Shown: piece by piece, positions 1 through 64,000 of the stretch
How the letters are laid out: every line of letters starts with the position of its first letter
Numbering within the stretch: position 1 is the first letter of the stretch
Assembly (NCBI GenBank): GCA_016219275.1
Contig: JACRBM010000067.1
Span: 62,001 to 126,000 of the forward strand
Source: Chloroflexota bacterium
GTDB taxonomy: Bacteria; Chloroflexota; Anaerolineae; UBA4142
Reading direction: 5' to 3'
Length of the DNA stretch: 64,000 bases
Made by a program: the position numbers and the translations under genes
Notes under the pieces: model-generated
Database searches by the model: none
The model's input: the letters and a program-made list of their open reading frames with translations, nothing else
What the model was told of the DNA's origin: nothing

Positions 1-833
1 TTCGCGAGCGTCGTTTCGTCGGCGTTCACCAACACCTGCATCTTGGTCAGGTCGGCGAGTACCATCACGGCGGTATTCGCACCGACCGACTCGCCAATTT
101 TCGGTGTGATTGAAAGCAGTGTCCCGTCGAATGGCGCGGAGAGTTTGGTGTTGGTCAGGTTTTGTTTCGCCAGGTCGAGCGCGAGTTGCGCTTGCTTGAA
201 TTGAATCTGCCCGATTTCGCGTTCGGACGCGGTGGGATGATTGACGGCGAGGTTGTACTGCGCGAGCGCGGTTTGCAGGTTGAGCGTCGCGGTTTGCAGG
301 TTGACTGCCGCTGCGCCTGTTTTGCTCGAGCGATCATACGCCGCTTGGGCTTGGTCTACCGCGGCTTTGGCGCGATCGAGATTGGCTTGTGCCACCGCCA
401 TGTCGTCGGCGCTGGGACCTTGCTGAATGCGCGCCCAGGTCGCGTTTGCCACATCGAACGTGGCTTGCGCTTGCGCGAATTGCGCTTCGAGCACGGCGGT
501 ATCGAGTGAGCCGAGGAGCGTGCCGGCTTTGACCGCAGCGCCTTCCGCGACCGGCAATTCTTTGACGCGTCCGGCGGCGGTGAAAGCGAGCGATACCTGG
601 TTCGCGGCGACTAGGTTGCCGACGAGTTTCACATTCGTAACCGCGCGCAACGCGGCGAAGGGCGTCGCGGTTGCGGCGGGTTGGGTTGGGGCAACGGCGG
701 GGCGTTGCTGCGTCGCTTCCGCTGTTGGCGTGGATGCTTGCGCCGAAACCGGCGGCGCGCTGCACGCGGTGGCGACGACCGCGTTCAGAACGAGGATAAT
801 GAAAAGCGCATACAGAACCACAGTGTTACGCAT
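1..833 (-). CDS. HlyD/MacA-family periplasmic adaptor of an efflux pump (3' end outside window)
   Basis: The gene starts at ATG 831-833 behind GGAGAG and is cut by the left edge, so about 277 residues are visible. The N-terminus is a hydrophobic signal with a possible lipoprotein Cys near residue 24 (ATAC), followed by a Thr/Pro/Ala/Gln-rich linker. Then comes the first half of a biotinyl/lipoyl domain (VKELPVAEG, GTLLGSLD), a long Ala/Gln/Asn-rich coiled-coil hairpin, and the second lipoyl half (LSAPFDGTLLSI, GESVGANTAVMVLAD). This order is typical of membrane-fusion adaptors that link an inner-membrane exporter to the outside. The ABC or RND partner should lie downstream, beyond position 1. 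The family call is firm; the exported substrate is unknown. Confidence 0.85.
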   Translation of the reverse strand, partial: MRNTVVLYALFIILVLNAVVATACSAPPVSAQASTPTAEATQQRPAVAPTQPAATATPFAALRAVTNVKLVGNLVAANQVSLAFTAAGRVKELPVAEGAAVKAGTLLGSLDTAVLEAQFAQAQATFDVANATWARIQQGPSADDMAVAQANLDRAKAAVDQAQAAYDRSSKTGAAAVNLQTATLNLQTALAQYNLAVNHPTASEREIGQIQFKQAQLALDLAKQNLTNTKLSAPFDGTLLSITPKIGESVGANTAVMVLADLTKMQVLVNADETTLA

Positions 834-1188
834 GAATTCGTGCTCTCCTTCGAGACGGTAAGCCAGTCATGTCAAACTGAGCGGAGCGAAAATTATGTGC
901 GATCAGCGCGCGAACGCGGCAGAAGAAGAAAAGCTGATCGAGGAGATCTTTCGCGTATGCCGCCGCTGAGATCTCGGACAGCTATTTTCCCTTTGATATA
1001 TTTTCAGAATGGAAGGATTATACGCGAGTCGAGAGCGGTGTCAAACGGCAGGATGATTATTTGACGGGTGTGCGTCAAGTTTTTGGGTGGTGAAATAACC
1101 TTGCGAAGGTTGAACGGCAATCATATTTGATTTGTCGTCAAAACCTTCGCAAGGTTGAGTGTTCCAAAATTTTGAAAGACAGCCTTAT
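834..1188. other. intergenic region without a convincing gene
   Basis: This 355-base gap separates the divergent adaptor and importer operons. Its right part holds a 108-base repeat (1067-1174) that recurs inverted near 60.7 kb. No convincing minus-strand promoter for the adaptor was found. A 24-codon reading frame at 895 has no ribosome binding site and was not accepted. Confidence 0.6.
1067..1174. repeat. dispersed palindromic repeat, copy A
   Basis: It contains AACCTTGCGAAGGTT near 1097-1111 and its reverse complement near 1142-1156, which can pair as a long stem. Almost the whole segment recurs in inverted orientation at 60609-60714, including the flanking CAAGTTTTTGGGTGGTGAAA and GAGTGTTCCAAAATTTTG, with only a few differences. 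Confidence 0.85.
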
Positions 1189-1217
1189 TTGACAAAGACC
1201 AGGACCTGTGGTAAATC
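1189..1217 (+). promoter_or_regulatory. promoter of the importer leader
   Basis: TTGACA at 1189-1194 and TAAATC at 1212-1217 are separated by 17 bases. The expected start of transcription is only a few bases before the leader ATG at 1228, so the leader mRNA would be almost leaderless. The same arrangement precedes the aro operon at 4302-4331. Confidence 0.65.
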
Positions 1218-1227
1218 CTTCATCAAG

Positions 1228-1329
1228 ATGACGAACCGATTTTCGACTCAGCGAGGCTTGTACAAGTTTGAGGGCATCTGGTACTTTTATGCTGACAGTG
1301 CCACGCGGGGTCGAATCGTCACGCGCTAG
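1228..1329 (+). CDS. attenuator leader peptide with aromatic codons (WYFY), 33 aa
   Basis: The short frame starts at ATG 1228 and ends at TAG 1327-1329. It encodes Y12, F14, then W18-Y19-F20-Y21. It sits just behind a sigma-70-like promoter and just ahead of a strong terminator, the standard position of an attenuation leader. It is laid out like the Phe/Tyr leader at 4341: similar length, aromatic cluster ending at codon 21, Ser6-Thr7 shared, and the stop beside the same RNA element. It also contains a Trp codon, which the other leader lacks. I infer that ribosome stalling on aromatic codons releases transcription of the importer genes. No homologous leader is known to me. Confidence 0.7.
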   Translation: MTNRFSTQRGLYKFEGIWYFYADSATRGRIVTR

Positions 1330-1377
1330 TCTAGCCGTACTCGAAATCAGGGAGCGTGGGATTCAACCCCACGCTCC
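1242..1377 (+). promoter_or_regulatory. transcription attenuator with alternative 1:2, 2:3 and 3:4 pairings
   Basis: Arm 1 (TTCGAC, 1242-1247, within the leader codons) can pair with arm 2 (GTCGAA, 1310-1315). Arm 2 can instead pair with arm 3: GAATC 1313-1317 with GATTC 1360-1364, and CACGC 1320-1324 with GCGTG 1354-1358. Arm 3 is also the 5' side of the terminator (1351-1360). A ribosome that reaches the TAG at 1327 covers arm 2 and lets the terminator form; one stalled on the aromatic codons leaves arm 2 free. Confidence 0.7.
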
Positions 1378-1385
1378 TTTCATTT
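1351..1385 (+). terminator. attenuator terminator of the importer operon
   Basis: GGAGCGTGGG (1351-1360) and CCCACGCTCC (1368-1377) form a perfect 10-bp stem with a seven-base loop, followed by TTTCATTT. Stem and loop are identical to the aro operon terminator at 4467-4493. Confidence 0.85.
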
Positions 1386-1414
1386 CATCTAAAAAATATT
1401 CAGGAGGAGAGAAA

Positions 1415-2578
1415 ATGTCTCAACGTTTCACAATTCTCGCGTTGTTCGTCGTTGCGATCCTGCTCGCCGCGTGCGCGACACCCACGCCGACGGCTGTTCC
1501 GCCGACGGCTGTGCCCGCGACGAAAGCGCCGGAGCCGACGAAAGCCGCGGCAACTGTCGCGCCAACCGTTGCGCCCACCGCCGTGCCCGCGACCAAAGCG
1601 CCCGAACCGACGAAACCGCCGGAGCCAACCAAAGCCGCCGCGCCGGACAAGGTCACGGTCGCGTACGTCGCGATCACGAACTTTGCGCCGCTCTACATCG
1701 CGATCGAGCGCGGGTACATGAAAGAGCAAAACATCGAAGTGTCCGCGCAAAAAGTGACGACCGCCGCGGACGCACTGCCGTTCCTCGCGACCGGGCAGTA
1801 CGACGCGGGTGGGATCGGTATGGCGGCGGCGACGTTCAACGGGTTCAACAAAGCGTTGGACTTTCGCATCGTCGCCTCGGCGGCGATTCAGCCGTTGAAA
1901 AATGGTCCGACTGTGATCCTGGTTCGCAAGGATTTGAAAGATTCCGGCAAAGTGAAATCCGTCGCCGATTTGAAAGGCATGAAAGTCGGAGTTGCCGGCG
2001 CGGCGGGTTCGACCGGCGCGTACTTTGTTGCCAAAGCATTGCGCGATGTCAACTTGACGTTCAAAGACATCACCGCTGTCAATCTCGCCAATCCCGACCT
2101 GGTGCTCGCGATGAAACAATCATCGGTGGATGCCGCGCTCGTCGGTCCGCCGTACTCGGATCAGATCCTCAAGGATGGCACGGGTGTTTTGCTCGCGCAG
2201 GATACCGCACCAGGCGCGATGACGACGGTGTGGATGTACTCGGGCAAGTTCATCAAGGAACGCCCGGACGTTGCCAGACGCTTTATGCTCGCGCTCGTCA
2301 AGGGTTCGCGCGCGATGCAGGGCGCCAAGTACCTCGATCCGGAAAACATCAAGGCGTACATCAAGTACACGCCTTCGACCGAAGACGCGATCAAGACTGG
2401 CATCCCGCCGTTCATTGATCCTGACTTGAAAGTGTACCTCGACAGCGTCAAAAGTTTGGAAGAAGTTTTCCGTGCTGAAGGGTGGACGGATTACACAAAC
2501 GTGATTGCGGCGGACAAGATGGCAGATACCTCCTTTGTGGACAATGCCGTCAAAGTTCTGGGTGCGTTCAAGCCGTAG
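1415..2578 (+). CDS. NitT/TauT-type ABC transporter substrate-binding lipoprotein
   Basis: ATG 1415 is chosen because AGGAGGAGA lies just upstream; the frame stays open further 5' but runs through the attenuator. The product has 387 residues. It has a lipoprotein signal ending in LLAAC (Cys20), then a Thr/Pro/Ala linker with ATPTPTAVPPT-like repeats to about residue 75, then an NMT1/SsuA-like binding fold. Recognisable parts are APLYIAIERGYMKEQNIEV, PFLATGQYDAGGIG and ADLKGMKVGVAG. It would deliver a ligand to the ATPase and permease encoded next. Family members bind sulfonates, nitrate, pyrimidine precursors or aromatic compounds, so the family does not fix the ligand. The leader points to something linked to aromatic amino acids. 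Confidence 0.88.
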   Translation: MSQRFTILALFVVAILLAACATPTPTAVPPTAVPATKAPEPTKAAATVAPTVAPTAVPATKAPEPTKPPEPTKAAAPDKVTVAYVAITNFAPLYIAIERGYMKEQNIEVSAQKVTTAADALPFLATGQYDAGGIGMAAATFNGFNKALDFRIVASAAIQPLKNGPTVILVRKDLKDSGKVKSVADLKGMKVGVAGAAGSTGAYFVAKALRDVNLTFKDITAVNLANPDLVLAMKQSSVDAALVGPPYSDQILKDGTGVLLAQDTAPGAMTTVWMYSGKFIKERPDVARRFMLALVKGSRAMQGAKYLDPENIKAYIKYTPSTEDAIKTGIPPFIDPDLKVYLDSVKSLEEVFRAEGWTDYTNVIAADKMADTSFVDNAVKVLGAFKP

Positions 2579-2589
2579 TGTAAAGGATG

Positions 2590-2645
2590 AAGGCAGAAGG
2601 ATGAAGGATGAATTCGCATTTTTCATTCTTCTGCCTTTTTGATAA
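2590..2645 (+). terminator. stem-loop with T-run between binding protein and ATPase genes
   Basis: AAGGCAGAAGGATGAA (2590-2605) pairs with TTCATTCTTCTGCCTT (2622-2637), with one weak pair, and is followed by TTTTTG. It probably acts as a leaky terminator or mRNA stabiliser that keeps the binding protein more abundant than the membrane components. The arms resemble the AAGGATGAAGGATGA-type repeat seen near 17.9 kb. Confidence 0.6.
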
Positions 2646-2647
2646 TT

Positions 2648-3427
2648 ATGCCGATCAAGATCAAAGCGACGAACGTTTGTAAATCGTATCCCGCGCGGGG
2701 CGGCACGGTGACCGCGCTAACGAATTTCAATCTAAAAGTGCAAGAAGGTGAATTCGTTTGTATCGTCGGTCCTTCCGGTTGCGGCAAGTCTACGTTTCTG
2801 CGGATGCTGGCTGGTTTGTCGCCGGTCACGTCGGGGCAAGTGACACTTGTGCCCGGCAAATCCGGAACGCCGTTGCAAAGCATCGTCTTTCAAGAGTACG
2901 CGATCTTTCCCTGGAAGACGGTGCTCGACAACGTCGCGTTCGGATTGCAGATGCGCGGGATGCCGCGCGCGCAACGCCACGCCGTTGCGACCGACTGGCT
3001 GAAAAAAGTTGGCTTGGCGAAATTTGCGAATGCGTATCCCCATCAACTTTCCGGCGGAATGAAACAGCGCGTCAGCATCGCGCGCGCATTCGCGAACGAT
3101 CCCGAAATTTTGTTGATGGACGAGCCGCTCGGCGCGCTCGACGCGCAGACGCGCACGGTTCTGCAAGAAGAATTGATCCGGTTGTGGGAAGCGTCGCGCA
3201 AGACGGTCGTGTACATCACGCACAGCATCGAAGAAGCGGTGTTGCTTGGCGACCGCGTGATTTTGATGACCGCGCATCCTGGGATGTTCAAATGCGAATT
3301 CGCGGTGCCGTTCCCGCGCCCTCGCGCGTTTGAATTGACCGGCACGCCCGAGTTTAGCCGGTTGACCTACGCGATCTGGAAAGAACTGCAAGGCGAGGTG
3401 CAGCGCGCGATGGAGCAACAAGCATGA
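2648..3427 (+). CDS. NitT/TauT-type ABC transporter ATP-binding protein
   Basis: This 259-residue ATPase energises the importer. It has Walker A GPSGCGKST, Q-loop FQEYAIFPW, signature LSGGMKQRVSIARA, Walker B ILLMDEP with the D-loop GALDA, and the H-loop THS, in the order and length usual for SsuB/TauB proteins. No ribosome binding site is visible before ATG 2648. A TTG three codons upstream (2639) is an alternative start but lies in the T-run of the preceding hairpin. Its last four bases overlap the permease gene (ATGA), so the two are translationally coupled. Confidence 0.9.
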   Translation: MPIKIKATNVCKSYPARGGTVTALTNFNLKVQEGEFVCIVGPSGCGKSTFLRMLAGLSPVTSGQVTLVPGKSGTPLQSIVFQEYAIFPWKTVLDNVAFGLQMRGMPRAQRHAVATDWLKKVGLAKFANAYPHQLSGGMKQRVSIARAFANDPEILLMDEPLGALDAQTRTVLQEELIRLWEASRKTVVYITHSIEEAVLLGDRVILMTAHPGMFKCEFAVPFPRPRAFELTGTPEFSRLTYAIWKELQGEVQRAMEQQA

Positions 3428-4305
3428 AACTCGATACCGACACACGCGACCGCTTGCTCGCCATCGGCTTTCCGTTATTCCTGCTCGCGTTGTGGGAATT
3501 CGTCGTGCGCGCGCAATGGCTCGACGGACGGTTCTTTCCCGCGCCGTCGGCGGTCGCGGTGGCGCTGTGGAATCTGACGGCGAAGGGTGATTTGCTCGGC
3601 AAGGTCTGGTTGCTGCCCGGCGCGCTCGCCCTGGGCGATTGGGACGCGGCGCAAAAAATTATCATCGAAGGACATTTGTGGGTGAGTCTGTTCCGCATCT
3701 TTGCCGGTTTCTTTCTCGGCGCGATCCCAGGTATCGTGCTCGGCGTCATCATGGGCATGAGCCGCTCGGTGCGGGTCGCACTCGACCCGGTGATTTCGGC
3801 GGTGTATGTTCTGCCCAAGATCGCGATCCTGCCGCTCGTGATGTTGATTTTCGGTATCGGCGAAACGAGCAAGGTGGTCATCGTCGGCATCTCGTCGTTC
3901 TTTCTCGTGCTGATCAATACGACGGTCGGCGTGCGCGACATCGAGCCGATCTTTTTTGAAGCGGCGAAGAATTACGGCGCGAATCGTTGGCAAATGTTCT
4001 GGCATGTGATTATTCCCGGCGCATTGCCGGTTATTTTCGCCGGACTGCGGCTCAGTCTCGGCACGGCGCTCATCGTCATCATCGCGGCGGAGTTCGTCGC
4101 GGCGCAGTATGGGTTGGGTTATTTGATTTGGTTTTCGTGGCAAACCTTGCTCACCGAAAATATGTTTGCCGGTTTGGTCGTGGTAATGATTCTGGGCGCG
4201 TTGTTTACGAGCGGACTGCAAACCATCGAACATTGGTGGATGCCTTGGGAACGCGAAGAACGTCACGTCACGATGAACGCGCCGGACGCGCCAAAACCGA
4301 TTTGA
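3424..4305 (+). CDS. NitT/TauT-type ABC transporter permease
   Basis: The 293-residue membrane protein has about six hydrophobic segments. Near residue 180 it carries the EAA loop that contacts the ATPase (EAAKNYGANRWQMFWHVIIPGALP). It overlaps the ATPase gene by ATGA, so binding protein, ATPase and permease form one importer operon. Its TGA stop (4303-4305) is part of the TTGACA box of the downstream aro promoter, so the two operons are packed with no spare base. Ligand unknown; see the attenuator evidence for a link with aromatic compounds. Confidence 0.9.
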   Translation: MKLDTDTRDRLLAIGFPLFLLALWEFVVRAQWLDGRFFPAPSAVAVALWNLTAKGDLLGKVWLLPGALALGDWDAAQKIIIEGHLWVSLFRIFAGFFLGAIPGIVLGVIMGMSRSVRVALDPVISAVYVLPKIAILPLVMLIFGIGETSKVVIVGISSFFLVLINTTVGVRDIEPIFFEAAKNYGANRWQMFWHVIIPGALPVIFAGLRLSLGTALIVIIAAEFVAAQYGLGYLIWFSWQTLLTENMFAGLVVVMILGALFTSGLQTIEHWWMPWEREERHVTMNAPDAPKPI

Positions 4306-4331
4306 CAAAACCACGCGAGTTGTGGTAAATT
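4302..4331 (+). promoter_or_regulatory. promoter of the aro/phe/tyr operon leader
   Basis: TTGACA at 4302-4307 overlaps the permease stop codon. TAAATT at 4326-4331 follows after 18 bases. Transcription should begin within a few bases of the leader ATG (4341), as at the importer leader. Confidence 0.7.
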
Positions 4332-4340
4332 CTCGCCACG

Positions 4341-4445
4341 ATGATGAAGCACAATTCGACCTCGGCGTTCGCGTTTTACTTTTACGGCTACTTTTATTTT
4401 TACGCCGGCGATGCACCGCGGGTCGAATCGTCACACCTTAGTTAG
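4341..4445 (+). CDS. Phe/Tyr-rich attenuator leader peptide, 34 aa
   Basis: The frame runs from ATG 4341 to TAG 4443-4445. Residues 10-21 read FAFYFYGYFYFY: five Phe and five Tyr in twelve positions, with no Trp. This is the composition expected of a leader that senses charged tRNA-Phe and tRNA-Tyr, and the downstream operon makes exactly these two amino acids. The start lies about 10 bases after the -10 box, so no ribosome binding site fits and translation is probably leaderless. The last codons overlap arm 2 of the attenuator, 17 bases beyond the last Tyr codon. It is analogous in design to enterobacterial pheA leaders, without evident homology. Confidence 0.88.
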   Translation: MMKHNSTSAFAFYFYGYFYFYAGDAPRVESSHLS

Positions 4446-4493
4446 CCGTAATCAGGCAACAACACAGGAGCGTGGGATTCAACCCCACGCTCC
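4354..4493 (+). promoter_or_regulatory. Phe/Tyr transcription attenuator with alternative pairings
   Basis: Arm 1 ATTCGACC (4354-4361) is complementary to arm 2 GGTCGAAT (4421-4428). Arm 2 can also pair with arm 3: GAATC 4425-4429 with GATTC 4476-4480, and CAC 4432-4434 with GTG 4472-4474. Arm 3 is the 5' side of the terminator. The arm 2 core GGTCGAATCGTCAC is identical to that of the importer leader but is read in a different frame by the leader peptide. Conservation is therefore at RNA level. Confidence 0.8.
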
Positions 4494-4503
4494 TTTTCTT
4501 TTT
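4467..4503 (+). terminator. attenuator terminator of the aro/phe/tyr operon
   Basis: GGAGCGTGGG (4467-4476) and CCCACGCTCC (4484-4493) form a perfect stem with a seven-base loop, followed by TTTTCTTTTT. It lies between the leader peptide stop and aroH. Confidence 0.9.
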
Positions 4504-4514
4504 CGGGAGCAGCC

Positions 4515-4913
4515 ATGTCACTTCGCGGAATTCGCGGCGCAACTACCTCCAACGCCAACACGCGCGAGGCGATTCTCGACGCGACGCGCGAACTGTTGGA
4601 CACGATCGCGCGCCGCAACGACTTGCATCCGGACGATGTCGTCAGCGCCGTGTTCACCGTCACCCCCGACCTCGACGCGGCATTCCCCGCCGCCGCCGCG
4701 CGCCAACTCGGTTGGACGCACACCGCGCTCCTCGATATGCTCGCGCCACGCGTGCCCACCGATCTGTCGCGCTGCATCCGCGTGATGATTCACTGGAACA
4801 CCGAACGCTCCCCGCACGAGGTCCGCCACGTTTATTTGCGCGACGCGCGCAAACTCCGCCCCGACTGGGCAACGATTACGGAAGAATTTCCCGAAACAGG
4901 AGAAGCCAAATGA
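4515..4913 (+). CDS. aroH: chorismate mutase, AroH type
   Basis: The 132-residue protein converts chorismate to prephenate, the branch step to Phe and Tyr. It begins MSLRGIRGATT, the typical start of monofunctional AroH mutases, and keeps the family pattern with VVSAVFTVTPDLDAAFPA in the middle and a conserved stretch IRVMIHWNT near residue 95. Length is close to the usual 120-130. GGGAG lies upstream of ATG 4515, directly after the attenuator terminator, so it is the first structural gene of the operon. It overlaps pheA by four bases (ATGA). Confidence 0.9.
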   Translation: MSLRGIRGATTSNANTREAILDATRELLDTIARRNDLHPDDVVSAVFTVTPDLDAAFPAAAARQLGWTHTALLDMLAPRVPTDLSRCIRVMIHWNTERSPHEVRHVYLRDARKLRPDWATITEEFPETGEAK

Positions 4914-5731
4914 CCCGCATCGCGTTTCAAGGTGAGCATGGTGCGTATTCGCAAGAAGCCATTTTCCAAACGTTTGGCAACGAGGTCGAGACGATTCCGT
5001 GCCGCACGTTTTTCGATCTCTTTCGCACGGTGGACGAAGACCGCGCTGAGCTCGCGATGGTGCCGATTGAAAATTCGACGGCGGGCGCGATCAATCAATC
5101 GTACGATTTGTTGCTCGATTACGATTTGAAAATCACGCGCGAAGTGATCCTGCGCGTGCGCCACGCGTTGTTGGTTGTGCCCGGCGCGACGCTTCAGGAT
5201 GTGAAACGCGTGTACTCGCATCCGTCCGCCATCGCGCAGTGCGAGCGATTTATCGCGAGCAACGGCTGGGACGCGATTGTCGTGTACGACACGGCGGGCG
5301 CGGCGAAACAAATCGCCGAGACACGCGAGCCGAATGCCGCCGCGATTGCGAGCGAGACCGCCGCGCGCGTCTACGGCTTGGACATTCTCGCGCGCGATGT
5401 CCAGGATATCGTGAACAACTTTACGCGCTTTTTTGTCGTCGGTCGCCACGAACCGCCGCGCGCCGAGAAATCCAAAACGTCGCTCGTGTTCGCGACGCGG
5501 CACATTCCCGGCGCGCTCTACGCGTGCCTCGGCGAATTTTCGACGCGCGGGATCAACCTCGCGAAAATCGAATCGCGTCCCGACCGGCGACGACCCTGGC
5601 ATTACGTGTTCTATCTCGACTTTGAAGGACACTGGGACGACCCAGCGTGCCGCGAGGCGTTAGTCGGTCTGTTGAATAAATCATCGTTCATCAAAGTGCT
5701 GGGTTCGTACCCCGCGGCATCAAATCAGTAG
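4910..5731 (+). CDS. pheA: prephenate dehydratase with ACT domain
   Basis: The 273-residue enzyme turns prephenate into phenylpyruvate. The catalytic part (about 1-180) has FQGEHGAYSQEA, VPIENSTAGA, YSHPSAIAQCERF and the TRF motif NNFTRFFVV. The C-terminal part (about 190-273) is an ACT regulatory domain with SLVFATRHIPGALYACL and the Phe-binding ESRP motif. Feedback inhibition by Phe is therefore likely, in addition to attenuation. ATG 4910 is used because it overlaps the aroH stop. No mutase domain is fused, in keeping with the separate aroH upstream. Confidence 0.93.
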   Translation: MTRIAFQGEHGAYSQEAIFQTFGNEVETIPCRTFFDLFRTVDEDRAELAMVPIENSTAGAINQSYDLLLDYDLKITREVILRVRHALLVVPGATLQDVKRVYSHPSAIAQCERFIASNGWDAIVVYDTAGAAKQIAETREPNAAAIASETAARVYGLDILARDVQDIVNNFTRFFVVGRHEPPRAEKSKTSLVFATRHIPGALYACLGEFSTRGINLAKIESRPDRRRPWHYVFYLDFEGHWDDPACREALVGLLNKSSFIKVLGSYPAASNQ

Positions 5732-5745
5732 CGCGAATTTTGTAA

Positions 5746-6111
5746 CGCAAGTTTCCAACTTGCGACATAGGCAAGTTGGGAACTTGGTTTACATTTTGAA
5801 TCGTAGCGCAAGTTTCCAACTTGCGACATAGGCAAGTTAGAAGCTTGGTTTACATTTTGAATCGTCGCGCAAGTTTCCAACTTGCGACGTAGGCAAGTTA
5901 GAAACTGGGTTTACATTTTGAATCGTCGCGCAAGTTTCCAACTTGCGACACAGGCAAGTTAGAAGCTTGGTTTACATTTTGAATCATCGCGCAAGTTTCC
6001 AACTTGCGACGTAGGCAAGTTAGAAGCTGGGTTTACATTTTGAATCATCGCGCAAGTTTCCAACGTGCGACGTAGGCAAGTTAGAAACTTGCCCCACATC
6101 ATAGGAGGGAA
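5746..6111. repeat. six-copy, 61-bp tandem repeat with internal palindromes
   Basis: The 5732-6118 gap between pheA and the first DAHP synthase holds no gene. The string CGCAAGTTTCCAACTTGCGA begins at 5746, 5807, 5868, 5929, 5990 and 6051 (last copy with one change), a strict 61-base period. Each unit carries the palindrome CGCAAGTT-TCC-AACTTGCG, a second weaker one (GGCAAGTT..AACTTG.C), and the string TTTACATTTTGAATC. The last unit runs into AGGAGGGA, the ribosome binding site of the next gene. Confidence 0.95.
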
Positions 6112-6118
6112 TGCAATT

Positions 6119-7132
6119 ATGGTTATCGTCATGCAACATCACGCGACGAGCGAGGAAATCCAGAACGTCATGCAGTACGTCGAATCGCTCGGCTTTAGTC
6201 CGCATCCGATCTACGGCGAAGAACGCACGATCATCGGCGTCGTCGGCGACGAACGTCCCATCGAGCCAGACACGTTCGATCTGATGCCGGGCGTCGAACG
6301 CACGATGCGAATTCTGCATCCGTTCAAACTCGCCTCGCGCGATTTTCACGTGGAGGATTCCATCGTCAAGATCAACGGCGTCAGCGTCGGCGGTTCGCAA
6401 GTGATCGTGATGGCGGGACCGTGCTCGGTCGAATCGCGCGAACAAATCATGGAAACGGCGGCGGCGATCAAGCAAGCCGGCGCGACGATGTTGCGCGGCG
6501 GCGCGTACAAACCGCGCACGTCCCCCTACGCGTTCCAGGGTCTGGGATTGAAAGGACTTGAACTCTTGCGCGAAGCGCGCGAGGCGTACCAGTTGCCCAT
6601 CATCACCGAGGTGATCTCGCCGCAAGATGTCACGCTCGTCGCGCAGTACGCCGACGTGTTTCAGATCGGCGCGCGCAACATGCAAAATTACGCGTTGCTC
6701 CACGCGGTCGGCGAAACGCAAAAACCGGTTCTGCTCAAACGCGGCATGATGTCCACTGTCGAAGAATTGTTGATGGCGGCAGAATATATCTTGTCGCACG
6801 GCAATCAGCGCGTCATGTTGTGCGAGCGCGGCATTCGCACGTTCGAGACGGTCACGCGCAACACCTTCGACGTGAACGCGATTCCCGCGCTCAAAGCGTT
6901 GACGCATTTGCCGGTGGTCGCCGATCCGTCGCATGGCACCGGCAAGTGGGAGTACGTCACACCCATCGCGCGCGCCGCGGTCGCCGCCGGCGCGGACGGG
7001 TTGATCGTCGAAGTGCATCCCGATCCGGCGCGCGCGCGCAGCGATGGCGCGCAATCGCTCAAGCCGGACAATTTCGCCCGGCTCGTCGCCCAAGTCCGTC
7101 GCGTCGCGGAAGCGATTGATCGCACCGTGTAG
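6119..7132 (+). CDS. aroF: 3-deoxy-7-phosphoheptulonate (DAHP) synthase, type I-beta, copy 1
   Basis: The enzyme joins phosphoenolpyruvate and erythrose 4-phosphate, the first step of the shikimate pathway. It has 337 residues from ATG 6119, chosen for AGGAGGGA just upstream and equal length with copy 2. Residues 1-70 are a ferredoxin-like ACT-type regulatory domain as in the Thermotoga enzyme; the rest is the barrel, with [45 protein letters not shown] and DPSHGTGK. In the Thermotoga protein this domain gives Tyr/Phe feedback control. It aligns without gaps to copy 2 next door, so the pair arose by tandem duplication. Confidence 0.93.
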
Positions 7133-7180
7133 CGCAAGTTTCCAACTTGCGTCAGGGCAAATTGGAAATTTGCCTTACAT
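7133..7180. repeat. single copy of the CGCAAGTTTCCAACTTGCG palindrome
   Basis: The 66-base gap between the two DAHP synthase genes carries GCGCAAGTTTCCAACTTGCG, then GGCAAATTGGAAATTTGCC, then TTACATTTC. This is one diverged unit of the 61-bp repeat found before copy 1, so gene and upstream element were probably duplicated together. Confidence 0.85.
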
Positions 7181-7198
7181 TTCAAAAGGAGTAATCGT

Positions 7199-8212
7199 AT
7201 GGTCATCATTATGAAACACAACGCGCCAGCCGAAAACATTGACGCGTTGATCAAACACGTCGAATCACTGGGTTTCAAAACGCATCTCTCGCGCGGCGAA
7301 GAACGCACGATCATCGGACTCATCGGCGACGAACGACCCATCGAGCCGGAACATTTCGAAGCGTTCGACGGCGTCGAGCGCGTCGTGCGCGTCCTGCATC
7401 CATTCAAACTTGCGTCGCGCGATTTTCACCCGGCGGATTCGGTTGTCCGCATCAACGGCGTCAGCGTCGGCGGCAATCAAGTCATCGTGATCGCGGGACC
7501 GTGTTCCGTCGAATCGCGCGAGCAGTTGTTCGAAACCGCGGCAGCGGTGAAAGATGCCGGCGCGCACATCTTGCGCGGCGGTGCGTTCAAGCCGCGCACG
7601 TCGCCGTACGCGTTCCAGGGTCTCGGTTTGCGCGGACTCGAATTGTTGCGCGAAGCGCGCGATCTGTTCCACTTGCCGGTCGCGACCGAGGTAATGTCGC
7701 CGCAGGAGGTGACGCTCGTCGCGCAGTACGCGGATATTTTGCAGATCGGCGCGCGCAACATGCAAAACTATTCACTCTTGCGCGCGGTCGGCGAAACGCA
7801 AAAACCGATTCTGCTCAAGCGCGGCATGATGTCCACCGTCGAAGAATTGTTGATGGCGGCGGAGTACATTCTCGCGCAGGGCAACAATCGCGTGATGGTG
7901 TGCGAGCGTGGCATTCGCACGTTCGAAACTGGGACGCGTAACACGTTCGACATCAACGCGATTCCGTTGCTCAAATCGTTGACGCACTTGCCGGTGATCG
8001 CCGACCCGTCGCACGGTACGGGTAAGTGGGAACTGGTCGCGCCGGTCGCGCGCGGCGCGATTGCCGCGGGCGCAGACGGCGTGATCGTCGAAGTGCATCC
8101 GCATCCCGAACTCGCGTTGAGCGACGGCGCGCAATCGCTCAAGCCGGCGAACTTTGCCGCAATGGTCGCGGATGTGCGCCGCGTTGCGGAAGCGGTCGGT
8201 CGAACGGTGTGA
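7199..8212 (+). CDS. aroF: DAHP synthase, type I-beta, copy 2
   Basis: The second 337-residue DAHP synthase keeps all catalytic motifs of copy 1 ([49 protein letters not shown]). Differences cluster in the first 70 residues, the regulatory ACT-like domain, for example at the KTHLSRG loop. This suggests, without proving, that the copies differ in feedback specificity, for instance Phe against Tyr. AAAGGAG lies upstream of ATG 7199. The gene is in the same operon and ends 44 bases before tyrA. Confidence 0.93.
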
Positions 8213-8213
8213 A

Positions 8214-8252
8214 ATGGCGGACGGCGAATGGCGAATGGCGAATGGGCGAATG
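8214..8252. repeat. short GCGAATGG tandem repeat before tyrA
   Basis: Three to four copies of GGCGAATG-like octamers occupy the gap between the second DAHP synthase and tyrA. The same motif recurs upstream of the short cyclase near 56.68 kb. No strong ribosome binding site for tyrA is visible here. Confidence 0.7.
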
Positions 8253-8256
8253 ACAC

Positions 8257-9147
8257 ATGGATGAAGATGGTTTTGCTTGGCGCGATTCCGTTATCGCGAT
8301 AGTTGGTCTGGGTTTGATGGGTGGTTCATTCGCGCTGGCTTTGCGCGAACATCGCGCGTGCGCGCGCATCCTCGCGGTCGAACGCAACGCGGCGACGCGC
8401 GCAGATGCGCTTGCGCGCGGCAGCGTAGATGAAGCGAGTGACGATCTCGCGCTCGTCGCACGCGCCGACGTGATCGTGCTTGCGACGCCGGTGCGTGTCA
8501 TCGTCGAATTGGTGCCACGCGTTGGCGCGCTCACGCGACCCGGCGCGGTCGTGTTCGACCTGGGTTCGACGAAGCGCGCGATTGTGAACGCGATGGAAAA
8601 TTTGCCCACGCACATTCACGCGATTGGCGCGCACCCAATGTGCGGCAAAGAAACGTCCGGGTTCGACGCGGCGGACGCGAATCTTTTTCGCGATGCTCCA
8701 TTTGTATTGACGCCGCTCGCACGAACAACCCAGGAAACCGTCACTCGCCTCGCGTCACTCGCCACACGCCTGGGTTCGCGTCCGCTCGTGCTCGATGCGG
8801 CGCGGCACGACAAGATTGTCGCGGCGATCAGTCATCTGCCGTTCGCAGTCGCGTCTAACTTGATGATGACGGCGAGTGAATTCGCGCAGAACGACGATGC
8901 GCTGTTCGCACTCGCAGCGTCCGGTTTTCGCGACACGTCCCGTCTTGCCGCGAGCAACACGACGATGATGCTCGACATTTTGCTGACGAATCGCGATCAC
9001 GTCGCCGCGTGCCTCCGCGACTATTCGCGCAACCTCAATGCGCTCGCCGACGCGATCGAGCGCGGCAATGATGACACGTTGCGCGCGCGTTTGCAAAGCG
9101 CAGCGGAACTGCGACGCGGGTTGTTTCAAATCGCAAATAGCGGATAG
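8257..9147 (+). CDS. tyrA: prephenate dehydrogenase
   Basis: The 296-residue enzyme oxidises prephenate to 4-hydroxyphenylpyruvate for Tyr synthesis. The N-terminal Rossmann fold has GLGLMGGSFALAL and ADVIVLATPV. The catalytic region has IGAHPMCGKETSGFDAADANLF near residues 127-148, with the conserved His and the GxxxSG-like segment, and a helical C-terminal half follows (AASGFRDTSRLAASN). No ACT domain is fused, so Tyr control may act through attenuation and the DAHP synthases. The start ATG 8257 has no clear ribosome binding site. Confidence 0.92.
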   Translation: MDEDGFAWRDSVIAIVGLGLMGGSFALALREHRACARILAVERNAATRADALARGSVDEASDDLALVARADVIVLATPVRVIVELVPRVGALTRPGAVVFDLGSTKRAIVNAMENLPTHIHAIGAHPMCGKETSGFDAADANLFRDAPFVLTPLARTTQETVTRLASLATRLGSRPLVLDAARHDKIVAAISHLPFAVASNLMMTASEFAQNDDALFALAASGFRDTSRLAASNTTMMLDILLTNRDHVAACLRDYSRNLNALADAIERGNDDTLRARLQSAAELRRGLFQIANSG

Positions 9148-9220
9148 CGTATGGCAAATTGCAAATTGTATGGTGCGATCCGCTATCTGCCATTTGCTAA
9201 TCGCCACTTGGAAATCAAAA

Positions 9221-10522
9221 ATGCCAGAATATCAAATCACTCCATCTTCCAAACCACTTCGCGGCACACTTACCGTGCCCGCCGACAAATCCATCTCACA
9301 TCGCGCGGCGATTTTCGCGTCGCTCGCCGAGGGCGCGACGCGCATCGAAAATTTTTTGCCGAGCGAAACGACGCACGCAACGCTCGATTGCTTGCGCGCG
9401 ATGGGCGCGGAGATCGAGCAACGCGATGCGACGACACTCGTGGTTCGCGGACGCGGGATGCGCGGTTTGCGCGAGCCGAGTGACATTTTGTTTTGCAAAG
9501 GATCGGGCACGACGATGCGTTTGCTCGCCGGGTTGTGCGCGGGACAGAACTTTCTTTCGATTCTCGACGGTACGCCCGCGCTCAAACGTCGCCCGATGGC
9601 GCGCGTCGCCGAGCCGCTCCGCGCGATGGGCGCGACGATTCTCGCGCGCGACGATGGCAAACTGCCCCCGCTTGCAATACGCGGCGGCAATCTGCGCGGG
9701 ATCGAGTACACGATGAACGTCGCGAGCGCGCAAGTCAAATCCGCGATTCTGCTCGCCGCGCTCTTCGCCGATTCGCCCACGACAGTGCGCGAACCCAGTT
9801 TGTCACGCGATCACACGGAGAGGATGTTGCAAGGTTGTGGAATCGAATTGCGAATTGCGAATTGCGAAACGCGAATTAATCCAACTTCAAATCTCCAACT
9901 TCCAACTTCCAATTTCCAAATTCCAAATGATTTTTCCTCCGCCGCGTTCTTCATCGTCGCCGCGCTCATCGTGCCGCAATCGGAATTGTGTTTGCAAAAC
10001 GTCGGCGTCAACGCGACGCGCACCGGGTTGCTCGACGCGCTGACGCGGATGGGCGCGCGTGTCGCGATTGAAAACGCGCGCGATGAGTCGGGCGAACCGG
10101 TCGGCGATGTCATCGCGCGCGCGAGCCGCTCCGCGTTGCGCGCGACCGAGATCGCTGGCGATGAGGCGCCGCGCATGATTGACGAATTTCCGATTTTCGC
10201 GATTGCGGCAACCCAGGCGCGCGGCGAAACGATCGTGCGCGACGCGCAAGAACTGCGCGTCAAGGAGTCGGACCGCATCGCGACGCTCGCGCAAGAAATC
10301 CGCAAGATGGGCGCGCAGATCGAGGAACGCGACGATGGATTCATCATCGCAGGACCGACGCCGTTGCGCGGCGCGCGCGTCTCGGCGCACAACGATCATC
10401 GGCTCGCGATGGCGCTCGCGGTCGCCGCGCTCATCGCGCGCGGCGAAACGATCATCGAGGGCTGGGAATGCGTCGCCGATTCGTTTCCGAATTTTGCCGA
10501 AACCCTGGAGGGCATTCAATGA
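9221..10522 (+). CDS. aroA: 3-phosphoshikimate 1-carboxyvinyltransferase (EPSP synthase)
   Basis: The 433-residue enzyme adds the enolpyruvyl group to shikimate 3-phosphate. Motifs in order: DKSISHRAA, GSGTTMRLLAG, RRPMARVAEPLRAMGA, SRDHTERML, DFSSAAFF, ELRVKESDR and HNDHRLAMALAVAAL. ATG 9221 matches the usual N-terminus; the open frame further 5' overlaps tyrA. Two oddities are visible. The usual GNSGT motif reads KGSGT. Residues 210-235 are encoded by a low-complexity repeat (LRIANCETRINPTSNLQLP...) just before the conserved D-S-S-A-A-F block, where other enzymes have a short VPGD turn. It overlaps aroE by ATGA. Confidence 0.93.
   Translation: MPEYQITPSSKPLRGTLTVPADKSISHRAAIFASLAEGATRIENFLPSETTHATLDCLRAMGAEIEQRDATTLVVRGRGMRGLREPSDILFCKGSGTTMRLLAGLCAGQNFLSILDGTPALKRRPMARVAEPLRAMGATILARDDGKLPPLAIRGGNLRGIEYTMNVASAQVKSAILLAALFADSPTTVREPSLSRDHTERMLQGCGIELRIANCETRINPTSNLQLPTSNFQIPNDFSSAAFFIVAALIVPQSELCLQNVGVNATRTGLLDALTRMGARVAIENARDESGEPVGDVIARASRSALRATEIAGDEAPRMIDEFPIFAIAATQARGETIVRDAQELRVKESDRIATLAQEIRKMGAQIEERDDGFIIAGPTPLRGARVSAHNDHRLAMALAVAALIARGETIIEGWECVADSFPNFAETLEGIQ
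9842..9930 (+). repeat. low-complexity repeat embedded in the aroA coding sequence
   Basis: GAATTGCGAATTGCGAATTGCGAAA is followed by a CCAACTTCCAACTTCCAATTTCC-like run. The segment is in frame and adds about 26 residues. It shares the peptide NPTSNLQ with the insert in the full-length cyclase at 59.3 kb. Confidence 0.8.
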
Positions 10523-11400
10523 AACGTGTTTTTCTGATAGGATATCCGGTCAAGCATTCCTTGTCGCCCGCGATGCAGAACGCCGCGTTTCGCGCGCTGA
10601 ACTTGGATTGGGAGTATGGTTTACTCGAAACACCGCGCGATCAATTAGGAGAGGTCGTCGCGCGTATCCGCCTCGACGATTGCACGGGCGCGAATGTGAC
10701 CGTGCCGCATAAAGAAGCGGTGATGCCATACTTGGACGACATCGCCGATCACGCGCGTCACGTGGGCGCGGTGAACACCATCATCAAACGGGATGGCAAG
10801 CTGATTGGCGATAATACCGACGTGTATGGCATTGTTCAAACGTTGACCCAGGCATTAGTAAAGATGCGCGGCGCGCGCGTGGCAATCCTGGGCGCGGGCG
10901 GCGCGGCGCACGCGGCGGCGTTCGCGCTCGCCGAGTCCGGCGCGGCGCACATCGTGATCGTGAACCGCACGCACACGCGCGCGGCAATGCTCGCCGAACG
11001 TGTGCGCGGAGAATTTCCTCGCGTGACCGTCACGGCGAACGAGACCGAATCCCTCGCCCGCGCGCAGATCATCATCAATGCGACGCCGGTCGGCATGACA
11101 CCGCGCGAAGGTGAATCGCCGATGACGTACGCGTTTCCGCGTCACGCCGTCGCGTTCGATCTGGTTTATCGTCCTTTGCAAACGCGGTTCCTGCGCGAAG
11201 CCGAACTCGCCGGGGCGCGTGCGATTGGCGGTCTTGGAATGCTGGTGCATCAAGGCGTCGAGGCATTCAAGTTGTGGACCGGCTACCGCGTCCCGGATCA
11301 GATCATGCTCGACGCGGCGATGGCGGAATTGGAACGCGCGCGCGAATTGAAACGCGGCGCGAGTGAGGTTAGGCATGTTGCGATTCTTGACAGCCGGTGA
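10519..11400 (+). CDS. aroE: shikimate dehydrogenase
   Basis: The 293-residue enzyme reduces 3-dehydroshikimate to shikimate with NADPH. It has the substrate motif GYPVKHSLSPAMQN, the catalytic Lys in NVTVPHKEA, GDNTDVYG, and the dinucleotide loop GAGGAAHAAAF followed by NRT, which suits NADP. ATG 10519 overlaps the aroA stop. Its last 26 bases overlap the start of aroC, giving tight translational coupling. Confidence 0.93.
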   Translation: MKRVFLIGYPVKHSLSPAMQNAAFRALNLDWEYGLLETPRDQLGEVVARIRLDDCTGANVTVPHKEAVMPYLDDIADHARHVGAVNTIIKRDGKLIGDNTDVYGIVQTLTQALVKMRGARVAILGAGGAAHAAAFALAESGAAHIVIVNRTHTRAAMLAERVRGEFPRVTVTANETESLARAQIIINATPVGMTPREGESPMTYAFPRHAVAFDLVYRPLQTRFLREAELAGARAIGGLGMLVHQGVEAFKLWTGYRVPDQIMLDAAMAELERARELKRGASEVRHVAILDSR

Positions 11401-12505
11401 ATCACACGGACCGGCGCTCACGGGAATCGTCGAAGGATTGCCGGCGGGTTTGCGTGTGGACGCGGACGCGATCAATCGCGATCTGGCGCGACGACAAATT
11501 GGCGTGGGGCGTTCGGCGCGGATGCGGATCGAAACGGATCGCGTCGAAATCCTGGGCGGCGTGGTGGACGGCAAAACGATTGGCGCGCCGGTCGCGTTGC
11601 GAATCGAAAATCTCGATTACGCGAATTGGAAGGACAAGGTTGTCCCGCCGCAAACGATTCCCCGACCGGGGCACGCCGATCTTGCCGGTGCGATCAAGTA
11701 CGGGTTCGACGATTTGCGGATGGTCGCGGAACGCGCGAGCGCGCGCGAAACCGCGATGCGCGTTGCATGCGGCTCCGTCGCGCGCCAACTCCTCGCGGAA
11801 TTTGGAATCATCCTCGGCAGTCACGTGCTCGAAATCGGCGGCATCATCGCCCAAGTTCCTTCCATTCCATACGCAGAAATTTTTTCCCGCGCCCAGGCAT
11901 CCGACGTAATAGTCGCCGACGAGACGAGCGCGACAAAAATCCGCGAACGCATCGAAGAGGTGATGCGCGCAAAAGATACCATCGGCGGCGTAATCGAAAT
12001 CGTCGCGCTCAATGTGCCGGTCGGACTCGGCTCGCACGTGCAGTGGGACCGCAAACTCGATGGGCGGCTCGCGCAAGCAGTGATGAGCATTCAATCGGTC
12101 AAGGGCGTTGAGATCGGCGATGCGTGGGAGAATGCGCGCAAGGTGGGGACGCAGGTGCAGGATGAGATTGTTGCAACAGACCAATTACCAATTACCAATC
12201 ACAAATTTACACGGCAAACAAATCGCGCCGGAGGACTTGAAGGTGGGATCACGAACGGGATGCCGATTGTGATTCGCGCCGCGCTGAAACCGATCGCGAC
12301 GACGGTGACGCCGTTGCGTTCGATTGATCTCGCGACCGGCGAACCGGCGCTCGCGCAATATCAACGTTCGGATTTTTCACACGTGCCGCGCGCGTGCGTG
12401 ATCGGCGAGGCGATGGTCGCGTTCGTGCTTGCCGACGCGTTGATGGAAAAACTGGGTGGCGATTCGATCAATGAAATGAGACAACGAATGGAGAATCTCA
12501 AATGA
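11375..12505 (+). CDS. aroC: chorismate synthase
   Basis: The 376-residue FMN-dependent enzyme makes chorismate from EPSP. It starts MLRFLTAGESHGPALTG, the typical N-terminus, at ATG 11375 with GAGG upstream. Further motifs are GRSARMRIETDR, RPGHADLAGAIKYG, ERASARETAMRVA, NRAGGLEGGITNG and the DFSHVPRACVIGEAM tail. Residues 267-280 (ATDQLPITNHKFT) are coded by a CCAATTACCAATTACCAATC repeat lying in the variable loop between DEI and R-TN. It overlaps aroE and aroKB. Confidence 0.94.
   Translation: MLRFLTAGESHGPALTGIVEGLPAGLRVDADAINRDLARRQIGVGRSARMRIETDRVEILGGVVDGKTIGAPVALRIENLDYANWKDKVVPPQTIPRPGHADLAGAIKYGFDDLRMVAERASARETAMRVACGSVARQLLAEFGIILGSHVLEIGGIIAQVPSIPYAEIFSRAQASDVIVADETSATKIRERIEEVMRAKDTIGGVIEIVALNVPVGLGSHVQWDRKLDGRLAQAVMSIQSVKGVEIGDAWENARKVGTQVQDEIVATDQLPITNHKFTRQTNRAGGLEGGITNGMPIVIRAALKPIATTVTPLRSIDLATGEPALAQYQRSDFSHVPRACVIGEAMVAFVLADALMEKLGGDSINEMRQRMENLK
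12173..12213 (+). repeat. short AT-rich direct repeat inside aroC
   Basis: CCAATTACCAATTACCAATCAC lies in frame within a loop of chorismate synthase. It resembles the low-complexity inserts in aroA and the cyclase but is shorter. Confidence 0.6.
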
Positions 12506-14103
12506 GTCAACCACGTGTTGCGCCGATTGTTTTGACCGGCTTTATGGGCGCAGGCAAGACCTCGGTCGGCAAAGTGATTGCCGAAAGACTGGGTCGCGAA
12601 TTTGTGGACATGGATGTCGCGATTCAAGCGGCGGAAGGCATGACGATTCCCGAAATGTTCAACGTGCACGGCGAAGCGTACTTTCGCGCGCGCGAAACCG
12701 AGTGGTGCGCGCGGCTGGCGCAAAGTGAGAATCACGTCGTCGCCACCGGCGGCGGCGCGATGGTGAATCCAAACAATCGGGCGTATTTCAAAGACGCGTT
12801 AGTCGTGTGTCTCGATGCGCCCCCCGATGATATTTACAATCGGCTCAAGCATCAACACGATCGTCCCTTGTTGCAATCGGCAAACCCGCAACAACGCATC
12901 GTCGAGTTGATGAACGCGCGGCGCGACGCGTATGCCCAGGTCGAATGGCATTTGAACACGCACGACAAGACGGTGGAGCAGGTCGCCGATGAAATCGTCG
13001 GTTTGTTGCAACCGCGCAAAATCAACGTGTCCGCGCCAGACAGCGTGTGTCCGATTTTTGTCGGCGCGGGTTTGCTGGGGCAGGTGGGACGCTTGATGAA
13101 TTTGACGCGGGATAGTTTTTCGCCGCATTGCGCGATCATCACGAATCCGCGCGTGAGCCGATTGCACGCCGCGCCGGTGGTCGAATCGTTGCGCGCGCGT
13201 AATTTCGAACCGCACATCATCGAAATTCCCGATAGCGAAAAGTACAAGACGCTCGATTCCGTGCGGATGATTTACGATCAACTGATTGACGCGCAACTCG
13301 ACCGCCAGTCCATCGTCTTCGCGCTGGGCGGCGGTGTCATCGGCGATGTCGCCGGCTTTGCGGCGGCGACGTACTTGCGCGGCGTGTCGTTCGTGCAAAT
13401 GCCGACGACCTTGTTGGCGATGGTGGACGCGAGCATCGGCGGTAAAGCCGCGGTGGATCATCCGCGCGGCAAAAATCTGGTGGGCGCATTCAAGCAACCG
13501 TTCGCGGTGATCGCGGACACCGACGCGCTCGCCACGCTGCGTGAGGAAGAATTACATTCGGGCATGGCAGAGGTCGTCAAGCACGGCATCATCGAAGATG
13601 TGGGCTTGTTCGAGATGCTGGAACGCGATCCGAATTCGTCGCCGGTGCCGATGGAAGGTCGGCGCAGTTGGATCGCCCGCGCGATGCAGGTCAAGATCAA
13701 TATTGTCGCGCGCGATCCGCTCGAACAAGGCGAGCGCGGCAAGCTGAACCTGGGGCACACGTTCGGGCACGCGTTCGAGTTGTTGTCGAATTTCGAATTG
13801 CAACACGGCGAGGCGGTTGCGATTGGGCTGGTGTGCGCGACGCGCTTGGCGGCGCGGCGCGGGATGTGCGAGGCGACGCTCGTCGCGCGCGTCGAAAACC
13901 TTTTACGCGCGATTGATCTACCGACGCGCGTGCCATCTGCCATGTCCACTGATGTGATTCTCGACGCGATGGGGACGGACAAGAAACGCGTCGGCGCGCA
14001 ATTGCGGTTCGTATTGCCGCGCGCGCTGGGCGATGTGGTCATCGTGGATAATGTGCCGCGTGAGGATGTGATCGCGGCGATTGAAGAAACGCGCGAAGAA
14101 TGA
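12502..14103 (+). CDS. aroKB: bifunctional shikimate kinase / 3-dehydroquinate synthase fusion
   Basis: The 533-residue protein carries two shikimate-pathway activities. Residues 1-170 are a shikimate kinase with P-loop GFMGAGKTS, DMD, a conserved YFRARETE and GGGAMV. Residues about 175-533 are a dehydroquinate synthase with DSEKYKT, LGGGVIGDVAGFAAATYLRG, PTTLLAMVDASIGGKAAVDHPRGKNLVG and the metal-ligand motif GHTFGHAFE. ATG 12502 overlaps the aroC stop (ATGA). Fusion of these two neighbouring genes occurs in several phyla. It is the last gene of the operon; only dehydroquinase is missing and lies convergently downstream. Confidence 0.95.
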   Translation: MSQPRVAPIVLTGFMGAGKTSVGKVIAERLGREFVDMDVAIQAAEGMTIPEMFNVHGEAYFRARETEWCARLAQSENHVVATGGGAMVNPNNRAYFKDALVVCLDAPPDDIYNRLKHQHDRPLLQSANPQQRIVELMNARRDAYAQVEWHLNTHDKTVEQVADEIVGLLQPRKINVSAPDSVCPIFVGAGLLGQVGRLMNLTRDSFSPHCAIITNPRVSRLHAAPVVESLRARNFEPHIIEIPDSEKYKTLDSVRMIYDQLIDAQLDRQSIVFALGGGVIGDVAGFAAATYLRGVSFVQMPTTLLAMVDASIGGKAAVDHPRGKNLVGAFKQPFAVIADTDALATLREEELHSGMAEVVKHGIIEDVGLFEMLERDPNSSPVPMEGRRSWIARAMQVKINIVARDPLEQGERGKLNLGHTFGHAFELLSNFELQHGEAVAIGLVCATRLAARRGMCEATLVARVENLLRAIDLPTRVPSAMSTDVILDAMGTDKKRVGAQLRFVLPRALGDVVIVDNVPREDVIAAIEETREE

Positions 14104-14107
14104 TGCA

Positions 14108-14135
14108 GTAGGGGCGTTGCATGCAAAGCCCCTAC
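14108..14135. repeat. inverted repeat between convergent aroKB and aroQ
   Basis: GTAGGGGC (14108-14115) and GCCCCTAC (14128-14135) form an 8-bp stem around GTTGCATGCAAA. There is no T-run on either side, so it is at most a weak bidirectional terminator. Confidence 0.55.
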
Positions 14136-14141
14136 CAAAAT

Positions 14142-14615
14142 TCAATCGTCGTAGCCGATCTGATTCTCTTCTTTCTTTTGCTCGTGCAGAATTGCGAGCA
14201 GCGCTTTGAGTCCGTACAAATAACTACGCCAACCCAGTCCGCAAATCATCCCGACGCAAACCGGCGTGAGCACAAGTTTGTGCCGAAATTCTTCGCGCGC
14301 GTGAATGTTCGACAAATGGACTTCGATGGTTGGCAATTTCACGGCGGAGAGCGCGTCGCGAATCGCGATGGAATAGTGCGAGTATGCGCCGGGATTGATA
14401 ACGATGCCGTCCGCCCAATTGCGCGCATCCTGAATCGCGTCCACGATCCCGCCTTCACTGTTCGATTGGAACACCGTCAGTTCCGCCCCGTTCTCTTCGG
14501 CGACCTTTTTCATCCGCGCGTTGATTTCATCAAAACCGACCGTGCCGTATATCCCCGGCTCGCGCCAGCCGAGCAGATTCAAGTTCGGTCCGTGCATGAG
14601 TAAGATTTTCAACAT
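14142..14615 (-). CDS. aroQ: type II 3-dehydroquinate dehydratase
   Basis: The 157-residue enzyme dehydrates 3-dehydroquinate to 3-dehydroshikimate. It has the start ILLMHGPNLNLLGWREPGIYG with the catalytic Tyr, QSNSEGGIVDAIQDA, NPGAYSHYSIAIRDAL, and the conserved His in EVHLSNIHAREEFRH. It completes the set that the plus-strand operon lacks, but it is on the other strand and so outside the attenuator's control. The extended C-terminal tail (KKEENQIGYDD) is not conserved as far as I know. Confidence 0.94.
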   Translation of the reverse strand: MLKILLMHGPNLNLLGWREPGIYGTVGFDEINARMKKVAEENGAELTVFQSNSEGGIVDAIQDARNWADGIVINPGAYSHYSIAIRDALSAVKLPTIEVHLSNIHAREEFRHKLVLTPVCVGMICGLGWRSYLYGLKALLAILHEQKKEENQIGYDD

Positions 14616-14633
14616 GATTCATTCTCCCGTGAC

Positions 14634-16043
14634 TCACAAGGTTTCGGTGTTGTAAAATTCGCCAAACAAGTCTTGCTCGGACGGACGGTCTTCGGGAATC
14701 GGACGACTGACCCAGGTCGTGTTCATGTAATGCTTCAAGTGGATATTCTCCGATGTAATGTTGCCGCCCCAGGTCCCGCATCCCAGACTCGACGTCATCG
14801 GCATCCCATTGTTGAACGCGCCGGCGTTCGCCTTCGACTGCGGCTGGCGTACCATCATTCTACTCACCGGTGCGACGAGCGCAAGTTGATGAATGTGCTC
14901 ATCGTCGAACGAGTAGATGCCGCACGAGTGTCCCTTCCCGCCCACCTCGAAAATCTGTTTGACCATTTCCAGCGCGTTTTGAAAACCGGTATACTTGAAA
15001 ATCGAAAGCACGACGCACAGTTTTTCGCTAGAGAAAAGATAATCCTTGCCGATGCCGTCTTCTTGGACGATGATGAATTTGCGGTCGGCTGGAATTTCAA
15101 ATCCCGCGCGCGCCGCGATTCTCTGCGCCGAAATCGCGACCGTGTCCGGTGTGCGATGTCGTTCCGCGTCCCACAGCACCGCTTGCAGTTGCGCTTTTTC
15201 TTCGAGCGATGTGAGATAGCCGCCTTCTTTGATCAATTGCGCCAGGAATGAATCGTAGATGGATGCTTCGACGATGAGGTTGCCGTCGGCGGAACAGCCC
15301 GAACCATAGTCGGAGGTTTTGCTGATGCGCGTGTTGCGCGCGGCTTCTGCGATGTTCGCGGTCTCGTCAATCACCATCGTCGAGTTGCCCGCGCCCACAC
15401 CTAGCGAAGGCACGCCGGAACTGTACGCCGCCTTGACCATATCCTTGCCGCCGGTCGCTTGAACGAGATCGCAAACGGACATGAGGTACTGCGACAGCGG
15501 GATGCTGGGTTTTTCGACGCACTGGAAAATATCTTCGGGCGCGCCTTCGCGCTTGAGCGTCTCGCGCATCACCCGGACCATTTCGAGCGTCGTGTTCTTG
15601 CTGCGCGGGTGGGGCGCAAAGATCACGACATCGCGACACTTGAGCGCGAACAAGCCGACGCCCGGCGGCGTCAGTTCCGGGTTCGTCGTGGGAATGAGCG
15701 AAGCGATCACTCCCACCGGCTTGCCGTATTTCACGATTCCTTTTTCCGGAATCTCTTCGATGACGCCGATGCTTTTTCGCCGGAGAATATCACGGAGGAT
15801 GCCCATAATCTTGAAGCGTTTCGCCGCGCGTCCTTCGCGATCTCCCAGCCCGCTTTCGTCCACGCCCATCTGCGCGATGCGCGTGAATGTTTTTTCGTTC
15901 GCGGTTGCCCAGCCAATGGCTCGACACAAGCGATCCACGCGGGCTTGGTCATAACATTCAATTGCCTTCAACGCGACGCGCGCGCGTTTCAATAATTCAT
16001 CGGCGTATATTTTTTCTTCTGGTGTGATGGGTCTCGGTGGCAT
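14634..16043 (-). CDS. CoA-acylating aldehyde dehydrogenase (EutE/SauS-like)
   Basis: The 469-residue protein belongs to the CoA-acylating branch of aldehyde dehydrogenases, shown by IPTTNPELTPPGVGLFALKCRD and IFAPHPRSKNTTLEMVRVM. The nucleophile is the Cys in GSGCSADGN, about residue 260. Such enzymes oxidise an aldehyde to an acyl-CoA with NAD(P). The sulfoacetaldehyde enzyme SauS and acetaldehyde dehydrogenases are the closest known types I can name; sequence alone does not decide between them. GGAGG lies upstream of the start. It is the last gene of a minus-strand catabolic unit and lies 14 bases after the citryl-CoA-lyase-like gene. Confidence 0.8.
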   Translation of the reverse strand: MPPRPITPEEKIYADELLKRARVALKAIECYDQARVDRLCRAIGWATANEKTFTRIAQMGVDESGLGDREGRAAKRFKIMGILRDILRRKSIGVIEEIPEKGIVKYGKPVGVIASLIPTTNPELTPPGVGLFALKCRDVVIFAPHPRSKNTTLEMVRVMRETLKREGAPEDIFQCVEKPSIPLSQYLMSVCDLVQATGGKDMVKAAYSSGVPSLGVGAGNSTMVIDETANIAEAARNTRISKTSDYGSGCSADGNLIVEASIYDSFLAQLIKEGGYLTSLEEKAQLQAVLWDAERHRTPDTVAISAQRIAARAGFEIPADRKFIIVQEDGIGKDYLFSSEKLCVVLSIFKYTGFQNALEMVKQIFEVGGKGHSCGIYSFDDEHIHQLALVAPVSRMMVRQPQSKANAGAFNNGMPMTSSLGCGTWGGNITSENIHLKHYMNTTWVSRPIPEDRPSEQDLFGEFYNTETL

Positions 16044-16057
16044 AGTAACATTTCCTC

Positions 16058-16852
16058 CTAGTGTGATTTGGAAATCGGCAAATCTCTCTCGGACGGTCCG
16101 GCATAACCATGATCCACCGGATCAATGCGACGCATCGGCGGCATTTGCGTGATTTCTTCGTGCGCGTGCGCGAGAATGCCAGCCATGCGCGCGATCATAA
16201 ATACCGCGTTTGCCAACGTCGGCGGAAATCCGATCTCGCACAAAATCGCCGCGATCGCGCCATCAATGTTGATCGGCAAATCTTTGCCCGCGCTTTTTTT
16301 CAACGCGCGTTCAATCGCGTGCGCGGCTTGCAGATAATTTTCGCGCACGTTCGCTTCACGCGCGAGATCGAACAAACGCGCGAGGCGCGGGTCTTGGTGT
16401 TTGTGCTGGCGATGTCCAAACCCGGCGAGACGCCGTTTCGTTTTTCGCCACTCGGCGACGACGTGATCCGCCGCGCGATCCAAATCCTGGGTCTCTTTCG
16501 CATACTCGACGACTTGCAGAAGCGCTTCCATCGCGTCTTGAACCGCCGCGCCGTGATATTTTCCCAGCGTCAACAATCCCGCCGCCGCTGCCGCGCCAAG
16601 CGGCGCACCGCCGGATGCCGCCGTGCGCGCGGCGAGCGCCGAGGGCGCGCCGGGTCCGTGATCAATGCTCGCGACCATGATCGCGTCAACAAGTTTGGCG
16701 ACGCCCGGCGTTGGCAACTCGCCAGTGAACAGCAAATACAGCACAGACGGAAATGGAATCGCGCCGATCATTTGCACGAGATCATAGCCGCGAATTTGGA
16801 TTCCGTTTTCCGTCGTGTAAGATAATTGGGTGTCCCAGTGAAGCTCGCCCAC
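16058..16852 (-). CDS. citryl-CoA lyase / citrate synthase family protein
   Basis: This 264-residue protein is much shorter than citrate synthase and matches the length of citryl-CoA lyases. The three catalytic positions can be placed: His in GKYHGAAVQDAM, His in GFGHRQHKHQDPR, and Asp in INIDGAIAAIL. The C-terminal LAHAHEEITQMPPMRRIDP is typical of the lyase branch. It starts with GTG 16852 behind GAGG. Known relatives split citryl-CoA to acetyl-CoA and oxaloacetate. Here it sits between an acylating aldehyde dehydrogenase and an alcohol dehydrogenase, so it may condense or cleave a related acyl-CoA. The true substrate is unknown. Confidence 0.8.
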   Translation of the reverse strand: MGELHWDTQLSYTTENGIQIRGYDLVQMIGAIPFPSVLYLLFTGELPTPGVAKLVDAIMVASIDHGPGAPSALAARTAASGGAPLGAAAAAGLLTLGKYHGAAVQDAMEALLQVVEYAKETQDLDRAADHVVAEWRKTKRRLAGFGHRQHKHQDPRLARLFDLAREANVRENYLQAAHAIERALKKSAGKDLPINIDGAIAAILCEIGFPPTLANAVFMIARMAGILAHAHEEITQMPPMRRIDPVDHGYAGPSERDLPISKSH

Positions 16853-16866
16853 GAAAAACCTCGCGC

Positions 16867-16896
16867 TTTAGCCACGCCCTTAAGGGCGTAGCTAAA
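16867..16896. repeat. 30-bp palindrome at the alcohol dehydrogenase stop
   Basis: TTTAGCCACGCCCTT and AAGGGCGTAGCTAAA are complementary except for one pair. It overlaps the stop codon of the alcohol dehydrogenase and precedes the citryl-CoA-lyase-like gene. It may be a processing hairpin or a mobile palindromic repeat. Confidence 0.8.
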
Positions 16897-17884
16897 AGTG
16901 CAAATGGACTTTACCGGCTTGTCCGGTCGAAGCGATTTCAAGCGCGCGCGTGATTTCGTCGAACGCAAGTGTGTCGGTGACGATTTGCGCGGGATGCAAC
17001 GCGCCACGCGCGACCAACGCAATCGCGCGCGTAAAGTCTTTTGGATGATCGTAGATGATCGAACCGTTGACGCGAATGGCTTCGCGCACCAAACGGAACG
17101 GTACAAATGTTGCCGGCGCGGTGGATAATCCGACCAAAACGACTTGACCGCCGCGCGGTACCGCGCTCAACGCCAGTTCCACGGTTGCGGTGACGCCAGC
17201 ACATTCAAATACGGTCGTCACGTTTTCGGTTTGCCACAATTTTGCGACATCATCACCATTCGGGACGACCGCGCCCAATTGTTGCGCCATTACAAGCTTG
17301 TCGGTGAACTTGTCGTGCGCGATCACGCGCAACCCTTGCGCGACCGCGGCTTGAATCAAGAGCAAGCCCGTCGCGCCGCACCCCAGGACGGCAATCGTAT
17401 CGCCGAGTTGTGCGCCCGATTGCCACAATGCGTGGAGCGACACGGCGAGCGGTTCAATCGTCGCCGCGTCCGAATCGGAGATTGCATCCGGTACGGCGAA
17501 CACAAATTCAGCCGGCGCGGCGAATGCGTCGGCAAAACAGCCGGGCACGTTGACACCGGGGATTGTTTTGTTCGGACAAATGTTGCCGCGTCCGCTGCGG
17601 CAAAAGGCGCACGCGCCGCACGGATAGTTCGGCTCGACGATGACGCGTTGTCCGACCGCGAATTTCGTCACGCCTGCGCCGAGCGCGGTCACGCGTCCGA
17701 CGAATTCGTGACCCAGCAACAGGGGATACGCTGGCGGCGCGCGATGCCCGGCATACAATGAAACATCCGAACCACACACACCGGCGCGGCTCGGTTGAAT
17801 CAAAACGTCACCGGCTCCAACACGCGGCGCGGCAATTTCACTGATTTCAATTTTATTGGGTGATAGAAGCAATGCAGCTTTCAT
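16892..17884 (-). CDS. zinc-dependent alcohol dehydrogenase (MDR family)
   Basis: The 330-residue medium-chain dehydrogenase has the catalytic zinc motif CGSDVSLYAGH, GHEFVGRV, the structural zinc cysteines CGACAFCRSGRGNIC, and the nucleotide loop GCGATG (residues about 165-170). It resembles sorbitol/threonine-dehydrogenase-type enzymes that oxidise secondary alcohols of polar substrates. In this unit it probably oxidises the imported substrate or a later alcohol intermediate. The nucleotide loop reads GCGATG instead of the common GxGxxG with full Gly spacing, and the coenzyme is not certain. Confidence 0.85.
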   Translation of the reverse strand: MKAALLLSPNKIEISEIAAPRVGAGDVLIQPSRAGVCGSDVSLYAGHRAPPAYPLLLGHEFVGRVTALGAGVTKFAVGQRVIVEPNYPCGACAFCRSGRGNICPNKTIPGVNVPGCFADAFAAPAEFVFAVPDAISDSDAATIEPLAVSLHALWQSGAQLGDTIAVLGCGATGLLLIQAAVAQGLRVIAHDKFTDKLVMAQQLGAVVPNGDDVAKLWQTENVTTVFECAGVTATVELALSAVPRGGQVVLVGLSTAPATFVPFRLVREAIRVNGSIIYDHPKDFTRAIALVARGALHPAQIVTDTLAFDEITRALEIASTGQAGKVHLHF

Positions 17885-17891
17885 AATTTTC

Positions 17892-17966
17892 CGGGATGAA
17901 GGCGGAAGGGTGAAGGATGAATTTTAGAGCGAATTATTTCATCCCTCATCCGTCATCCTTCTGACT
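17892..17966. repeat. AAGGATGA-type imperfect inverted repeat
   Basis: GGGATGAAGGCGGAAGGGTGAAGGATGA is followed, after an AT-rich loop, by TCATCCCTCATCCGTCATCCTTC. The arms are largely complementary and resemble the hairpin at 2590-2637. It fills the gap between the cupin and alcohol dehydrogenase genes. Confidence 0.7.
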
Positions 17967-18346
17967 TAGGATTTGGGTAACTCGCCCTGCGGTGTGTACA
18001 TCCAGATCAACCACAGCGGTTCATTGCCATTGTTCACGTGCTGATGAAACATGCCTTTTGGAATAAAGACCCAATCGCCTTCAGCGAAGGTAATTCGTTG
18101 TCCTTCTTCGGTCACCACATCGCCGGTGCCGCGGACCATAATGTCTACCTCTTCTGCGGCGGGGTGATTGTGCCGCGAGGATGATTCGCCCGGTTCAAAA
18201 ATCGTCAGACCGGCGACAATATGCTCTGAGCCGACCTGTTCCTTGTTCACGAGCTGGAAGACTTTGCGACGAAATCCCGGCGAATCGAGTCCGATCCAGA
18301 TTTCTTTGCCATCCTTGAACGGTCGCAGGATTTTGATCTCTGCCAT
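17966..18346 (-). CDS. small cupin-domain protein
   Basis: The 126-residue single cupin has the metal-binding pattern RHNHPAAEEVDIM (His, His, Glu) and the second-motif His in GMFHQHV. Such proteins may be isomerases, dioxygenases or sugar/ligand sensors. It is encoded between the Liv transporter and the dehydrogenases, so a role in the same catabolic pathway is likely. GGAGGTTGGTAA lies upstream of the start. No closer function can be given. Confidence 0.8.
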   Translation of the reverse strand: MAEIKILRPFKDGKEIWIGLDSPGFRRKVFQLVNKEQVGSEHIVAGLTIFEPGESSSRHNHPAAEEVDIMVRGTGDVVTEEGQRITFAEGDWVFIPKGMFHQHVNNGNEPLWLIWMYTPQGELPKS

Positions 18347-18397
18347 TTACCAACCTCCAATTTTGATTTTCTAATCGCTATCGTTCAACTTCTAAAC

Positions 18398-19105
18398 TCA
18401 GCCCGCGCCCAAGTACGCGTGTTGAATAATTGAATTCTCGCGCAATGCTTCGGCAGAATCAGCGAAACGAATCTTACCGGTTTCCATCACGATGCCGCGA
18501 TGCGCGATCTTGAGCGCGCCGCGCGCGTTTTGCTCGCTCAATAGAATGGTCATGCCTTGCCGGTTCAGTTCCGCGATAATTTCAAAGACGCGCTTGACCA
18601 AGAGTGGCGCGAGTCCCAGCGAGGGTTCATCCATCACCAGCACCTGCGGTTTCGACATCAGCGCGCGCGCGATGGCGAGCATCTGTTGCTCGCCGCCGCT
18701 CAACGAACCAGCGAGTTGTTTCTCGCGCCCTTTAAGCGCGGGAAAAGTTTCGTACATCCGCGCCTTGTCTTTGGCGACCTCGGTATGATCTGAGCGATGG
18801 TACGCACCCATATCCATGTTTTCGTCCACCGTCAGCACGGGGAAAACGCGCCGACCTTCCGGCACATATCCTACCCCCAATGCCACCACCTTGTCCGCGC
18901 TTAGTTTATGAATCGGCGTACCATCCAATGTGATTCTCCCATCGCGCGGATGGAGCAAACCGCAGATCGTCTTGATCGTTGTGGATTTGCCCGCGCCATT
19001 TGCGCCGATCAACGCGGTGATCTCGCTCTGGCGAACTTCGAAGGAAATACCCTTGACGGCGTGAATGTGCCCGTAGTAGGTATTTAGATTTTCGACAACT
19101 ATCAC
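18398..19105 (-). CDS. livF: branched-chain-amino-acid-type ABC transporter ATPase (LivF)
   Basis: The 235-residue ATPase has Walker A GANGAGKST, signature LSGGEQQMLAIARAL, Walker B VLVMDEPSLGL and ends with the short LivF-type tail. It starts with GTG 19105, overlapping the livG stop (GTGA), with GAGGAAG upstream. It pairs with LivG to drive the LivHM channel. HAAT-family importers take up amino acids, amides, urea or aromatic acids, so the name does not fix the ligand. Confidence 0.92.
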   Translation of the reverse strand: MIVVENLNTYYGHIHAVKGISFEVRQSEITALIGANGAGKSTTIKTICGLLHPRDGRITLDGTPIHKLSADKVVALGVGYVPEGRRVFPVLTVDENMDMGAYHRSDHTEVAKDKARMYETFPALKGREKQLAGSLSGGEQQMLAIARALMSKPQVLVMDEPSLGLAPLLVKRVFEIIAELNRQGMTILLSEQNARGALKIAHRGIVMETGKIRFADSAEALRENSIIQHAYLGAG

Positions 19106-19866
19106 AGGTCTTCCTCCTTACCCAGGTACGCTTCGATCACGACTGGGTCGCCGCTAATTGTTTTTGTATCCCCTTCGGCGATCTTTTTGCCATAATCCAG
19201 CACGGAGACCACATTGCAAATGCCCATCACCAGTTTCATGTCGTGCTCGACGAGAAAGATGGTGACGCCGGAATCGCGAATCTTGAGCAACGTCTCGCGC
19301 AGCGCATCCGTTTCCGTTTCATTCAACCCGGCGGCAGGTTCGTCAAGCAAAACAATTTTCGGATCGGTCGCCAACGCGCGCGCCATTTCGACGCGGCGTT
19401 GATTTCCATACGGTAAACTCGTCGCGCGCTCGCGCGCAAAATCAGCGATGTGAAACAGACTGAGAAGGTTCATCGCTTTTTCGGTCAGGAGTTTGTCCTC
19501 GCGTTGGACTGCGATCGGATCCAACATCGCCTGCCACAAACTTGACTTGCAATGATGCCCCATTGCCACCAGCACATTGTCGAGCACGGTCATGCTCTTA
19601 AACAGCCGCAGGTTTTGAAACGTGCGCGCGAACCCGAGCGCCGTAATTTGATGCGCCGGTATACCGGCAATCGGCTTGCCAGCGTAAGTGATTTTTCCGC
19701 CGGTCGGTTTATAATAGCCGGACACGACGTTGAAAATCGTCGTCTTGCCAGAACCGTTGGGACCAATCAAACCGTGAATCTCGCCCTGCTTGACGCTCAG
19801 CGAAACGTCATTGACGGCGACGAGACCGCCGAATTGCATTGTGAGGTGTTCGATCTCAAGAAACAT
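19102..19866 (-). CDS. livG: branched-chain-amino-acid-type ABC transporter ATPase (LivG)
   Basis: The 254-residue ATPase has Walker A GPNGSGKTT, signature LPYGNQRRVEMARALA, Walker B IVLLDEPAAGLNETE and the LivG C-terminal GDPVVIEAYLG. ATG 19866 is chosen for GGAGGAG upstream and for fit to the family start (MFLEIEHLTMQFGG). It overlaps livM by 11 bases. Confidence 0.92.
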   Translation of the reverse strand: MFLEIEHLTMQFGGLVAVNDVSLSVKQGEIHGLIGPNGSGKTTIFNVVSGYYKPTGGKITYAGKPIAGIPAHQITALGFARTFQNLRLFKSMTVLDNVLVAMGHHCKSSLWQAMLDPIAVQREDKLLTEKAMNLLSLFHIADFARERATSLPYGNQRRVEMARALATDPKIVLLDEPAAGLNETETDALRETLLKIRDSGVTIFLVEHDMKLVMGICNVVSVLDYGKKIAEGDTKTISGDPVVIEAYLGKEEDL

Positions 19867-20869
19867 TCGGCTCCTCCATTCGCGATGGTTCTGCCGCTGG
19901 TTTGCGCGCCCACGGCAATCGTATGCCGCCGGCTTGCTCAATTTTCTGCGTAAGCCCCACCACGCCGCCGGGCATGAACAAGACCACGATCATGATCGCA
20001 AGTCCGAACCCAACTAGTTGCCAACTCTTGATGGCACGCAACCACTCTTGGGCAAGCGGCAAGGCAAGCCCTCCAACAACCGAGCCAGCCAGACTACCCA
20101 TCCCGCCGACCATCGTCATAGTCAGGACGAACAATGCATTCTTGAACTCGAAGATGTCAGGGCTAATGTAGGTGCTCATGTGCGCATACAGCACGCCAGC
20201 CACCCCGCAGTAAACACCGCAGATGGCATTCGCCAAAACCTGGTAGTATGCCACATTGACGCCCATTGCCTTGGCGGCTGTATCGTCGTCACGAATCGCG
20301 ATGAAGGAGCGACCGATGCGATGACTGACGATCTGCCGGGCTACCAGAAAACCGACCACTACGCAGACGAGAACGATATAGTAGAAACGTTCGGCGCCGT
20401 CAATTGGAATGCCAAACAGATTCGGCATCGGGATGCCGGAAATCCCAAGTGGACCCTCGGTCAACCAAATCTCATTGACCATGATAATGTTGATCGTCTC
20501 CGCGAGACCAATGGTTACGAGAGCTAAATAGTGTGAGCGCACCTTAAGCATTGGCAATGCGATCAATGCACCGGTAATGCCAGCAAGTAGCATCCCCAGC
20601 GGCATGTTGATCCAGATAGGCACTCCAAACCGCGTGCTCAGCAACGCGGCAGTGTATGCTCCTACACCCCAGAACGCGCCCAACGCCAGATTGATTTGTC
20701 CGCAGTATCCCATCGCCAAGTTGAGTCCCAAACTCATCAAAATCCAGATACCTGCCATATTGACGATATGCACTGTGTAGCGATTCGGCGCGACCAGGGG
20801 ATAAGCCAGTAGGACAAGACCGCCTACCCCTAGCAAAATCCATTTGATTGTGCTCGCCGTGTTCTTCAT
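19856..20869 (-). CDS. livM: branched-chain-amino-acid-type ABC transporter permease (LivM)
   Basis: The 337-residue membrane protein has eight to nine hydrophobic segments and the conserved cytoplasmic loop with SFIAIRDDDTAAKAMGVNVAYYQVLA, which contacts the ATPases. AAGGAGG precedes ATG 20869. It forms the channel with LivH encoded 9 bases upstream. Confidence 0.92.
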   Translation of the reverse strand: MKNTASTIKWILLGVGGLVLLAYPLVAPNRYTVHIVNMAGIWILMSLGLNLAMGYCGQINLALGAFWGVGAYTAALLSTRFGVPIWINMPLGMLLAGITGALIALPMLKVRSHYLALVTIGLAETINIIMVNEIWLTEGPLGISGIPMPNLFGIPIDGAERFYYIVLVCVVVGFLVARQIVSHRIGRSFIAIRDDDTAAKAMGVNVAYYQVLANAICGVYCGVAGVLYAHMSTYISPDIFEFKNALFVLTMTMVGGMGSLAGSVVGGLALPLAQEWLRAIKSWQLVGFGLAIMIVVLFMPGGVVGLTQKIEQAGGIRLPWARKPAAEPSRMEEPNVS

Positions 20870-20878
20870 TGAACCTCC

Positions 20879-21772
20879 TTAAACCTTGTCCACCGTGACC
20901 TCACCCACGATACCCGCGGGCTTGATCATGAGCACAACGATCATGACGACAAAAGCAATTCCCTTGGTGTAGGCAGATGAGATGAACCCAGCCGAAATCG
21001 CCTCAAGGACGCCGAAGACTAGCCCACCCACGATTGCGCCGGGGATACTGCCGGCGCCACCCAAGATGAACGCCGCAAATCCCTTCAGACCGACCGCCGC
21101 ACTCATAGCTGGATTGACATAGACAATGGGGGCAGCCAGAATGCCCGCCGCCGCAGCGAGTCCAGCCCCGATGGCAAACACCAACGCGTTCGTGGTGTTG
21201 ACGGGGATTCCCATGGCGCTCGCGGTTTCGCGATCCTGCGCGGCGGCGCGCATCGCTTTGCCCATTTTCGACTTGGCGAGAAATACATTCAGCCCAACCA
21301 TCAACAGAGCGGACACGGTAATGAGCAAAAGCATCTGGGGCAACAACGCAACCCCGCCAATCACAATGGGTTCATTCGGCAAGGGCGAATTAACTGCGAA
21401 ACCTTCCGCACCCCAGATGATAACCGCCAAATTGTCGAGAACATATCCCAACCCGATGGTTCCAAGCAGCATCAACATCAAATCGAGATGTGCAAGCGGG
21501 CGGAAGATTCGCTCGAGGATGAGACCCAGGATTGCCGTAAGCAGGATGCCCATGACGAATGCAATCGGATAGGGCACTTGCAATCCCATGACCATCCCGC
21601 GGTACCAAATGATCCCAAAGTAGGTGCCAATCATGTAGATACTACCGTGCGCAAAGTTGACCAATCCCATTGAGCGATAGATCATCGAGTAGCCAAGCGC
21701 GACCAGCGCGTATAGACTGCCGATCCCAATGCCGCCGACTAGAGTCTGAATGAAAATGCTAACGATATTCAT
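20879..21772 (-). CDS. livH: branched-chain-amino-acid-type ABC transporter permease (LivH)
   Basis: The 297-residue membrane protein has the LivH hallmarks GSLYALVALGYSMIYRSMGLVNFAHG and MRAAAQDRETASAMGIPVNTTNALVFAIGAGLAAAAG. ATG 21772 is used because GGAGG lies upstream and the family starts near MNIVSIFIQ. Confidence 0.92.
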   Translation of the reverse strand: MNIVSIFIQTLVGGIGIGSLYALVALGYSMIYRSMGLVNFAHGSIYMIGTYFGIIWYRGMVMGLQVPYPIAFVMGILLTAILGLILERIFRPLAHLDLMLMLLGTIGLGYVLDNLAVIIWGAEGFAVNSPLPNEPIVIGGVALLPQMLLLITVSALLMVGLNVFLAKSKMGKAMRAAAQDRETASAMGIPVNTTNALVFAIGAGLAAAAGILAAPIVYVNPAMSAAVGLKGFAAFILGGAGSIPGAIVGGLVFGVLEAISAGFISSAYTKGIAFVVMIVVLMIKPAGIVGEVTVDKV

Positions 21773-21784
21773 TGCGTTACCTCC

Positions 21785-21928
21785 GGTTAGTGCAATAGTT
21801 GTGTTGTGCAATAGTGCGATAGTTGGATAGTGCGCTAGTTGCGATCAGTTCGACTGACCATTCAACTTTTCAACTATCGCACTATCGCACTATTGAACTA
21901 ACGCACTAACACACTATCGCACTATTGC
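21785..21928. repeat. TAGTGCGATAG-type long inverted repeat
   Basis: The gap between the binding-protein gene and livH is filled by variants of GTGCAATAGTGCGATAGTT followed by ACTATCGCACTATCGCACT, so it can fold into a long hairpin. No gene is present. It may act as an mRNA-processing element that sets the binding protein above the permeases. Confidence 0.8.
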
Positions 21929-21933
21929 ACTGA

Positions 21934-23124
21934 TCACTTGCCGGTCCACACGGTCAGCTTGCCGCCTTTGATAATGCCCACGAGAGTGCCCGTGATGGTT
22001 TCACCTTTTGCGGTCACGTTGAACGTGCCTTGCAAACCTTTATGCCCCGAGATTTTGTGCAACTCCGCCGCGACGTTTTCAGAGGTCAGGGGGTTTGCTT
22101 TTTCCATCGCGAGCAGAAGGAGTTTGGTGCCATCGTACGTATTCGCGCCGTGAAATTCCGGAGTCTCATTCCAGCGCGCTTTGTAAGCGTTCACAAACTT
22201 GAGCGACATTTCATTCGCTTCGTCGTGCAGCCACGGCGTCGTAAAGAATACGCCTTCAGCTATAGTCTCGCCAGCCGTTTCGATGAACTTGGGTGTGCCA
22301 ACCGCTGCGCCGCCAGCAATTTGTCCCTTGAAACCAAGTTGGCGCGCCTGCTTGGCGATCAAACCTGAAGCGACTTCCGATGAGCCGAGCAACAAAACTT
22401 CGGGTTGCGTCTGGAGAATCTTGGTGAGTTGTCCCGTAAAGTCCTTGTCGTCAATGCCGAATGCCTCGCGCGTAAGCGCTTGCAAATTGTTGCGTTTGAG
22501 CGCGGCTTCTTGGTAATCTCCCTCGCCCTTGCCGTATGCCGAAGTGTCCGCGATGATGGCGAATTTTTTCATACCCTTCACCGTTATCAAGAAATCGATG
22601 AGGGTATCTTCGAAGGAAGGACCTGCGGGCGTGGCGCGAAAGATGTACGCGCTCCCTTTGTTGGTGATATCCACGTTGGTCCCGTTGGTGAACTGAGGAA
22701 TCTTGTACTGCGCGAAAATCGGAATGTCTGCGAGAGCCGAAGTACTGTTCGAGGTCGCCCAAACTGCCATGACTTTGTCTTCCGTCGCGACTTTTTGCGC
22801 GAGGTTCACCGACTTGGTCGGGTCGGCTTCGTCGTCGTAGGTGATGACCTGAATCTGACGACCCTGGATGCCGCCCGCCTTGTTCTTTTCTTCAACCGCA
22901 AGTGTGGTACCCTTTTTCATCCAATCGCCTAGAACGGCATTCGTGCCACTGAACGCGGCGATGATGCCAATCTTGATTGGCTCGCCGGTCGGTTGGCTTG
23001 CGACAGCTTTCGTTGCCGCGGGTTGCGCCGGCGCGCTTGTCGGTGCAGGGGCGGCGGTGGGGGAAGCACAGGCAGCAAGCAAAATAGCAAGCGCCATAAA
23101 CACGAACAAAATTGTACGCTTCAT
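21934..23124 (-). CDS. branched-chain-amino-acid-type ABC transporter substrate-binding lipoprotein
   Basis: The 396-residue protein has a signal ending in ILLAAC (Cys19) and a Thr/Pro/Ala linker, then a type I periplasmic-binding fold beginning EPIKIGIIAAFSGTNAVLGDWMKKG, with TYDDEADPTKSVNLAQKV and GSSEVASGLIAKQARQLGFKG. It is the binding component of LivHMGF. GAGGAGGAG precedes the start. The ligand is unknown and should be the substrate of the dehydrogenases and the ThDP enzyme of this unit. Confidence 0.9.
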   Translation of the reverse strand: MKRTILFVFMALAILLAACASPTAAPAPTSAPAQPAATKAVASQPTGEPIKIGIIAAFSGTNAVLGDWMKKGTTLAVEEKNKAGGIQGRQIQVITYDDEADPTKSVNLAQKVATEDKVMAVWATSNSTSALADIPIFAQYKIPQFTNGTNVDITNKGSAYIFRATPAGPSFEDTLIDFLITVKGMKKFAIIADTSAYGKGEGDYQEAALKRNNLQALTREAFGIDDKDFTGQLTKILQTQPEVLLLGSSEVASGLIAKQARQLGFKGQIAGGAAVGTPKFIETAGETIAEGVFFTTPWLHDEANEMSLKFVNAYKARWNETPEFHGANTYDGTKLLLLAMEKANPLTSENVAAELHKISGHKGLQGTFNVTAKGETITGTLVGIIKGGKLTVWTGK

Positions 23125-23225
23125 TGCGAATCTCCTCCTCGTGAATGAATCATTTTTTTACCCGACCTGGTTTGATTCAATGTGTGATCGTTTGTGCGCT
23201 CACCTCCTTGTAAATTTTGTGTTTT

Positions 23226-24965
23226 CTACGCGCCTTTGCGGTAAATATCGTTGATATTCCAATATCCTGGTGTTGGCGTTGGGACATTTTCCATCGGTAC
23301 GTGAATTACGGTCGGGACACCCGAGGCAAGCGCATCGCGCAATGCGGCGCCGAGTTCGCTCGCCGCGCGAATCAACACGCCGCGCGCACCACACGCTTGT
23401 GCCACGCCCGCGTAATCGACGCGGTACGGTTTGCCTTCGCTTTCAAACAAGCAACCGAAACTCCAGCCGTAATGATTCTTTTCCAAACCGGCAATCGTGC
23501 CGAATGCGGCATTGTCCATCACGACCCAGACGACCGGAATTTCCGCTTCCATCGCGGTTGCGATGACGGACATGTTGCTGCTGAACGCGCCATCGCCGAC
23601 CAGCGCAACGGCGGCGCGGTTCGGTTGTGCGACCTTGACGCCCAGGACTGCCGCGGGACCAAATCCCATCGTCGCCAAGCCGCTCGGCGTGATAAACGTT
23701 CCTGGGATCGTAAATGGAAATTGTTGCGCGACGCCGTTCTTGTTCCAGCCGACATCGGTGACGAGAAAACCATCTTCTGGCAATGCCTTTCGGACTTCAC
23801 CCAGGATTCGTTCGGGGTAGAGTGGATATTGATCCGATGTGTAGCGATCAGTCCAATTTGCCGCGAACGATTTGCGTCCCGCCGCAATTTTTTCGCGCAG
23901 CGACACACCTTGCGATGGTTCGGCAACCTGCGCAAGGTGTGTCGCTGCCTGCGCGATCAACCCCAGCGCGTTTTTCGCATCCGCGACGACACCCAGTTCC
24001 GTCGGAAAATTTCTGCCGATTTCCGCCGAGTCAATGTCAATGTGCATCAAGCGCGTTGGCGGAATCGAAAAAGTGAAACGTGCATCCCAGGAACTCGAAT
24101 TGGCTTCTGCAAGGCGCGTGCCGACGGCGAGAATCAAATCGGCTTCGCGGCACATATCGTTTGCAATTGGTGTGCCCCAAAAGCCGGTCATGCCAAGCAA
24201 TAGCGGATGATCATCGCGCAGTGCGCCTTTGCCCATCAACGTGTGCGCGACCGGTACATCGAGCGCTTCGGCAAGCGCGGCAAGTTCGGCTGACGCCCGC
24301 GCGCCAATCACGCCGCCGCCCGCGTAAATCACCGGACGTTCCGCTTCGGCGAGGGCTTGCGCGATTCGCTCGGCGGTACCTGGGTCGATCGTGGGGCGCA
24401 CAATCGGCGCGGGAGTTTTGTTGAACGCGCCAACCGGCAAATCGGCGGAAAAAATATCCATCGGCACATCGACCAACACGGGACCAGGGCGACCGGTTTG
24501 TGCAAGATGAAACGCACGCTCGACGATGCGCGGCAAATCCTGCGCGCGATCGACGCGATAGACGCGCTTGCAGAACGGGCGATACACCTCATATTGATCA
24601 CCGTCGATGTGTAGATTCACTTCTTGATGCGGATGCCGACCGAAATAGTACGAGGGCACATCGCCGGCAATCACGACCATGGGGATCGAATCAAGCGCGG
24701 CGTTCGCGACACCGGTCGCCGCGTTCGTGAGACCCGGACCCAGGTGCGTCAACAAAACTCCCACTTTACCCGATGCGCGCGTATACCCATCGGTCGCATG
24801 CGCCGCGATTTGTTCGTGACGCGTTGTAATGTAGCGTATCTTGCTGTGCCCTAACGCATCCAGCATCGCAATAATCGTATGTCCAGTTAGACCAAAAACA
24901 ACCTCGACACCAAGACGTTCAAGATACTCGACGAGTTGATACGCGGCGATGCGTGTTTGTGTCAT
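23226..24965 (-). CDS. thiamine diphosphate-dependent enzyme (acetolactate-synthase/decarboxylase-like)
   Basis: The 579-residue protein has the three-domain layout of ThDP enzymes: Pyr domain with the activating Glu in TTRHEQIAAHATDGYTRA (about residue 50), a central domain with YAGGGVIGARAS, and the PP domain with the ThDP motif GDGAFSSNMSVIATAMEAEIPVVWVVMDN. Members may decarboxylate 2-oxo acids, ligate aldehydes or cleave 2-hydroxyacyl-CoA; the subclass is not clear. It lacks the typical start of sulfoacetaldehyde acetyltransferase. Its ATG shares a base with the regulator stop (TAATG), so the two are co-translated. Confidence 0.85.
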   Translation of the reverse strand: MTQTRIAAYQLVEYLERLGVEVVFGLTGHTIIAMLDALGHSKIRYITTRHEQIAAHATDGYTRASGKVGVLLTHLGPGLTNAATGVANAALDSIPMVVIAGDVPSYYFGRHPHQEVNLHIDGDQYEVYRPFCKRVYRVDRAQDLPRIVERAFHLAQTGRPGPVLVDVPMDIFSADLPVGAFNKTPAPIVRPTIDPGTAERIAQALAEAERPVIYAGGGVIGARASAELAALAEALDVPVAHTLMGKGALRDDHPLLLGMTGFWGTPIANDMCREADLILAVGTRLAEANSSSWDARFTFSIPPTRLMHIDIDSAEIGRNFPTELGVVADAKNALGLIAQAATHLAQVAEPSQGVSLREKIAAGRKSFAANWTDRYTSDQYPLYPERILGEVRKALPEDGFLVTDVGWNKNGVAQQFPFTIPGTFITPSGLATMGFGPAAVLGVKVAQPNRAAVALVGDGAFSSNMSVIATAMEAEIPVVWVVMDNAAFGTIAGLEKNHYGWSFGCLFESEGKPYRVDYAGVAQACGARGVLIRAASELGAALRDALASGVPTVIHVPMENVPTPTPGYWNINDIYRKGA

Positions 24966-25753
24966 TATTCCTTCCCTCCGGGGATTTGACTCGAACCTGG
25001 ATAACCAAGCGCGCGCGAAACCTGGTTGGCAAGCAGAACAATTTTGGGGGCGAACCTTTCGACGTGTTGATCGGTAAAGCGCAGCAGCGGACCCGCAACG
25101 TTGAGCGCGGCGGTCACCTTGCCGTTGGAGTCAAAAATCGGCGCGGCGAGACCGAGGGCATCTTCAAAACGTTCGCCATGACTTGTAGCAAAACCACATT
25201 CGCGAATCGTTTTCAGTTCCTTGAGCAGAGCACGCCGGTTGGTGATGGTGCGTTCTGTCATTCGTTCGAGCGGTTGAGCGACAATTTGTTCGATATCATC
25301 GGCAGGCATAAAAGCGAGGAGGGCTTTGCCGGCAGAGCCAGCATGCAGCGGCATGCGCTCCCCGATACGTACGACCACGCGCACACGTTCCGGGCTTTCG
25401 ATGCGCTCGACGCACACGCGTTCCGTGCGTTCGAGCACATAAAGACTAACGGTTTCGTTGGTGATACGATGTAGTTCTTCGAGTGAGGGACGCGCGAATT
25501 CACGCACGTCAAGGAGACTCGTGTAGAGTGCGCCCCACGCCAGCACTTTGGGACCCATTCGATAGAGGCGGGTGGTGGGGTCTTGGCTGAGGATGCCGGC
25601 GGAGTAGAGCGTGGCGAGGAGACGACCAACCGTACTAGTGGACATGGTGAGTTGGCGTGCGATTTCACGAACGCCTAATTGGGGTTGGTCAGCGCGAAAA
25701 CAATCGAGAATCGCAATCGCGCGCATCAGACTTTGGATTTCGCCAGATGCCAT
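24965..25753 (-). CDS. IclR-family transcriptional regulator
   Basis: The 262-residue regulator has an N-terminal winged helix (IQSLMRAIAILDCF, LGVREIARQLTMSTSTVGRLLATL) and a C-terminal IclR effector domain (GERMPLHAGSAGKALLAFMP). ATG 25753 is chosen by family start and the upstream GAGGCAG. It is the first gene of the unit and directly precedes the ThDP enzyme, so it very likely controls it. Its own promoter overlaps a palindromic candidate operator. Confidence 0.9.
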   Translation of the reverse strand: MASGEIQSLMRAIAILDCFRADQPQLGVREIARQLTMSTSTVGRLLATLYSAGILSQDPTTRLYRMGPKVLAWGALYTSLLDVREFARPSLEELHRITNETVSLYVLERTERVCVERIESPERVRVVVRIGERMPLHAGSAGKALLAFMPADDIEQIVAQPLERMTERTITNRRALLKELKTIRECGFATSHGERFEDALGLAAPIFDSNGKVTAALNVAGPLLRFTDQHVERFAPKIVLLANQVSRALGYPGSSQIPGGKE

Positions 25754-25772
25754 TTCTGCCTCGTCTTTGAGT

Positions 25773-25828
25773 GTCCCGCATTGTGGGATGCTGTCCCGTA
25801 TTATACTGTAGCGGAATCTGAAAGTCAA
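25773..25828 (-). promoter_or_regulatory. sigma-70 promoter with palindromic candidate IclR operator
   Basis: On the minus strand TTGACT (25828-25823) and TATAAT (25805-25800) are exactly 17 bases apart. Just downstream of the expected start lie GGGACAGCATCCC and TCCCACAATGCGGGA: alternating GGGA/TCCC half-sites that read as two overlapping palindromes. Their position suits autoregulation by the IclR protein. Confidence 0.75.
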
Positions 25829-25868
25829 GTGCCGGTTTGGTCAAAATTTGCGCGCCAGCCCAAACCAA

Positions 25869-25904
25869 AAGACCTTCGCGGTTTTTAGAAACCGCGAAGG
25901 TCTT
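25869..25904 (-). terminator. perfect 16-bp stem-loop after the MFS gene
   Basis: AAGACCTTCGCGGTTT (25869-25884) and AAACCGCGAAGGTCTT (25889-25904) pair fully around a four-base loop. On the minus strand the stem is followed by TTGG. It lies 32 bases after the MFS stop and before the IclR promoter. Confidence 0.75.
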
Positions 25905-25936
25905 GGATGAAACGCCAAGGTCTCCGGTTTACCGAC

Positions 25937-27118
25937 TTACTCCATCTCCTCCACGTGCGGCTCGCGCAGAAATACGATCATCAGCAACATGACGCTGACA
26001 CTGCCGATCAGGTTTGCGGCGAGCGGCGCGGTCATCCCTCCCCATTCGTACAACATTCCGCCAATCCAGGGCGCGGGGAACGCGATCAGCCCGCGAAACA
26101 AATTCGCGCGACCGAATGCTTCAGCGCGTTCGGCGGGCGCGACGCTCCGTGTGAGATACGTATTCGTCACCGGCACCCAGGTCGCGGCGGTGAGCGCGAA
26201 GAGGATTTGCGACGCGACAAAAATTTCAAAACTGGGTTGCGCCATCCAAATCAACATCAGCGGCAAGCCGAGCGATTCGGAAAATACCATCGTCGCTTTA
26301 GTGCCGCGCTGATCTACGAATCGCCCAATCGGATATTGCATCAGCGCCCACGCGAGCGACATCACGCTTGCTTGAATGCCGAGTTGCTCATTCGTAAAGT
26401 GCAGCGTCTTGACGAGCATCACCGACAAGATGCCAAAGCCCATCCCCCACGCGAACGAATCCCCGGCAATCGCGCCGTAGAACGCGATGAGCCGGCGCGG
26501 CGGGACGATCAATCTCCAAAATGATCGAGGCGAAACACGCGCGGATTGCCGCGCGTTCGTTTCGACCAGGCATCGCCAGAGCAACACCATCGCGATCGCT
26601 TCGAGCGCGAGCATGACCGGAAAAATCGCGATGTAGCCGGCATGGTCCGCGAGTGCGCCGCCGAGCGCGGGCGCGACGATGCCCGGCGCCATCGTGACTG
26701 CCATCATCAAACTGAACGCGCTCGCGTGGCGTTCGGTGCGCGCGGACTCGGCGGTCATCGAGCTGGATGCCGGGCGCGAGATCGCGGCGATGCTGAGGAA
26801 TAACGCGCCGCACACGATCAACGCAAACAGACGCACGATGCCCGCGCTCTCGAATGCCGCGTATGCTGCGAGCGTGCCCAACCCTGCCGCGATGAGAACC
26901 GGCTTGCGCCCGAACCGGTCGGCGAGGCGTCCGCCGATGGGTTGCACGAGCGTGGCAAGCAATCCATTCGTGCCTGCTATCGCGCTGATCAAACCGATTT
27001 GCGACGCGGACGCGCCGAGACTTGCGGCGAACGGCTGCCAGAGTGTGTTGTAGATACTTGTGTGCGCGCCGCGCAGGAACGACATGCCGGCAAGCACGCG
27101 TAGATTATCGCGTTGCAT
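25937..27118 (-). CDS. major facilitator superfamily transporter
   Basis: The 393-residue protein has about twelve hydrophobic segments and the MFS loop motif GGRLADRFGRKPVL between segments 2 and 3, with a related PIGRFVDQRGTK between 8 and 9. It is probably a drug/proton antiporter-type exporter, but the substrate cannot be read. GAGG lies 8 bases upstream of ATG 27118, and the gene follows the HD hydrolase by three bases. Confidence 0.88.
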   Translation of the reverse strand: MQRDNLRVLAGMSFLRGAHTSIYNTLWQPFAASLGASASQIGLISAIAGTNGLLATLVQPIGGRLADRFGRKPVLIAAGLGTLAAYAAFESAGIVRLFALIVCGALFLSIAAISRPASSSMTAESARTERHASAFSLMMAVTMAPGIVAPALGGALADHAGYIAIFPVMLALEAIAMVLLWRCLVETNARQSARVSPRSFWRLIVPPRRLIAFYGAIAGDSFAWGMGFGILSVMLVKTLHFTNEQLGIQASVMSLAWALMQYPIGRFVDQRGTKATMVFSESLGLPLMLIWMAQPSFEIFVASQILFALTAATWVPVTNTYLTRSVAPAERAEAFGRANLFRGLIAFPAPWIGGMLYEWGGMTAPLAANLIGSVSVMLLMIVFLREPHVEEME

Positions 27119-27121
27119 TCG

Positions 27122-27775
27122 CTACGCCTCACCACGTACCTCGCGCTCGAGCCGCGCGAAAAAATCCGCCATGAACGCGTGGCGTTCTATTGCGATTTTT
27201 TGCGCGGTTGCGGTGTGCACGCGTTCGCGCACCTTGCTCAACTTGACCGCGAACTCGGCGACCGGGGTGTGGCTCGAATTGTGTTGATCGCGCGTTGCCA
27301 TCGCGTCCAGCGATGCTTCGCCCCACATGCGCTGATTCAGCGTACCGGCAATCGCGTACGCGCGCGCGACGCCGATCGCGCCAATCGAATCGAGTTTGTC
27401 CGCGTCGAACAGCACACGCGCTTCGAGCGTTTGCGGCGCGGTCGTGCCGCGAAAGCGATGCGCGGCAATCGCGTGCGCGATGGCGTCCGCTTGATCGGTA
27501 GGCACTCCGCGCGCGAGCAAAATCGCGCGCGCGCGTTCTGCCGCCATCTGCGCGTGATCGCCTTTGCCGGTCGTGTCTTCTTCCGCGCGCGCGATATCGT
27601 GCAAGAGCGCAGCAGCGCGGACGATGTCGAGATCCGCGCCTTCCGCGCGCGCGATGCGCTCGGCGAGCGTGTACACGCGCAAAACGTGCTCGAAATCGTG
27701 CGCGCTTTCGGCGCCCGCGTAAAACGCGCGCGCGTCGTCAATCGTGATAATCAATTTGTCTCTCCGGTCAGACAT
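27122..27775 (-). CDS. HD-domain phosphohydrolase family protein
   Basis: The 217-residue protein carries the HD signature: HDFEHVLRVY, LLHDIAR (the HD pair, about residues 58-59), HAIAAHRFRG and DADKLDSIG. This pattern is typical of small metal-dependent phosphohydrolases of unassigned substrate. ATG 27775 is chosen by the family start; the frame further upstream is repeat-like and overlaps a promoter. It is the first gene of a two-gene unit with the MFS transporter. Confidence 0.85.
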   Translation of the reverse strand: MSDRRDKLIITIDDARAFYAGAESAHDFEHVLRVYTLAERIARAEGADLDIVRAAALLHDIARAEEDTTGKGDHAQMAAERARAILLARGVPTDQADAIAHAIAAHRFRGTTAPQTLEARVLFDADKLDSIGAIGVARAYAIAGTLNQRMWGEASLDAMATRDQHNSSHTPVAEFAVKLSKVRERVHTATAQKIAIERHAFMADFFARLEREVRGEA

Positions 27776-27783
27776 GGTATAAT
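27756..27783 (+). promoter_or_regulatory. promoter of the acylphosphatase gene
   Basis: TTGTCT (27756-27761) and TATAAT (27778-27783) are 16 bases apart and overlap the start of the divergent HD gene. Downstream, GATTTTGGAT and ATCCAAAATC can form a stem in the 5' leader. Confidence 0.6.
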
Positions 27784-27845
27784 GGAATTGCCGATTTTGG
27801 ATTTGTATTTTCCCGATCCAAAATCGAAAATCAAAAATCAAAGGA

Positions 27846-28136
27846 ATGGTTAGCAACTTGGAAACCACACGACTGACCGCCATTGTCACCGGATTGGTGC
27901 AGGGTGTCAACTTTCGCGCGTTCACGCAGCGCCGCGCGGCGGAACTGGGTGTGACCGGCTATGTTTGCAATCGTTCCGATGGTTCGGTCCAGTTTGTTGC
28001 CGAAGGTGCGCGTCCGGACTTGGAACGTCTGCTCGACGCAACGCGCGTCGGTCCGTGGATGGCGGTCGTGGAAAACATTGACGCGCACTGGGACGCGCCG
28101 ACTGGGGAATTTTACCACTTTGAAATCCGATACTGA
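27846..28136 (+). CDS. acyP: acylphosphatase
   Basis: The 96-residue protein hydrolyses acyl phosphates. It keeps the anion-binding loop GLVQGVNFRAFT with the catalytic Arg, the catalytic Asn in YVCNRSDGSVQFVAEG, and the usual length of about 90-95. AAGGA lies immediately upstream of ATG 27846. The usual GxVQGVGFR has Asn for the third Gly, a common variation. The FecR-like gene follows after seven bases. Confidence 0.92.
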   Translation: MVSNLETTRLTAIVTGLVQGVNFRAFTQRRAAELGVTGYVCNRSDGSVQFVAEGARPDLERLLDATRVGPWMAVVENIDAHWDAPTGEFYHFEIRY

Positions 28137-28143
28137 TTCGAGA

Positions 28144-29355
28144 ATGCGCTCGGCACATCCTGATCGCGTCGCGTGGCTCGTGTTGTGGGGCGCGTTCGCG
28201 GTCTTTCTCTTGTTGTGCGCGCTGGTTCCGTACGGCGGCTATTACTACCTCTTGCACGCGACGTCGCCGCGCACGGCAAATCTCGAAGTGATCAGCGGCA
28301 CGGTGCGCGTGCGCCAACCGGGAAGCGCTGCGCCGCTTGCAGTGACGCGCGCCCAGGAATTGGACGAAGGGAGTACGGTAGAGACCGACGAGAACTCGCG
28401 TTGCATCTTGACGTTGCTTGACGGCAGTACGGTCACATTATTTCCCGGCACGCAGTTGACTTTGCGCGAGATGCGCGTGCCCGCGTTCGCGTGGGGCATC
28501 GAGCCGATTCATCTCGCGATTGATCAGACGCGCGGACGTGTGCGGGTTGGCGCGGCGCATCCGCTGTTGCCGGGCGAAATCGAATCGCGCGAACGTGATT
28601 TTCGCGTGTTTACTCCGCAGATGCAAGCGGTGTTAATCGAGGGGAGTTACGCGGTCGAAGTAACGGCGGAAGGCGCGCAGGTGACGGTAAGCGTCGGCTC
28701 GGCGACCGTGTTCGCGCAAGAGCGCACGGTTACGGTGAATCGCGGTCAGCGCACGGTCGCGCGCAACGGTGAGCCGCCGCTCGCGGCAATGCCGGCGGCG
28801 CAAGACATTATCGTGAATGGCGATTTCAAAGACCCGCTCGCGCGTGGCTGGTCGGTTGTGCGCGAAGCCGGCGGCGATCCGGCGACCGCGGCTGGCGCGG
28901 TGAGTATCGCGCAGGTGGCGGAACGCTTTGCGATTCGCATCAGTCGCACGAATTCGAATCAAACGAGTGCGATCACCGGCGTCGTTCAACAAATCAACCG
29001 TGAAGTATCAGACTATCGGACGATGCGTATCGCGGTGGATGTGCGCTTGCGCTATCAAAGTTTGTCCGGCGGCGGTATTCTCAGTTCCGAGTATCCGGTT
29101 ATTGTGCGCTTGCGCTATCGCGATGTGTACGGCAGTGAAGCCGAATGGGTTCACGGATTTTATTATCAAAACACCGCGAACAATCCGACCTTGAACGGCG
29201 AACAAGTGCCGGCGGATGTGTGGGTTCCGTTTGAAAGCAAGAATCTTTTCGAGTCGCTCGAGCCGCGCCCGTTCTTTATCACGACGATGCAGATTTACGC
29301 ATCGGGCTGGGATTACGATTCGTACGTGTCGGGGGTTCGTTTAATAGTTGAATAG
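28144..29355 (+). CDS. membrane-anchored FecR-domain protein
   Basis: The 403-residue protein has one N-terminal membrane segment (about residues 8-36) and an external FecR domain (about 45-165). It shows the FecR pattern VISGTVRVRQPG, TVETDENSRCILTLLDGSTVTLFPGTQLTL and VTVSVGSATVFAQ. The C-terminal half (about 190-403) is beta-rich and resembles a carbohydrate-binding-like jelly roll. No sigma factor gene is nearby, so it is probably a structural or sensing cell-surface protein and not an anti-sigma factor. Confidence 0.8.
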   Translation: MRSAHPDRVAWLVLWGAFAVFLLLCALVPYGGYYYLLHATSPRTANLEVISGTVRVRQPGSAAPLAVTRAQELDEGSTVETDENSRCILTLLDGSTVTLFPGTQLTLREMRVPAFAWGIEPIHLAIDQTRGRVRVGAAHPLLPGEIESRERDFRVFTPQMQAVLIEGSYAVEVTAEGAQVTVSVGSATVFAQERTVTVNRGQRTVARNGEPPLAAMPAAQDIIVNGDFKDPLARGWSVVREAGGDPATAAGAVSIAQVAERFAIRISRTNSNQTSAITGVVQQINREVSDYRTMRIAVDVRLRYQSLSGGGILSSEYPVIVRLRYRDVYGSEAEWVHGFYYQNTANNPTLNGEQVPADVWVPFESKNLFESLEPRPFFITTMQIYASGWDYDSYVSGVRLIVE

Positions 29356-29471
29356 ATGGATGGCTGGATTGTTGGATTGTTGGATTGTTGGGACACTCTT
29401 CAGAAGAAACGCCAGGTTTCCCTCATTTCTCTCATTTCCCTTATTTCCTTGTTTCCCTTGTTTTCCTCTCC
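29356..29471. repeat. low-complexity TGGATTGT repeat between convergent genes
   Basis: GGATTGTT is repeated about four times right after the FecR gene, then a pyrimidine-rich stretch with CTCATTTC repeats follows up to the radC stop. No gene or clear terminator stem was seen. Confidence 0.6.
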
Positions 29472-30188
29472 TTACCCAAATCCCAACCCGCGTTCCTTGA
29501 GACTCACAAACTTGGTTCCCGCGCCAATCACGAGATGATCGAGCACGTCAATGTCCAAGAGTTTCCCGGCTTGCACAATCTCGCGCGTCACCGCGACATC
29601 TTCCGGCGACGGCGTCGGATCGCCGGACGGATGATTGTGCGCGACGATGAGCGCGGCGCAATTCTGCCGTACCGCCTCGCGAAATAGTTCCGCCACGCGA
29701 ATCACCGTCGTGTGCAGCGAGCCGCGATACATCGTCGGCATCGCGAGCACGCGATTCTTGGTATCGAGCAAAACAGTTCGCATCACCTCTTGCTCTAACG
29801 TCCCCATGTCCGCGAGCAAGTTCACCGCGTCCGCCGGTGATTTGATGACCGGCTTTTCCTCTGGCGATGCCACGCTAATCCGCCGACCCAGTTCGAACAC
29901 GGCTTGCAGTTCGATGGCTTTGACCGGTCCGATGCCTTTGACGCGTGTCATTTCGCTCAACGGCAAACGCGACAAGCCGACCAAGCCGCCGCACTCGCGC
30001 AGCAATCGCTCTGCGAGGTGCACGACGTTTTCGCCGCGCGTGCCGGTGCGAAGTAAAATCGCGATGAGTTCTTCACTCTTGAGCGCGTTCGCGCCCAGAT
30101 GCTTGAGCCGTTCGCGCGGTCGTTCGCTGACCGCCATTTCTTTCAGAGTGTAAACCACGCGCGCAGAGCATGAATCGGTGGGGAGCAT
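29472..30188 (-). CDS. radC: RadC-family JAB/MPN-domain protein
   Basis: The 238-residue protein has the N-terminal helix-hairpin-helix part (YTLKEMAVSERPRERL, MTRVKGIGPVKAIEL) and a C-terminal MPN domain with the metal motif HNHPSGDPTPSPED. The DNA-repair role once given to RadC is doubtful, so the biochemical function remains open. GGAG upstream of ATG 30188 supports this start. Confidence 0.92.
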   Translation of the reverse strand: MLPTDSCSARVVYTLKEMAVSERPRERLKHLGANALKSEELIAILLRTGTRGENVVHLAERLLRECGGLVGLSRLPLSEMTRVKGIGPVKAIELQAVFELGRRISVASPEEKPVIKSPADAVNLLADMGTLEQEVMRTVLLDTKNRVLAMPTMYRGSLHTTVIRVAELFREAVRQNCAALIVAHNHPSGDPTPSPEDVAVTREIVQAGKLLDIDVLDHLVIGAGTKFVSLKERGLGFG

Positions 30189-30228
30189 GGTGGTCTCCGT
30201 GCCTCACCCCTCACCCCCGCCTTCGGCA

Positions 30229-30277
30229 CCCCCTCTCCCCTCTCCTGATTTGAAAAATCAGGAGAGGGGAGAGGGGG
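30229..30277. repeat. perfect 23-bp hairpin between cpaF and radC
   Basis: CCCCCTCTCCCCTCTCCTGATTT-type arm (30229-30251) is fully complementary to 30255-30277 around the loop GAA, and the outer CCTCACCCC/GGGGTGAGG extends it. It can end transcription of cpaF or be a copy of a mobile palindrome. It lies within the 30189-30298 gap, which holds no gene. Confidence 0.9.
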
Positions 30278-30298
30278 TTAGGGGGTGAGGCGTGAGGA

Positions 30299-31660
30299 TT
30301 ATTTTTTGCGCGGCGTCAGTGGCTCAACGCCAAACGTTTCGGGAGGGAGCGAAAAACCAACGGCTTCGAGGCGCGTCACAAACCTGGGACGAATGCCGGT
30401 TGGTTTCATTTCGCCGATGATCGCGCCTTGTCCGTCAACGCCTTTCTCGACGAAACGAAACACGTCTTGCATCACGACCGTGTCGCCTTCCATACCCAGG
30501 ACTTCGGTGATCTGGGTGATTTTGCGCGAGCCATCGCGCAGGCGCGCTTGTTGCACGATGAGGTCAATCGCGTGGACGATTTGCTCGCGAATCACGCGAA
30601 TCGGAAATTCGATGCCCGCCATCAGCGTCATCGTTTCGAGACGGCTGATCGCATCGCGCGGCGTGTTCGCGTGGAGCGTCGTCAGCGAGCCGTCGTGCCC
30701 GGTATTCATCGCTTGCAACATGTCGAGCGCCGCGCCGTCGCGCACTTCGCCGACGACGATGCGTTCGGGACGCATGCGGAGCGAATTGACGACGAGATCG
30801 CGAATCGTGACCTTGCCCGAACCATCTGGTTCGCCGGGATGCGCCTCGAGCCGGACGATGTGCGGCTTGGCGAGTTGCAATTCCGCCGAGTCCTCCACGG
30901 TCACGATGCGTTCGTGATCGGGAATAAAATTCGAGAGGACGTTGAGCAGGGTGGTCTTGCCGCTGCCCGTGCCGCCGGAGACGATGATATTCAAGCGTGC
31001 GACGACGCACGCCTGCAACAGATCCGCCATCGCTTGCGACATCGAGCCGAACGCGATCAAATCCGTCGCCATCAATTTCTTTTTCGAGAATTTGCGGATC
31101 GTGATCGTCGGTCCATCAATCGCGCTCGGCGGAATGATGACGTTCACGCGCGAGCCGTCGGGCAGGCGCGCGTCGGCGAGGGGCCATTGGCGATTCACGC
31201 GGCGACCGAGCGGACGCAAGATGCGCTCGATCACGCGATACACGTGCGCGTCGTCGTCGAAATGGATGTCCGTTTCCGCGACGCGTCCTTTTTGTTCCGC
31301 GAACACGTGATGGGGTCCGTTCACCATCACTTCGGTGATCGAAGGGTCTTGGAGGAGTGGCTCGATGGGACCAAAGCCCAGAATTTCGTCGAGGACTTGG
31401 TGCTCGATTGAGTCGAGTTGCTTCGGGGTAAACGGCGCGTTCGCTGCCTTGCAGATCGCGACGAAGCGTTCGCGCACCGCGCTGACGACGGCGTCGCTGC
31501 GCGTGAGACGTTCGGCGTTGCCGATTTCGGCGAGCAGTTTTTCGATGACCCATTGTCGAAATTTGGTTTCAACTTCAGGTAGTGTGGGCGCGGGCTTGTC
31601 AGCGGTCGGCGCTTCGCCTTTGGATTTGTCCGACGCGACGCGATCGAGAAGACCGGGCAT
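30299..31660 (-). CDS. cpaF: CpaF/TadA-type secretion ATPase
   Basis: The 453-residue ATPase belongs to the type IV pilus/type II secretion superfamily that powers Tad pili. It has an N-terminal helical domain, EILGFGPIEPLLQDPSITEVMVNG, Walker A GGTGSGKTT (about residue 228), the Asp box in TVEDSAELQL, Walker B VGEVRDGAALD and the His box GSLTTLHANTPRDA. AAGGAC precedes ATG 31660. The usual partners TadB, TadC, CpaE and the prepilin are not adjacent, so it is an orphan here or acts with pilus genes elsewhere. Confidence 0.92.
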   Translation of the reverse strand: MPGLLDRVASDKSKGEAPTADKPAPTLPEVETKFRQWVIEKLLAEIGNAERLTRSDAVVSAVRERFVAICKAANAPFTPKQLDSIEHQVLDEILGFGPIEPLLQDPSITEVMVNGPHHVFAEQKGRVAETDIHFDDDAHVYRVIERILRPLGRRVNRQWPLADARLPDGSRVNVIIPPSAIDGPTITIRKFSKKKLMATDLIAFGSMSQAMADLLQACVVARLNIIVSGGTGSGKTTLLNVLSNFIPDHERIVTVEDSAELQLAKPHIVRLEAHPGEPDGSGKVTIRDLVVNSLRMRPERIVVGEVRDGAALDMLQAMNTGHDGSLTTLHANTPRDAISRLETMTLMAGIEFPIRVIREQIVHAIDLIVQQARLRDGSRKITQITEVLGMEGDTVVMQDVFRFVEKGVDGQGAIIGEMKPTGIRPRFVTRLEAVGFSLPPETFGVEPLTPRKK

Positions 31661-31662
31661 GG

Positions 31663-31962
31663 TTACTTGTCCTTCGACTCAGATTCAGGTTCGTCGGGGC
31701 AAATCCAATCTACCTGATCCTTGTTCACGATTAACAGCCCAGTTTCGCGGATGAGCCGTGCGCCGTCGGCGCTCCAAATTTTCGCGTCGGTGAGCGCGAC
31801 GAATCGCTCCGCGTTGTTCCACTCGTCCTTCAATCGGTTGTCGCGTGAGAGGTACATGGTGCCTTGCGCGCGCGTTCCGCGGATAGACAATGTGACCAAC
31901 AATCCGCGTTTGCTGATGCGTTCGGTAAAGTACTTGCCTTTGTCGTCAACCTCAAGGGGCAT
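31663..31962 (-). CDS. conserved-looking hypothetical protein, 99 aa
   Basis: I do not recognise the family. The start ATG 31962 has GGAGGAA upstream. The protein is soluble and mixed alpha/beta in appearance, with MYLSRDNRLKDEWNN, RFVALTDAKIW and an acidic C-terminus (CPDEPESESKDK). It ends two bases before cpaF, so the two are co-transcribed; it may be a small partner of the ATPase. Confidence 0.65.
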   Translation of the reverse strand: MPLEVDDKGKYFTERISKRGLLVTLSIRGTRAQGTMYLSRDNRLKDEWNNAERFVALTDAKIWSADGARLIRETGLLIVNKDQVDWICPDEPESESKDK

Positions 31963-32059
31963 GATTTCCTCCGTGCCACGCGTCGAAACGAATTGGTGCA
32001 ATTATATCGCGCGGGCGCGGTTGAGGCAAGAGGGAAATTGGGACTGATTGCGCACAGCC

Positions 32060-32479
32060 CTACTTGTCCTTGACGATCAGTTTGCCGACCATGCCGGCTT
32101 CTTTGTGTCCCGGCACGTCGCAAAAAAATGTGAATGTGCCGGCGCGCGTCGGAGTGAATTCGAGAATGCTCGTTTTGCCTTTTGCCGCCGAGATGTGCAA
32201 CGCCGCCGAGTGTAACGCCTCGGTCGCGCCTGGCGGAGCATTATCCGCCACAATGCGGACGTTGATTGTCGGCAGGTCCGCAACGCTCCAGTCGTGCTCG
32301 AGCAAACCCGTGTTGCGTAACGTCACGCGCACCGGTTGCCCAACGACGACCTCGATCGTGTTAGGTTGGTACTTGAACTCTGTGCCATCAAGCATGATCT
32401 CGCGCACGCTAGCCGTGTTGCCGCACGCGGCAAGCACAAACACCAAAGTGAGCAAACACAACATTCGAAATAGCAGCAT
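32060..32479 (-). CDS. cupredoxin-domain lipoprotein (plastocyanin/sulfocyanin-like)
   Basis: The 139-residue protein has a lipoprotein signal ending FVLAAC (Cys19) and one cupredoxin domain. Type 1 copper ligands are visible: His in LLEHDWSV, and Cys, His and Met in FFCDVPGHKEAGM. It would be a membrane-tethered extracellular electron carrier. ATG 32479 follows GGAGAG. A functional link with the NirK-like enzyme at 42.2 kb, which needs an electron donor, is possible but not shown. Confidence 0.88.
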   Translation of the reverse strand: MLLFRMLCLLTLVFVLAACGNTASVREIMLDGTEFKYQPNTIEVVVGQPVRVTLRNTGLLEHDWSVADLPTINVRIVADNAPPGATEALHSAALHISAAKGKTSILEFTPTRAGTFTFFCDVPGHKEAGMVGKLIVKDK

Positions 32480-32516
32480 GGGTTCTCTCCTGAATGGAAT
32501 TGGGAACATTGGTCAG

Positions 32517-32545
32517 TTGTCTAGTCTCTTGAAAACGGGTAGAAT
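32517..32545 (+). promoter_or_regulatory. promoter of the GAF-GGDEF gene
   Basis: TTGTCT (32517-32522) and TAGAAT (32540-32545) are 17 bases apart, about 90 bases before the ATG at 32637. Confidence 0.5.
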
Positions 32546-32636
32546 GGGAGCAATGCAAATTTGGTTTCGATTCATTTTTCGATTGCGACGAAACTCATAT
32601 TTCTCAAGGTTCTAGTCCTTCGGCGTCAGGGTCAGT

Positions 32637-35600
32637 ATGCACGCGGTAGATGATATTCGGGCTTTGCTTCGTCCCGTCACGTATGCGACGGGGTTAGTTC
32701 TTGCCCTCGGTTTGATCGGCGTTCAGGTCATCCCCATGGATGACACGCGCCGCTATATGTTGAGCGCGCTCATCATTCTCTTTGGTGTGCTCGCGCTGCT
32801 GACCTTGCGCTACATCACGCCGCGCGTGTGGACGAATGCCTGGGTGATCTATCTCACCATCATCATCAACACCGCGATTATCGCGTTTGCCAATTGGCAA
32901 CTCCCCGAACTCGATCTGTCTCCACTCTACACGCTGGTCGTCATTGTGACGGCGATCATTTCCGAACGCCGCGCCGGTTTGTTTGCGGCGGGCTTGGTCA
33001 GTCTCACGCAAATGACGATTGACCTGTCCACACGTCCTGAGTTAATGGTCGGACCAGCGTTACGCCTGGTGGTCTATGTGTTGGCGGCGCTGTTGATTTC
33101 CGAATTGACGCGCGCGCTGACCCATCATTTCCGCGTCGCCGCGCTCCAAGCCGATGAACAACGCCGCGAAATCGAGCGGCGTCAGGCGGAACTGGAAGGA
33201 CTGTACGAAATCTCACAGGCATTCGCCGATCTCGATGACGCGTCCGCGACGTTTCGCCAAGTGACCGAACGCACCGCGCGTTTGCTCGGCGCGCAGGTTT
33301 GTTTCCTCGAACGATTCGACGAGGCGCGGTCGTGTTTGTTCGGCTTACCGCCCGGGTTCGGACTTGCCGATACGCAAATTGCCGCGCTGGTTCACCCAGT
33401 AGACCACGAGATGATCGCATTGTGGGATGTCGAACGACACGATTACTTGCTCGTGAATGATATTGCGCGTTTGCCGGCGCGTTTGGCGGAAACAGTGCGC
33501 GGACTGAATTTGCATAACCTCGCCGCGGCGCGCCTCGTCGTGCACGGTCGCGCGATTGGGTTGATTCTCGCGGCGAACAAGCTCAACGGCGACTTTAACG
33601 CGCACGACGGACACTTGTTGACGATTCTCGCGCGCCAAGCCGCCATCGCGGTCGAGAATGCGCGTCTGTTTGGCGATACGCAGGTGAGTCTGCGAAACGT
33701 GACGCGCTTGTACGCGATGAGCGCGCAACTCACGCAACAACGTGACCCGCGCGATGTCCCGACGCACATCGTCCACGCGGTCGTCGAGGCGCTCGGCGCG
33801 CCGATGGCGACGCTCGCGTTGATGAACGAAGCGACCGGCAAATTGGAGTACGCCGCGACGGTGGGCGCGCCGCCCCAGGCAAGCCAGACTCCGTCCAGCG
33901 AAAACGGCTGGGGTATGCATGTGTTTCAAAGCGGCGAGGCGCATTATATCGAAGACACGCGCGCCGAACGCGATCTCTCGCCGGGCACGGACGCCTGGGG
34001 CGACCGCGCGGTCGCGTGTTTACCGATTCAGCACAACGTCAAACGGATCGGCTTGCTGTACGTCAGTTATCTTGAGCCGCATAGCTTTACGCCGGTCGAA
34101 AAAACTATGCTCGCGATTTTCGCGAATCAAGCCGCGATTGCCCTGGAAAACGCCTGGCTCTATCGCGAAGCGCAAAAAAATCTTGACGATGTGACCCAGC
34201 TCTACGCGATCAGCGCCGAGTTGTCCGGGCATCTCAATCCCGATGATTTGCCGCAACGTGTCATCCAAGCCATTGCCCACGCGTTGAACGCGCCGATTGC
34301 GACGATCGCGCTGCTCAACCCCGCGACGCATTTGCTCGAATACGCGGCAACGGTCGGCGTGTCGGAGCACGCGCGGCGCTTGCCGTTTCGCCCCGATGGC
34401 TTGGGGATGACCGTCGTGCGTAGTCGGCAACCGACATTTATCCAGGATATGCAAGCGGTGGAAAATCCCAGCCCCGCGGCGAGCATGATGCGCTATCGCG
34501 CGGTCGCGTGCTTGCCGATTCAACGCGGCGGCAACGCGATTGGCGCGCTATACGTCAATTACGCCGAGCCGCACGTCTTCACGCCCATCGAAAAAAGCAC
34601 GCTCGCGATTTTCGCCAACCAAGCCGCGATTGCGTTGGAGAACGCGCAACTGTACGCCGCCGAGAAACGCCGCGTCGCGCAACTCGCCGTCGTCAACGAC
34701 CTGGGTCATCGCGTCACCTCGATTTTGGATCTCCGCGAATTGGCGTGGACGTTGGCGCGTTTGATCCGCGCCCAGTTCGGTTATCGGTACGTGCATGTCT
34801 TTCGCGTGGATGAGCCAGCGCGTGAGGCGGTCCTGCTGGCGGGCGAAGGACCGTATCCCAGCGCGTTGTCCAACGCGCACTTTGCGCTCAAGTTCGAGCA
34901 AGGGATGGTGGGCTGGGTTGCCGAGCACGGCGAACCGTTGCTCACAAACGATGTGGCGCGCGAACCGCATTTTATGTTCCACGAGACGGTCGCGGACACG
35001 CGGGCGGAATTGGCGGTGCCGCTCAAAATCGGTCCGCGCACGATTGGTGTACTCGACGTGGAAACGGATCGCGTGGACGCGTTTGACGAGAGCGATATCG
35101 CGACGCTCGAAACGCTCGCCGCCCAGGTTGCGATCGCGATGGAAAACGCGCGGCTCTACAGCGCGCTGCAGGACCAAGCCCGCCGCGATAGTTTGACCCA
35201 GGTTTACAATCACGGCTATTTTATGGAACGGCTCACCGACGAATTGCAACGCACCGTGCGGGAGGGCGCGTCGCTCGCGCTTATCATGCTCGACATTGAT
35301 CACTTTAAGGCGTTCAATGATCGCTATGGTCACTTGGTCGGCGACAAGGTGCTTGACGTGACGGTGAAAGCGATTCGGACGCACCTCAAGCAAAGCGATT
35401 GGGTGGGACGGTGGGGCGGTGAAGAGTTCGTGATCGCGTTACCGGGTTTGGGACTGGAACACGCGCGTGACGTTGCCGAGCGAATTCGGAGCACGTTGCA
35501 AGATATCCACTTGAGCGCCAAAGATGGCGACCCTATCGCGCCGCTGACGGTGAGCCAGGGCATCGCCGTATTCCCCCAGCACACGCGCGATCCCTGGGAT

Positions 35601-35684
35601 TTGATTGATCTAGCAGATGCCGCGCTCTATCGCGCCAAGTCATCGGGACGCGATCAAGTGTGTGTGTGCAGCGATCAATGTTAA
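32637..35684 (+). CDS. membrane-bound multi-GAF diguanylate cyclase
   Basis: The 1015-residue protein starts with about five to six membrane segments (15-155) and a coiled coil (160-190). Then come four GAF-like sensor domains (about 195-345, 355-515, 520-680 and 690-850) and a C-terminal GGDEF domain (860-1012). The second and third GAF domains are internal repeats (LYAMSAQL.. and LYAISAEL.., both with EYAATVG). The active site is GGEEF (927-931), so it should make cyclic di-GMP. The product-inhibition site RxxD is KQSD (918-921), so feedback may be weak. A strong terminator follows. Confidence 0.9.
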   Translation: MHAVDDIRALLRPVTYATGLVLALGLIGVQVIPMDDTRRYMLSALIILFGVLALLTLRYITPRVWTNAWVIYLTIIINTAIIAFANWQLPELDLSPLYTLVVIVTAIISERRAGLFAAGLVSLTQMTIDLSTRPELMVGPALRLVVYVLAALLISELTRALTHHFRVAALQADEQRREIERRQAELEGLYEISQAFADLDDASATFRQVTERTARLLGAQVCFLERFDEARSCLFGLPPGFGLADTQIAALVHPVDHEMIALWDVERHDYLLVNDIARLPARLAETVRGLNLHNLAAARLVVHGRAIGLILAANKLNGDFNAHDGHLLTILARQAAIAVENARLFGDTQVSLRNVTRLYAMSAQLTQQRDPRDVPTHIVHAVVEALGAPMATLALMNEATGKLEYAATVGAPPQASQTPSSENGWGMHVFQSGEAHYIEDTRAERDLSPGTDAWGDRAVACLPIQHNVKRIGLLYVSYLEPHSFTPVEKTMLAIFANQAAIALENAWLYREAQKNLDDVTQLYAISAELSGHLNPDDLPQRVIQAIAHALNAPIATIALLNPATHLLEYAATVGVSEHARRLPFRPDGLGMTVVRSRQPTFIQDMQAVENPSPAASMMRYRAVACLPIQRGGNAIGALYVNYAEPHVFTPIEKSTLAIFANQAAIALENAQLYAAEKRRVAQLAVVNDLGHRVTSILDLRELAWTLARLIRAQFGYRYVHVFRVDEPAREAVLLAGEGPYPSALSNAHFALKFEQGMVGWVAEHGEPLLTNDVAREPHFMFHETVADTRAELAVPLKIGPRTIGVLDVETDRVDAFDESDIATLETLAAQVAIAMENARLYSALQDQARRDSLTQVYNHGYFMERLTDELQRTVREGASLALIMLDIDHFKAFNDRYGHLVGDKVLDVTVKAIRTHLKQSDWVGRWGGEEFVIALPGLGLEHARDVAERIRSTLQDIHLSAKDGDPIAPLTVSQGIAVFPQHTRDPWDLIDLADAALYRAKSSGRDQVCVCSDQC

Positions 35685-35711
35685 AGTGCGGGAGCGAGGA
35701 CTCGCTTCACC

Positions 35712-35757
35712 AAAATCCAGGTTTCCTCGAAGGGGAGAAACCTGGATTTTGTTTTTT
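35712..35757 (+). terminator. strong intrinsic terminator of the GGDEF gene
   Basis: AAAATCCAGGTTTC (35712-35725) pairs with GAAACCTGGATTTT (35737-35750), followed by GTTTTTTATT. The A/T ends also let it work for the converging CoA-binding gene. Confidence 0.9.
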
Positions 35758-36160
35758 ATTTCGCGATCAACCGCCGGTGTGATTTCATCATACATTCGTT
35801 CATCACCACGTCGAGTCCTGCCGCGCGCGCGCGTTCCGCCGCCGCTTCGTTGACGATGCCTTCTTGCATCCACACGACGCGCGCACCGATTTGAATCGCC
35901 TGCTCGACAATCGGCGGCACATCTTCCGCGCGGCGAAAAATCTGCACGACATCCACTTGTTCCGGCACGGCGAGCAAATCGGGGTACGCCTTCCGTCCCT
36001 GGATTTCGGTCACGGTTGGATTCACGGGTATCACGTTGTACCCTTGGGTCGCGAGATATTCCGGCACAAAATAACCGGGACGTTCCCAGTTTGTCGAAAA
36101 ACCAACCGTCGCAATCGTGCGTGCGGTTTCCAATATACGTTTGAGTTCGGCGTTGTTCAC
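35756..36160 (-). CDS. CoA-binding domain protein (YccU family)
   Basis: The 134-residue protein is a single Rossmann-type CoA-binding domain: TIATVGFSTNWERPGYFVPEYLATQGYNVIPVNPTVTEIQG, then VVWMQEGIVNEAAAERARAAGLDVVMNECMM. The start is GTG 36160, behind GGAGGG. The frame stays open 34 codons further upstream, but that part is translated palindromic repeat (KLEIC..) and is not counted. Function in the cell is unknown for this family. Confidence 0.85.
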   Translation of the reverse strand: MNNAELKRILETARTIATVGFSTNWERPGYFVPEYLATQGYNVIPVNPTVTEIQGRKAYPDLLAVPEQVDVVQIFRRAEDVPPIVEQAIQIGARVVWMQEGIVNEAAAERARAAGLDVVMNECMMKSHRRLIAK

Positions 36161-36173
36161 AAATCCCTCCGTG

Positions 36174-36284
36174 GCGCAAATTTCCAATTTGCGGCGCCGC
36201 AAGTTGGAAATTTGCGCCACGATTAACTCCATAACGCAAATTTCTAATTTGCCAAGTAGCAAGTTGGTAATTTGCCCTACTATG
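36174..36284. repeat. pair of AAATTTCCAATTTGCG palindromes
   Basis: CGCAAATTTCCAATTTGCG, GCGCCGCAAGTTGGAAATTTGCGCC and a second diverged set near 36235-36280 form stacked hairpins in the gap between the histidine kinase and the CoA-binding gene. They are relatives of the 61-bp repeat units before the DAHP synthase genes. Confidence 0.85.
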
Positions 36285-37668
36285 TCTTTAGTTGAATCGG
36301 CAACTCGACGTGAAAGGTCGTCGCGCCGGGTTGCGACGTGACGCGAATTTGTCCGCGATGTTTTTGGATGATGTTGTAGGTGATGTTCAGTCCCAGCCCA
36401 GTGCCGACGCCGGGCGGCTTGGTTGTAAAGAATGGATCGAAAATGCGCGATTGAATGTCGGGCGGAATGCCGGGACCATTATCCGTCAGTTCGACGACGA
36501 CGCATTTTTCTTTCTCGTACGTCTTGATTTTGATTTCGCCTTTGCCGTGCATTGCGTCAATCGCATTGTCAATGATGTTCGTCCACACCTGGTTCAATTC
36601 GCTGCCATACGCCTCGATGCGCGGCAAGTCGGGTGCGTAATCGAGCGTCACGGTTACGCCTTGCTTGAGTTTGCTCCGCAAAATCGTCAACGTATTTTCG
36701 ATGCCCTCGCGCACGTCAATCTGTTGAATCGGCGCTTGGTCGAGGTACGAGTACGACTTGACCGCCTTGACGATTTCTGAAATGCGCGCGGCGCTCTGGT
36801 TCACTTCGTCAATCAACGAATAGACCACGCAACCCACGCACAGCCAGCGCGCGATGACGGCGAATTGTGGCGCGGTAAATGATTGGCTCAACGCCGCGAC
36901 ATCCGGCGTGACCCAGCCGAATGAAACAAGCACGGGTGCGATCTCCCACGCGTTTTCGATGGCGCGCTCTTCGAGCCAGGTTTGCAATTCACTTTCGCGA
37001 TCACTCCGTGTGATCGGGTCGAGGTTCACGCGCGCCGTCGAGCGCTGCAGCATTTCATCGCGCAGAGACGTGATGAGCGCGGTTTGCGCCGCGTCGAGTC
37101 CAATCGTACCGAGCGTGATGGTGAGTTGTTGCCAATCGGTCAGCGTGTCGCGCAGTTGCGCGCTCGCGCGCCGCGCCGCCGCGCCGGGGTTGTTCAACTC
37201 GTGTGCGAGACCGGCGGCGAGCGTGCCGAGCGACGCCATCTTTTCGCTTTGACGCAACATCACTTCGGTGTTGCGGAGGCGCGCGATCACGGTCCGCAAA
37301 ATCGAAAGGGTGGCGACCGGGCGGGTCGTGACCAGCTCGTCGAAAATCGCTTTGCTGATTTTAGCAAGGCGACTATCGGTTGCCGCGCGAACGGTTGCGC
37401 TGCGCGGACCTTGTTCGAGCAGGGACATTTCGCCGAACACTTCGCCCACGCCGCGCATGGCGATGGCGACCTCGCTGTTGCCGGAACGCTTGGTGACTTG
37501 AAACTCGCCTTCGAGCACGAGGTAGAGCGCGTCGCCGGGCGTGCCTTCTTCCATCAACACGTCACCTTTACGAAGCGACACGATCTCCGCCATCCCGGTG
37601 AGCCACGCGATATCTTGTTCGTTCAAGCCCGCAAAGAGCAATTGCTTGCGAATCAGTTGTTCGTTCAT
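36280..37668 (-). CDS. sensor histidine kinase with N-terminal cNMP-binding domain
   Basis: The 462-residue protein begins with a cyclic-nucleotide-binding fold (about 1-120; GDVLMEEGTPGDALYLVLEGEFQV, GEVFGEMSLLEQGPRSATVRA). It continues with a dimerisation region carrying the phospho-acceptor His in LAAGLAHELNNPGAA (about 167) and an HATPase domain (NIIDNAIDAM, DNGPGIPPDIQSRIFDPFFTTKPPGVGTGLGL). It has no membrane segment. It lies 80 bases downstream of the receiver-reductase fusion on the same strand, its likely partner. Several cyclases are encoded nearby, so a cAMP input is plausible. Confidence 0.9.
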   Translation of the reverse strand: MNEQLIRKQLLFAGLNEQDIAWLTGMAEIVSLRKGDVLMEEGTPGDALYLVLEGEFQVTKRSGNSEVAIAMRGVGEVFGEMSLLEQGPRSATVRAATDSRLAKISKAIFDELVTTRPVATLSILRTVIARLRNTEVMLRQSEKMASLGTLAAGLAHELNNPGAAARRASAQLRDTLTDWQQLTITLGTIGLDAAQTALITSLRDEMLQRSTARVNLDPITRSDRESELQTWLEERAIENAWEIAPVLVSFGWVTPDVAALSQSFTAPQFAVIARWLCVGCVVYSLIDEVNQSAARISEIVKAVKSYSYLDQAPIQQIDVREGIENTLTILRSKLKQGVTVTLDYAPDLPRIEAYGSELNQVWTNIIDNAIDAMHGKGEIKIKTYEKEKCVVVELTDNGPGIPPDIQSRIFDPFFTTKPPGVGTGLGLNITYNIIQKHRGQIRVTSQPGATTFHVELPIQLKT

Positions 37669-37748
37669 TTTGAAAAATGACCGCTGACCGCCGGCAGCCG
37701 ACCGCGGAAAATGCGGCGGTCAGTTGTTAGCGGTCGGCGGTCTAGCAT

Positions 37749-39407
37749 TCAGACTGTTTCCAGGTATCGTTGAATCGCGGCAATCGCGACGCCGCCTTCG
37801 CCCGTTGCGTGCGCGACGCGATTGTTCGTGCCAAAGCGCACATCGCCCGCCGCGAAAATGCCGGGGCAACTTGTTTCGAGGATGTAGGGATCGCGGTCGA
37901 GCGTCCATCCTTTCGGTCGCTTGCCGTCGCGCATCAAGTCCGAGCCAGTGAGGATGAATCCTTTTTCGTTCGTTTCGACCAAGCCCTTGACGACTTCGCT
38001 GTTGGGCATCGCGCCGATAAAGACAAACACTGCCGCGCCGGGCAGGGTGCGCGTTTCGCCCGTCTGATTATTTTTGACGACGATCTCTGCGAGTTTTCCG
38101 GGGACGCCGTGAATCTCGACGACCTCGGTGTTGAAGAGTCGTTCGATCTTTGGATTCGCTTCTTCCGCGTCGCGCAAATACTTGGACGACCATTGCGATT
38201 CGCGGCGAATCAACATCGTGACCTGGCTCGCGAATCGGCTCAGGAACATCGCGCCTTGCCCCGCCGAGTTCGCGCCGCCGATGACGAACACCGGTTGATC
38301 GCGATAGTACGTCGCCTCGGTGAACGCCGCGCCGTAGTACACGCCCGCGCCGGTCAGCTCTTTAACGCCGGGCACGTCGAGTCGGCGAAACGTCGCGCCG
38401 CTCGCCATCAACAACGTCTTGCCGACAATTTCGGAACCATCTTTGAGCGTGACGATGCGGTACTTGTCCTCGGCGCGCACGCGCACCGCTTCGGTCGCTT
38501 CGAGAATTTCCGCCCCGAAGCGTTTGGCTTGCGTGATCGCGCGCCGCGCCAAATCCATGCCCGACAAGCCGCTGGGAAAGCCCAGATAGTTTTCGATTTT
38601 GGGACTGTTGCCGGCTTGCCCGCCCGGCACGCCGCGTTCGAGCACGACGACGCTCTGTCCTTCCGAGCCGCCGTACACCGCCGCCGATAGTCCGGCGGGA
38701 CCCGCGCCGACGACGATAATGTCGTACAATTTTTGTTCCGCGCGCGTTTGCATGCCGACCTTGCCGGCGAGTTCACGCAACGACGGTTCGACCAACACCG
38801 CGCCGTCCGGCATCAGCACGATGGGCAGGCGCGTGCCGTCTGCGCCATGCGCGTCCGCGAGTGCGCGCGCCTGCGCGTCCTTGTCCACGTCGAGCCATTG
38901 ATACGCGATCAAATGCCGCGCGAGAAAATCTTTGACGGTGTGCGATGGCGGCGACCACAACGCGCCGACGACGCGGATTCCTTCGTACGGTTGCTTGACA
39001 TTCGCTTTCCACTCGTCGAGCAGATCGTCGAGCACCGGATAAAGATTGTCCTGGGGCGGATCCCAGGGTTTCATCAAATAGTAATCGAGTCCGATGCGAT
39101 TGATGGATTGAATCGCCGCTTCGGTGTCCGCGTACGCAGTGAGCAAAACTTTTTTTGCGTCCGGAAAAATCGCACGCGCTTGTTCTATAAAGTCGGTCCC
39201 GCTCATCTGCGGCATGCGCTGATCCACGACGAACAACGCGACCGTTTCACCGCGCGCCAGTAATTGCTTGAGCGCGTCGAGCGCCTCTGCGCCCGCCCCA
39301 GATTTGAGAATGCGATAATCGCGTCCATATTTTTGGCGCAGATCGCGTTCGACCGCGTTCAGTACAACCGGCTCATCATCCAATGTGAGAATTGTTGGTT
39401 TTGCCAT
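37749..39407 (-). CDS. response-regulator receiver fused to a thioredoxin-reductase-like flavoprotein
   Basis: The 552-residue protein has a receiver domain (1-125) with the acceptor Asp in FVVDQRMPQMSG, the Thr in LTAYAD and the Lys in MKPWD. A glutaredoxin/thioredoxin-like middle region follows (about 140-215), then a FAD/NAD(P) reductase part (225-552) with GAGPAGLSAAVYGGSEG, GGANSAGQGAMFLSRFA and CPGIFAAGDVRFG. The redox CxxC of true thioredoxin reductases is missing; that stretch reads GAGVYYGAAFTEATYY. It therefore cannot use that disulfide. ATG 39407 follows GGAGGG. Its probable kinase is encoded just downstream. Confidence 0.88.
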   Translation of the reverse strand: MAKPTILTLDDEPVVLNAVERDLRQKYGRDYRILKSGAGAEALDALKQLLARGETVALFVVDQRMPQMSGTDFIEQARAIFPDAKKVLLTAYADTEAAIQSINRIGLDYYLMKPWDPPQDNLYPVLDDLLDEWKANVKQPYEGIRVVGALWSPPSHTVKDFLARHLIAYQWLDVDKDAQARALADAHGADGTRLPIVLMPDGAVLVEPSLRELAGKVGMQTRAEQKLYDIIVVGAGPAGLSAAVYGGSEGQSVVVLERGVPGGQAGNSPKIENYLGFPSGLSGMDLARRAITQAKRFGAEILEATEAVRVRAEDKYRIVTLKDGSEIVGKTLLMASGATFRRLDVPGVKELTGAGVYYGAAFTEATYYRDQPVFVIGGANSAGQGAMFLSRFASQVTMLIRRESQWSSKYLRDAEEANPKIERLFNTEVVEIHGVPGKLAEIVVKNNQTGETRTLPGAAVFVFIGAMPNSEVVKGLVETNEKGFILTGSDLMRDGKRPKGWTLDRDPYILETSCPGIFAAGDVRFGTNNRVAHATGEGGVAIAAIQRYLETV

Positions 39408-39521
39408 TTGTCCCTCCGATGCGGCGGATGATACATCAAACGGGAGGGTTTGCCAAGACCCCTTGAGATTCCCAGTCCAACTTAAAAGCAAGATGGACGC
39501 GTGCCCTTTCTATCTGGCGTG

Positions 39522-39551
39522 TTGTGAAGAACGGCGAAAACATGATATAAT
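39522..39551 (+). promoter_or_regulatory. promoter of the restriction-modification pair
   Basis: TTGTGA (39522-39527) and TATAAT (39546-39551) are 18 bases apart, 54 bases before the ATG at 39606. Confidence 0.6.
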
Positions 39552-39605
39552 TTGACCGGATCTTCTCTGAGAACCAATCAATCCACTTGCTTCGTAGGTG
39601 ACACG

Positions 39606-40529
39606 ATGCCGCAAATCAAACGGATTTCAAAACAGACCGGCGGAGATTTGTTCGAATTCCGCGATGCTCCATTGTTAAGAAGTTTGGCAAGACGTAAGAC
39701 GAGTTGGTCTCTATTACTTGAAACACCTCTGGGTTTGCACAATCCAAACTATCGCGTTGATCTAAAAGAAGGTGGTGGCAATCAGAAAGATCGTCTTAAC
39801 ATGGAAGCGAAGACAGATGCTTTCAACGTTCAGATTGCAAGAATGGTTGGCTTGACCGGCACCGAATTCCCTGGCGAGGTTTTTAGTGTGACGGTGGATA
39901 TCAAAGCCGACCCAAGCATGAGCAACTTGATCGCGCGAATGACCGCGGTAGAGACAGAAGAGGGAACGGTAGATTTCGATTGTCCCTTTACTCCAAACTG
40001 TTTGACCTTTACCGAGGAATACAAATCACGGCTCTGGTTATATCATCTCAAACATCTACGTCAACGCGATCCGTTCATCTTTATACAGGCGGCGAACAAA
40101 ATAGATTCGTTCTGTCGCCAAGTCCACGAGCATAGAGCGGGTCTTCGCCACAAAGACGCGCAGGGAGAAAAGATTCAAGAAACGCTGGAGAACAATCTAC
40201 TCCTCTTGAGCCGATACTGGGAATGGCTTGGGATAGACTTGGGAATTCATGTGACCCGATTTCCTGATCAGCCGTATGCCGCCATTTCGTTTGCTGGGCA
40301 TGGTCGTATTTCGCGCGGCGTCGAATTGAAATACGATTCGAACGGCTATACCCGCGCTGGCTACAAAGCCAAAGAAAAAGGTAGAGAAATGATCGTCTTG
40401 TGTTTCGAGCATAACGACCGCAAGCTTCTCCAAAGTGAGGATTACCTGGATGTGGTTGATGCCAGTGAACTCGGCAGATTCATGGTCAGCGAGTTGGCAA
40501 AGATTGAAAAAACAGAGAAGGGCGAATAG
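39606..40529 (+). CDS. putative restriction endonuclease, PD-(D/E)xK type
   Basis: The 307-residue protein has no strong family match that I recognise. Near its C-terminal third it shows FPDQPYAAISFAG followed 12 residues later by GVELKYDSNGY, which fits a PD...ExK nuclease core, and then a Lys/Arg-rich helix. It overlaps the methyltransferase start by one base (TAGTG). This pairing and the shared, less GC-rich composition make a restriction enzyme the best guess. The start ATG 39606 follows AGGTGA. Recognition site unknown. Confidence 0.6.
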   Translation: MPQIKRISKQTGGDLFEFRDAPLLRSLARRKTSWSLLLETPLGLHNPNYRVDLKEGGGNQKDRLNMEAKTDAFNVQIARMVGLTGTEFPGEVFSVTVDIKADPSMSNLIARMTAVETEEGTVDFDCPFTPNCLTFTEEYKSRLWLYHLKHLRQRDPFIFIQAANKIDSFCRQVHEHRAGLRHKDAQGEKIQETLENNLLLLSRYWEWLGIDLGIHVTRFPDQPYAAISFAGHGRISRGVELKYDSNGYTRAGYKAKEKGREMIVLCFEHNDRKLLQSEDYLDVVDASELGRFMVSELAKIEKTEKGE

Positions 40530-42091
40530 TGTTGGTAAAAAATCCTATCACGGATCCGGTGCATCCACGCAAGCAATCAGTCAGACGGCATTTTGGTTCG
40601 CATCCATACTTTACGCGGCGCCCGTGGAATGTAGTCCAAGCATACATCAAACACTTTGCGCCTAATCGCGACGATGTGGTGCTGGATCCGTTTGGGGGTA
40701 GCGGTGTGACGGCGATTGAAGCCGTTGTGCTTGGACGGAAAGCGATCCATGTTGACCTCAACCCACTTGCCAATTTTATTTGTCAGCAAGTTGCGGTTGC
40801 GCCCGTTGATCTCAATGCGCTGCGGCGCGAATTTATCGCGGTCGAAGAAGCGTGTCGCCCGAATTTGGAGCGCCTCTACACGTTGTCGCCGGAAGAATTG
40901 GCGCGCGAACCATTAGATGCCTGGTACCCACGCGGTTGGTCGTTACCAAAAAACGCGGACGCGCGCACGGTGGAGGAGTTGTTCACGCGTCGGCAATTGA
41001 TTGCATTGTCACAACTTTATCGGCGGATTTGTGAAATTGCCGATCCAGTTCTCAAAGACCTAATGCGTTTTGCGTTTTCCGCGACGCTGAATAAATGCAA
41101 TCTGACTTATAGCACGACCAAAGGGCGTAGTGAGGGACGCGGTAACAGCGGCATTATGCACACCTATCGTTACTGGCTCCCGAAAGAACCGGTTGAACTC
41201 AACGTCTGGAACGAATTCAGCCAAAAGTTCAAGAACCTCATCGCCGTCAAGAAAGAGACGAACCAAGCTATTGGACAGAATTACCAGCGGCTCCAAGTCA
41301 TCCACGCTTCTGCAACGCAGTTGACGAGCGTGATTGAAGAAGAATCGGTAGATTACATTTTTACCGACCCGCCGTATGGAAGCCACATTGCCTACCTCGA
41401 TTTGTCAACGATGTGGAACGCTTGGTTGGGATTCGATGTAGTGCCGGAAGACAAACAGTTGGAGGCAATCGAAGGCGGCGACCTTGGCAAATCGCGCGAC
41501 GATTACGCGACGCTACTGCAATCCTCGCTGGTCGAGATGCACAAGGCGCTAAAATCGAAAAGTTGGTTGACGATTGTATTCGCGCACAAAGACCTGTCTT
41601 ATTGGAGTGTCTTGATTGATGCGGCACAAAACGCCGGTTTTGAGTATGCCAATACGGTTGTGCAAGAGAGTTTTCAGTTCTCGCGCCACAAGCGCGCCAA
41701 TCCGCTTTCAGTGCTTGCGGGCGAGTTAATTCTTAACTTGCAGAAAAAACCAAAACCGCGACGAATCAAGTTTGACAACAATGGCGCAGACAAACGCGAA
41801 ATGGTAACTGGCTTTGTTCACGAACTCCTCGGTGCGAGACAGGAAGGATTAACGACCGAGGATGTTTACAATCAACTTGTGCCGCGCTTGCTCGAACGCG
41901 GTTTGTTCCAGGTTGGTCAGAAGACCGGTTTGCTGGAGTTGGACGATTTTCTCAAGGATAGTTTCTACTTTGAGGAATCATCTTCGCGGTGGTATCTTTC
42001 CCAGTCCGCGGCGAAAAAGGGAAAGAAAATACTTGACCTGATGCGAACTCAAGGACAGTTTGCATTGGATTTTCCGCAAGAGAATGAGTGA
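40529..42091 (+). CDS. DNA N6-adenine/N4-cytosine methyltransferase
   Basis: The 520-residue protein has the AdoMet-binding motif DPFGGSGV (53-60) and the catalytic motif TDPPYGS (279-285), in that order, with about 220 residues between them. Asp-Pro-Pro-Tyr indicates amino-group methylation. The region 285-310 (IAYLDLSTMWNAWLGF) and SWLTIVFAHKD are typical of this MTase type. The start is GTG 40529, sharing a base with the TAG of the upstream gene, with AGAAGGG before it. It should protect the sites cut by its neighbour. Confidence 0.85.
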   Translation: MLVKNPITDPVHPRKQSVRRHFGSHPYFTRRPWNVVQAYIKHFAPNRDDVVLDPFGGSGVTAIEAVVLGRKAIHVDLNPLANFICQQVAVAPVDLNALRREFIAVEEACRPNLERLYTLSPEELAREPLDAWYPRGWSLPKNADARTVEELFTRRQLIALSQLYRRICEIADPVLKDLMRFAFSATLNKCNLTYSTTKGRSEGRGNSGIMHTYRYWLPKEPVELNVWNEFSQKFKNLIAVKKETNQAIGQNYQRLQVIHASATQLTSVIEEESVDYIFTDPPYGSHIAYLDLSTMWNAWLGFDVVPEDKQLEAIEGGDLGKSRDDYATLLQSSLVEMHKALKSKSWLTIVFAHKDLSYWSVLIDAAQNAGFEYANTVVQESFQFSRHKRANPLSVLAGELILNLQKKPKPRRIKFDNNGADKREMVTGFVHELLGARQEGLTTEDVYNQLVPRLLERGLFQVGQKTGLLELDDFLKDSFYFEESSSRWYLSQSAAKKGKKILDLMRTQGQFALDFPQENE

Positions 42092-42148
42092 TCCGGCGCT
42101 GCGCTGAATTCACCAATCGAATGGCAATCAAAGCAATATTGCCGATAG

Positions 42149-42192
42149 CAAAACAAGACTTCCGTTTTCACTACACGGAGGTCTTGTTTTGC
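42149..42192. terminator. bidirectional terminator between methyltransferase and nirK-like genes
   Basis: GCAAAACAAGACTTCCGT (42149-42166) and ACGGAGGTCTTGTTTTGC (42175-42192) form an 18-bp stem with one wobble pair. It sits between two converging genes. Confidence 0.85.
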
Positions 42193-42214
42193 GTAATTTG
42201 ATATGCAATCCCGA

Positions 42215-43318
42215 TTAGTGGCTCGACCCATCGGCAGGCGGCGAGAACACATCCTTGTCCCAGTTGCCGGTCACCATCAGCACCCCCGCCGCGCCCTTGG
42301 CGGTGCGCCACAATGCGTGATCTACCAGCAAGTACTGTCCCGGCTCGTTGAGTTTGAATTCAAAGATGGACATCGAACCGGGCGGGACGACCCAGGTTTC
42401 TTCGTTCGCAAGATACGTTTGATTCGAACCAACGTACACCTTGTCGAAAATTTCGCCGATCACATGAAAGTTCGCGCCGATGTTCGGTCCGCCGTTGCCG
42501 AAAAACAGTCGCACGGTCTCGCCGGTCTTGGCTTGGAGCGGCGCGTGCTTGGTTAGCGCGTCTACGTGTCCGTTGAACGTGAAATACTCGGCATGTTCCG
42601 CGCGCGCCTTTTCTCCGTTCAAGTCCTGATGCCCCTTGTCGCCGAATGCGCCGGTCGTGTACCACTCGCCTTGCACGACGTAGAATTCGCGATCCACTTT
42701 CGGCAGTCCGCCCTTCGGCTCGACGACGATACCGCCGTACATCCCCATCGCGACGTGAACGTACGGAGGCGCGAACGCGCAATGATAAATGTACGCGCCC
42801 GTATTCAGCGCCTTGAAGGTAAAGGTCTTGGTCTCGCCGGGCGCGACCTTGGTGACTGCCGCGCCACCGCCCGGTCCATTGACCGCGTGCAAATCAATGT
42901 TGTGTCCGACGGTGCTCGTCATCGCGTTCGTGATCGTCAGTTTGACCGTGTCGCCTTCCATCACGCGAATCATCGGGCCGGGCACCGTGCCGTTGAACGT
43001 CCAAAATGTAAACGTCGTGCCATCCGCAAGTTCAGCGGTCACCTCGACTGTCGTTAGATTGACTTCGACGGTCGTCGGTTCGCTCCGCGTGATTGGCGGT
43101 GGCACGCGCGCCGGGTCAATGATGACGTTTTTCGCTTGGAGCGGTTTCGCCGGCTCGAGCGACGCGACGCCCACGCGGTCGAGCACCGGCTTGAATTGCG
43201 CGTTCGCGCGGTCAAGCGTCGCTTGAAATGTATTCGCTTGATAAATGGCAAACGCGCTGACGCCCACCGCAACGAGCGCGAGGATGAGCGCGAGCGCGCC
43301 AAGATTAGATTTGAACAT
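42215..43318 (-). CDS. nirK: copper-containing nitrite reductase (NirK-like), membrane anchored
   Basis: The 367-residue two-domain cupredoxin has an uncleaved-looking N-terminal membrane segment (about 6-27). Domain 1 (about 90-215) has HNIDLHAVNGPGGGAA, with the type 2 copper His and catalytic Asp, and YIYHCAFAPPYVHVAMGMYGG, with the type 1 His-Cys-His-Met set. Domain 2 (about 220-355) has NFHVIGEIFDKVYVG and the His in LLVDHALWRTAKGAAG. This pattern matches NirK, which reduces nitrite to nitric oxide. AAAGGAGG precedes ATG 43318. A two-domain multicopper oxidase is the alternative. No norB or nitrite sensor is adjacent. Confidence 0.87.
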   Translation of the reverse strand: MFKSNLGALALILALVAVGVSAFAIYQANTFQATLDRANAQFKPVLDRVGVASLEPAKPLQAKNVIIDPARVPPPITRSEPTTVEVNLTTVEVTAELADGTTFTFWTFNGTVPGPMIRVMEGDTVKLTITNAMTSTVGHNIDLHAVNGPGGGAAVTKVAPGETKTFTFKALNTGAYIYHCAFAPPYVHVAMGMYGGIVVEPKGGLPKVDREFYVVQGEWYTTGAFGDKGHQDLNGEKARAEHAEYFTFNGHVDALTKHAPLQAKTGETVRLFFGNGGPNIGANFHVIGEIFDKVYVGSNQTYLANEETWVVPPGSMSIFEFKLNEPGQYLLVDHALWRTAKGAAGVLMVTGNWDKDVFSPPADGSSH

Positions 43319-43413
43319 GGTCGGGTCCTCCTTTAGCCCAGAAGAAATTCGACTGCATCACCGAATTCTGGATTCAGGATAACCCATTTGCATTTTTGCC
43401 GCAAGGACAAATG

Positions 43414-44943
43414 TCACATCGCCGCGTCGTTCATCCACGCGCGAACTTGATATGCGTCCTGTGACAATCCCGACGCCTCGAATTGCGCGAGAGCTTGGGC
43501 GAACTGGGTTTGCGCGTTCGCGTGATCGCCGCACGCGCGCAGGATGCGCCCCCACGCCGCGTGCGTGCGCGCGCTGTCGAGCATCGCTTCGCCGGTTTCG
43601 AACGCGCGCAGGCTGGCTTGCAAATGCGATTCGATTTCGGCGCGCGGCGCGCGTTGCTGCGCCAGCGCCAGCGCCCACACGCGTTCCGCCATCCCTCGCG
43701 CGAACACGCCGCCGAGCGATTCGGCGAGCGCCACGGCTTGCCGCGCCAACTCGATTGCGTCCGCCACGCGCGAGGCGCCGAGCGCGATCTCGGCTTCGGC
43801 GGCGGCGTACCAATCGGTGAACGCGCGGTTTTGTTCGAGTGCGGCATCGAGCGCGCGCGCCGCGTCGAGCGTTTGGGTCGCCTCCATAAATTGCCCAAGC
43901 CGCGTCTGCGCGAGCGCGCGCGCAATGTGACCCGCGTACGCGTACGAGTTCGATTTCGACTTGAGCGACCATTCAATCGCGCACGCCGCGGCATCGCACA
44001 GGTTCACATTATCATTGCCCATAAAGTAGACGACCGCCAGCGTGATGTACGCTTCGGCAGTCCCGATCGCATCGCGCGTTTCTTTTGCGCGCGCGAGCGC
44101 ACGCTGCGCGGATTGCAAACCCGCCGCGTACTCGCCGCGTGCCGCGAGCGCCATGCCCAGGTTTCCCATCGTCGCAATCCACTCGGACCAACTCTCCGCT
44201 TTTTCAAGTGGTGCGAGCGCCTGCTTGAGCAGAACACTCGCCGCGCCGAACTGACCCTGGATGTTCATCATGCGCCCGATGACGGACGAAGGAAACGCGA
44301 GCAATGCTTCATCGCCGAATTCGGCGGCGACCGGCAGAACGCGCATCAAATAGTCCACCGCACGCGGCAATTCATTGTTGTACGCGTGGATGCGCCCGAA
44401 CCAGTAATGCACTTGCGCGAGACGTAACCGGTCGGTCGGTTCGTCCTCGCCGATCTGTTCGCGTAAAAGCGATTCGGCTTGAATGACGCGCGCGAGATTA
44501 TCTTGCGCCGAATCACTCGCGTACGCCACGGCGACGGACTGGATGAGTGTGTCCACGCGCGCACGCGCAGTCTCGCGCGTGCGCGGCAACGCGTCGAGCG
44601 CGTGTAACGCTTGCGCGAAATGGGCGCGCGCTTCGGCGTACGCGTTGAGGCGGGCGGCGCGTTTGCCGGCGCGCAACGCATACGCGAGCAATTTTTCCGG
44701 GTCGTCGGCTTCGGCGTAATGTTGCGCGAGCAACGCGGCAATTTCGTCGAGACGTTCCGCGAACAAATCTTCGTACGCCAGCGCGACCGCGCGATGAATC
44801 TCGCGGCGCGAACGGAGCAAGAGCGATTGATACGCGCGTTCCTGCATCAATGCGTGCTTGAACATGTACTCGCCGCGCGTGTCAGTGCGCGCGTGCAAAA
44901 TGTCGAGCGATTCCAATTCGGCGAGTGTGGCGGGCAAACTCAT
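43414..44943 (-). CDS. stand-alone TPR protein of the cyclase family, copy 6
   Basis: The 509-residue protein starts MSLPATLAELESLDILHA, then EYMFKHALMQERAYQSLLLRSRREIHRAVALAYEDLFAERLDEIAALLAQHY, the conserved linker of cyclase-ATPase-TPR proteins. TPR-like helical pairs fill the rest. It lacks both cyclase and ATPase. ATG 44943 overlaps the stop of copy 5 (ATGA). Its C-terminus lacks the SFLNLP-VRAV tail of copies 1, 3 and 4. It probably acts as an interaction module. Confidence 0.75.
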   Translation of the reverse strand: MSLPATLAELESLDILHARTDTRGEYMFKHALMQERAYQSLLLRSRREIHRAVALAYEDLFAERLDEIAALLAQHYAEADDPEKLLAYALRAGKRAARLNAYAEARAHFAQALHALDALPRTRETARARVDTLIQSVAVAYASDSAQDNLARVIQAESLLREQIGEDEPTDRLRLAQVHYWFGRIHAYNNELPRAVDYLMRVLPVAAEFGDEALLAFPSSVIGRMMNIQGQFGAASVLLKQALAPLEKAESWSEWIATMGNLGMALAARGEYAAGLQSAQRALARAKETRDAIGTAEAYITLAVVYFMGNDNVNLCDAAACAIEWSLKSKSNSYAYAGHIARALAQTRLGQFMEATQTLDAARALDAALEQNRAFTDWYAAAEAEIALGASRVADAIELARQAVALAESLGGVFARGMAERVWALALAQQRAPRAEIESHLQASLRAFETGEAMLDSARTHAAWGRILRACGDHANAQTQFAQALAQFEASGLSQDAYQVRAWMNDAAM

Positions 44944-46562
44944 TGTGACGATTCCTGCGCGATGCCGCGCGCGAACGCGCGGCGCAAATCGGGGTGCGTC
45001 AAGCAACGATCCAGTTCACCGATCACCTGCGCGAGTTCGGCGCGCGCTTGATCGCCGTCGCGGTGAAGCGCGAGCGCATCGCGCCGCGCGTGGACGCGAA
45101 TCGGAAAATAACTCAATCGGTCGGCGAGATCGCGCGCGGCAAGATAGAAACTTTCCGCCGCCATCGTTTCGCCGCGTGCGTGATGAATGTGCGCTTGGAG
45201 CATCAACCCGCGCGCGCGATATTTTGCGGATCGCGTGCGCGTCGCAGCATTGAGCAATTGTTCGGTTTCGTCGGTCGCCAGTGTCAACTCGCCGCGCGCG
45301 AGATGCAAGCGCGCACATGCGTCGGCGAAACGCATTTGCCAACGCCACGCGTGAAAACCGAATTCAGGTCGCCCGATCCACTGCCCGACCTGATCGCGAT
45401 ATATTTCGGCTTGCGTGAGCTTGCCGAGCGCGATGCAATCGAGCATCAAGTTGATGAGCGTGCTGATTTCGGGCGGACGCACCGACGCGGATTGCGCGAT
45501 CTGCAATCCCGCGCAGTCGAGTTCGAACGCGGTTTCCCAATCGCCCAGTTCCGCCGCAAGCCACGCACGCGTGTTCGGATACTGCGCGAGTCCGAATGGA
45601 TTGCGCGCCTCTTTCGCCAAGGCGTGTCCTTGTTCGAGCGCGTCGAGCGCGGCATCATAGTTGCCGCGTCCGGCTTGCGCGCGCGTGAGCAAATAGAGCG
45701 AAACAATTTCGCCGACGCGATCCTGCAAGCCGTTTTTGATTTCGTACGCCTTGCGCGCGCACGCCGCCGCGCGCGCGAAACGCCCCATAAAATTATCTTG
45801 GATGCCAAGATAAAACCAGCATTCGCCTTCGAGCACGCGTTCTTCGCCGGTTTGACTGGCGAACAGCGCGCGGCGCAAACGCGGGTACGCGTGTTGCAAG
45901 TTCCCTTCGGCTTGCGCGACGAGACCCTGGACGAGGTACGCGCGCAGCGCGACCGGTTGGTCTTGCAATTCGCGCGCGCGCGCGTCGGTCTCGAACGCCA
46001 TCTCGATCGCTTCCGCACCGCGCCCGTTCAGCCACAACGTCCACGCGATCCGCGACATGATGCGGCACTCGTCGTACGCGCGGTGCGCCGCGCGCGCGAG
46101 TGGCAGCGCAGTGCGGTAATCGTCCAATGCTTCGGTGTACTGGCTGAAGAATTCGTATACCTGGGCGCGTGCGGTGTACAGCGCGACCAGTTCTTCGGGT
46201 GGCGCGTGCGCGCCCAGCGCAATCGCGCGCGTCAGCAGATCGAGCGCCTCTTGGTTCGCATAATGGCGCGACGCGTTTTGCGCGGCGCGAAACAGATAAC
46301 GTCGCGCGCGGTCGGGCACCTCGGCGCGTTCCCAGTGGAACGCGAGCACTTCGCTCAATTTGCCTTTGCGGTCGGGGTACGCGCGTTCCATTGCCTCGGC
46401 GACCGCGCGGTGCAGCGCACGGCGTTGCGTCTTCAGCAACGATTTGTACACCGTCTCTTGCGTGAGTGTGTGTTTGAAGATGAACGCGGCGTCTGGCTCA
46501 TCGAGATGGCGAATCAGTTCTTCGCTCGTCAGTTGCGCGAGTAGGGCATCCCAGTTGGTCAT
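44940..46562 (-). CDS. stand-alone TPR protein of the cyclase family, copy 5
   Basis: The 540-residue protein starts MTNWDALLAQLTSEELIRHL and has FIFKHTLTQETVYKSLLKTQRRALHRAVAEAMERAYPD, the same linker, then TPR-like repeats (for example ALDLLTRAIALGA, ALDALEQGHALAKEA). No ribosome binding site is clear, but its ATG overlaps the stop of a 20-codon fossil of another TPR gene, which suggests it was once coupled to a complete upstream copy. It is most like the long cyclase's TPR part in its linker (QETVYKSLL, RRALH). Confidence 0.75.
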   Translation of the reverse strand: MTNWDALLAQLTSEELIRHLDEPDAAFIFKHTLTQETVYKSLLKTQRRALHRAVAEAMERAYPDRKGKLSEVLAFHWERAEVPDRARRYLFRAAQNASRHYANQEALDLLTRAIALGAHAPPEELVALYTARAQVYEFFSQYTEALDDYRTALPLARAAHRAYDECRIMSRIAWTLWLNGRGAEAIEMAFETDARARELQDQPVALRAYLVQGLVAQAEGNLQHAYPRLRRALFASQTGEERVLEGECWFYLGIQDNFMGRFARAAACARKAYEIKNGLQDRVGEIVSLYLLTRAQAGRGNYDAALDALEQGHALAKEARNPFGLAQYPNTRAWLAAELGDWETAFELDCAGLQIAQSASVRPPEISTLINLMLDCIALGKLTQAEIYRDQVGQWIGRPEFGFHAWRWQMRFADACARLHLARGELTLATDETEQLLNAATRTRSAKYRARGLMLQAHIHHARGETMAAESFYLAARDLADRLSYFPIRVHARRDALALHRDGDQARAELAQVIGELDRCLTHPDLRRAFARGIAQESSQ

Positions 46563-46621
46563 CGCATCACCGCGCGGACATCCGGCAGATTCAAAAACGA
46601 TTCACAAAATTCTAGCGGCAT
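46559..46621 (-). pseudogene. 3' fossil of a TPR-family gene, 20 codons
   Basis: Minus-strand codons 46621-46559 read MPLEFCESFLNLPDVRAVMR and a stop. This matches the end of copy 3 (TPEELRTSFLNLPDVRAVMH) residue for residue in SFLNLPDVRAVM. Its TGA overlaps the ATG of copy 5. It marks where a whole TPR gene, or the original end of copy 4, once stood before the SRPBCC gene separated them. Confidence 0.8.
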
Positions 46622-46627
46622 GTGTGT

Positions 46628-47062
46628 TCATTGTTCCAGAATTTTTTTGATGCGATTTAGACTTTTCAAATTCTCAGCCGGCACCTGGCGTTTACGGATC
46701 AGCAAAAGAATCTGTCCCAGGAGACCAAGCGGATGAAAGGTTACATGCTGAACGAGATGGGTTCCACCTGCTGGTGCGCTCATCCGAAATTCCCAGTTCG
46801 TCCGAAAGACGCGATAGTCGGTGGACTCCCAGCCGACGCGGTGCGGCGCATCCAGTGCAGTGATGCGCGCGAAACTCACGATTTTCGTCGGCAATATCTC
46901 GCTCGCCTTGAATTTGGCGCCAACGCCGATCTGCCCAGGGGTTGTTTGTTCAATCGTGGCGACGCTCATTGACCATTCGTTATGCCGCGTGAAATCTGCC
47001 AGATAGCGATACACTTGGTCTATCGGTGCGGCGATGCCAATGCTAACCTCATTTTGCCACAT
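46628..47062 (-). CDS. SRPBCC (START-like) lipid/ligand-binding protein
   Basis: The 144-residue protein starts VSIGIAAPIDQVYRYLADFTRHNEWSMSVATIEQTTPGQIGVGAKFKA, the usual opening of polyketide-cyclase/dehydrase-type SRPBCC domains, and ends in a Lys/Arg-rich helix. Ligand unknown. It overlaps the end of TPR copy 4 by 14 bases and lies just before the TPR fossil, so it seems to have entered the array late. Confidence 0.82.
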   Translation of the reverse strand: MWQNEVSIGIAAPIDQVYRYLADFTRHNEWSMSVATIEQTTPGQIGVGAKFKASEILPTKIVSFARITALDAPHRVGWESTDYRVFRTNWEFRMSAPAGGTHLVQHVTFHPLGLLGQILLLIRKRQVPAENLKSLNRIKKILEQ

Positions 47063-48821
47063 GGCGAACCTCCAATTTTCTGACGGATGGTAAATTCAAG
47101 AACGAAGCGCGCAATTCTGCTGGCGCGCGTTCCGCAATGTCCACAACCAGTTTGCGCGATTCCGCAAAAAAACTTTGCGCGCGGCTTGTTTCGCCGATAG
47201 CCAATTCGATTTCGCCGAGCGCGCCGAAAATTTGCCACAGTAGCCAGCGCGCCTGCAATGCCACCGCGCCATCGCGCGCTCGTAACAAACTCGCACGCGC
47301 TTGTTCGGGGCGACCGAGCGCGTGTTCCGCTAATCCTTTGTAAAATAAACTTTCAGGGATTGAAGCCCGCAGACTAGATTCTTCCAATTGTCGCAACAAT
47401 CGCACCGAGGCGTCGAGCGTGGCGGCGTACTCACCTTGCGCGAAGGTCAAGCGCACATTGGCAAGCAATCCATAGAATGAAAAGAGCGGGCTGATATGGT
47501 CCGCATTGCTCGGAAACAAATCGAATGTCGCGGCGGCTTGCGCGAGATCCTTCATCCAGAGAAAAATTTGAACGAGTGTGCTTTGCGCGTACGGACGCAC
47601 TCCGGCATAATGCGCGTCGGCAAATTCAAGCGCGCCGCGCGCGTGCTCTAGCCCGCGCTCGAACGCGCCCAGACTGGCAAGCGCAATTCCCAGGTCGGCG
47701 CGGGTTATCAATTGCGGCAACGAATACCCTGATTGTGCGCTCAAGCGCAGCGTCTCTTCCATTACGTCAATCGCGCGCGTGCTCTCGCCACGCGCCCAAT
47801 ATACGGCGCCGACCATCGAAAGACTGTATGTTTGCCCCCACAAATTCCCGATGTCTTGGCTGATCCGAGACGCCTCGTCCGAAAGAGCGAGCGCTTCATC
47901 CCATTCGCCATTAAACGTATCGTAGAGACTCGTCGTTGCCAGACTGTCCGCCAGCATCGGCAAATTTCCCTGCTCACGCCAACGCAGCGTGGCTTCTTGA
48001 ATCAGTTCCCGCGCGCGATTGAAATTTCCGCTGAAACCGTACGCGTGCGACAGATCATTCAGCGTGAACGCGGTTTGCTCGACAAGATTCAGTTCGCGCG
48101 CAATTGCAAGCGATGCTTCGCCCGCCTCGCACGCATGTACCCAGCGATTGGTAAAACGATAGAGATTGACGAGAATCCACAGGATTTTCGATTCTGCCGC
48201 GCGGTCGGTGGTTTCGCGCGCGAGGAGCAACGCCTTTTCCGCCAACGGTTCGCCGAGGGATGGATTGAATTCCGAATTGGCGGTGCAGCGAATTTGGCAC
48301 TGGGCGACGAGCGCGCTGAGTACCAACGTGCGGTCGCCGCGCGTGCGTGCAAGTTCTTCCATCTCCGCGTAATTGGCAAGCGCGGCAGGAAACTGCGAAG
48401 CCAATTCCAATTCGCGCCCGCGCCGCGAATACAAATATCGAATCCGCATATTATCCGCACTCGCACGCGCAATCTCAATGGCGCGCGTGAAATGCGCGAC
48501 GGCTTCGGCGTTGGCGTAAACGCGCGCCGCCCAATCTCCCGCACGCGCCGCGTACTCGAGCGTTTTCGCGTCATGCTCGGCGGCGGCATAATGTTGCGCG
48601 AGCAACGCCGCGAATTCGTCCAGGCGCTCCGCGTATCGTAGCTCAAGTGTCTGCGCGACCTGCAAGTGGATATCGCGCCGCGTTTTTTTCAAAATCGCTG
48701 CGTATGCCGCGTCCTGGGTCAACGCGTTCATGAAGATGTACGTCGCTTCCTCTTCGCTAAAGCGTCGCACAAGTTGCGCGGTTTCGAGTTGCGTGAGGAT
48801 GTTTTCAATTTTCATGGTCAA
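47049..48821 (-). CDS. stand-alone TPR protein of the cyclase family, copy 4
   Basis: The 590-residue protein starts MTMKIENILTQLETAQLVRRFSEEEATYIFMNALTQDAAYAAILKKTRRDIHLQVAQTLELRYAERLDEFAALLAQHY; the usual FKHALTQ is FMNALTQ here. TPR-like repeats follow. Its end reads SFLNLPSVRKLEVRHVAK: after SVR the normal AV... tail is replaced by residues read from the start region of the SRPBCC gene. It overlaps copy 3 (ATGA). Function inferred only as protein interaction. Confidence 0.75.
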   Translation of the reverse strand: MTMKIENILTQLETAQLVRRFSEEEATYIFMNALTQDAAYAAILKKTRRDIHLQVAQTLELRYAERLDEFAALLAQHYAAAEHDAKTLEYAARAGDWAARVYANAEAVAHFTRAIEIARASADNMRIRYLYSRRGRELELASQFPAALANYAEMEELARTRGDRTLVLSALVAQCQIRCTANSEFNPSLGEPLAEKALLLARETTDRAAESKILWILVNLYRFTNRWVHACEAGEASLAIARELNLVEQTAFTLNDLSHAYGFSGNFNRARELIQEATLRWREQGNLPMLADSLATTSLYDTFNGEWDEALALSDEASRISQDIGNLWGQTYSLSMVGAVYWARGESTRAIDVMEETLRLSAQSGYSLPQLITRADLGIALASLGAFERGLEHARGALEFADAHYAGVRPYAQSTLVQIFLWMKDLAQAAATFDLFPSNADHISPLFSFYGLLANVRLTFAQGEYAATLDASVRLLRQLEESSLRASIPESLFYKGLAEHALGRPEQARASLLRARDGAVALQARWLLWQIFGALGEIELAIGETSRAQSFFAESRKLVVDIAERAPAELRASFLNLPSVRKLEVRHVAK

Positions 48822-50581
48822 TGCATCACGGCGCGCACATCCGGCAAATTCAAAAACGATGTGCGCAATTCCTCAGGCGTGTGCGCGGCGATGTACTCTA
48901 TCACCACGCGCGCGTGAGTGCGTAAAGTATTCGCTTCGTGGATGTTGCCGCGTGCGGCTTCGATCTCGCTCAACGCGGCGTAAATGCGCCAGAGGAGCCA
49001 ACGCGAGTTGAGTCTTATTGCTTCGGCGCGCCCTTCGGCAAAACACTCCCACGCGTCGGCGGATTTATTTTGGCGTTGTAGGGCAATCCCTTTCAGGTAC
49101 AACGCGTTCGACAAGAATTGCCACAATCGGCGCGAACGTTGAAACTCAATCAATTGGTCGCTGGCTTGAATCGCGCGGGCGAGATCGTTCTGCGCGAGCG
49201 CCAATTCCGCGCTGACCACCAGCATCCCCGAGCCGAATAACGATGTGCGGTCGGTCGCCGAGAGAAGTGGATTTGTTTCATTGACGAGCGTCTCGGCAGA
49301 TGCAATATCGCCATCCAGCAAATGCAAATGCGCGAGTCGGGCGCTCGTCCAGACGCGCATGACGTGCGCGAGCCGCCTGCCTTCGATCTGCGCCAGCGTC
49401 GCCAATTCTAGCCCGCGTTTGACCTGCCCCAGGTCGCCGTAGAGCGAACCCAGGTCTGCGCGCGTAAAGGAGAGCGGCGCTTGGAAACTGTGCGCGGCGA
49501 GGCGCACGGCATTTTCCATCGCGGTGATGGCGTCCGCGATGTGCCCTAACTCACGATGCGCCTGACCGACCCACGATTGACTGAACGTTTCGCCCCACGT
49601 GTTGCCAATGCTTCGGCTGATCTCCAGCGCCTCCAGGGATGCGGTGATGGCTTGTTCATACTCGCCGAGACTGATGTGGATCATCGTTGCGTAACTGAGA
49701 TTGTCGGTGAGCATTGGCAGGTTGTTCAGCGCGCGCCACATTTGCCGCGATTCCAGGTTCACCGCTTTACCGCGTTCGGACTCGCCTTCCCAACTGTACA
49801 CCAGACCGATATCGTTCAACAAATACGCGAGTTGTTCGCGCAGATTGTGGGTGCGCGCAATTTCGATGGCTTGATCGCCATACCCAATCGCTTCGCGATA
49901 ATTGGTGTTGAGGCGCGAGTTGAGGAGCATGAGATTCCACAGGACTTTGGCTTGCGCGGGTTGATCGCCGAGCGCGCGCGCCAGCGCGAGCGCCTGATCG
50001 CACAGTGCGTTGGCGCGCGGAATGTCAAACTGTTTGTTGGGGATCGAATAGATCGTCGCGCGCGCGATCAACGCGGCAAGCTCGAGCGCGCGATTGCCGC
50101 ACGCGCGGGCGTGCGTCTCCATCTCTTCGTAATTCGCCAGCGCCGCATCGTATTGCGAGTTCAACTCGAACTGGCGACCGCGTTTGAGATACAGGTCTTG
50201 CAAAACGGCGTCGGAATGCGCGTCGGTATTTTTCGCGATGCCTAGCGCACGGGTGTAATGGGCGATGGCTTCGACGTTCGCGTGTACGCGCGCCGCGATA
50301 TCGCCCGCGCGAATCGCGTACGTCATCGTTTTCGCGTCGTTGCCGGCGTTCGCGTAATGTTGCATCAACAACGCGGCGTGCTCGTCCAAGCGGTCGGCGT
50401 AGATTTGTTCGTACGCCTGCGCGACGCGCTGGTGAATCTCGCGGCGTTGTTTCTGCAAAAGCGAGTTGTACGCATTCTCTTGTGTCAAGACGTGCTTGAA
50501 AATGTACGCCGGTTCTTCTTCGATCAACTGTCGCAAGAGTTGCGCGGTTTCGAGTTCGCCAAGTTGTTGCGTTATATCCAT
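48818..50581 (-). CDS. stand-alone TPR protein of the cyclase family, copy 3
   Basis: The 587-residue protein starts MDITQQLGELETAQLLRQLIEEEPAYIFKHVLTQENAYNSLLQKQRREIHQRVAQAYEQIYADRLDEHAALLMQHY. TPR-like pairs follow to the C-terminal SFLNLPDVRAVMH. It keeps all the family landmarks and may serve as the reference copy. It begins four bases after the stop of copy 2 and overlaps copy 4 at its end. Confidence 0.77.
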   Translation of the reverse strand: MDITQQLGELETAQLLRQLIEEEPAYIFKHVLTQENAYNSLLQKQRREIHQRVAQAYEQIYADRLDEHAALLMQHYANAGNDAKTMTYAIRAGDIAARVHANVEAIAHYTRALGIAKNTDAHSDAVLQDLYLKRGRQFELNSQYDAALANYEEMETHARACGNRALELAALIARATIYSIPNKQFDIPRANALCDQALALARALGDQPAQAKVLWNLMLLNSRLNTNYREAIGYGDQAIEIARTHNLREQLAYLLNDIGLVYSWEGESERGKAVNLESRQMWRALNNLPMLTDNLSYATMIHISLGEYEQAITASLEALEISRSIGNTWGETFSQSWVGQAHRELGHIADAITAMENAVRLAAHSFQAPLSFTRADLGSLYGDLGQVKRGLELATLAQIEGRRLAHVMRVWTSARLAHLHLLDGDIASAETLVNETNPLLSATDRTSLFGSGMLVVSAELALAQNDLARAIQASDQLIEFQRSRRLWQFLSNALYLKGIALQRQNKSADAWECFAEGRAEAIRLNSRWLLWRIYAALSEIEAARGNIHEANTLRTHARVVIEYIAAHTPEELRTSFLNLPDVRAVMH

Positions 50582-50585
50582 AGCA

Positions 50586-52190
50586 TCAAATTAATTCAGA
50601 GACATACGCATCAAAGCGCGCGCGTAATTCTCCGGACGGCAACGAGTTTGATATCTGGCGCGCGGTAACCCGCGCGCGTGTTGCCAATGTGTCATCCCCC
50701 CGCACTTGAAGTAGCGCGATGGCAGTCCGCAGGAATAGAGTTGGATTGTCGGTTGGTTGAACGATTTCATGCGCCGTGTCCAAATCGGAAATTCCGGCGG
50801 CGTGATCGCCCTTGGCGAGCCGGGCTTGTCCGCGTGTGACGAGCGCCGCGATTTCGTATTTGACGCGAAAGGTCGCGCGGCTCTGCTCGAGGGATTCGTT
50901 TGCCTTTTCAATCGCCTCGTCGTATTGGGAACGCGCGAGCGCGAGCTCGGCGCGGGCTTGGACGAACCGGTTTTGCCATAACCAGCGATGACTCCCATAC
51001 GTCAAGGGGATAGCGTCGGCTACTTCTTTCATCAGATGCTCGGCGCCGTGCACGAGACCGCGCCGCGCAAAGTTCAATAACAAATCAATTGCCGCGCTGA
51101 CTTGGGCGGGACCAAACTTGGCGGCGCGACCGATCTCCCGCGCTTCCCGCGCGAGCGTTTCTGCGCCGGCAAAATCAAAGAGATCGAGATGAACGCCGCC
51201 TTCCATCGCGACGGCGCGCGCGAGCCACGGACCTCCGCCATGCTCCCGCGCAAATTCACGCGCCCGGCGAAACGTATCCAACGCCGCGCCATAGTGTCCC
51301 ATCCCCGCCTGCGCCAATCCCAGGATGCCGAAACTTTGCATGATGGTCGTGTTGTCGAAAATTTCGAAAGCGCGCGTGATGGCGGTCTCATTCGCTTCTA
51401 TTGCCGGTTGGTATTCACCGAGCCAATAGCGCGTCAGACCCACCAGCGATATGGCTTGGATCAACTCCGGTGTGCGTAATTCGCGGGCGCGACTAAAGGC
51501 GCGCTCAAACATCGCGATGCCGGCGCGCGGGCGTCCTTGCGCCGTTTCCCAAAATGCAATGCCGCACATCGCGCTGGACGCGAGTTTGTCATTGCCGAGC
51601 TGTTCCGCCAGGGCTAATGCTTCTTCGCCGACTTGATGCGCGGCTTGAGCATCGAATAACCAACGGTAAACATTGGCGAGGTAGAGCAACACTTGTGCCC
51701 GTTGTTCCAGTTGCGTCGGGGACAAAAGCGCCAGCGCGCTCTCCAATTCCTTTTTTGCTTCAGTCCACGCCGCCAGCTCCGTCAATGCTTTGCCGCGTTC
51801 AGTATGCAAAGATGCCTTCAGTCGGTTATCGTTGCGCCGTTCGGCGATGGCAAGCGCACGCGAGATCAGTTCCACTTGTTCGCGCGCGGCGAAAGACCGC
51901 CGCGCATATTCTGCCGCCCGCTGAAGATATTCCAATGCCTTGCGGTCTTCTTCCGCGCATTCGAAATGTTGCGCCAGCAACGCGGCGTGCTCGTCTAGTT
52001 GGTCGGCATAAAGTTGTTCACAGGCGAACGCCACGCGGCGATGAATCTCGCGACGTTGTTTTTGCAACAGCGATTGGTACGCCGCGTCTTGCGTCAACGC
52101 GTGTTTGAAGATATACGCCGGTTCGGCATCAATCAAATGCCGCACCAGTTGCGCGGTTTCGAGTTGCGCGAGGGTGTCTTGTACACTCAT
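50586..52190 (-). CDS. stand-alone TPR protein of the cyclase family, copy 2
   Basis: The 534-residue protein starts MSVQDTLAQLETAQLVRHLIDAEPAYIFKHALTQDAAYQSLLQKQRREIHRRVAFACEQLYADQLDEHAALLAQHF. TPR-like repeats follow, with a different C-terminus (ARFDAYVSELI) from copies 1, 3 and 4. ATG 52190 overlaps the copy 1 stop (ATGA), so translation is coupled. Confidence 0.77.
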   Translation of the reverse strand: MSVQDTLAQLETAQLVRHLIDAEPAYIFKHALTQDAAYQSLLQKQRREIHRRVAFACEQLYADQLDEHAALLAQHFECAEEDRKALEYLQRAAEYARRSFAAREQVELISRALAIAERRNDNRLKASLHTERGKALTELAAWTEAKKELESALALLSPTQLEQRAQVLLYLANVYRWLFDAQAAHQVGEEALALAEQLGNDKLASSAMCGIAFWETAQGRPRAGIAMFERAFSRARELRTPELIQAISLVGLTRYWLGEYQPAIEANETAITRAFEIFDNTTIMQSFGILGLAQAGMGHYGAALDTFRRAREFAREHGGGPWLARAVAMEGGVHLDLFDFAGAETLAREAREIGRAAKFGPAQVSAAIDLLLNFARRGLVHGAEHLMKEVADAIPLTYGSHRWLWQNRFVQARAELALARSQYDEAIEKANESLEQSRATFRVKYEIAALVTRGQARLAKGDHAAGISDLDTAHEIVQPTDNPTLFLRTAIALLQVRGDDTLATRARVTARQISNSLPSGELRARFDAYVSELI

Positions 52191-53974
52191 CGCGACTCTA
52201 TCACCGCGCGCACAGCAGGCAAACTCAAAAACGATTCGCGCAAACTTGTCCCGCGCGAAGTCGAGGAATCCTCCGGCGTGTGCGCGGCGATGAAAGCGAT
52301 CACCTCACGCGCGTAGGTGCGCATGGTCTCGGCGGCGGCGAGATCGCCGTGCGCCTCGGCGACCTGGCTTTGGGCAACCAGGATTGTCCACAACGCGCGC
52401 CGCGAACCGAGCGCTTGCGCGTCGTCATATGCTTGACCCAGGACGGCTTGGGCTTGGTTCAGTTCACCTTTTGCCAACCAGGCGCGTCCCTGCAAAGCCA
52501 GGATGTCTGAAACGAATGGTCGAAACTGGACGGCACGCGCCCGCACCAGGATGTCTTCAGTCATCGCGAGAACGCGCGCGGGTTCGCCACGCGCGAGCGC
52601 GATTTCGCCGTGGACTCCGACGATGAAGATCGGCGCAAACCAACTCAGGTCGTTCAGATCAAGGTTTTTTGCGGCTTCTTGAATGAGGGAATCGGCGCGC
52701 GTCAGATTTCCATTCAGGCGATATAGTTCTGCCAGGATGGCTGATAACCAAGCGCGAAATGGCACATTCAGGTCTTTGGCTTGGACGAGACTGGCTTGAA
52801 CAAGTTCGATGCCGGCTTCCGGATTCCCCATCAGCCCGTACACCCAGCCCAGCATCCCACGCGCGAGCGCGGCGCCGATCACGAAACCGGCTTGCTGACC
52901 CAGCTCGGTCGCTTGGCGCAATGCGTGGATGGCATCCGCGACCATGCCGCGTTCGAACGCGAGATACCCAATTGCCCATTGACTGTACGACTGATTCCAC
53001 AAGTTGCCGATGGACTGGCTGATCGTGAATGCCTCGCGCGCAAGACGATCCGCCGTGTCGTAATCACCACTGTAGAAATACCCTTCCGCAGAGGTGGCGA
53101 GATTGTCGGCGAGCATGGGCAGGTTGTCCAACTCGCGCCACAACTCGCGTGCCTGCGCGATGACCGCGCGCCCTTCTTCGATGCGTCCGACCGCGTAATA
53201 ATTACGCGACAGATCATTCAGCGTAAATGCCGTTTGCTCGTTCAAGTTCAATCGTCGCGCGAGCGCGAGCGATTCCTCGCCGTGACGAACCGCGCGTGGA
53301 TAGTCAGACCGAAAATAATCTGCCAACATCATCGTCCAAAGGATTTTTGATTCCGCTTTCGCATCGTCCAACTCGCGCGCGAGCGAAAGCGCGCGGTTGG
53401 ACAATTCTTGCGCCAGCGCCAGGTCTTGTCCCTGCGTCGGCGCGGAGTGCACGGTCGCGCGCGCCATCAGCGAGGCGAGTTCCATCGCGCGGTTGCCGCG
53501 CGCGTGCGCGCATGTTTCCATCGCGCGGTAATTCGCGAGCGCGTCGGTATAGCGTCCCGACATTTCTAACGCGCGTCCGAGTTTGAGGTACACCTCCTGG
53601 AGCGGTGAATCGCGCGCGCCGATCCGTTGCGCGATTTCGACGGCGCGTGTGTAATGCATGATCGCCTCGGCGTTGGCATACACGCGCGCCGCCGCGTCGC
53701 CCGCGCGCATCGAATACTCCAGGGTCTTGGCGTCGTCCCCCGCTTCGCCGTAGTGTTGCGCGAGCAACGCGGCAACCCCGTCGAGTTGTCCATCGGCGAC
53801 TTGTTCGTACGCGCGTGCGACGCGCAGATGAATGTCGCGGCGTGTCGCACGCAAGAGTGAGTGATAAATGGTCTCTTGCGTCAAGGTATGTTTGAACGCA
53901 AACGACTCGTCCGCCTCGACTCGGCGCACGAGTTGTGCGCTTTCAAGTTGAGTTAGCCATGTGTCAAGATTCAT
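52187..53974 (-). CDS. stand-alone TPR protein of the cyclase family, copy 1
   Basis: The 595-residue protein starts MNLDTWLTQLESAQLVRRVEADESFAFKHTLTQETIYHSLLRATRRDIHLRVARAYEQVADGQLDGVAALLAQHY. In the full-length paralogue the matching stretch (LDGALANLQRRELVREK..FKHALTQETAY) directly follows the ATPase domain. The short cyclase at 54768 ends just before that point, so copy 1 looks like its detached C-terminal half. It ends RESFLSLPAVRAVIESR. It is the first gene of the TPR array, separated from the short cyclase by a two-gene module on the other strand. Confidence 0.78.
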   Translation of the reverse strand: MNLDTWLTQLESAQLVRRVEADESFAFKHTLTQETIYHSLLRATRRDIHLRVARAYEQVADGQLDGVAALLAQHYGEAGDDAKTLEYSMRAGDAAARVYANAEAIMHYTRAVEIAQRIGARDSPLQEVYLKLGRALEMSGRYTDALANYRAMETCAHARGNRAMELASLMARATVHSAPTQGQDLALAQELSNRALSLARELDDAKAESKILWTMMLADYFRSDYPRAVRHGEESLALARRLNLNEQTAFTLNDLSRNYYAVGRIEEGRAVIAQARELWRELDNLPMLADNLATSAEGYFYSGDYDTADRLAREAFTISQSIGNLWNQSYSQWAIGYLAFERGMVADAIHALRQATELGQQAGFVIGAALARGMLGWVYGLMGNPEAGIELVQASLVQAKDLNVPFRAWLSAILAELYRLNGNLTRADSLIQEAAKNLDLNDLSWFAPIFIVGVHGEIALARGEPARVLAMTEDILVRARAVQFRPFVSDILALQGRAWLAKGELNQAQAVLGQAYDDAQALGSRRALWTILVAQSQVAEAHGDLAAAETMRTYAREVIAFIAAHTPEDSSTSRGTSLRESFLSLPAVRAVIESR

Positions 53975-54025
53975 GTTTTACGAACGACCTGTTCTTGTGT
54001 TATATTCAAAGCAAGGAGTTGGCTT

Positions 54026-54382
54026 ATGTCTGCGATTGTTTCTGCACGCGCGATTCCAAGCGAACAACGAACTGAACATCCCCAGATCACGCGGATCCAA
54101 GGTGTTCAAGGTGGCATTCCGATCGTGCGCGGGACACGCATCCCGGTGCGTCTCATCGCGCAAATGTACCGCGCCGGTGACTCCGTTGACGATATTCTCA
54201 AGACCTATCCTCATCTTGGCGCGACATCGGTTCACGACGCGATTAGTTATTATCTCGACCATCGCGCGGAAATCGAGCAGGAAATCATTGAGCACCGCGT
54301 TGAAAATATTCTAGCGCAGAACGCTGCGCGCGCGGATGAGCGCGGCTCTATCATTTTTAATCAAGCGCCGAAAGATGCCTGA
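54026..54382 (+). CDS. DUF433-family protein (probable antitoxin)
   Basis: The 118-residue protein contains the DUF433 core ITRIQGVQGGIPIVRGTRIPVRLIAQMYRAGDSVDDILKTYPHL, followed by VHDAISYYLDHRAEIEQEI. It is a small winged-helix-like protein often encoded before a DUF5615 PIN-like toxin, as here. AAGGAG precedes ATG 54026. It runs against the TPR/cyclase genes on both sides, so it appears to be an inserted module. Confidence 0.85.
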   Translation: MSAIVSARAIPSEQRTEHPQITRIQGVQGGIPIVRGTRIPVRLIAQMYRAGDSVDDILKTYPHLGATSVHDAISYYLDHRAEIEQEIIEHRVENILAQNAARADERGSIIFNQAPKDA

Positions 54383-54434
54383 AGAACCTCGTTGATTCAT
54401 CGCGCTTTACACTGACGAAGACGTAACAAGCGAG

Positions 54435-54755
54435 TTGGCGGAAGCGATTCGACAGCGCGGTCTTGCCGCGCAAAGCGCCGCTGAAGCCGGCTTGTTGGAT
54501 GCGGATGATCCCGTGCATCTTGCGTACGCGTCTGAATGTGGGATGGCGTTACTCACTTACGATGCCCGCGACTTTCTCCCGTTGGCAAAGCAATATGCTA
54601 ATGAGGGCAAGCCACACGCGAGCATTATCATTTCTGCCGAGCAGTTTAGCCGCCGACGCTTTGGCGAATTTCTGCGCCAAGTTCTTCGTCTGATGAATGC
54701 GCTCACCGCTGACGAAATCCGAAATCGCGTCGTCTACTTGCAAGAGTTCAAATAG
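54435..54755 (+). CDS. DUF5615 PIN-like toxin component with no normal start codon
   Basis: The clear homology includes ALYTDEDVTSELAEAIRQRG, DDPVHLAYASECGMALLTYDARDFLPLA and RFGEFLRQVLRLMNAL. The conserved acidic start (LYTDEDV) is coded at 54402-54425, but no ATG, GTG or TTG lies before it after the in-frame stop at 54393-54395. The first usable codon is TTG 54435, which would drop that motif. Either a rare ATC start (54399) is used or the gene has lost its start and is inactive. It lies 52 bases after the DUF433 gene. Confidence 0.6.
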   Translation: MAEAIRQRGLAAQSAAEAGLLDADDPVHLAYASECGMALLTYDARDFLPLAKQYANEGKPHASIIISAEQFSRRRFGEFLRQVLRLMNALTADEIRNRVVYLQEFK

Positions 54756-54767
54756 TTTTTCCCCGTT

Positions 54768-56663
54768 TTACGCCGCCTGCTCCAACACGCGCTCCAACAC
54801 CTTGACCTGGAATTTGCGTCCGATGACCGACGCGATTTGCAACACGCGTTTGGCTTCGTCGGGCAAGCGATCAATGCGCGCGCTCAACACGCCTTGCAAC
54901 GTGTCCGGAATTTCGATGTTGTTGATTTCGCGCGTCACCGTCCATTTGCTATCTTGCCGCGCAATGCCGCCGCGATCAATCAACATGCGCAACACTTCTT
55001 CGACGAAAAATGGATTGCCTTCGGCTTTCGCGAGAATCATCTGCCGCAAATTTTCTGGCAACGCTTCGACTTCGAGCAAGTTGCTCACGAGCACTTTGCT
55101 GTCCGCGTCCGAGAGCGGCGCGAGATGCAATTCCATCGCGCCGACGCCGGCAATCTCGTGCGCGCGCGAAACGAGTTTCCAGCCCGCGCTGTCGCGATCT
55201 GCGCGCGTGACGAGCGCGACGGCGAGCGGCGCGTCGGCGACGAGCGACAACACCTGCGCGCCCAACTCGACGGACGAGGGGTCCGCCCAGTGAACATCTT
55301 CGCAAATAATGATCGTCGGCTGCATTTTGGCGGTGGCTTGCAACAGATGTTTGTACGCGGCGATGTACTTGGCTTGCAATGCCGGACCGTCGAGGTATTT
55401 CACGCGCGCCGCCATCTCTTCTTCGAGTTGCAAACCCAGCAAGTGACCCAGGTACGGGTACACGTCTTTCATCTCCGCGCCAAGCAACGTTTCGGTCGTG
55501 CGCCACAACGCGCGATGCGTTTCGTCCTCGGATGAGCCCGCGGGCGCGTTAATCAGTCCGCGCAAAATATCGGTGCTGAGGTGGTGCGCGATAGACGCGC
55601 CGTACGACAAGCAGCGTCCCTCGACCCAGCAAATCGGTTTGTCCGCATCCACGTGCGCGGCTTTGCGCCACTCGGCGACGAGCCGCGATTTGCCCAGCCC
55701 CGCTTCGCCGATGATCGCGACAATCGAGCCGCGCCCGGCGCGCACATCCGCGAGAATCTGGAGCAGGGTCGCAAACTCGCGCGCGCGTCCGACGAGTGGC
55801 GACGACAAGCCGGCAACGCCGCGCGTCCGCACCGCGCCCTTGCGTTCGCCGATGACGCGGAACACCTGGATCGGCTCGGCTTTGCCTTTGACGGTGATCT
55901 TGCCCTTGTCTTCGAATTCAAAGAGCGACGCGGCGAGACGATGCGTGCTTTCCGAAATCAACAGCGTATCCGGTTCCGCCGCGCCTTGCATCCGCGCGGC
56001 GAGATTCACTGTATCGCCAATCGCGAGGTACTCCATGTGCAAGTCGCTGCCGATGTTGCCGACGACGACCAGTCCCGTATTCAGTCCGACGCGCATCTGG
56101 AAATCCTCGACGTGTTTGCGCGGCGCATCGCGCAATTCGTTCGCGTACGCGCGGATGCGTTCGAGCATGTCGAGCGCCGCGCGGATCGCGCGTTCCGCAT
56201 CGTCCTCGTGCGCGAGCGGCGCGCCGAAAAACGCGAGCACGCCGTCGCCGAGCAGTTGGGCGATCGTGCCTTCGTAGCGATAGACCGCTTCGCTCACGCA
56301 CCGATGCGCACCCGAAACGATCTCGCGCCAATCCTCCGGGTCCATCTGTTCGGCGAGCGCGGTCGAGCCGACGATGTCGGCAAAGAGCGCGGTGACGAGT
56401 TTGCGTTCGCCCTCGGCGTGTTCGCGTTCAGCGAGAATTTTGTTTGCGACCGCGGCAGGCGCGTTCTTTCGCAACGCGTCGAGCGAACCACTGCGCGCGG
56501 CAGGCGCTTCGCTAGACAGATTGAAACCACAATGTTTGCAAAAACGCGCGGCGGGAGGAATCGTCTTGCCGCAATTCGGGCACGCGCGTTCCATGGGCTT
56601 GCCGCAGTTCTCGCAAAATTTTCCGTCGGCGGAATTTTCAAATGAACAATTGGGACATTTCAT
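54768..56663 (-). CDS. zinc-ribbon, class III cyclase and AAA ATPase protein without TPR part
   Basis: The 631-residue protein has two zinc ribbons (1-47; CPNC..CENC and CPNC..CKHC). A class III nucleotide cyclase domain follows (about 83-255) with metal-binding Asp in FADIVGST and GDGVLAFFG, and the Asn/Arg pair in GDTVNLAARM. An AAA_16-type ATPase (about 280-631) has GEAGLGKSRL and the Walker B-like IIICEDVHWADPSS. All cyclase catalytic residues are present. The reading frame stops at RVLEQAA, where the full-length paralogue continues into the FKHALTQ linker and TPRs. The missing part is encoded separately, on the far side of the DUF433 module. Confidence 0.88.
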   Translation of the reverse strand: MKCPNCSFENSADGKFCENCGKPMERACPNCGKTIPPAARFCKHCGFNLSSEAPAARSGSLDALRKNAPAAVANKILAEREHAEGERKLVTALFADIVGSTALAEQMDPEDWREIVSGAHRCVSEAVYRYEGTIAQLLGDGVLAFFGAPLAHEDDAERAIRAALDMLERIRAYANELRDAPRKHVEDFQMRVGLNTGLVVVGNIGSDLHMEYLAIGDTVNLAARMQGAAEPDTLLISESTHRLAASLFEFEDKGKITVKGKAEPIQVFRVIGERKGAVRTRGVAGLSSPLVGRAREFATLLQILADVRAGRGSIVAIIGEAGLGKSRLVAEWRKAAHVDADKPICWVEGRCLSYGASIAHHLSTDILRGLINAPAGSSEDETHRALWRTTETLLGAEMKDVYPYLGHLLGLQLEEEMAARVKYLDGPALQAKYIAAYKHLLQATAKMQPTIIICEDVHWADPSSVELGAQVLSLVADAPLAVALVTRADRDSAGWKLVSRAHEIAGVGAMELHLAPLSDADSKVLVSNLLEVEALPENLRQMILAKAEGNPFFVEEVLRMLIDRGGIARQDSKWTVTREINNIEIPDTLQGVLSARIDRLPDEAKRVLQIASVIGRKFQVKVLERVLEQAA

Positions 56664-56740
56664 AAGGCACTCCGTATTGCGAATGGCGAATGGCTATTTC
56701 GTATTGCGTGATGCGTGATAGGTGAAACTCTCTTCACGCA

Positions 56741-59700
56741 TCACATTTGAGTTGATGCATGCTCAACATACTTTGCGCGCAGCGTGTCATCGCGAATCAA
56801 CGCGGCGATTTCATCGCGCAGCGCGCGCGCGGCTTGACGCTGGGCATTCGCTTCCTCTACGCGTTTCAACGCGTCGAGCGCGTGCGCCGCGCCGAGATGC
56901 GCGCGCAACCGTGCGGGACGCATTTGCATCGCGCGCGCGAGTTCTGTGGCTTGCGTGAATTGCTCGAGCGCGTATGGTATGTCGCCGCGCGCGACGCTCA
57001 CGCGCGCATCGGCAAGCGTGATCTCTGGGTACAGGTGTTGCATCGCGCGCGCCGAGGCGTACTCGCGCGCATCCGCGATCAATTGCGCGGCATCGGCGAA
57101 TTGTTCGCGCGCGAGCGCGACGTAGGCGCTGCCCAGCAACAGATTCGCCTTGACCATTAAACCCATCGTCGTCGGATAGTTCAATCCTTTTTGAAACATT
57201 TCGGTCGCGCGATCGAGATTCCCAACAGTGAGCGCGCAGAATCCCATGTCCGTCCACGCCGTCGCGCACATGCTCGCAATCATGGGATTGCTCGCCATTT
57301 GCAAAACCTGGGAATGCAATTCAATCGCCTTGTCCGCAAAAACCGGGCTGATGTCGAGCCAGGTTGAGCCGAGTGCGCCGAGTCCCAAAAGATCCATGCC
57401 GGGAAATGCGATCTTGCCGGCATTGGTGGATTGTTCGAAATGATGGATCGCGTTTTCATATTCGCCGCGCAAGCGCGCAATCGTGCCAAGCATATAATTG
57501 CCGTCCGCCAATGCCATCGCCGCGCCGATGCGTTGACCAATGGCAACTCCCCGTTGACCGTACTCGCGCGCCTGGTCCAGTTCGCCATTGCGAATGTGAA
57601 CAAAGGCGTACACGCCGGCGAGCAGTTCGGCTTGATGTTGCCGGTCGCCGATCTCTTCGCAGATTTGCATCGCCTCTTGCGCTTTTTGCCACGCGTCGTC
57701 GAAGTTGGTAATGAACATCAGCGTGTTCGCCGTGTGGGTCATGCCGAACGCCATTTGTTCTTTCACATTCAGTTCGCGTCCCACTGCGACGGATTCGCCG
57801 AGATATTTGATCGCGTTGTCGAAATCGCCGGTGCCGGTGCAGATGCCGCAACGCACGGTGAAAAGTTCCGACAGTCCCGCGCGGTCGTTTGCCGCGCGCG
57901 CGATTTTCTCCGATTCACGCAGATTGGTTTCGACGTTAGCGAAATCGCCGATGAGCAACTGGGTCATCGCGAGTTTGTTCAGCGCGGAAACTTGCATCGG
58001 CGCGTCATGGTGCGCTTCGGCAAACGCGAGCATGGCTTGATGATTCTGGAGCGTGCGCGGCACATCGCCGATGAGCAAAAGGGCGTTGCCCAGTCCTTCG
58101 TAGGCGCGCCGCGCGTGCGGGACATCATTTTGGGTATGCGCGATTTCGACCGCGCGCGAAAAGTAGCCGATCGCTTCCGGCGTCGAGTACTCTCGCGCGG
58201 CGCGGCTTCCCGCCTCGATCAAGTACGGCAACGCGCGCGCCGGTTCTTGCGCCTCGCTGAAATGCCGCGCGAGATCGTAAACGCGTTCCTTGTCTAATCG
58301 CTCTAAACAATCGCCGACGCGATGATGCAACGCGCGGCGTTTGCTCAAAAGCATCGAGGCGTACGCGGTTTCTTGCGTGAGCGCGTGTTTGAACAGATAG
58401 ACGAAATCCGGCGCGCGCGATTTTTCGCGGACGAGTTCACGGCGTTGCAGGTTTGCCAGTGCGCCGTCGAGGGATTGCGGCGCGTCGGCGACGTTGGACA
58501 GAATCGCGAACGGAAACTCGCGTCCGATGACCGCCGCAGTTTGCGCCGTCTGCTTCGACGTCTCGTCGAGCCGGTCGAGCCGCGCGCCGATGACGCCGGC
58601 AAGCGTGTCGGGGATCGCGATGTTTTCGATTTCGCGCGTCGCGCGCCAATGTCCGTTATCGCGCACGACGAGTTTCGCGTCGAGCAGCGAGCGAATCACT
58701 TCTTCGACGAAGAACGGATTGCCTTCGGCTTTTTTCAGAATCAGCGCGCGCACCTTTTCCGGCAAGTCCTCGATATGCAAGAGACTCGCGACGAGCGCGC
58801 GTGAATCGTTCTCGTCGAGCGGTTCGAGCGTGATCGGCGTGTACCGATGCGCGTAATCGCGCGACGCGAGTTCGTGGAAACGCCACGAGGGTTCTTGCCG
58901 TTGCGGACGAAACGCGGCGATGAGTAAAAGTGGAACGCGTTCGGTGAGCGGCAAAATCTGTTCGATCAAATCGAGCGAGGTCGCGTCCGCCCAGTGCAAA
59001 TCTTCGAACAGGAGGACGAGCGGAGTCGCGCGCGCGGTTTGTTCGACCCAGGTTCCAATCGCTTGGAAAATCGCGGCGCGTAGTTGCGGCGGTTCGAGGT
59101 AACGCACGCGCTCGCCGTCCTCGTCACTCGGCTGGATACGCAGCATCGTTGCGAGGAACGGCGCGCCGTCGCCCGCGCGCGTTTTGATTTTCGTGTACGC
59201 GTCCGCGATATTCTCGTCGCCGTGGAGGTCGAACGCCTTGTGGAACAGATCAATGAACGGCGCGTACGGCGTGTTTGTTTCAAACGACAACGAGCGACCC
59301 TCGAGCCATTGGAGGTTGGAGGTTGGATTCCCTCCAACTTCTAATTTCCAATTTCTAACTTCCAATTTCCGCACTTCCGCCATCAACCGCGATTTGCCGA
59401 GACCGGCTTCGCCCATGATCGCGACGATGTGTCCGTGCCCGGCTCGTACTTCTGCGAGGCGCGTGTGCAAGAGTTGCATCTCGCGGTCGCGTCCGATGAG
59501 CGGCGCGTCGAGTCCGGCGATGCCGCGTGCGGATTCGGCGACGGCTTTGCGCGCGCGGACGCGAAACGCGGCGACCGGTTCGCTCTTGCCTTTCACCTGA
59601 ATCGCGCCCGGCGATTCGAGGTCGAACGCGTGCTTAACCGCGCGCGCGGTATTCGGCGCGAGCAAAATCGTCCCAGGGTCTGCCGCGCTCTGCATGCGCG

Positions 59701-60355
59701 CCGCAAGATTCACCGTGTCGCCGACCGCGAGGTACTCGACGTGCATGTCGCTGCCGATGTTGCCGACGACGACGAGTCCGGTATTCAAGCCGACGCGCAT
59801 TTGAAATCGCTCGACGCGTTTGCGCGAGGCGACGCGCAGTTCGGTTTCGTATTCGGTGATCCGTTGCAAAATGTCTACCGCCGCGTTGACCGCGCGTTCG
59901 GGATCGTCCTCGTGCGTGATTGGCGCGCCGAAAAACGCGAGCACGCCGTCGCCGAGCAGTTGCGCGATCGTGCCCTCGTAGCGGTACACCGCCGCGCTCA
60001 CGCGTTGATGCGCGCCGGTGACGATCTCACCCCAGTCTTCGGGATCGAGTTGTTCCGCGAGCGCGGTCGAGCCGACGATGTCGGTAAAGAGAACCGTGAC
60101 CAGTTTGCGTTCGCCAGCCATGGGCGCGCTCGGCGCGCGATCTTTTTCGGGGAGAGTTTTCGGCGCGGATTGTGGGAGATCGGTCAAACGACCGGGAGGG
60201 GTGTTGACAAGGTTGAATCCACACGCGCGACAGAATTTCGCATCCCACGCGACCGGTTTACCGCAATTTGGGCAGGTGCGTTCAAGCACGTTGCCGCAGT
60301 TCTCGCAGAATTTCGATTCGGCTGGGTTGTCATGCGCGCAATTAGGACATTTCAT
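56741..60355 (-). CDS. full-length zinc-ribbon, class III cyclase, AAA ATPase and TPR protein
   Basis: The 1204-residue protein has two zinc ribbons (1-47), a cyclase domain (about 77-250) with FTDIVGST, GDGVLAFFG and GDTVNLAARM, an AAA_16 ATPase (about 265-600) with GEAGLGKSRL, and LLFEDLHWADATSLD. The linker FVYLFKHALTQETAYASMLLSKRRALHHRVGDCLERL follows, then TPR repeats to the end. It is the intact model for the split genes next to it. After the P-loop, residues around LEVRNWKLEVGGNPTSNLQ come from a low-complexity repeat absent from the short paralogue. It probably makes cAMP under control of ATPase and TPR inputs; ligands unknown. Confidence 0.9.
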   Translation of the reverse strand: MKCPNCAHDNPAESKFCENCGNVLERTCPNCGKPVAWDAKFCRACGFNLVNTPPGRLTDLPQSAPKTLPEKDRAPSAPMAGERKLVTVLFTDIVGSTALAEQLDPEDWGEIVTGAHQRVSAAVYRYEGTIAQLLGDGVLAFFGAPITHEDDPERAVNAAVDILQRITEYETELRVASRKRVERFQMRVGLNTGLVVVGNIGSDMHVEYLAVGDTVNLAARMQSAADPGTILLAPNTARAVKHAFDLESPGAIQVKGKSEPVAAFRVRARKAVAESARGIAGLDAPLIGRDREMQLLHTRLAEVRAGHGHIVAIMGEAGLGKSRLMAEVRKLEVRNWKLEVGGNPTSNLQWLEGRSLSFETNTPYAPFIDLFHKAFDLHGDENIADAYTKIKTRAGDGAPFLATMLRIQPSDEDGERVRYLEPPQLRAAIFQAIGTWVEQTARATPLVLLFEDLHWADATSLDLIEQILPLTERVPLLLIAAFRPQRQEPSWRFHELASRDYAHRYTPITLEPLDENDSRALVASLLHIEDLPEKVRALILKKAEGNPFFVEEVIRSLLDAKLVVRDNGHWRATREIENIAIPDTLAGVIGARLDRLDETSKQTAQTAAVIGREFPFAILSNVADAPQSLDGALANLQRRELVREKSRAPDFVYLFKHALTQETAYASMLLSKRRALHHRVGDCLERLDKERVYDLARHFSEAQEPARALPYLIEAGSRAAREYSTPEAIGYFSRAVEIAHTQNDVPHARRAYEGLGNALLLIGDVPRTLQNHQAMLAFAEAHHDAPMQVSALNKLAMTQLLIGDFANVETNLRESEKIARAANDRAGLSELFTVRCGICTGTGDFDNAIKYLGESVAVGRELNVKEQMAFGMTHTANTLMFITNFDDAWQKAQEAMQICEEIGDRQHQAELLAGVYAFVHIRNGELDQAREYGQRGVAIGQRIGAAMALADGNYMLGTIARLRGEYENAIHHFEQSTNAGKIAFPGMDLLGLGALGSTWLDISPVFADKAIELHSQVLQMASNPMIASMCATAWTDMGFCALTVGNLDRATEMFQKGLNYPTTMGLMVKANLLLGSAYVALAREQFADAAQLIADAREYASARAMQHLYPEITLADARVSVARGDIPYALEQFTQATELARAMQMRPARLRAHLGAAHALDALKRVEEANAQRQAARALRDEIAALIRDDTLRAKYVEHASTQM
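59313..59378 (-). repeat. low-complexity repeat embedded in the full-length cyclase gene
   Basis: On the minus strand GGAAATTGGAAGTTAGAAATTGG-like tandem words code for LEVRNWKLEVGGNPTSNLQ, in frame, between the P-loop helix and WLEGRSL. The short paralogue has AAHVDADKPIC at this place. The peptide NPTSNLQ also occurs in the AroA insert. Confidence 0.8.
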
Positions 60356-60761
60356 AATTCACTCCTTGCCGACTGGCAATCATCCGAGTTGTTACTCGCG
60401 AGTGTAGCGAAAGCCGGAGCGATTATCCAGACCGAAAGGTGCTCATTTCGCGCTCAATTCGGGGAAAGGCGGGGTAGAAATACAAAATTCGAGAGCAAAC
60501 GTCACTCCCGCCGGGTTGGAACGCGGCAGTCATCACCGCGTCGAATGTGCGTGAATTATACGCTCGCGCGTGGATTTTCGCAATGGGGTATGCCGAAAGG
60601 GTGTCCGTCAAAATTTTGGAACACTCAACCTTGCGAAGGTTTGACGACAAATCAAATATGATTGCCGTTCAACCGTCGCAAGGTTTTTTCACCACCCAAA
60701 AACTTGACACACACCGTCGCCGAAATGAAAACGGACAACGTTTCCGCTGTCCGTCTTGATT
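60356..60761. other. intergenic region with repeat copy, no gene seen
   Basis: The 406-base gap separates the full-length cyclase from the GTPase operon. It includes the inverted copy of the 1.1-kb repeat (60609-60714). No frame with a ribosome binding site or recognisable protein was found. A promoter for the cyclase could lie in 60356-60480, but I could not place one with confidence. Confidence 0.6.
60609..60714. repeat. dispersed palindromic repeat, copy B
   Basis: This is the reverse complement of 1067-1174, with AACCTTGCGAAGGTTTGACGAC and GAACGGCAATCAT-type segments in inverted order. One arm of the internal palindrome carries a change (CCGTCGCAAGG in place of CCTTCGCAAGG). Confidence 0.85.
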
Positions 60762-61685
60762 TTACTCGGCGCCGTTGCCGGGTTTTTTCGGGTTGTGATT
60801 CCATGCGACGCGCGCCAATCCTTCAAAGAACTCTGGGACGCCTTGCCCGGTCGAGCAGGAGGATTCGTAGCACGGCATCTTCCAGGAGCCGGCAATCGCG
60901 TTCACTTCTTCGCTGCCGATCTGGCGCGGGAGATCGGTTTTGTTCGCGAGCAAGACTGCCGGGGTATTGCCGAGAAACTCGCGCGATTCGCGCCACCAGC
61001 GCATCAAGTTGTAAAACGATACGCGATTGCTCACGTCGAAGATCAAGCCCACGGCGCGCGCACCGCGATAAAACGCTTGGCGCGTCAGCGCGAATCGTTC
61101 CTGTCCGCCCAGATCCCACACCACGAGCCGGACAGGCGCGTTGTCGAGCCGAATGTCGTACGTGTGAAAATCCACGCCGATGGTCATCGCGCGTTTCGGG
61201 TCGAACATGCCGGTGCAGTAGCGTTGAATCAAACTCGTCTTGCCGACATTCGCGTCGCCGCCGAGCACGACCTTGAGCACGGTTGGTTTCAGCGGCGGTA
61301 CGTTGACTTGGCGCGGAAACGCGTTGCCGATCAACTGCGCCAGTTCATCTACGAGAAATGGCTTGTCGAGATAGTGCCCGACGAAACCTAGTTCCGGCAA
61401 GCGCACGTCGGGCGAGCCGAACGCGGTCATCAAAATGGTGACGCAATCGGCGCATGCGTTTTTCGCTTCGCGCATGAGTGTCAGTCCATCTATGTCCGGC
61501 ATGATCCAATCGGCAATGACGAGATCGAACGGCGAGTTCTGGATCGCCTGTCGCGCGGCTTGCCCCGTCGTGAATGCGCGAACGTCAAACATGTCGCGCC
61601 GGTTCAACTCGTTCACGATGAGGTCCACGATTCGTTTATCGTCGTCCACGATGAGGACGCGGCGTTTGTTGATCGCAGTGTTCAT
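60762..61685 (-). CDS. receiver domain fused to a Ras/Rab-like small GTPase
   Basis: The 307-residue protein has a receiver domain (about 8-120) with the acceptor Asp in LVIADWIMPDIDG (Asp59), MTAFGS and DKPF. A small GTPase follows (about 130-300). All five G motifs are visible: GGDANVGKTS (142-151), Thr in AMTIGVDFHTYD, DLGGQE (191-196), NKTD (248-251) and SCSTG. ATG 61685 is used; ATG 61706 would add seven residues, and neither has a strong ribosome binding site. The gene lies last in an operon with two Roadblock/LC7 proteins, the usual GTPase partners. Confidence 0.88.
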   Translation of the reverse strand: MNTAINKRRVLIVDDDKRIVDLIVNELNRRDMFDVRAFTTGQAARQAIQNSPFDLVIADWIMPDIDGLTLMREAKNACADCVTILMTAFGSPDVRLPELGFVGHYLDKPFLVDELAQLIGNAFPRQVNVPPLKPTVLKVVLGGDANVGKTSLIQRYCTGMFDPKRAMTIGVDFHTYDIRLDNAPVRLVVWDLGGQERFALTRQAFYRGARAVGLIFDVSNRVSFYNLMRWWRESREFLGNTPAVLLANKTDLPRQIGSEEVNAIAGSWKMPCYESSCSTGQGVPEFFEGLARVAWNHNPKKPGNGAE

Positions 61686-61743
61686 TGGGTTGAGTGTGTG
61701 TCTCATGCTTCACGCTTGCCTGTGGCAAAGAAGGAGAATGCGT

Positions 61744-62016
61744 TTAGAATATCGCATCCAGGTAATCGCGCTCGCGCGCCAAACGCCGACGCCAGCCGTT
61801 GATTTCGGGCACGATAAACGGCAAGAGGCGCATGCAATAGTACGGCGGCAGAATAGGCAAGCCAACCATATCGCCGAACGTAATCATAATAAAAAGATGT
61901 TCCAGCGCGCCACGCGAGCGGCGATGCGAGCGTTCGATTTCGTGCAGCGCCATGCCGTACATCACTTCGCCCAGCACGCGCCGGACATGTTCAAGTCGAG
62001 TACGCCAACCGGTCAT
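61744..62016 (-). CDS. hypothetical small protein of the GTPase/Roadblock operon
   Basis: The 90-residue protein is not recognised. It has a basic, helical N-terminal half (GWRTRLEHVRRVLGEV, HEIERSHRRSRGALEHL) and a hydrophobic stretch in the middle (LFIMITFGDMVGLPILPPYYCMRLLPFIV) that could be membrane-associated. AAAGGAAC lies upstream of ATG 62016. It starts 14 bases after the Roadblock gene and ends 58 bases before the GTPase, so it probably works with them, perhaps at the membrane. Confidence 0.7.
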   Translation of the reverse strand: MTGWRTRLEHVRRVLGEVMYGMALHEIERSHRRSRGALEHLFIMITFGDMVGLPILPPYYCMRLLPFIVPEINGWRRRLARERDYLDAIF

Positions 62017-62030
62017 CGGTTGTGTTCCTT

Positions 62031-63284
62031 TCAATACAGCGACATATCGGGACGACCCACGAACGTATCCGCCCGGATGGGGGTTGCGTACCAGCGAATC
62101 GTCTCGCCCAAACTTGCTCGGGTTTGCCAGCGCAAACTTTTCGGCGTAACCTGTATACCGCTTCTCAGGCGACGCGCTTGGTCAATCACGCGGTCGCGAT
62201 GAATCTGGACCAGCTTCTGTTCGGCGTAGGCGATGAGCAGGTCGAGGTTTTTGGTAACCGTTTTGTACCAGCCCCAATCCTCCGTGCAGAGTTGGGTGAT
62301 GAGGGAGGAATCAATTTTGTCTTTTTCAGGCGTCCGACTCAGGTCGTGTTCGATGAACAACGCCGCCAAATCGCCCAGGTCGCCCATCGTTGCCTCGACA
62401 TTTTGAAGGCGGATCAAGGTCAGCATCGTTTCAGAGATGGTGGATCCCTTTTGCGCCAAGAGCGGTTTCATGTCGAGACGATGGTACATCTCAAAGACAT
62501 CGAGAAAGATATTGATGCTCAACGCGCGGAGTGGATTGCCAAAGTGAAGACGCTCGCTCCCGTGCATGCTGTTAAAGCGTTGATTAGGTTGATAACCCAT
62601 TTGCTCAAAAAATGTTCCGAGTTGATTCGCTTGACTGGAGGCGCACAGAAAATCCATGTTCCGCTTTTGCGGTTGGGTGAGCATCCGCCGCGTCTCGGCG
62701 CACCGAATCCAGGGCGCGACCGGATCCATCGCGATGAGAGTGATTTGATTGGTCCGGCTCGCTTCGGCGAGACGTTGCGCTTCCGCCAAAAGCTCGCCAA
62801 GCAAGGGGTTGGGCGCGATCCCGTCGGGCTGTTCGGTCACGGGCGCGAGCATGACCGGTGCCGGAGTCGCCGGCGCAACGGGCGTTGGTTGGACAGGCGA
62901 AGGCGCAACGGGCGGAGGCGTCGCGGCGATGCGCGCAGGTTCTAGCTCAACCGTGATTTTTTTGATCGCGTTCGTGGTGGACAAATTTAACAGAGGGATG
63001 TTGATATTTCGCGCGCAGAGGATGACCAGGATACCGTGGGGCAGGTTCTTGAGAATCAAACGACCTTGCCCGTACATCAGGTCCGCTTCGGTGATGCGCT
63101 GACCGAACGAATCCAGTGCCTGGAAAGTTTGGCTGGCGAGGCGCGCCATCATGTCTGCATGTGACGCGTCGAATTGCGCCGGCAATGCCTGGGCAGACAC
63201 GGTACCATCGCCCAGGCAGATCAATGAACCCGTTACGCCTAGCACATGGTTGATTTCTTTGAGCGTTGTTTCTAGCGGTTCCAC
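62031..63284 (-). CDS. Roadblock/LC7-domain protein with long C-terminal extension
   Basis: The 417-residue protein has an N-terminal Roadblock/LC7-like domain (about 1-110; TLKEINHVLGVTGSLICLGDG, LILKNLPHGILVILCARNINIPLL). A Pro/Ala/Val-rich linker follows (about 120-160), then an unrecognised helical domain of about 250 residues. GTG 63284 is preferred because GGAG lies 6 bases before it; TTG 63296 is the alternative. Roadblock proteins bind and regulate small GTPases. The partner here would be the receiver-GTPase encoded downstream. Confidence 0.75.
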   Translation of the reverse strand: MEPLETTLKEINHVLGVTGSLICLGDGTVSAQALPAQFDASHADMMARLASQTFQALDSFGQRITEADLMYGQGRLILKNLPHGILVILCARNINIPLLNLSTTNAIKKITVELEPARIAATPPPVAPSPVQPTPVAPATPAPVMLAPVTEQPDGIAPNPLLGELLAEAQRLAEASRTNQITLIAMDPVAPWIRCAETRRMLTQPQKRNMDFLCASSQANQLGTFFEQMGYQPNQRFNSMHGSERLHFGNPLRALSINIFLDVFEMYHRLDMKPLLAQKGSTISETMLTLIRLQNVEATMGDLGDLAALFIEHDLSRTPEKDKIDSSLITQLCTEDWGWYKTVTKNLDLLIAYAEQKLVQIHRDRVIDQARRLRSGIQVTPKSLRWQTRASLGETIRWYATPIRADTFVGRPDMSLY

Positions 63285-63307
63285 GGTGAACTCCAACCCC
63301 AGTCTCT

Positions 63308-63973
63308 TTATTTGCGAAGGGTTTCTTTGGCGGCGGTGGTGACAATGGCAGGGGAGGTACGTTCGCCGGACAAGACCAGCCCCACAAAGCGATCGGGCAA
63401 TTGGAGGACGAGGAGCCGTTTGTCTTTCAAGGTCACCACACCGTGTGAAAGCAAACCCATTTGCAACGTCTCGCCCATTTGCTCCGCGGCGGAGCCAACA
63501 AACACCGCGACCGCGGCTTCTTGCTCGCCGTCACTGCCGGGGATGTCCGCGCCCAGGACGATGCCGTCCGAAGCGGAGATCACTGCGCCGGTTACCCCTT
63601 CAATCGCGCGTAATTGTTTGAGTGTAGCTTGGGTCTTGTTTTTTTCTGCTTCGGCTTTGGAGGCGGTTTTTTCGGGCACCCGCATCATTCCCTGCAACAG
63701 CAGTTCGTTCCAATTGAGAGAAATAGTTTTCCCAGGAGAGGGGGCATCGCGGTCGAGCATGAACGCGCCGTTATCCCACGCGAGCATTTCAAAGACCGCT
63801 TCGATGCCGATTTTGTCGTCCAGTACGGCGTGGACGACTTGACCATCGGAAAAATAGACCTCACCATTCCGTCCATCGTAGGTCAACTGTAGGCGTGCAG
63901 AACGCATCTCCTGACAGTTGACTTGGATCAGATTGGCGAGGCTCATTTCGACAAGACTGCCCTGCAATGGCAT
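63308..63973 (-). CDS. DUF4388 (PATAN) and Roadblock/LC7 protein
   Basis: The 221-residue protein begins with a DUF4388/PATAN-like domain (about 1-105; MPLQGSLVEMSLANLIQVNCQE, GEVYFSDGQVVHAVLDDKIG, AWDNGAFMLDRDA). It ends with a Roadblock domain (about 115-215; LKQLRAIEGVTGAVISASDGIVLG, GVVTLKDKRLLVLQLPDRFVGLVLS). DUF4388 is common in bacterial GTPase-linked and two-component systems. AAGGAT lies before ATG 63973, so the gene is complete and is the first in the GTPase operon as far as the window shows. Confidence 0.85.
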   Translation of the reverse strand: MPLQGSLVEMSLANLIQVNCQEMRSARLQLTYDGRNGEVYFSDGQVVHAVLDDKIGIEAVFEMLAWDNGAFMLDRDAPSPGKTISLNWNELLLQGMMRVPEKTASKAEAEKNKTQATLKQLRAIEGVTGAVISASDGIVLGADIPGSDGEQEAAVAVFVGSAAEQMGETLQMGLLSHGVVTLKDKRLLVLQLPDRFVGLVLSGERTSPAIVTTAAKETLRK

Positions 63974-64000
63974 AGCACTATCCTTGTGCGATTTACGACG

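Follow-up and report, generated by a model that had tools for sequence, protein, structure and literature searches.

Which signal might govern transcription of the chorismate mutase and prephenate dehydratase genes (aroH-pheA) of an organism that is known solely from assembled genomes is the question raised by the DNA directly ahead of them. It was addressed by computational analysis of the window, i.e. the whole stretch of 64 kb, and of related genomes. An earlier, sequence-only reading had placed a promoter, a 34-codon leader with five Phe and five Tyr codons in twelve positions, and a terminator there; all of these were found in the sequence at exact positions. Its assignment of the DNA to Chloroflexota agreed with the nearest named relatives, which belong to Anaerolineae.

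Architecture of the leader ahead of aroH-pheA

The element, here called leader 2, occupies positions 4302-4504 of the window and comprises the following features.

4302..4331, + strand: promoter (TTGACA at 4302-4307, 18-nt spacer, extended -10)
4341..4445, + strand: leader ORF 2 (ATG at 4341, 34 codons, stop codon TAG at 4443-4445)
4355..4374, + strand: arm 1 (core TTCGACC at 4355-4361), directly 5' of the control codons; partner, arm 2
4415..4436, + strand: arm 2 (core GGGTCGAATC at 4420-4429, tail GTCAC); partner, arm 1 or arm 3
4470..4485, + strand: arm 3 (GCGTGGGATTCAACCC), comprising the terminator's 5' stem and its loop; partner, arm 2 or arm 4
4466..4504, + strand: intrinsic terminator, composed of the 3:4 hairpin (4466-4494, 11-pair stem) and a T-rich tail

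The extended -10 reads TGTGGTAAATT, with the TG-extended hexamer TAAATT at 4326-4331, and the promoter pattern TTGACA-17/18-TANNNT was kept in relatives. The upstream permease gene ends within the -35 box (4302-4307), which contains its stop codon, so that both units are packed without a spacer. The leader peptide is MMKHNSTSAFAFYFYGYFYFYAGDAPRVESSHLS, and its control codons (codons 10-21, 4368-4403) comprise 5 Phe and 5 Tyr codons in 12; the absence of a Trp codon from this run, as previously claimed, was confirmed. Arm 2 is located inside the ORF, ahead of the stop codon, and the terminator begins 20 nt past TAG, with the start of aroH at 4515. The pairings 1:2, 2:3 and 3:4, which had been described as drawable, were confirmed as three alternatives: TTCGACC of arm 1 pairs with GGTCGAA of arm 2, and arm 2 (GGGTCGAATC followed by CAC) pairs with arm 3 (GTG followed by GATTCAACCC) with one mismatch.

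The fold combining 1:2 and 3:4 was the minimum-free-energy structure of the leader 2 region (-58.4 kcal/mol, z = -5.5), and none of 200 shuffled sequences folded as low. By ensemble folding, the stalled state had 11.8 pairs of 2:3, the free RNA 22.2 pairs of 1:2, and the complete RNA 10.9 pairs of 3:4 with no 2:3. At least 10 Phe or Tyr codons in 12 before a stop occurred once on the + strand of the window, never on its - strand and never in 40 Markov sequences of 64 kb. The combination of an F/Y run with a terminator was found twice in the window, namely in leader 2 and in the second copy described below, while 391 kb of other pheA loci yielded only two Anaerolineales loci and one low-complexity stretch.

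Genes behind leader 2 and reach of control

The genes downstream of leader 2 are listed below.

4515-4913, + strand: aroH (chorismate mutase), first gene behind leader 2
4910-5731, + strand: pheA (prephenate dehydratase), its reading frame overlapping aroH
6065..14103, + strand: further aromatic genes, i.e. two DAHP synthases (aroF, aroF2), tyrA, aroA, aroE, aroC and an aroKB fusion

The aroH-pheA pair certainly lies downstream of the attenuator. The genes from aroF to aroKB (aroF, aroF2, tyrA, aroA, aroE, aroC and aroKB) are possibly under leader 2 control as well, which depends on read-through of the gap at 5731-6065; this gap contains a strong hairpin (5748-5786), located 3' of pheA and ahead of the first DAHP synthase gene, which may restrict the attenuator's reach. 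The statement that the downstream genes make exactly Phe and Tyr held for aroH, pheA and tyrA and failed for the two aroF genes, aroA, aroE, aroC and aroKB, the products of which also feed Trp and folate. At its end the aromatic cluster faces, in convergent orientation, an apparent type II 3-dehydroquinate dehydratase gene (aroQ, 14142-14615, - strand).

A second copy ahead of an ABC importer

A covariance model built from six leaders detected exactly two strong copies in the genome of the window, with 138 and 124 bits; the latter is a paralogous leader at 1189-1379, a complete further copy of the element that the sequence-only reading had overlooked.

1189..1379, + strand: leader 1 (TTGACA at 1189-1194, -10 TAAATC at 1212-1217, ORF at 1228-1329, arms 1-3)
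1415-2578, + strand: NMT1/SsuA-like substrate-binding protein, ABC importer operon under leader 1
2639-3427, + strand: ABC importer ATPase, same operon
3424-4305, + strand: ABC importer permease, same operon

The stem and loop of the leader 1 terminator (1349-1379) are identical to those of the leader 2 terminator. Its peptide, MTNRFSTQRGLYKFEGIWYFYADSATRGRIVTR, carries a weaker and interrupted aromatic run (Y, F, W, Y, F, Y) that includes one Trp codon. In the relative G012, a binding-protein gene of 91% identity stands behind the same leader. The operon (1415..4305) is regarded as a candidate aromatic-compound importer. A perfect 12/12 match to a sigma-70 promoter (TTGACA-16-TATAAT) is present at 1017-1044 on the - strand, facing away from leader 1.

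Conservation across Anaerolineae

Of 60 genomes, 37 had an AroH homologue, and a clear F/Y-rich ORF with a terminator directly upstream of aroH was present at about 22 of the 30 loci read, with leaders such as MIKHYSTYAFYFYGYFYAAERTRGRIVTP, ...WRGFYFAYFFAYA... and ...GYYYYYYYARG... as examples. In G002, G010 and G011, which belong to the window's family, the leader is present and an extra gene stands between it and aroH. A blind scan of 298 genomes of the class was done with the terminator pattern GCGTGGAGCN{1,14}CCACGCYTTTT, in which neither leader nor gene was used. It gave 33 sites in 32 genomes (reversed-pattern control, 0). An aromatic-codon leader ORF was found upstream of 29 of the 30 sites read (weakly at L201 and L202), and the downstream gene at these 29 sites was aroH, in one case pheA; the match at L175 was without a leader. 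In 106 Chloroflexota genomes from other classes the pattern gave no match, which rules out this terminator there, not every attenuator. Within the window's order, the covariance model matched 16 of 20 genomes. Weak matches at L084, L087, L103, L109, L110, L112 and L114 were ordinary hairpins without leaders, and L016 was left out because the choice of its aromatic ORF was doubtful.

The comparison of leaders upstream of aroH-pheA that had been suggested earlier thus showed that the aromatic codon run is conserved across many Anaerolineae families, together with the terminator and all three arms. Indels inside the F/Y run of relatives were multiples of three, TAC and TAT alternated at Tyr positions, and Phe and Tyr were frequently exchanged, whereas loss of an aromatic codon was rare. 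In L093 and L096 of the window's family, a fragment resembling the N-terminus of an IS110-type transposase (YFVGLD...) lies directly behind the leader.

Pairing arms in the window's family and in the class

Variation in the arms is almost absent from the window's family (97.3% of the arm 1:2 cells paired in 16 leaders), so that pair counting is uninformative there and class-wide swap tests were used; the support from covariation is that of the wider class, not of the window's family. The apex of the terminator varies across the class and arm 2 follows it: among 49 leaders, 0 of 20,000 swaps were as good as the own pairing, with average energies of -11.1 kcal/mol for own partners and -8.6 kcal/mol for swapped ones. 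A separate class-wide swap test also supported the 2:3 and 1:2 pairings, and within one family a compensatory change from CAGCCGG/CCGGCTG to CAGCCAG/CTGGCTG (terminator/arm 2) was observed.

For the masking test, the RNA was removed up to a ribosome positioned on the second control codon, and 50 leaders were analysed by ensemble folding. With arm 1 masked, all 50 formed the antiterminator with at least six 2:3 pairs; arm 1 ends at the first control codons, which is where a stalled ribosome would cover it. About 12 leaders of other families (among them L019, L022, L182-L184 and L187-L192 of families f16 and f22) favoured 2:3 even in the complete ribosome-free RNA, some of their terminators being truncated in the test. 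As the antiterminator is favoured in the free RNA of these leaders, the default state may differ between families, and the modelled folds suggest such a difference between f16 and f22 and the window's family.

Start of translation

Sixteen leaders from the window's family and five from the sister family have their start codon 6-13 nt past the -10 box, which, with ordinary start-site spacing, would give an RNA with 0-6 nt before the start codon. No Shine-Dalgarno sequence was found in the leaders of the window's family, and their mRNA is probably leaderless. In other families the promoter lies farther upstream, and some leaders (L014, L020) have Shine-Dalgarno-like sequences. Leaderless leader ORFs have been described for trpL of S. 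meliloti (PMC7298713) and ilvBNC of C. glutamicum (PMC11857589), in which the start codon is likewise at or next to the 5' end of the transcript; those systems concern other amino acids, another phylum and unrelated RNAs, and the leaderless state is here predicted from spacing.

Genes sharing the element and the tyrS branch

In the window and its relatives, the same RNA stands ahead of aroH-pheA, the ABC importer, the aroKB fusion, a DAHP synthase gene, a gene for a PLP-dependent enzyme (of the transsulfuration type, located upstream of aroH) and tyrS; nearly all of these genes concern aromatic amino acids. Each of the two tyrS leaders, MLTHISIFAYDYYGYYYAAD and MQKRFMTYAYNSYGNYYYAAD, contains six Tyr codons and just one Phe codon, the latter beyond the run or at its margin, compared with 3-6 Phe codons in all the other copies. 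Both ORFs stop at TGA just ahead of arm 2, the nucleotides of which are still conserved. The use of Tyr codons in place of Phe codons and the conservation of arm 2 past the stop codon together make the strongest single case for the codons, rather than the peptide, being what counts. The attenuator reading was strongly supported by comparison; its scope had been underestimated, as the element serves a regulon of several genes, one branch of which is tuned to Tyr.

A different short Tyr-codon ORF, ending in ...YIY(F/S)SGL* or IYTYSSGL*, was seen upstream of tyrS at L136, L138 and L143 (families f8, f11 and f14), where it overlaps a conserved stem (AGCGGATTGTAG ... CTACAATCCGCT) that is followed by a hairpin. 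This element is possibly a second, unrelated Tyr attenuator.

Proposed mechanism and alternative explanations

Leader 2 is interpreted as a ribosome-mediated transcription attenuator that senses charged tRNA-Phe and tRNA-Tyr, to which a probability of about 0.92 is assigned; Tyr sensing alongside Phe is predicted from the codons. Transcription would start a few nucleotides before the leader ATG, and a ribosome would initiate on the nearly leaderless RNA behind RNA polymerase. When Phe or Tyr is short, the ribosome would stall in the F/Y run with its body, according to the geometry of the leader, covering arm 1; the 2:3 antiterminator would then form in place of the terminator, and aroH-pheA, possibly with genes beyond, would be transcribed. 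When both are plentiful, the ribosome would reach TAG, about 14 nt past arm 2, and cover arm 2 or let 1:2 re-form; 3:4 would pair and transcription would stop. It would also stop without translation, as 1:2 would form. The mixed run would work as an OR gate, responding when either amino acid is short, and through the paralogous copies uptake, shikimate genes and tyrS would come under this switch as well.

In one alternative, control of the 5' region would lie with direct sensing by the RNA, through a T-box, a riboswitch or an RNA-binding protein, the F/Y ORF being incidental. The strong alternative structure would suit such a device, and T-boxes (RF00230) do occur in several genomes of the class, at pheS (L145, L165) and trpE (L219, L223); a Phe-rich leader before pheS and a Trp-rich leader before trpE were sought and not found, with a T-box instead in two lineages tested for pheS and in two for trpE. 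No T-box was detected in the window, in the leader-bearing tyrS loci (L105/L115, L097/L121) or in the aroH loci L010/L017, and no Rfam family, including the enterobacterial Phe leader and other leader families, matched the window at the gathering threshold. A riboswitch, a T-box or another Rfam family was accordingly rejected; the best sub-threshold hit was the trpB motif RF04312, to which the terminator part is weakly similar (23.7 bits, with 59 required). Families have the aromatic run in common, not a fixed aptamer, the sequences of the 5' arms differ between them, and Phe codons are replaced by Tyr codons before tyrS; direct sensing is therefore considered very improbable. Still less credence is given to a functional small (membrane) protein with the hairpin merely as its terminator. 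An aromatic-rich hydrophobic segment with its own promoter and terminator would fit such a gene, but outside the run the families have no conserved peptide sequence, and both the length of the peptide and its C-terminus are variable. Arm 2 is kept even where the ORF ends before it (the tyrS copies), and it covaries with the loop of the terminator, for which a simple terminator would have no need.

That the leader senses a general slow-down of translation, or one amino acid (mainly Phe) with the Tyr codons as passive fillers, is unlikely, though it deserves more weight than either of the foregoing. Within the aroH-type run, no positions are more constant than the TTT Phe codons, and pheA makes Phe only; the Tyr codons of this run are nevertheless kept about as often as the Phe codons, the tyrS copies keep Tyr and drop Phe, and tyrA is located downstream. 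Attenuation governed by both amino acids remains the preferred interpretation of leader 2. For the whole set of copies, it is likely that one RNA switch, anciently conserved in Anaerolineae, was copied to many aromatic genes and retuned by codon exchange, with mixed Phe/Tyr runs (OR gate) for synthesis and uptake and Tyr runs for tyrS.

Relation to known systems

The enterobacterial leaders pheL (pheA), pheM (pheST) and trpL are leader-peptide attenuators, and thrL and ilvL are mixed-codon attenuators, where a single run combines codons for at least two cognate amino acids and control is multivalent. Leader 2 likewise combines a short ORF, in which cognate codons are clustered, with arms 1-4 and a terminator before the first biosynthetic gene, and shares pheA as a target. 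It differs from pheL, pheM and trpL in its mixed Phe/Tyr codons, in arm 2 lying inside the ORF before the stop codon, in the lack of a Shine-Dalgarno sequence in the window's family, in the sharing of one element by several operons and in the lack of an Rfam sequence match. The mixed runs of thrL and ilvL concern Thr/Ile or branched-chain amino acids, here Phe and Tyr. T-box leaders of tyrS, pheS and trp genes act on the same genes and respond to the same tRNA-charging signal; unlike the present element, they bind tRNA directly and have no ORF.

For Acholeplasma, the uORFC-13-1 motif upstream of aroF has been proposed as a Phe-codon uORF with a terminator before a DAHP synthase gene, having at least one Phe codon, an RBS and 24 representatives in Acholeplasma and unassigned environmental sequences (PMC8632094). 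The present element shares the Phe-codon uORF and the terminator, and the window matched no Rfam family at threshold. According to a survey of 2010, leader-peptide attenuators had been known only in Proteobacteria and Actinobacteria, to which Firmicutes were added (PMC2965389). No description of leader-peptide attenuation in Chloroflexi, Chloroflexota or Anaerolineae was found in the open-access papers searched, which are part of the whole literature, in line with the earlier remark that none was known in Chloroflexota. Phe has been listed among the attenuator-controlled pathways, and Tyr under T-boxes (PMC1262725); a Tyr-codon attenuator at tyrS therefore appears to be new, as far as the open-access literature searched goes. 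The lineage, the joint Phe/Tyr sensing, the regulon and the Tyr tuning look undescribed, the mechanism itself being classical attenuation. If the interpretation is true, this would be the first Tyr-sensing leader-peptide attenuator known to us, leaderless-translated in the window's family.

Implications

The finding would extend classical attenuation to a phylum in which regulation has hardly been studied by experiment, and it provides directly testable predictions for uncultured bacteria, since the codon content names the amino acid that each operon would sense. For the NMT1-type ABC importer, the shared element predicts a function concerning Phe, Tyr or a precursor. As the copies differ mainly in their control codons, the family offers a natural experiment in which specificity can be traced to the choice of codons. 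With T-boxes at trpE and pheS versus leader peptides for Phe and Tyr synthesis, the lineage is also useful for studying how two unrelated RNA devices read one kind of signal. Most likely, judging from these leaders, such uncultured Chloroflexota make aromatic amino acids only when the supply is low.

Follow-up and report, generated by a model that had tools for sequence, protein, structure and literature searches.

Among the closest described systems, MglA/MglB/RomR of Myxococcus xanthus comprises a Ras-superfamily GTPase regulated by a Roadblock protein and a receiver-domain protein, in which MglB acts as GAP and the receiver-containing RomR/RomX as GEF for MglA (PMC9481161, PMC6785124). According to the consulted passages of a survey published in 2014 on Ras-like GTPases of prokaryotes (PMC4316618), the actinobacterial conservons (CvnA-D) are operons in which two-component signalling is linked with a small GTPase and a Roadblock protein, and the Rup GTPases, whose function is not known, are Ras-like GTPases of prokaryotes that lie outside the MglA family and occur in Chloroflexi. 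The survey covered GTPases of a single domain; these passages report PATAN genes near some MglA members as well as links to RomR and the conservons, and do not describe a receiver-GTPase fusion. No description of such fusions was found in the open-access literature searched either. In the known systems of the literature searched, two-component signals reach Ras-like GTPases via separate proteins (RomR, conservon kinases).

Here we describe a four-gene locus (genes A to D) of a Chloroflexota bacterium of the class Anaerolineae, located in the window, i.e., the whole stretch of 64,000 nucleotides that was analysed, in which a receiver and a Rab/Ras-type GTPase are encoded as one chain.

Layout and distribution of the locus

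Four open reading frames on the minus strand were present in the ORF list of the window:

Gene A, 63308-63973, minus strand: PATAN (DUF4388) plus Roadblock/LC7 protein, 221 aa (Pfam, 73.4 and 28.8 bits); DUF4388/PATAN at about 63671-63964, Roadblock/LC7 at about 63386-63631.
Gene B, 62031-63296, minus strand: predicted Roadblock plus decayed nucleotidyltransferase-fold protein (AlphaFold2 and fold search), 421 aa from TTG at 63296, with GTG at 63284 as possible alternative start; Roadblock at about 62937-63284, nucleotidyltransferase fold at about 62076-62804.
Gene C, 61744-62016, minus strand: small protein with a predicted helical hairpin, 90 aa from ATG at 62016; the alternative start TTG at 62034 gives 96 aa (61744-62034 in the ORF list).
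Gene D, 60762-61706, minus strand: receiver plus Rab/Ras-type GTPase, 314 aa (Pfam, Response_reg 65.6 bits and Ras/PF00071 126.9 bits); receiver at about 61329-61664, GTPase at about 60798-61280.

For gene C, the ATG start was favoured by its homologues. Because the four genes lie on a single strand with gaps of about 11, 14, and 37 bases, they very likely form an operon, and the recurrence of the same order in 14 genomes indicated that the arrangement is not due to chance. The neighbourhood survey proposed in the first-pass annotation found A-B-C-D with a recognisable receiver in seven genomes of the window's family. In seven genomes of a second Anaerolineae family, A-B-C was followed by a GTPase whose N-terminal domain is degenerate; one of these loci, starting at B with A beyond the contig end, was counted among the 14. 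In the window and four relatives (one with a partial gatB at the contig end), the operon was located directly behind gatB.

Fusions of receiver and GTPase turned up in the window's family alone, with none outside it among 400 Chloroflexota genomes, and 72,556 plasmid records contained no match to D over its full length. A contig scan of 84,980 species genomes with the D alignment, which used two conserved peptide patterns only and which distant receiver-Ras fusions could escape, yielded 14 loci from Chloroflexota MAGs with matches to both domains and one weak Clostridia match to the receiver only. Defence-system models gave no meaningful match to the four operon proteins.

Downstream of the operon and on the same strand, two zinc-ribbon/class III cyclase/AAA-16 proteins are encoded (54768-60355), whose matches to Pycsar-cyclase models came from the cyclase domain only. 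A toxin-antitoxin-like DUF433/DUF5615 gene pair on the plus strand (53975-54767) is flanked by a 631-aa zinc-ribbon/cyclase/AAA part (54768-56663) and a 595-aa TPR part (52187-53974). Since the paralogue of this split gene at 56741-60355 is one continuous gene of 1204 aa, the pair looks like an insertion that split its host gene.

The receiver-GTPase fusion protein D

Both Pfam matches of D were well above cut-off. The GTPase part contained G1 (GGDANVGKTS, residues 149-158), the switch-I threonine (T175), G3 (WDLGGQE, 197-203), G4 (NKTD, 255-258), and G5 (SSCSTG, 282-287); with G1 to G5 complete and both Asp and Gln in G3, D is a member of the Ras-superfamily small GTPases (Rab/Ras type). Its best solved relatives were Rab23, Rab33B, Sec4, and a Thorarchaeota Rab. 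Motifs and profile scores therefore agreed with the initial description of a Ras/Rab-like GTPase with all five G motifs fused to a receiver. That this receiver is of a phosphorylatable type was likewise borne out, the full residue set of response-regulator receivers being present (D21/D22, D66, T94, and K115).

Across 16 aligned fusion proteins, G150/G155/K156 of the P-loop, D198/Q202 of G3, and N255/K256/D258 of G4 were invariant; the switch-I Thr was found in 14 and the receiver phospho-Asp and Lys in 15 of them. The orthologue in one genome of the window's family (G002) carried D66E and K115Q and had lost the acidic pair. In the second family, the domain N-terminal to the GTPase was degenerate, with no Pfam receiver match in the three proteins scanned. 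Within the window's family, sequence identity was 29-64% for the receiver vs. 66-79% for the GTPase domain.

Membership of the MglA family was assessed by the replacement of the conserved G3 Asp by Thr, the Thr78 feature of MglA (PMC3000849), together with clustering with MglA-like proteins. It was rejected for D, as D198 is present in G3 and the tree placed D outside the MglA-like clade (99/98 support). In this tree, free GTPases grouped with the window type (95/93); the deeper branches lack resolution, so that the receiver fusion may have arisen once or more than once. A separate MglA-like GTPase gene, with its own Roadblocks, is located elsewhere in the same genome.

A second, paralogous type of receiver-GTPase fusion lay next to an OmpR-type regulator gene, in clusters that further encoded PATAN and Roadblock proteins together with a dCache-HAMP protein and an MglA-like GTPase. 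One such cluster (L070) included a Pfam-confirmed histidine kinase, with similar-sized genes at that place in two others (L064, L066). A fusion of a receiver with a Roadblock domain (genome G031; L090, 3727-4605, 292 aa) adjoined an OmpR-type regulator as well as genes for PATAN-Roadblock and Roadblock proteins, showing that receivers were coupled to GTPase/Roadblock machinery more than once.

The Roadblock proteins A and B and the small protein C

Two Roadblock/LC7 proteins, one of them with PATAN, had been proposed as co-encoded partners, and both were recovered: A by profile and B by predicted fold. In A, the Robl_LC7 score exceeded the Pfam cut-off of 23 bits beside the strong DUF4388/PATAN match, and orthologues shared 59-65% identity in the window's family and 37-41% in the second family. 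B scored 15.5 with the Robl_LC7 profile, under the same cut-off. Its AlphaFold2 model consisted of two confident domains (mean pLDDT 88.5). In a fold search with this model, residues 2-123 matched MglB, on which the predicted domain superposes, and other Roadblocks with Z 15-17 (best 16.9 over 112 residues), so that by its modelled fold, rather than by profile, B clearly carries a Roadblock domain.

Residues 164-342 of the B model matched the nucleotidyltransferases ANT(2'')-Ia and LnuA (Z 12.3-12.6). The domain had been annotated as large and unknown; it is large, and its predicted fold is that of a decayed nucleotidyltransferase. Relatives of it occurred as free-standing proteins in many Anaerolineae genomes and matched PF14907 (NTP_transf_5), one of them above cut-off. 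At the positions of the signature of active nucleotidyltransferases (G-G/S, Asp-x-Asp, and a third Asp), window B has MD, N-M-D, and N, i.e., GG and the first catalytic Asp were gone. The first Asp was absent from 11 out of 11 aligned B proteins of the window operon type, whereas Asp-x-Asp was kept in all four B proteins of MglA-type operons and in all ten free-standing relatives. Because the signature had decayed in every aligned window-type B and was kept elsewhere, window-type B is probably a pseudoenzyme.

Four genomes of two other families had A and B beside an MglA-like GTPase in place of D and C. As A and B stay when the GTPase is replaced, this pattern points to regulation of the GTPase by A and B, which look like a general regulator pair of Ras-like GTPases. 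The operons at L075-L078 contained A, B, further Roadblocks, and an MglA-like GTPase, and their B keeps the nucleotidyltransferase catalytic signature. A GAF-GAF histidine kinase (Pfam) was encoded upstream in L075, with similar-sized genes there in L076 and L077.

The most conserved product of the operon was C, with 59-64% identity between window and second family; the GTPase reached 52-54%, and the Roadblock and nucleotidyltransferase parts 36-40%. Across both families its identity was 55-82%, with 44 invariant positions in seven sequences. The small protein of the initial description thus exists, but its suspected membrane association found weak support: the best 19-residue hydropathy was 1.53, and the helical hairpin was modelled with moderate confidence (pLDDT 75.6). 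A fold search with this model gave no match, which says little at such confidence. Assignment to cory-CC-star (NF041419), for which no literature was found, was rejected, as the score of 32.9 bits (E 4.9e-8, 60 positions aligned) was far under the curated cut-off of 80; by sequence, C is at most a distant relative.

C was 40-58% identical to small proteins of an ArsA-associated type. The C family had members in 71 of the 249 Anaerolineae genomes, in most cases arranged in tandem pairs, and ArsA-type P-loop genes adjoined them in 10 of the 13 regions fetched (Pfam-confirmed for L126). At L126 (5433-8114) and similar loci in many Anaerolineae, tandem C-like pairs were followed by two ArsA-type ATPases, often with CstA nearby. 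C accompanied every GTPase of the window operon type and was present in none of the MglA-type operons. In genomes G007, where it lies behind gatB, and G095, C was retained alone while A, B, and D were missing (L161, 862-1134; L162, 1092-1358). Its survival without these genes suggests that C has some other role too.

Proposed mechanism, alternatives, and relation to known systems

We consider it slightly more likely than not, with a probability of about 0.55, that the operon encodes one signalling module around the GTP switch D, which would be biased by its receiver, set by the Roadblock proteins, and act with or through C. This reading builds on domains, motifs, gene order, conservation, loss patterns, and the predicted fold of B, from which we infer phosphorylation, GTP cycling, every contact, and the direction of control. 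The N-terminal receiver of D would bias the nucleotide state of the attached Ras/Rab-type GTPase and would probably be phosphorylated by a histidine kinase encoded elsewhere. No kinase gene adjoins the window copy. A and B may dimerise and bind D as GAP, GEF, or docking platform, A contributing a PATAN docking domain and B a nucleotidyltransferase fold that lacks catalysis and probably provides a binding surface. C would partner closely with this branch of GTPases and be the likeliest place for the switch to act on something older, since its relatives are associated with ArsA/Get3-type ATPases and C is retained where the switch is missing. Such an arrangement may let a bacterial kinase pathway act directly on a eukaryote-like GTP switch.

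The direct link between switch and phosphorelay claimed in the first-pass annotation fits the window protein, with its intact receiver residues, but not all of its relatives: G002 lacks the phospho-Asp, and the receiver is unrecognisable in the second family. As the operon is kept in both cases, phosphorylation is therefore dispensable in at least some versions. The same retention of A, B, C, and the GTPase, the lower conservation of the receiver than of the GTPase domain in the window's family, and the missing kinase neighbour would also suit a receiver that is mainly a structural or dimerisation domain, with A and B alone setting the GTPase and phosphorylation carrying little or no weight. 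We regard this as a tentative alternative, because D66, T94 (or Ser), and K115 are kept in the window protein and most fusion proteins of its family, and the paralogous fusion adjoins two-component genes. About equally doubtful is a reading in which C is the core, assisting ArsA/Get3-type P-loop ATPases or the membrane step that these serve, and A, B, and D are a signal-responsive add-on adjusting it. The conservation of C, the frequent ArsA-type neighbours of its family, and the two lone copies argue for it; however, the window genome encodes its ArsA ATPases, together with C paralogues of their own, on a different contig, and nothing observed ties window C to them.

The polarity function that had been suggested by analogy with Myxococcus received no specific support. 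Roadblock, Ras-like GTPase, and receiver are the ingredients of MglB, MglA, and RomR, and the genome encodes several type IV pilus/Tad-type ATPases, but matches to PF00437 occurred in 14 out of 14 control genomes, and neither the operon nor its immediate neighbours included a recognisable gene for pili or motility. With D being Rab-like and an MglA-like gene with its own Roadblocks present separately, an MglAB-like system for surface motility or pilus placement appears very improbable. A bolder extension of the switch-centred reading, which we consider rather unlikely, is that a phospho-gated Ras/Rab-type GTPase took over a partner of ArsA/Get3-type ATPases, so that two-component signals would steer a membrane-targeting or similar ATPase-linked step, and that the B of MglA-type operons, with its intact catalytic signature, may act on the GTPase by chemical modification. 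A comparable case is the AMPylation of Rab1 by DrrA.

For the signalling module around D, the presence of receiver and Rab-like GTPase on one chain provides a direct experimental handle on phosphorylation vs. GTP turnover, and a natural comparison of otherwise matching operons, in which the receiver is intact, decayed, or lost, shows which step is kept by evolution. Neither a Roadblock-nucleotidyltransferase fusion nor a protein family common to Ras-like GTPases and ArsA-type ATPases, as C represents, was found described in the literature searched. The C-terminal domain of B has the predicted fold of NTP_transf_5 and aminoglycoside nucleotidyltransferases, but in window-type B it is fused to a Roadblock domain and its catalytic GG and Asp-x-Asp have decayed; C is distantly similar in sequence to cory-CC-star and to the ArsA-associated small proteins, but its neighbour here is a Ras-like GTPase. 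Compared to MglA/MglB/RomR, the receiver is fused to the GTPase, the GTPase is of the Rab/Ras type, having both Asp and Gln in G3, the Roadblocks carry additional PATAN and nucleotidyltransferase-fold domains, and protein C is added. In contrast to the conservons, as described in the consulted part of the 2014 survey, the operon has no kinase gene, has a receiver and a GTPase outside the MglA family, and contains no recognised CvnC counterpart. Rup Group 1, according to the same source, lacks the catalytic Gln that D possesses and has neighbourhoods of a coiled-coil protein, an OmpA-type protein, and a cyclase/kinase, unlike the window operon (PMC4316618). Judged by the sequence features tested, the operon thus resembles MglA/MglB/RomR and the conservons in principle and belongs to neither; it is a new variant of the bacterial GTPase/Roadblock modules that they represent.
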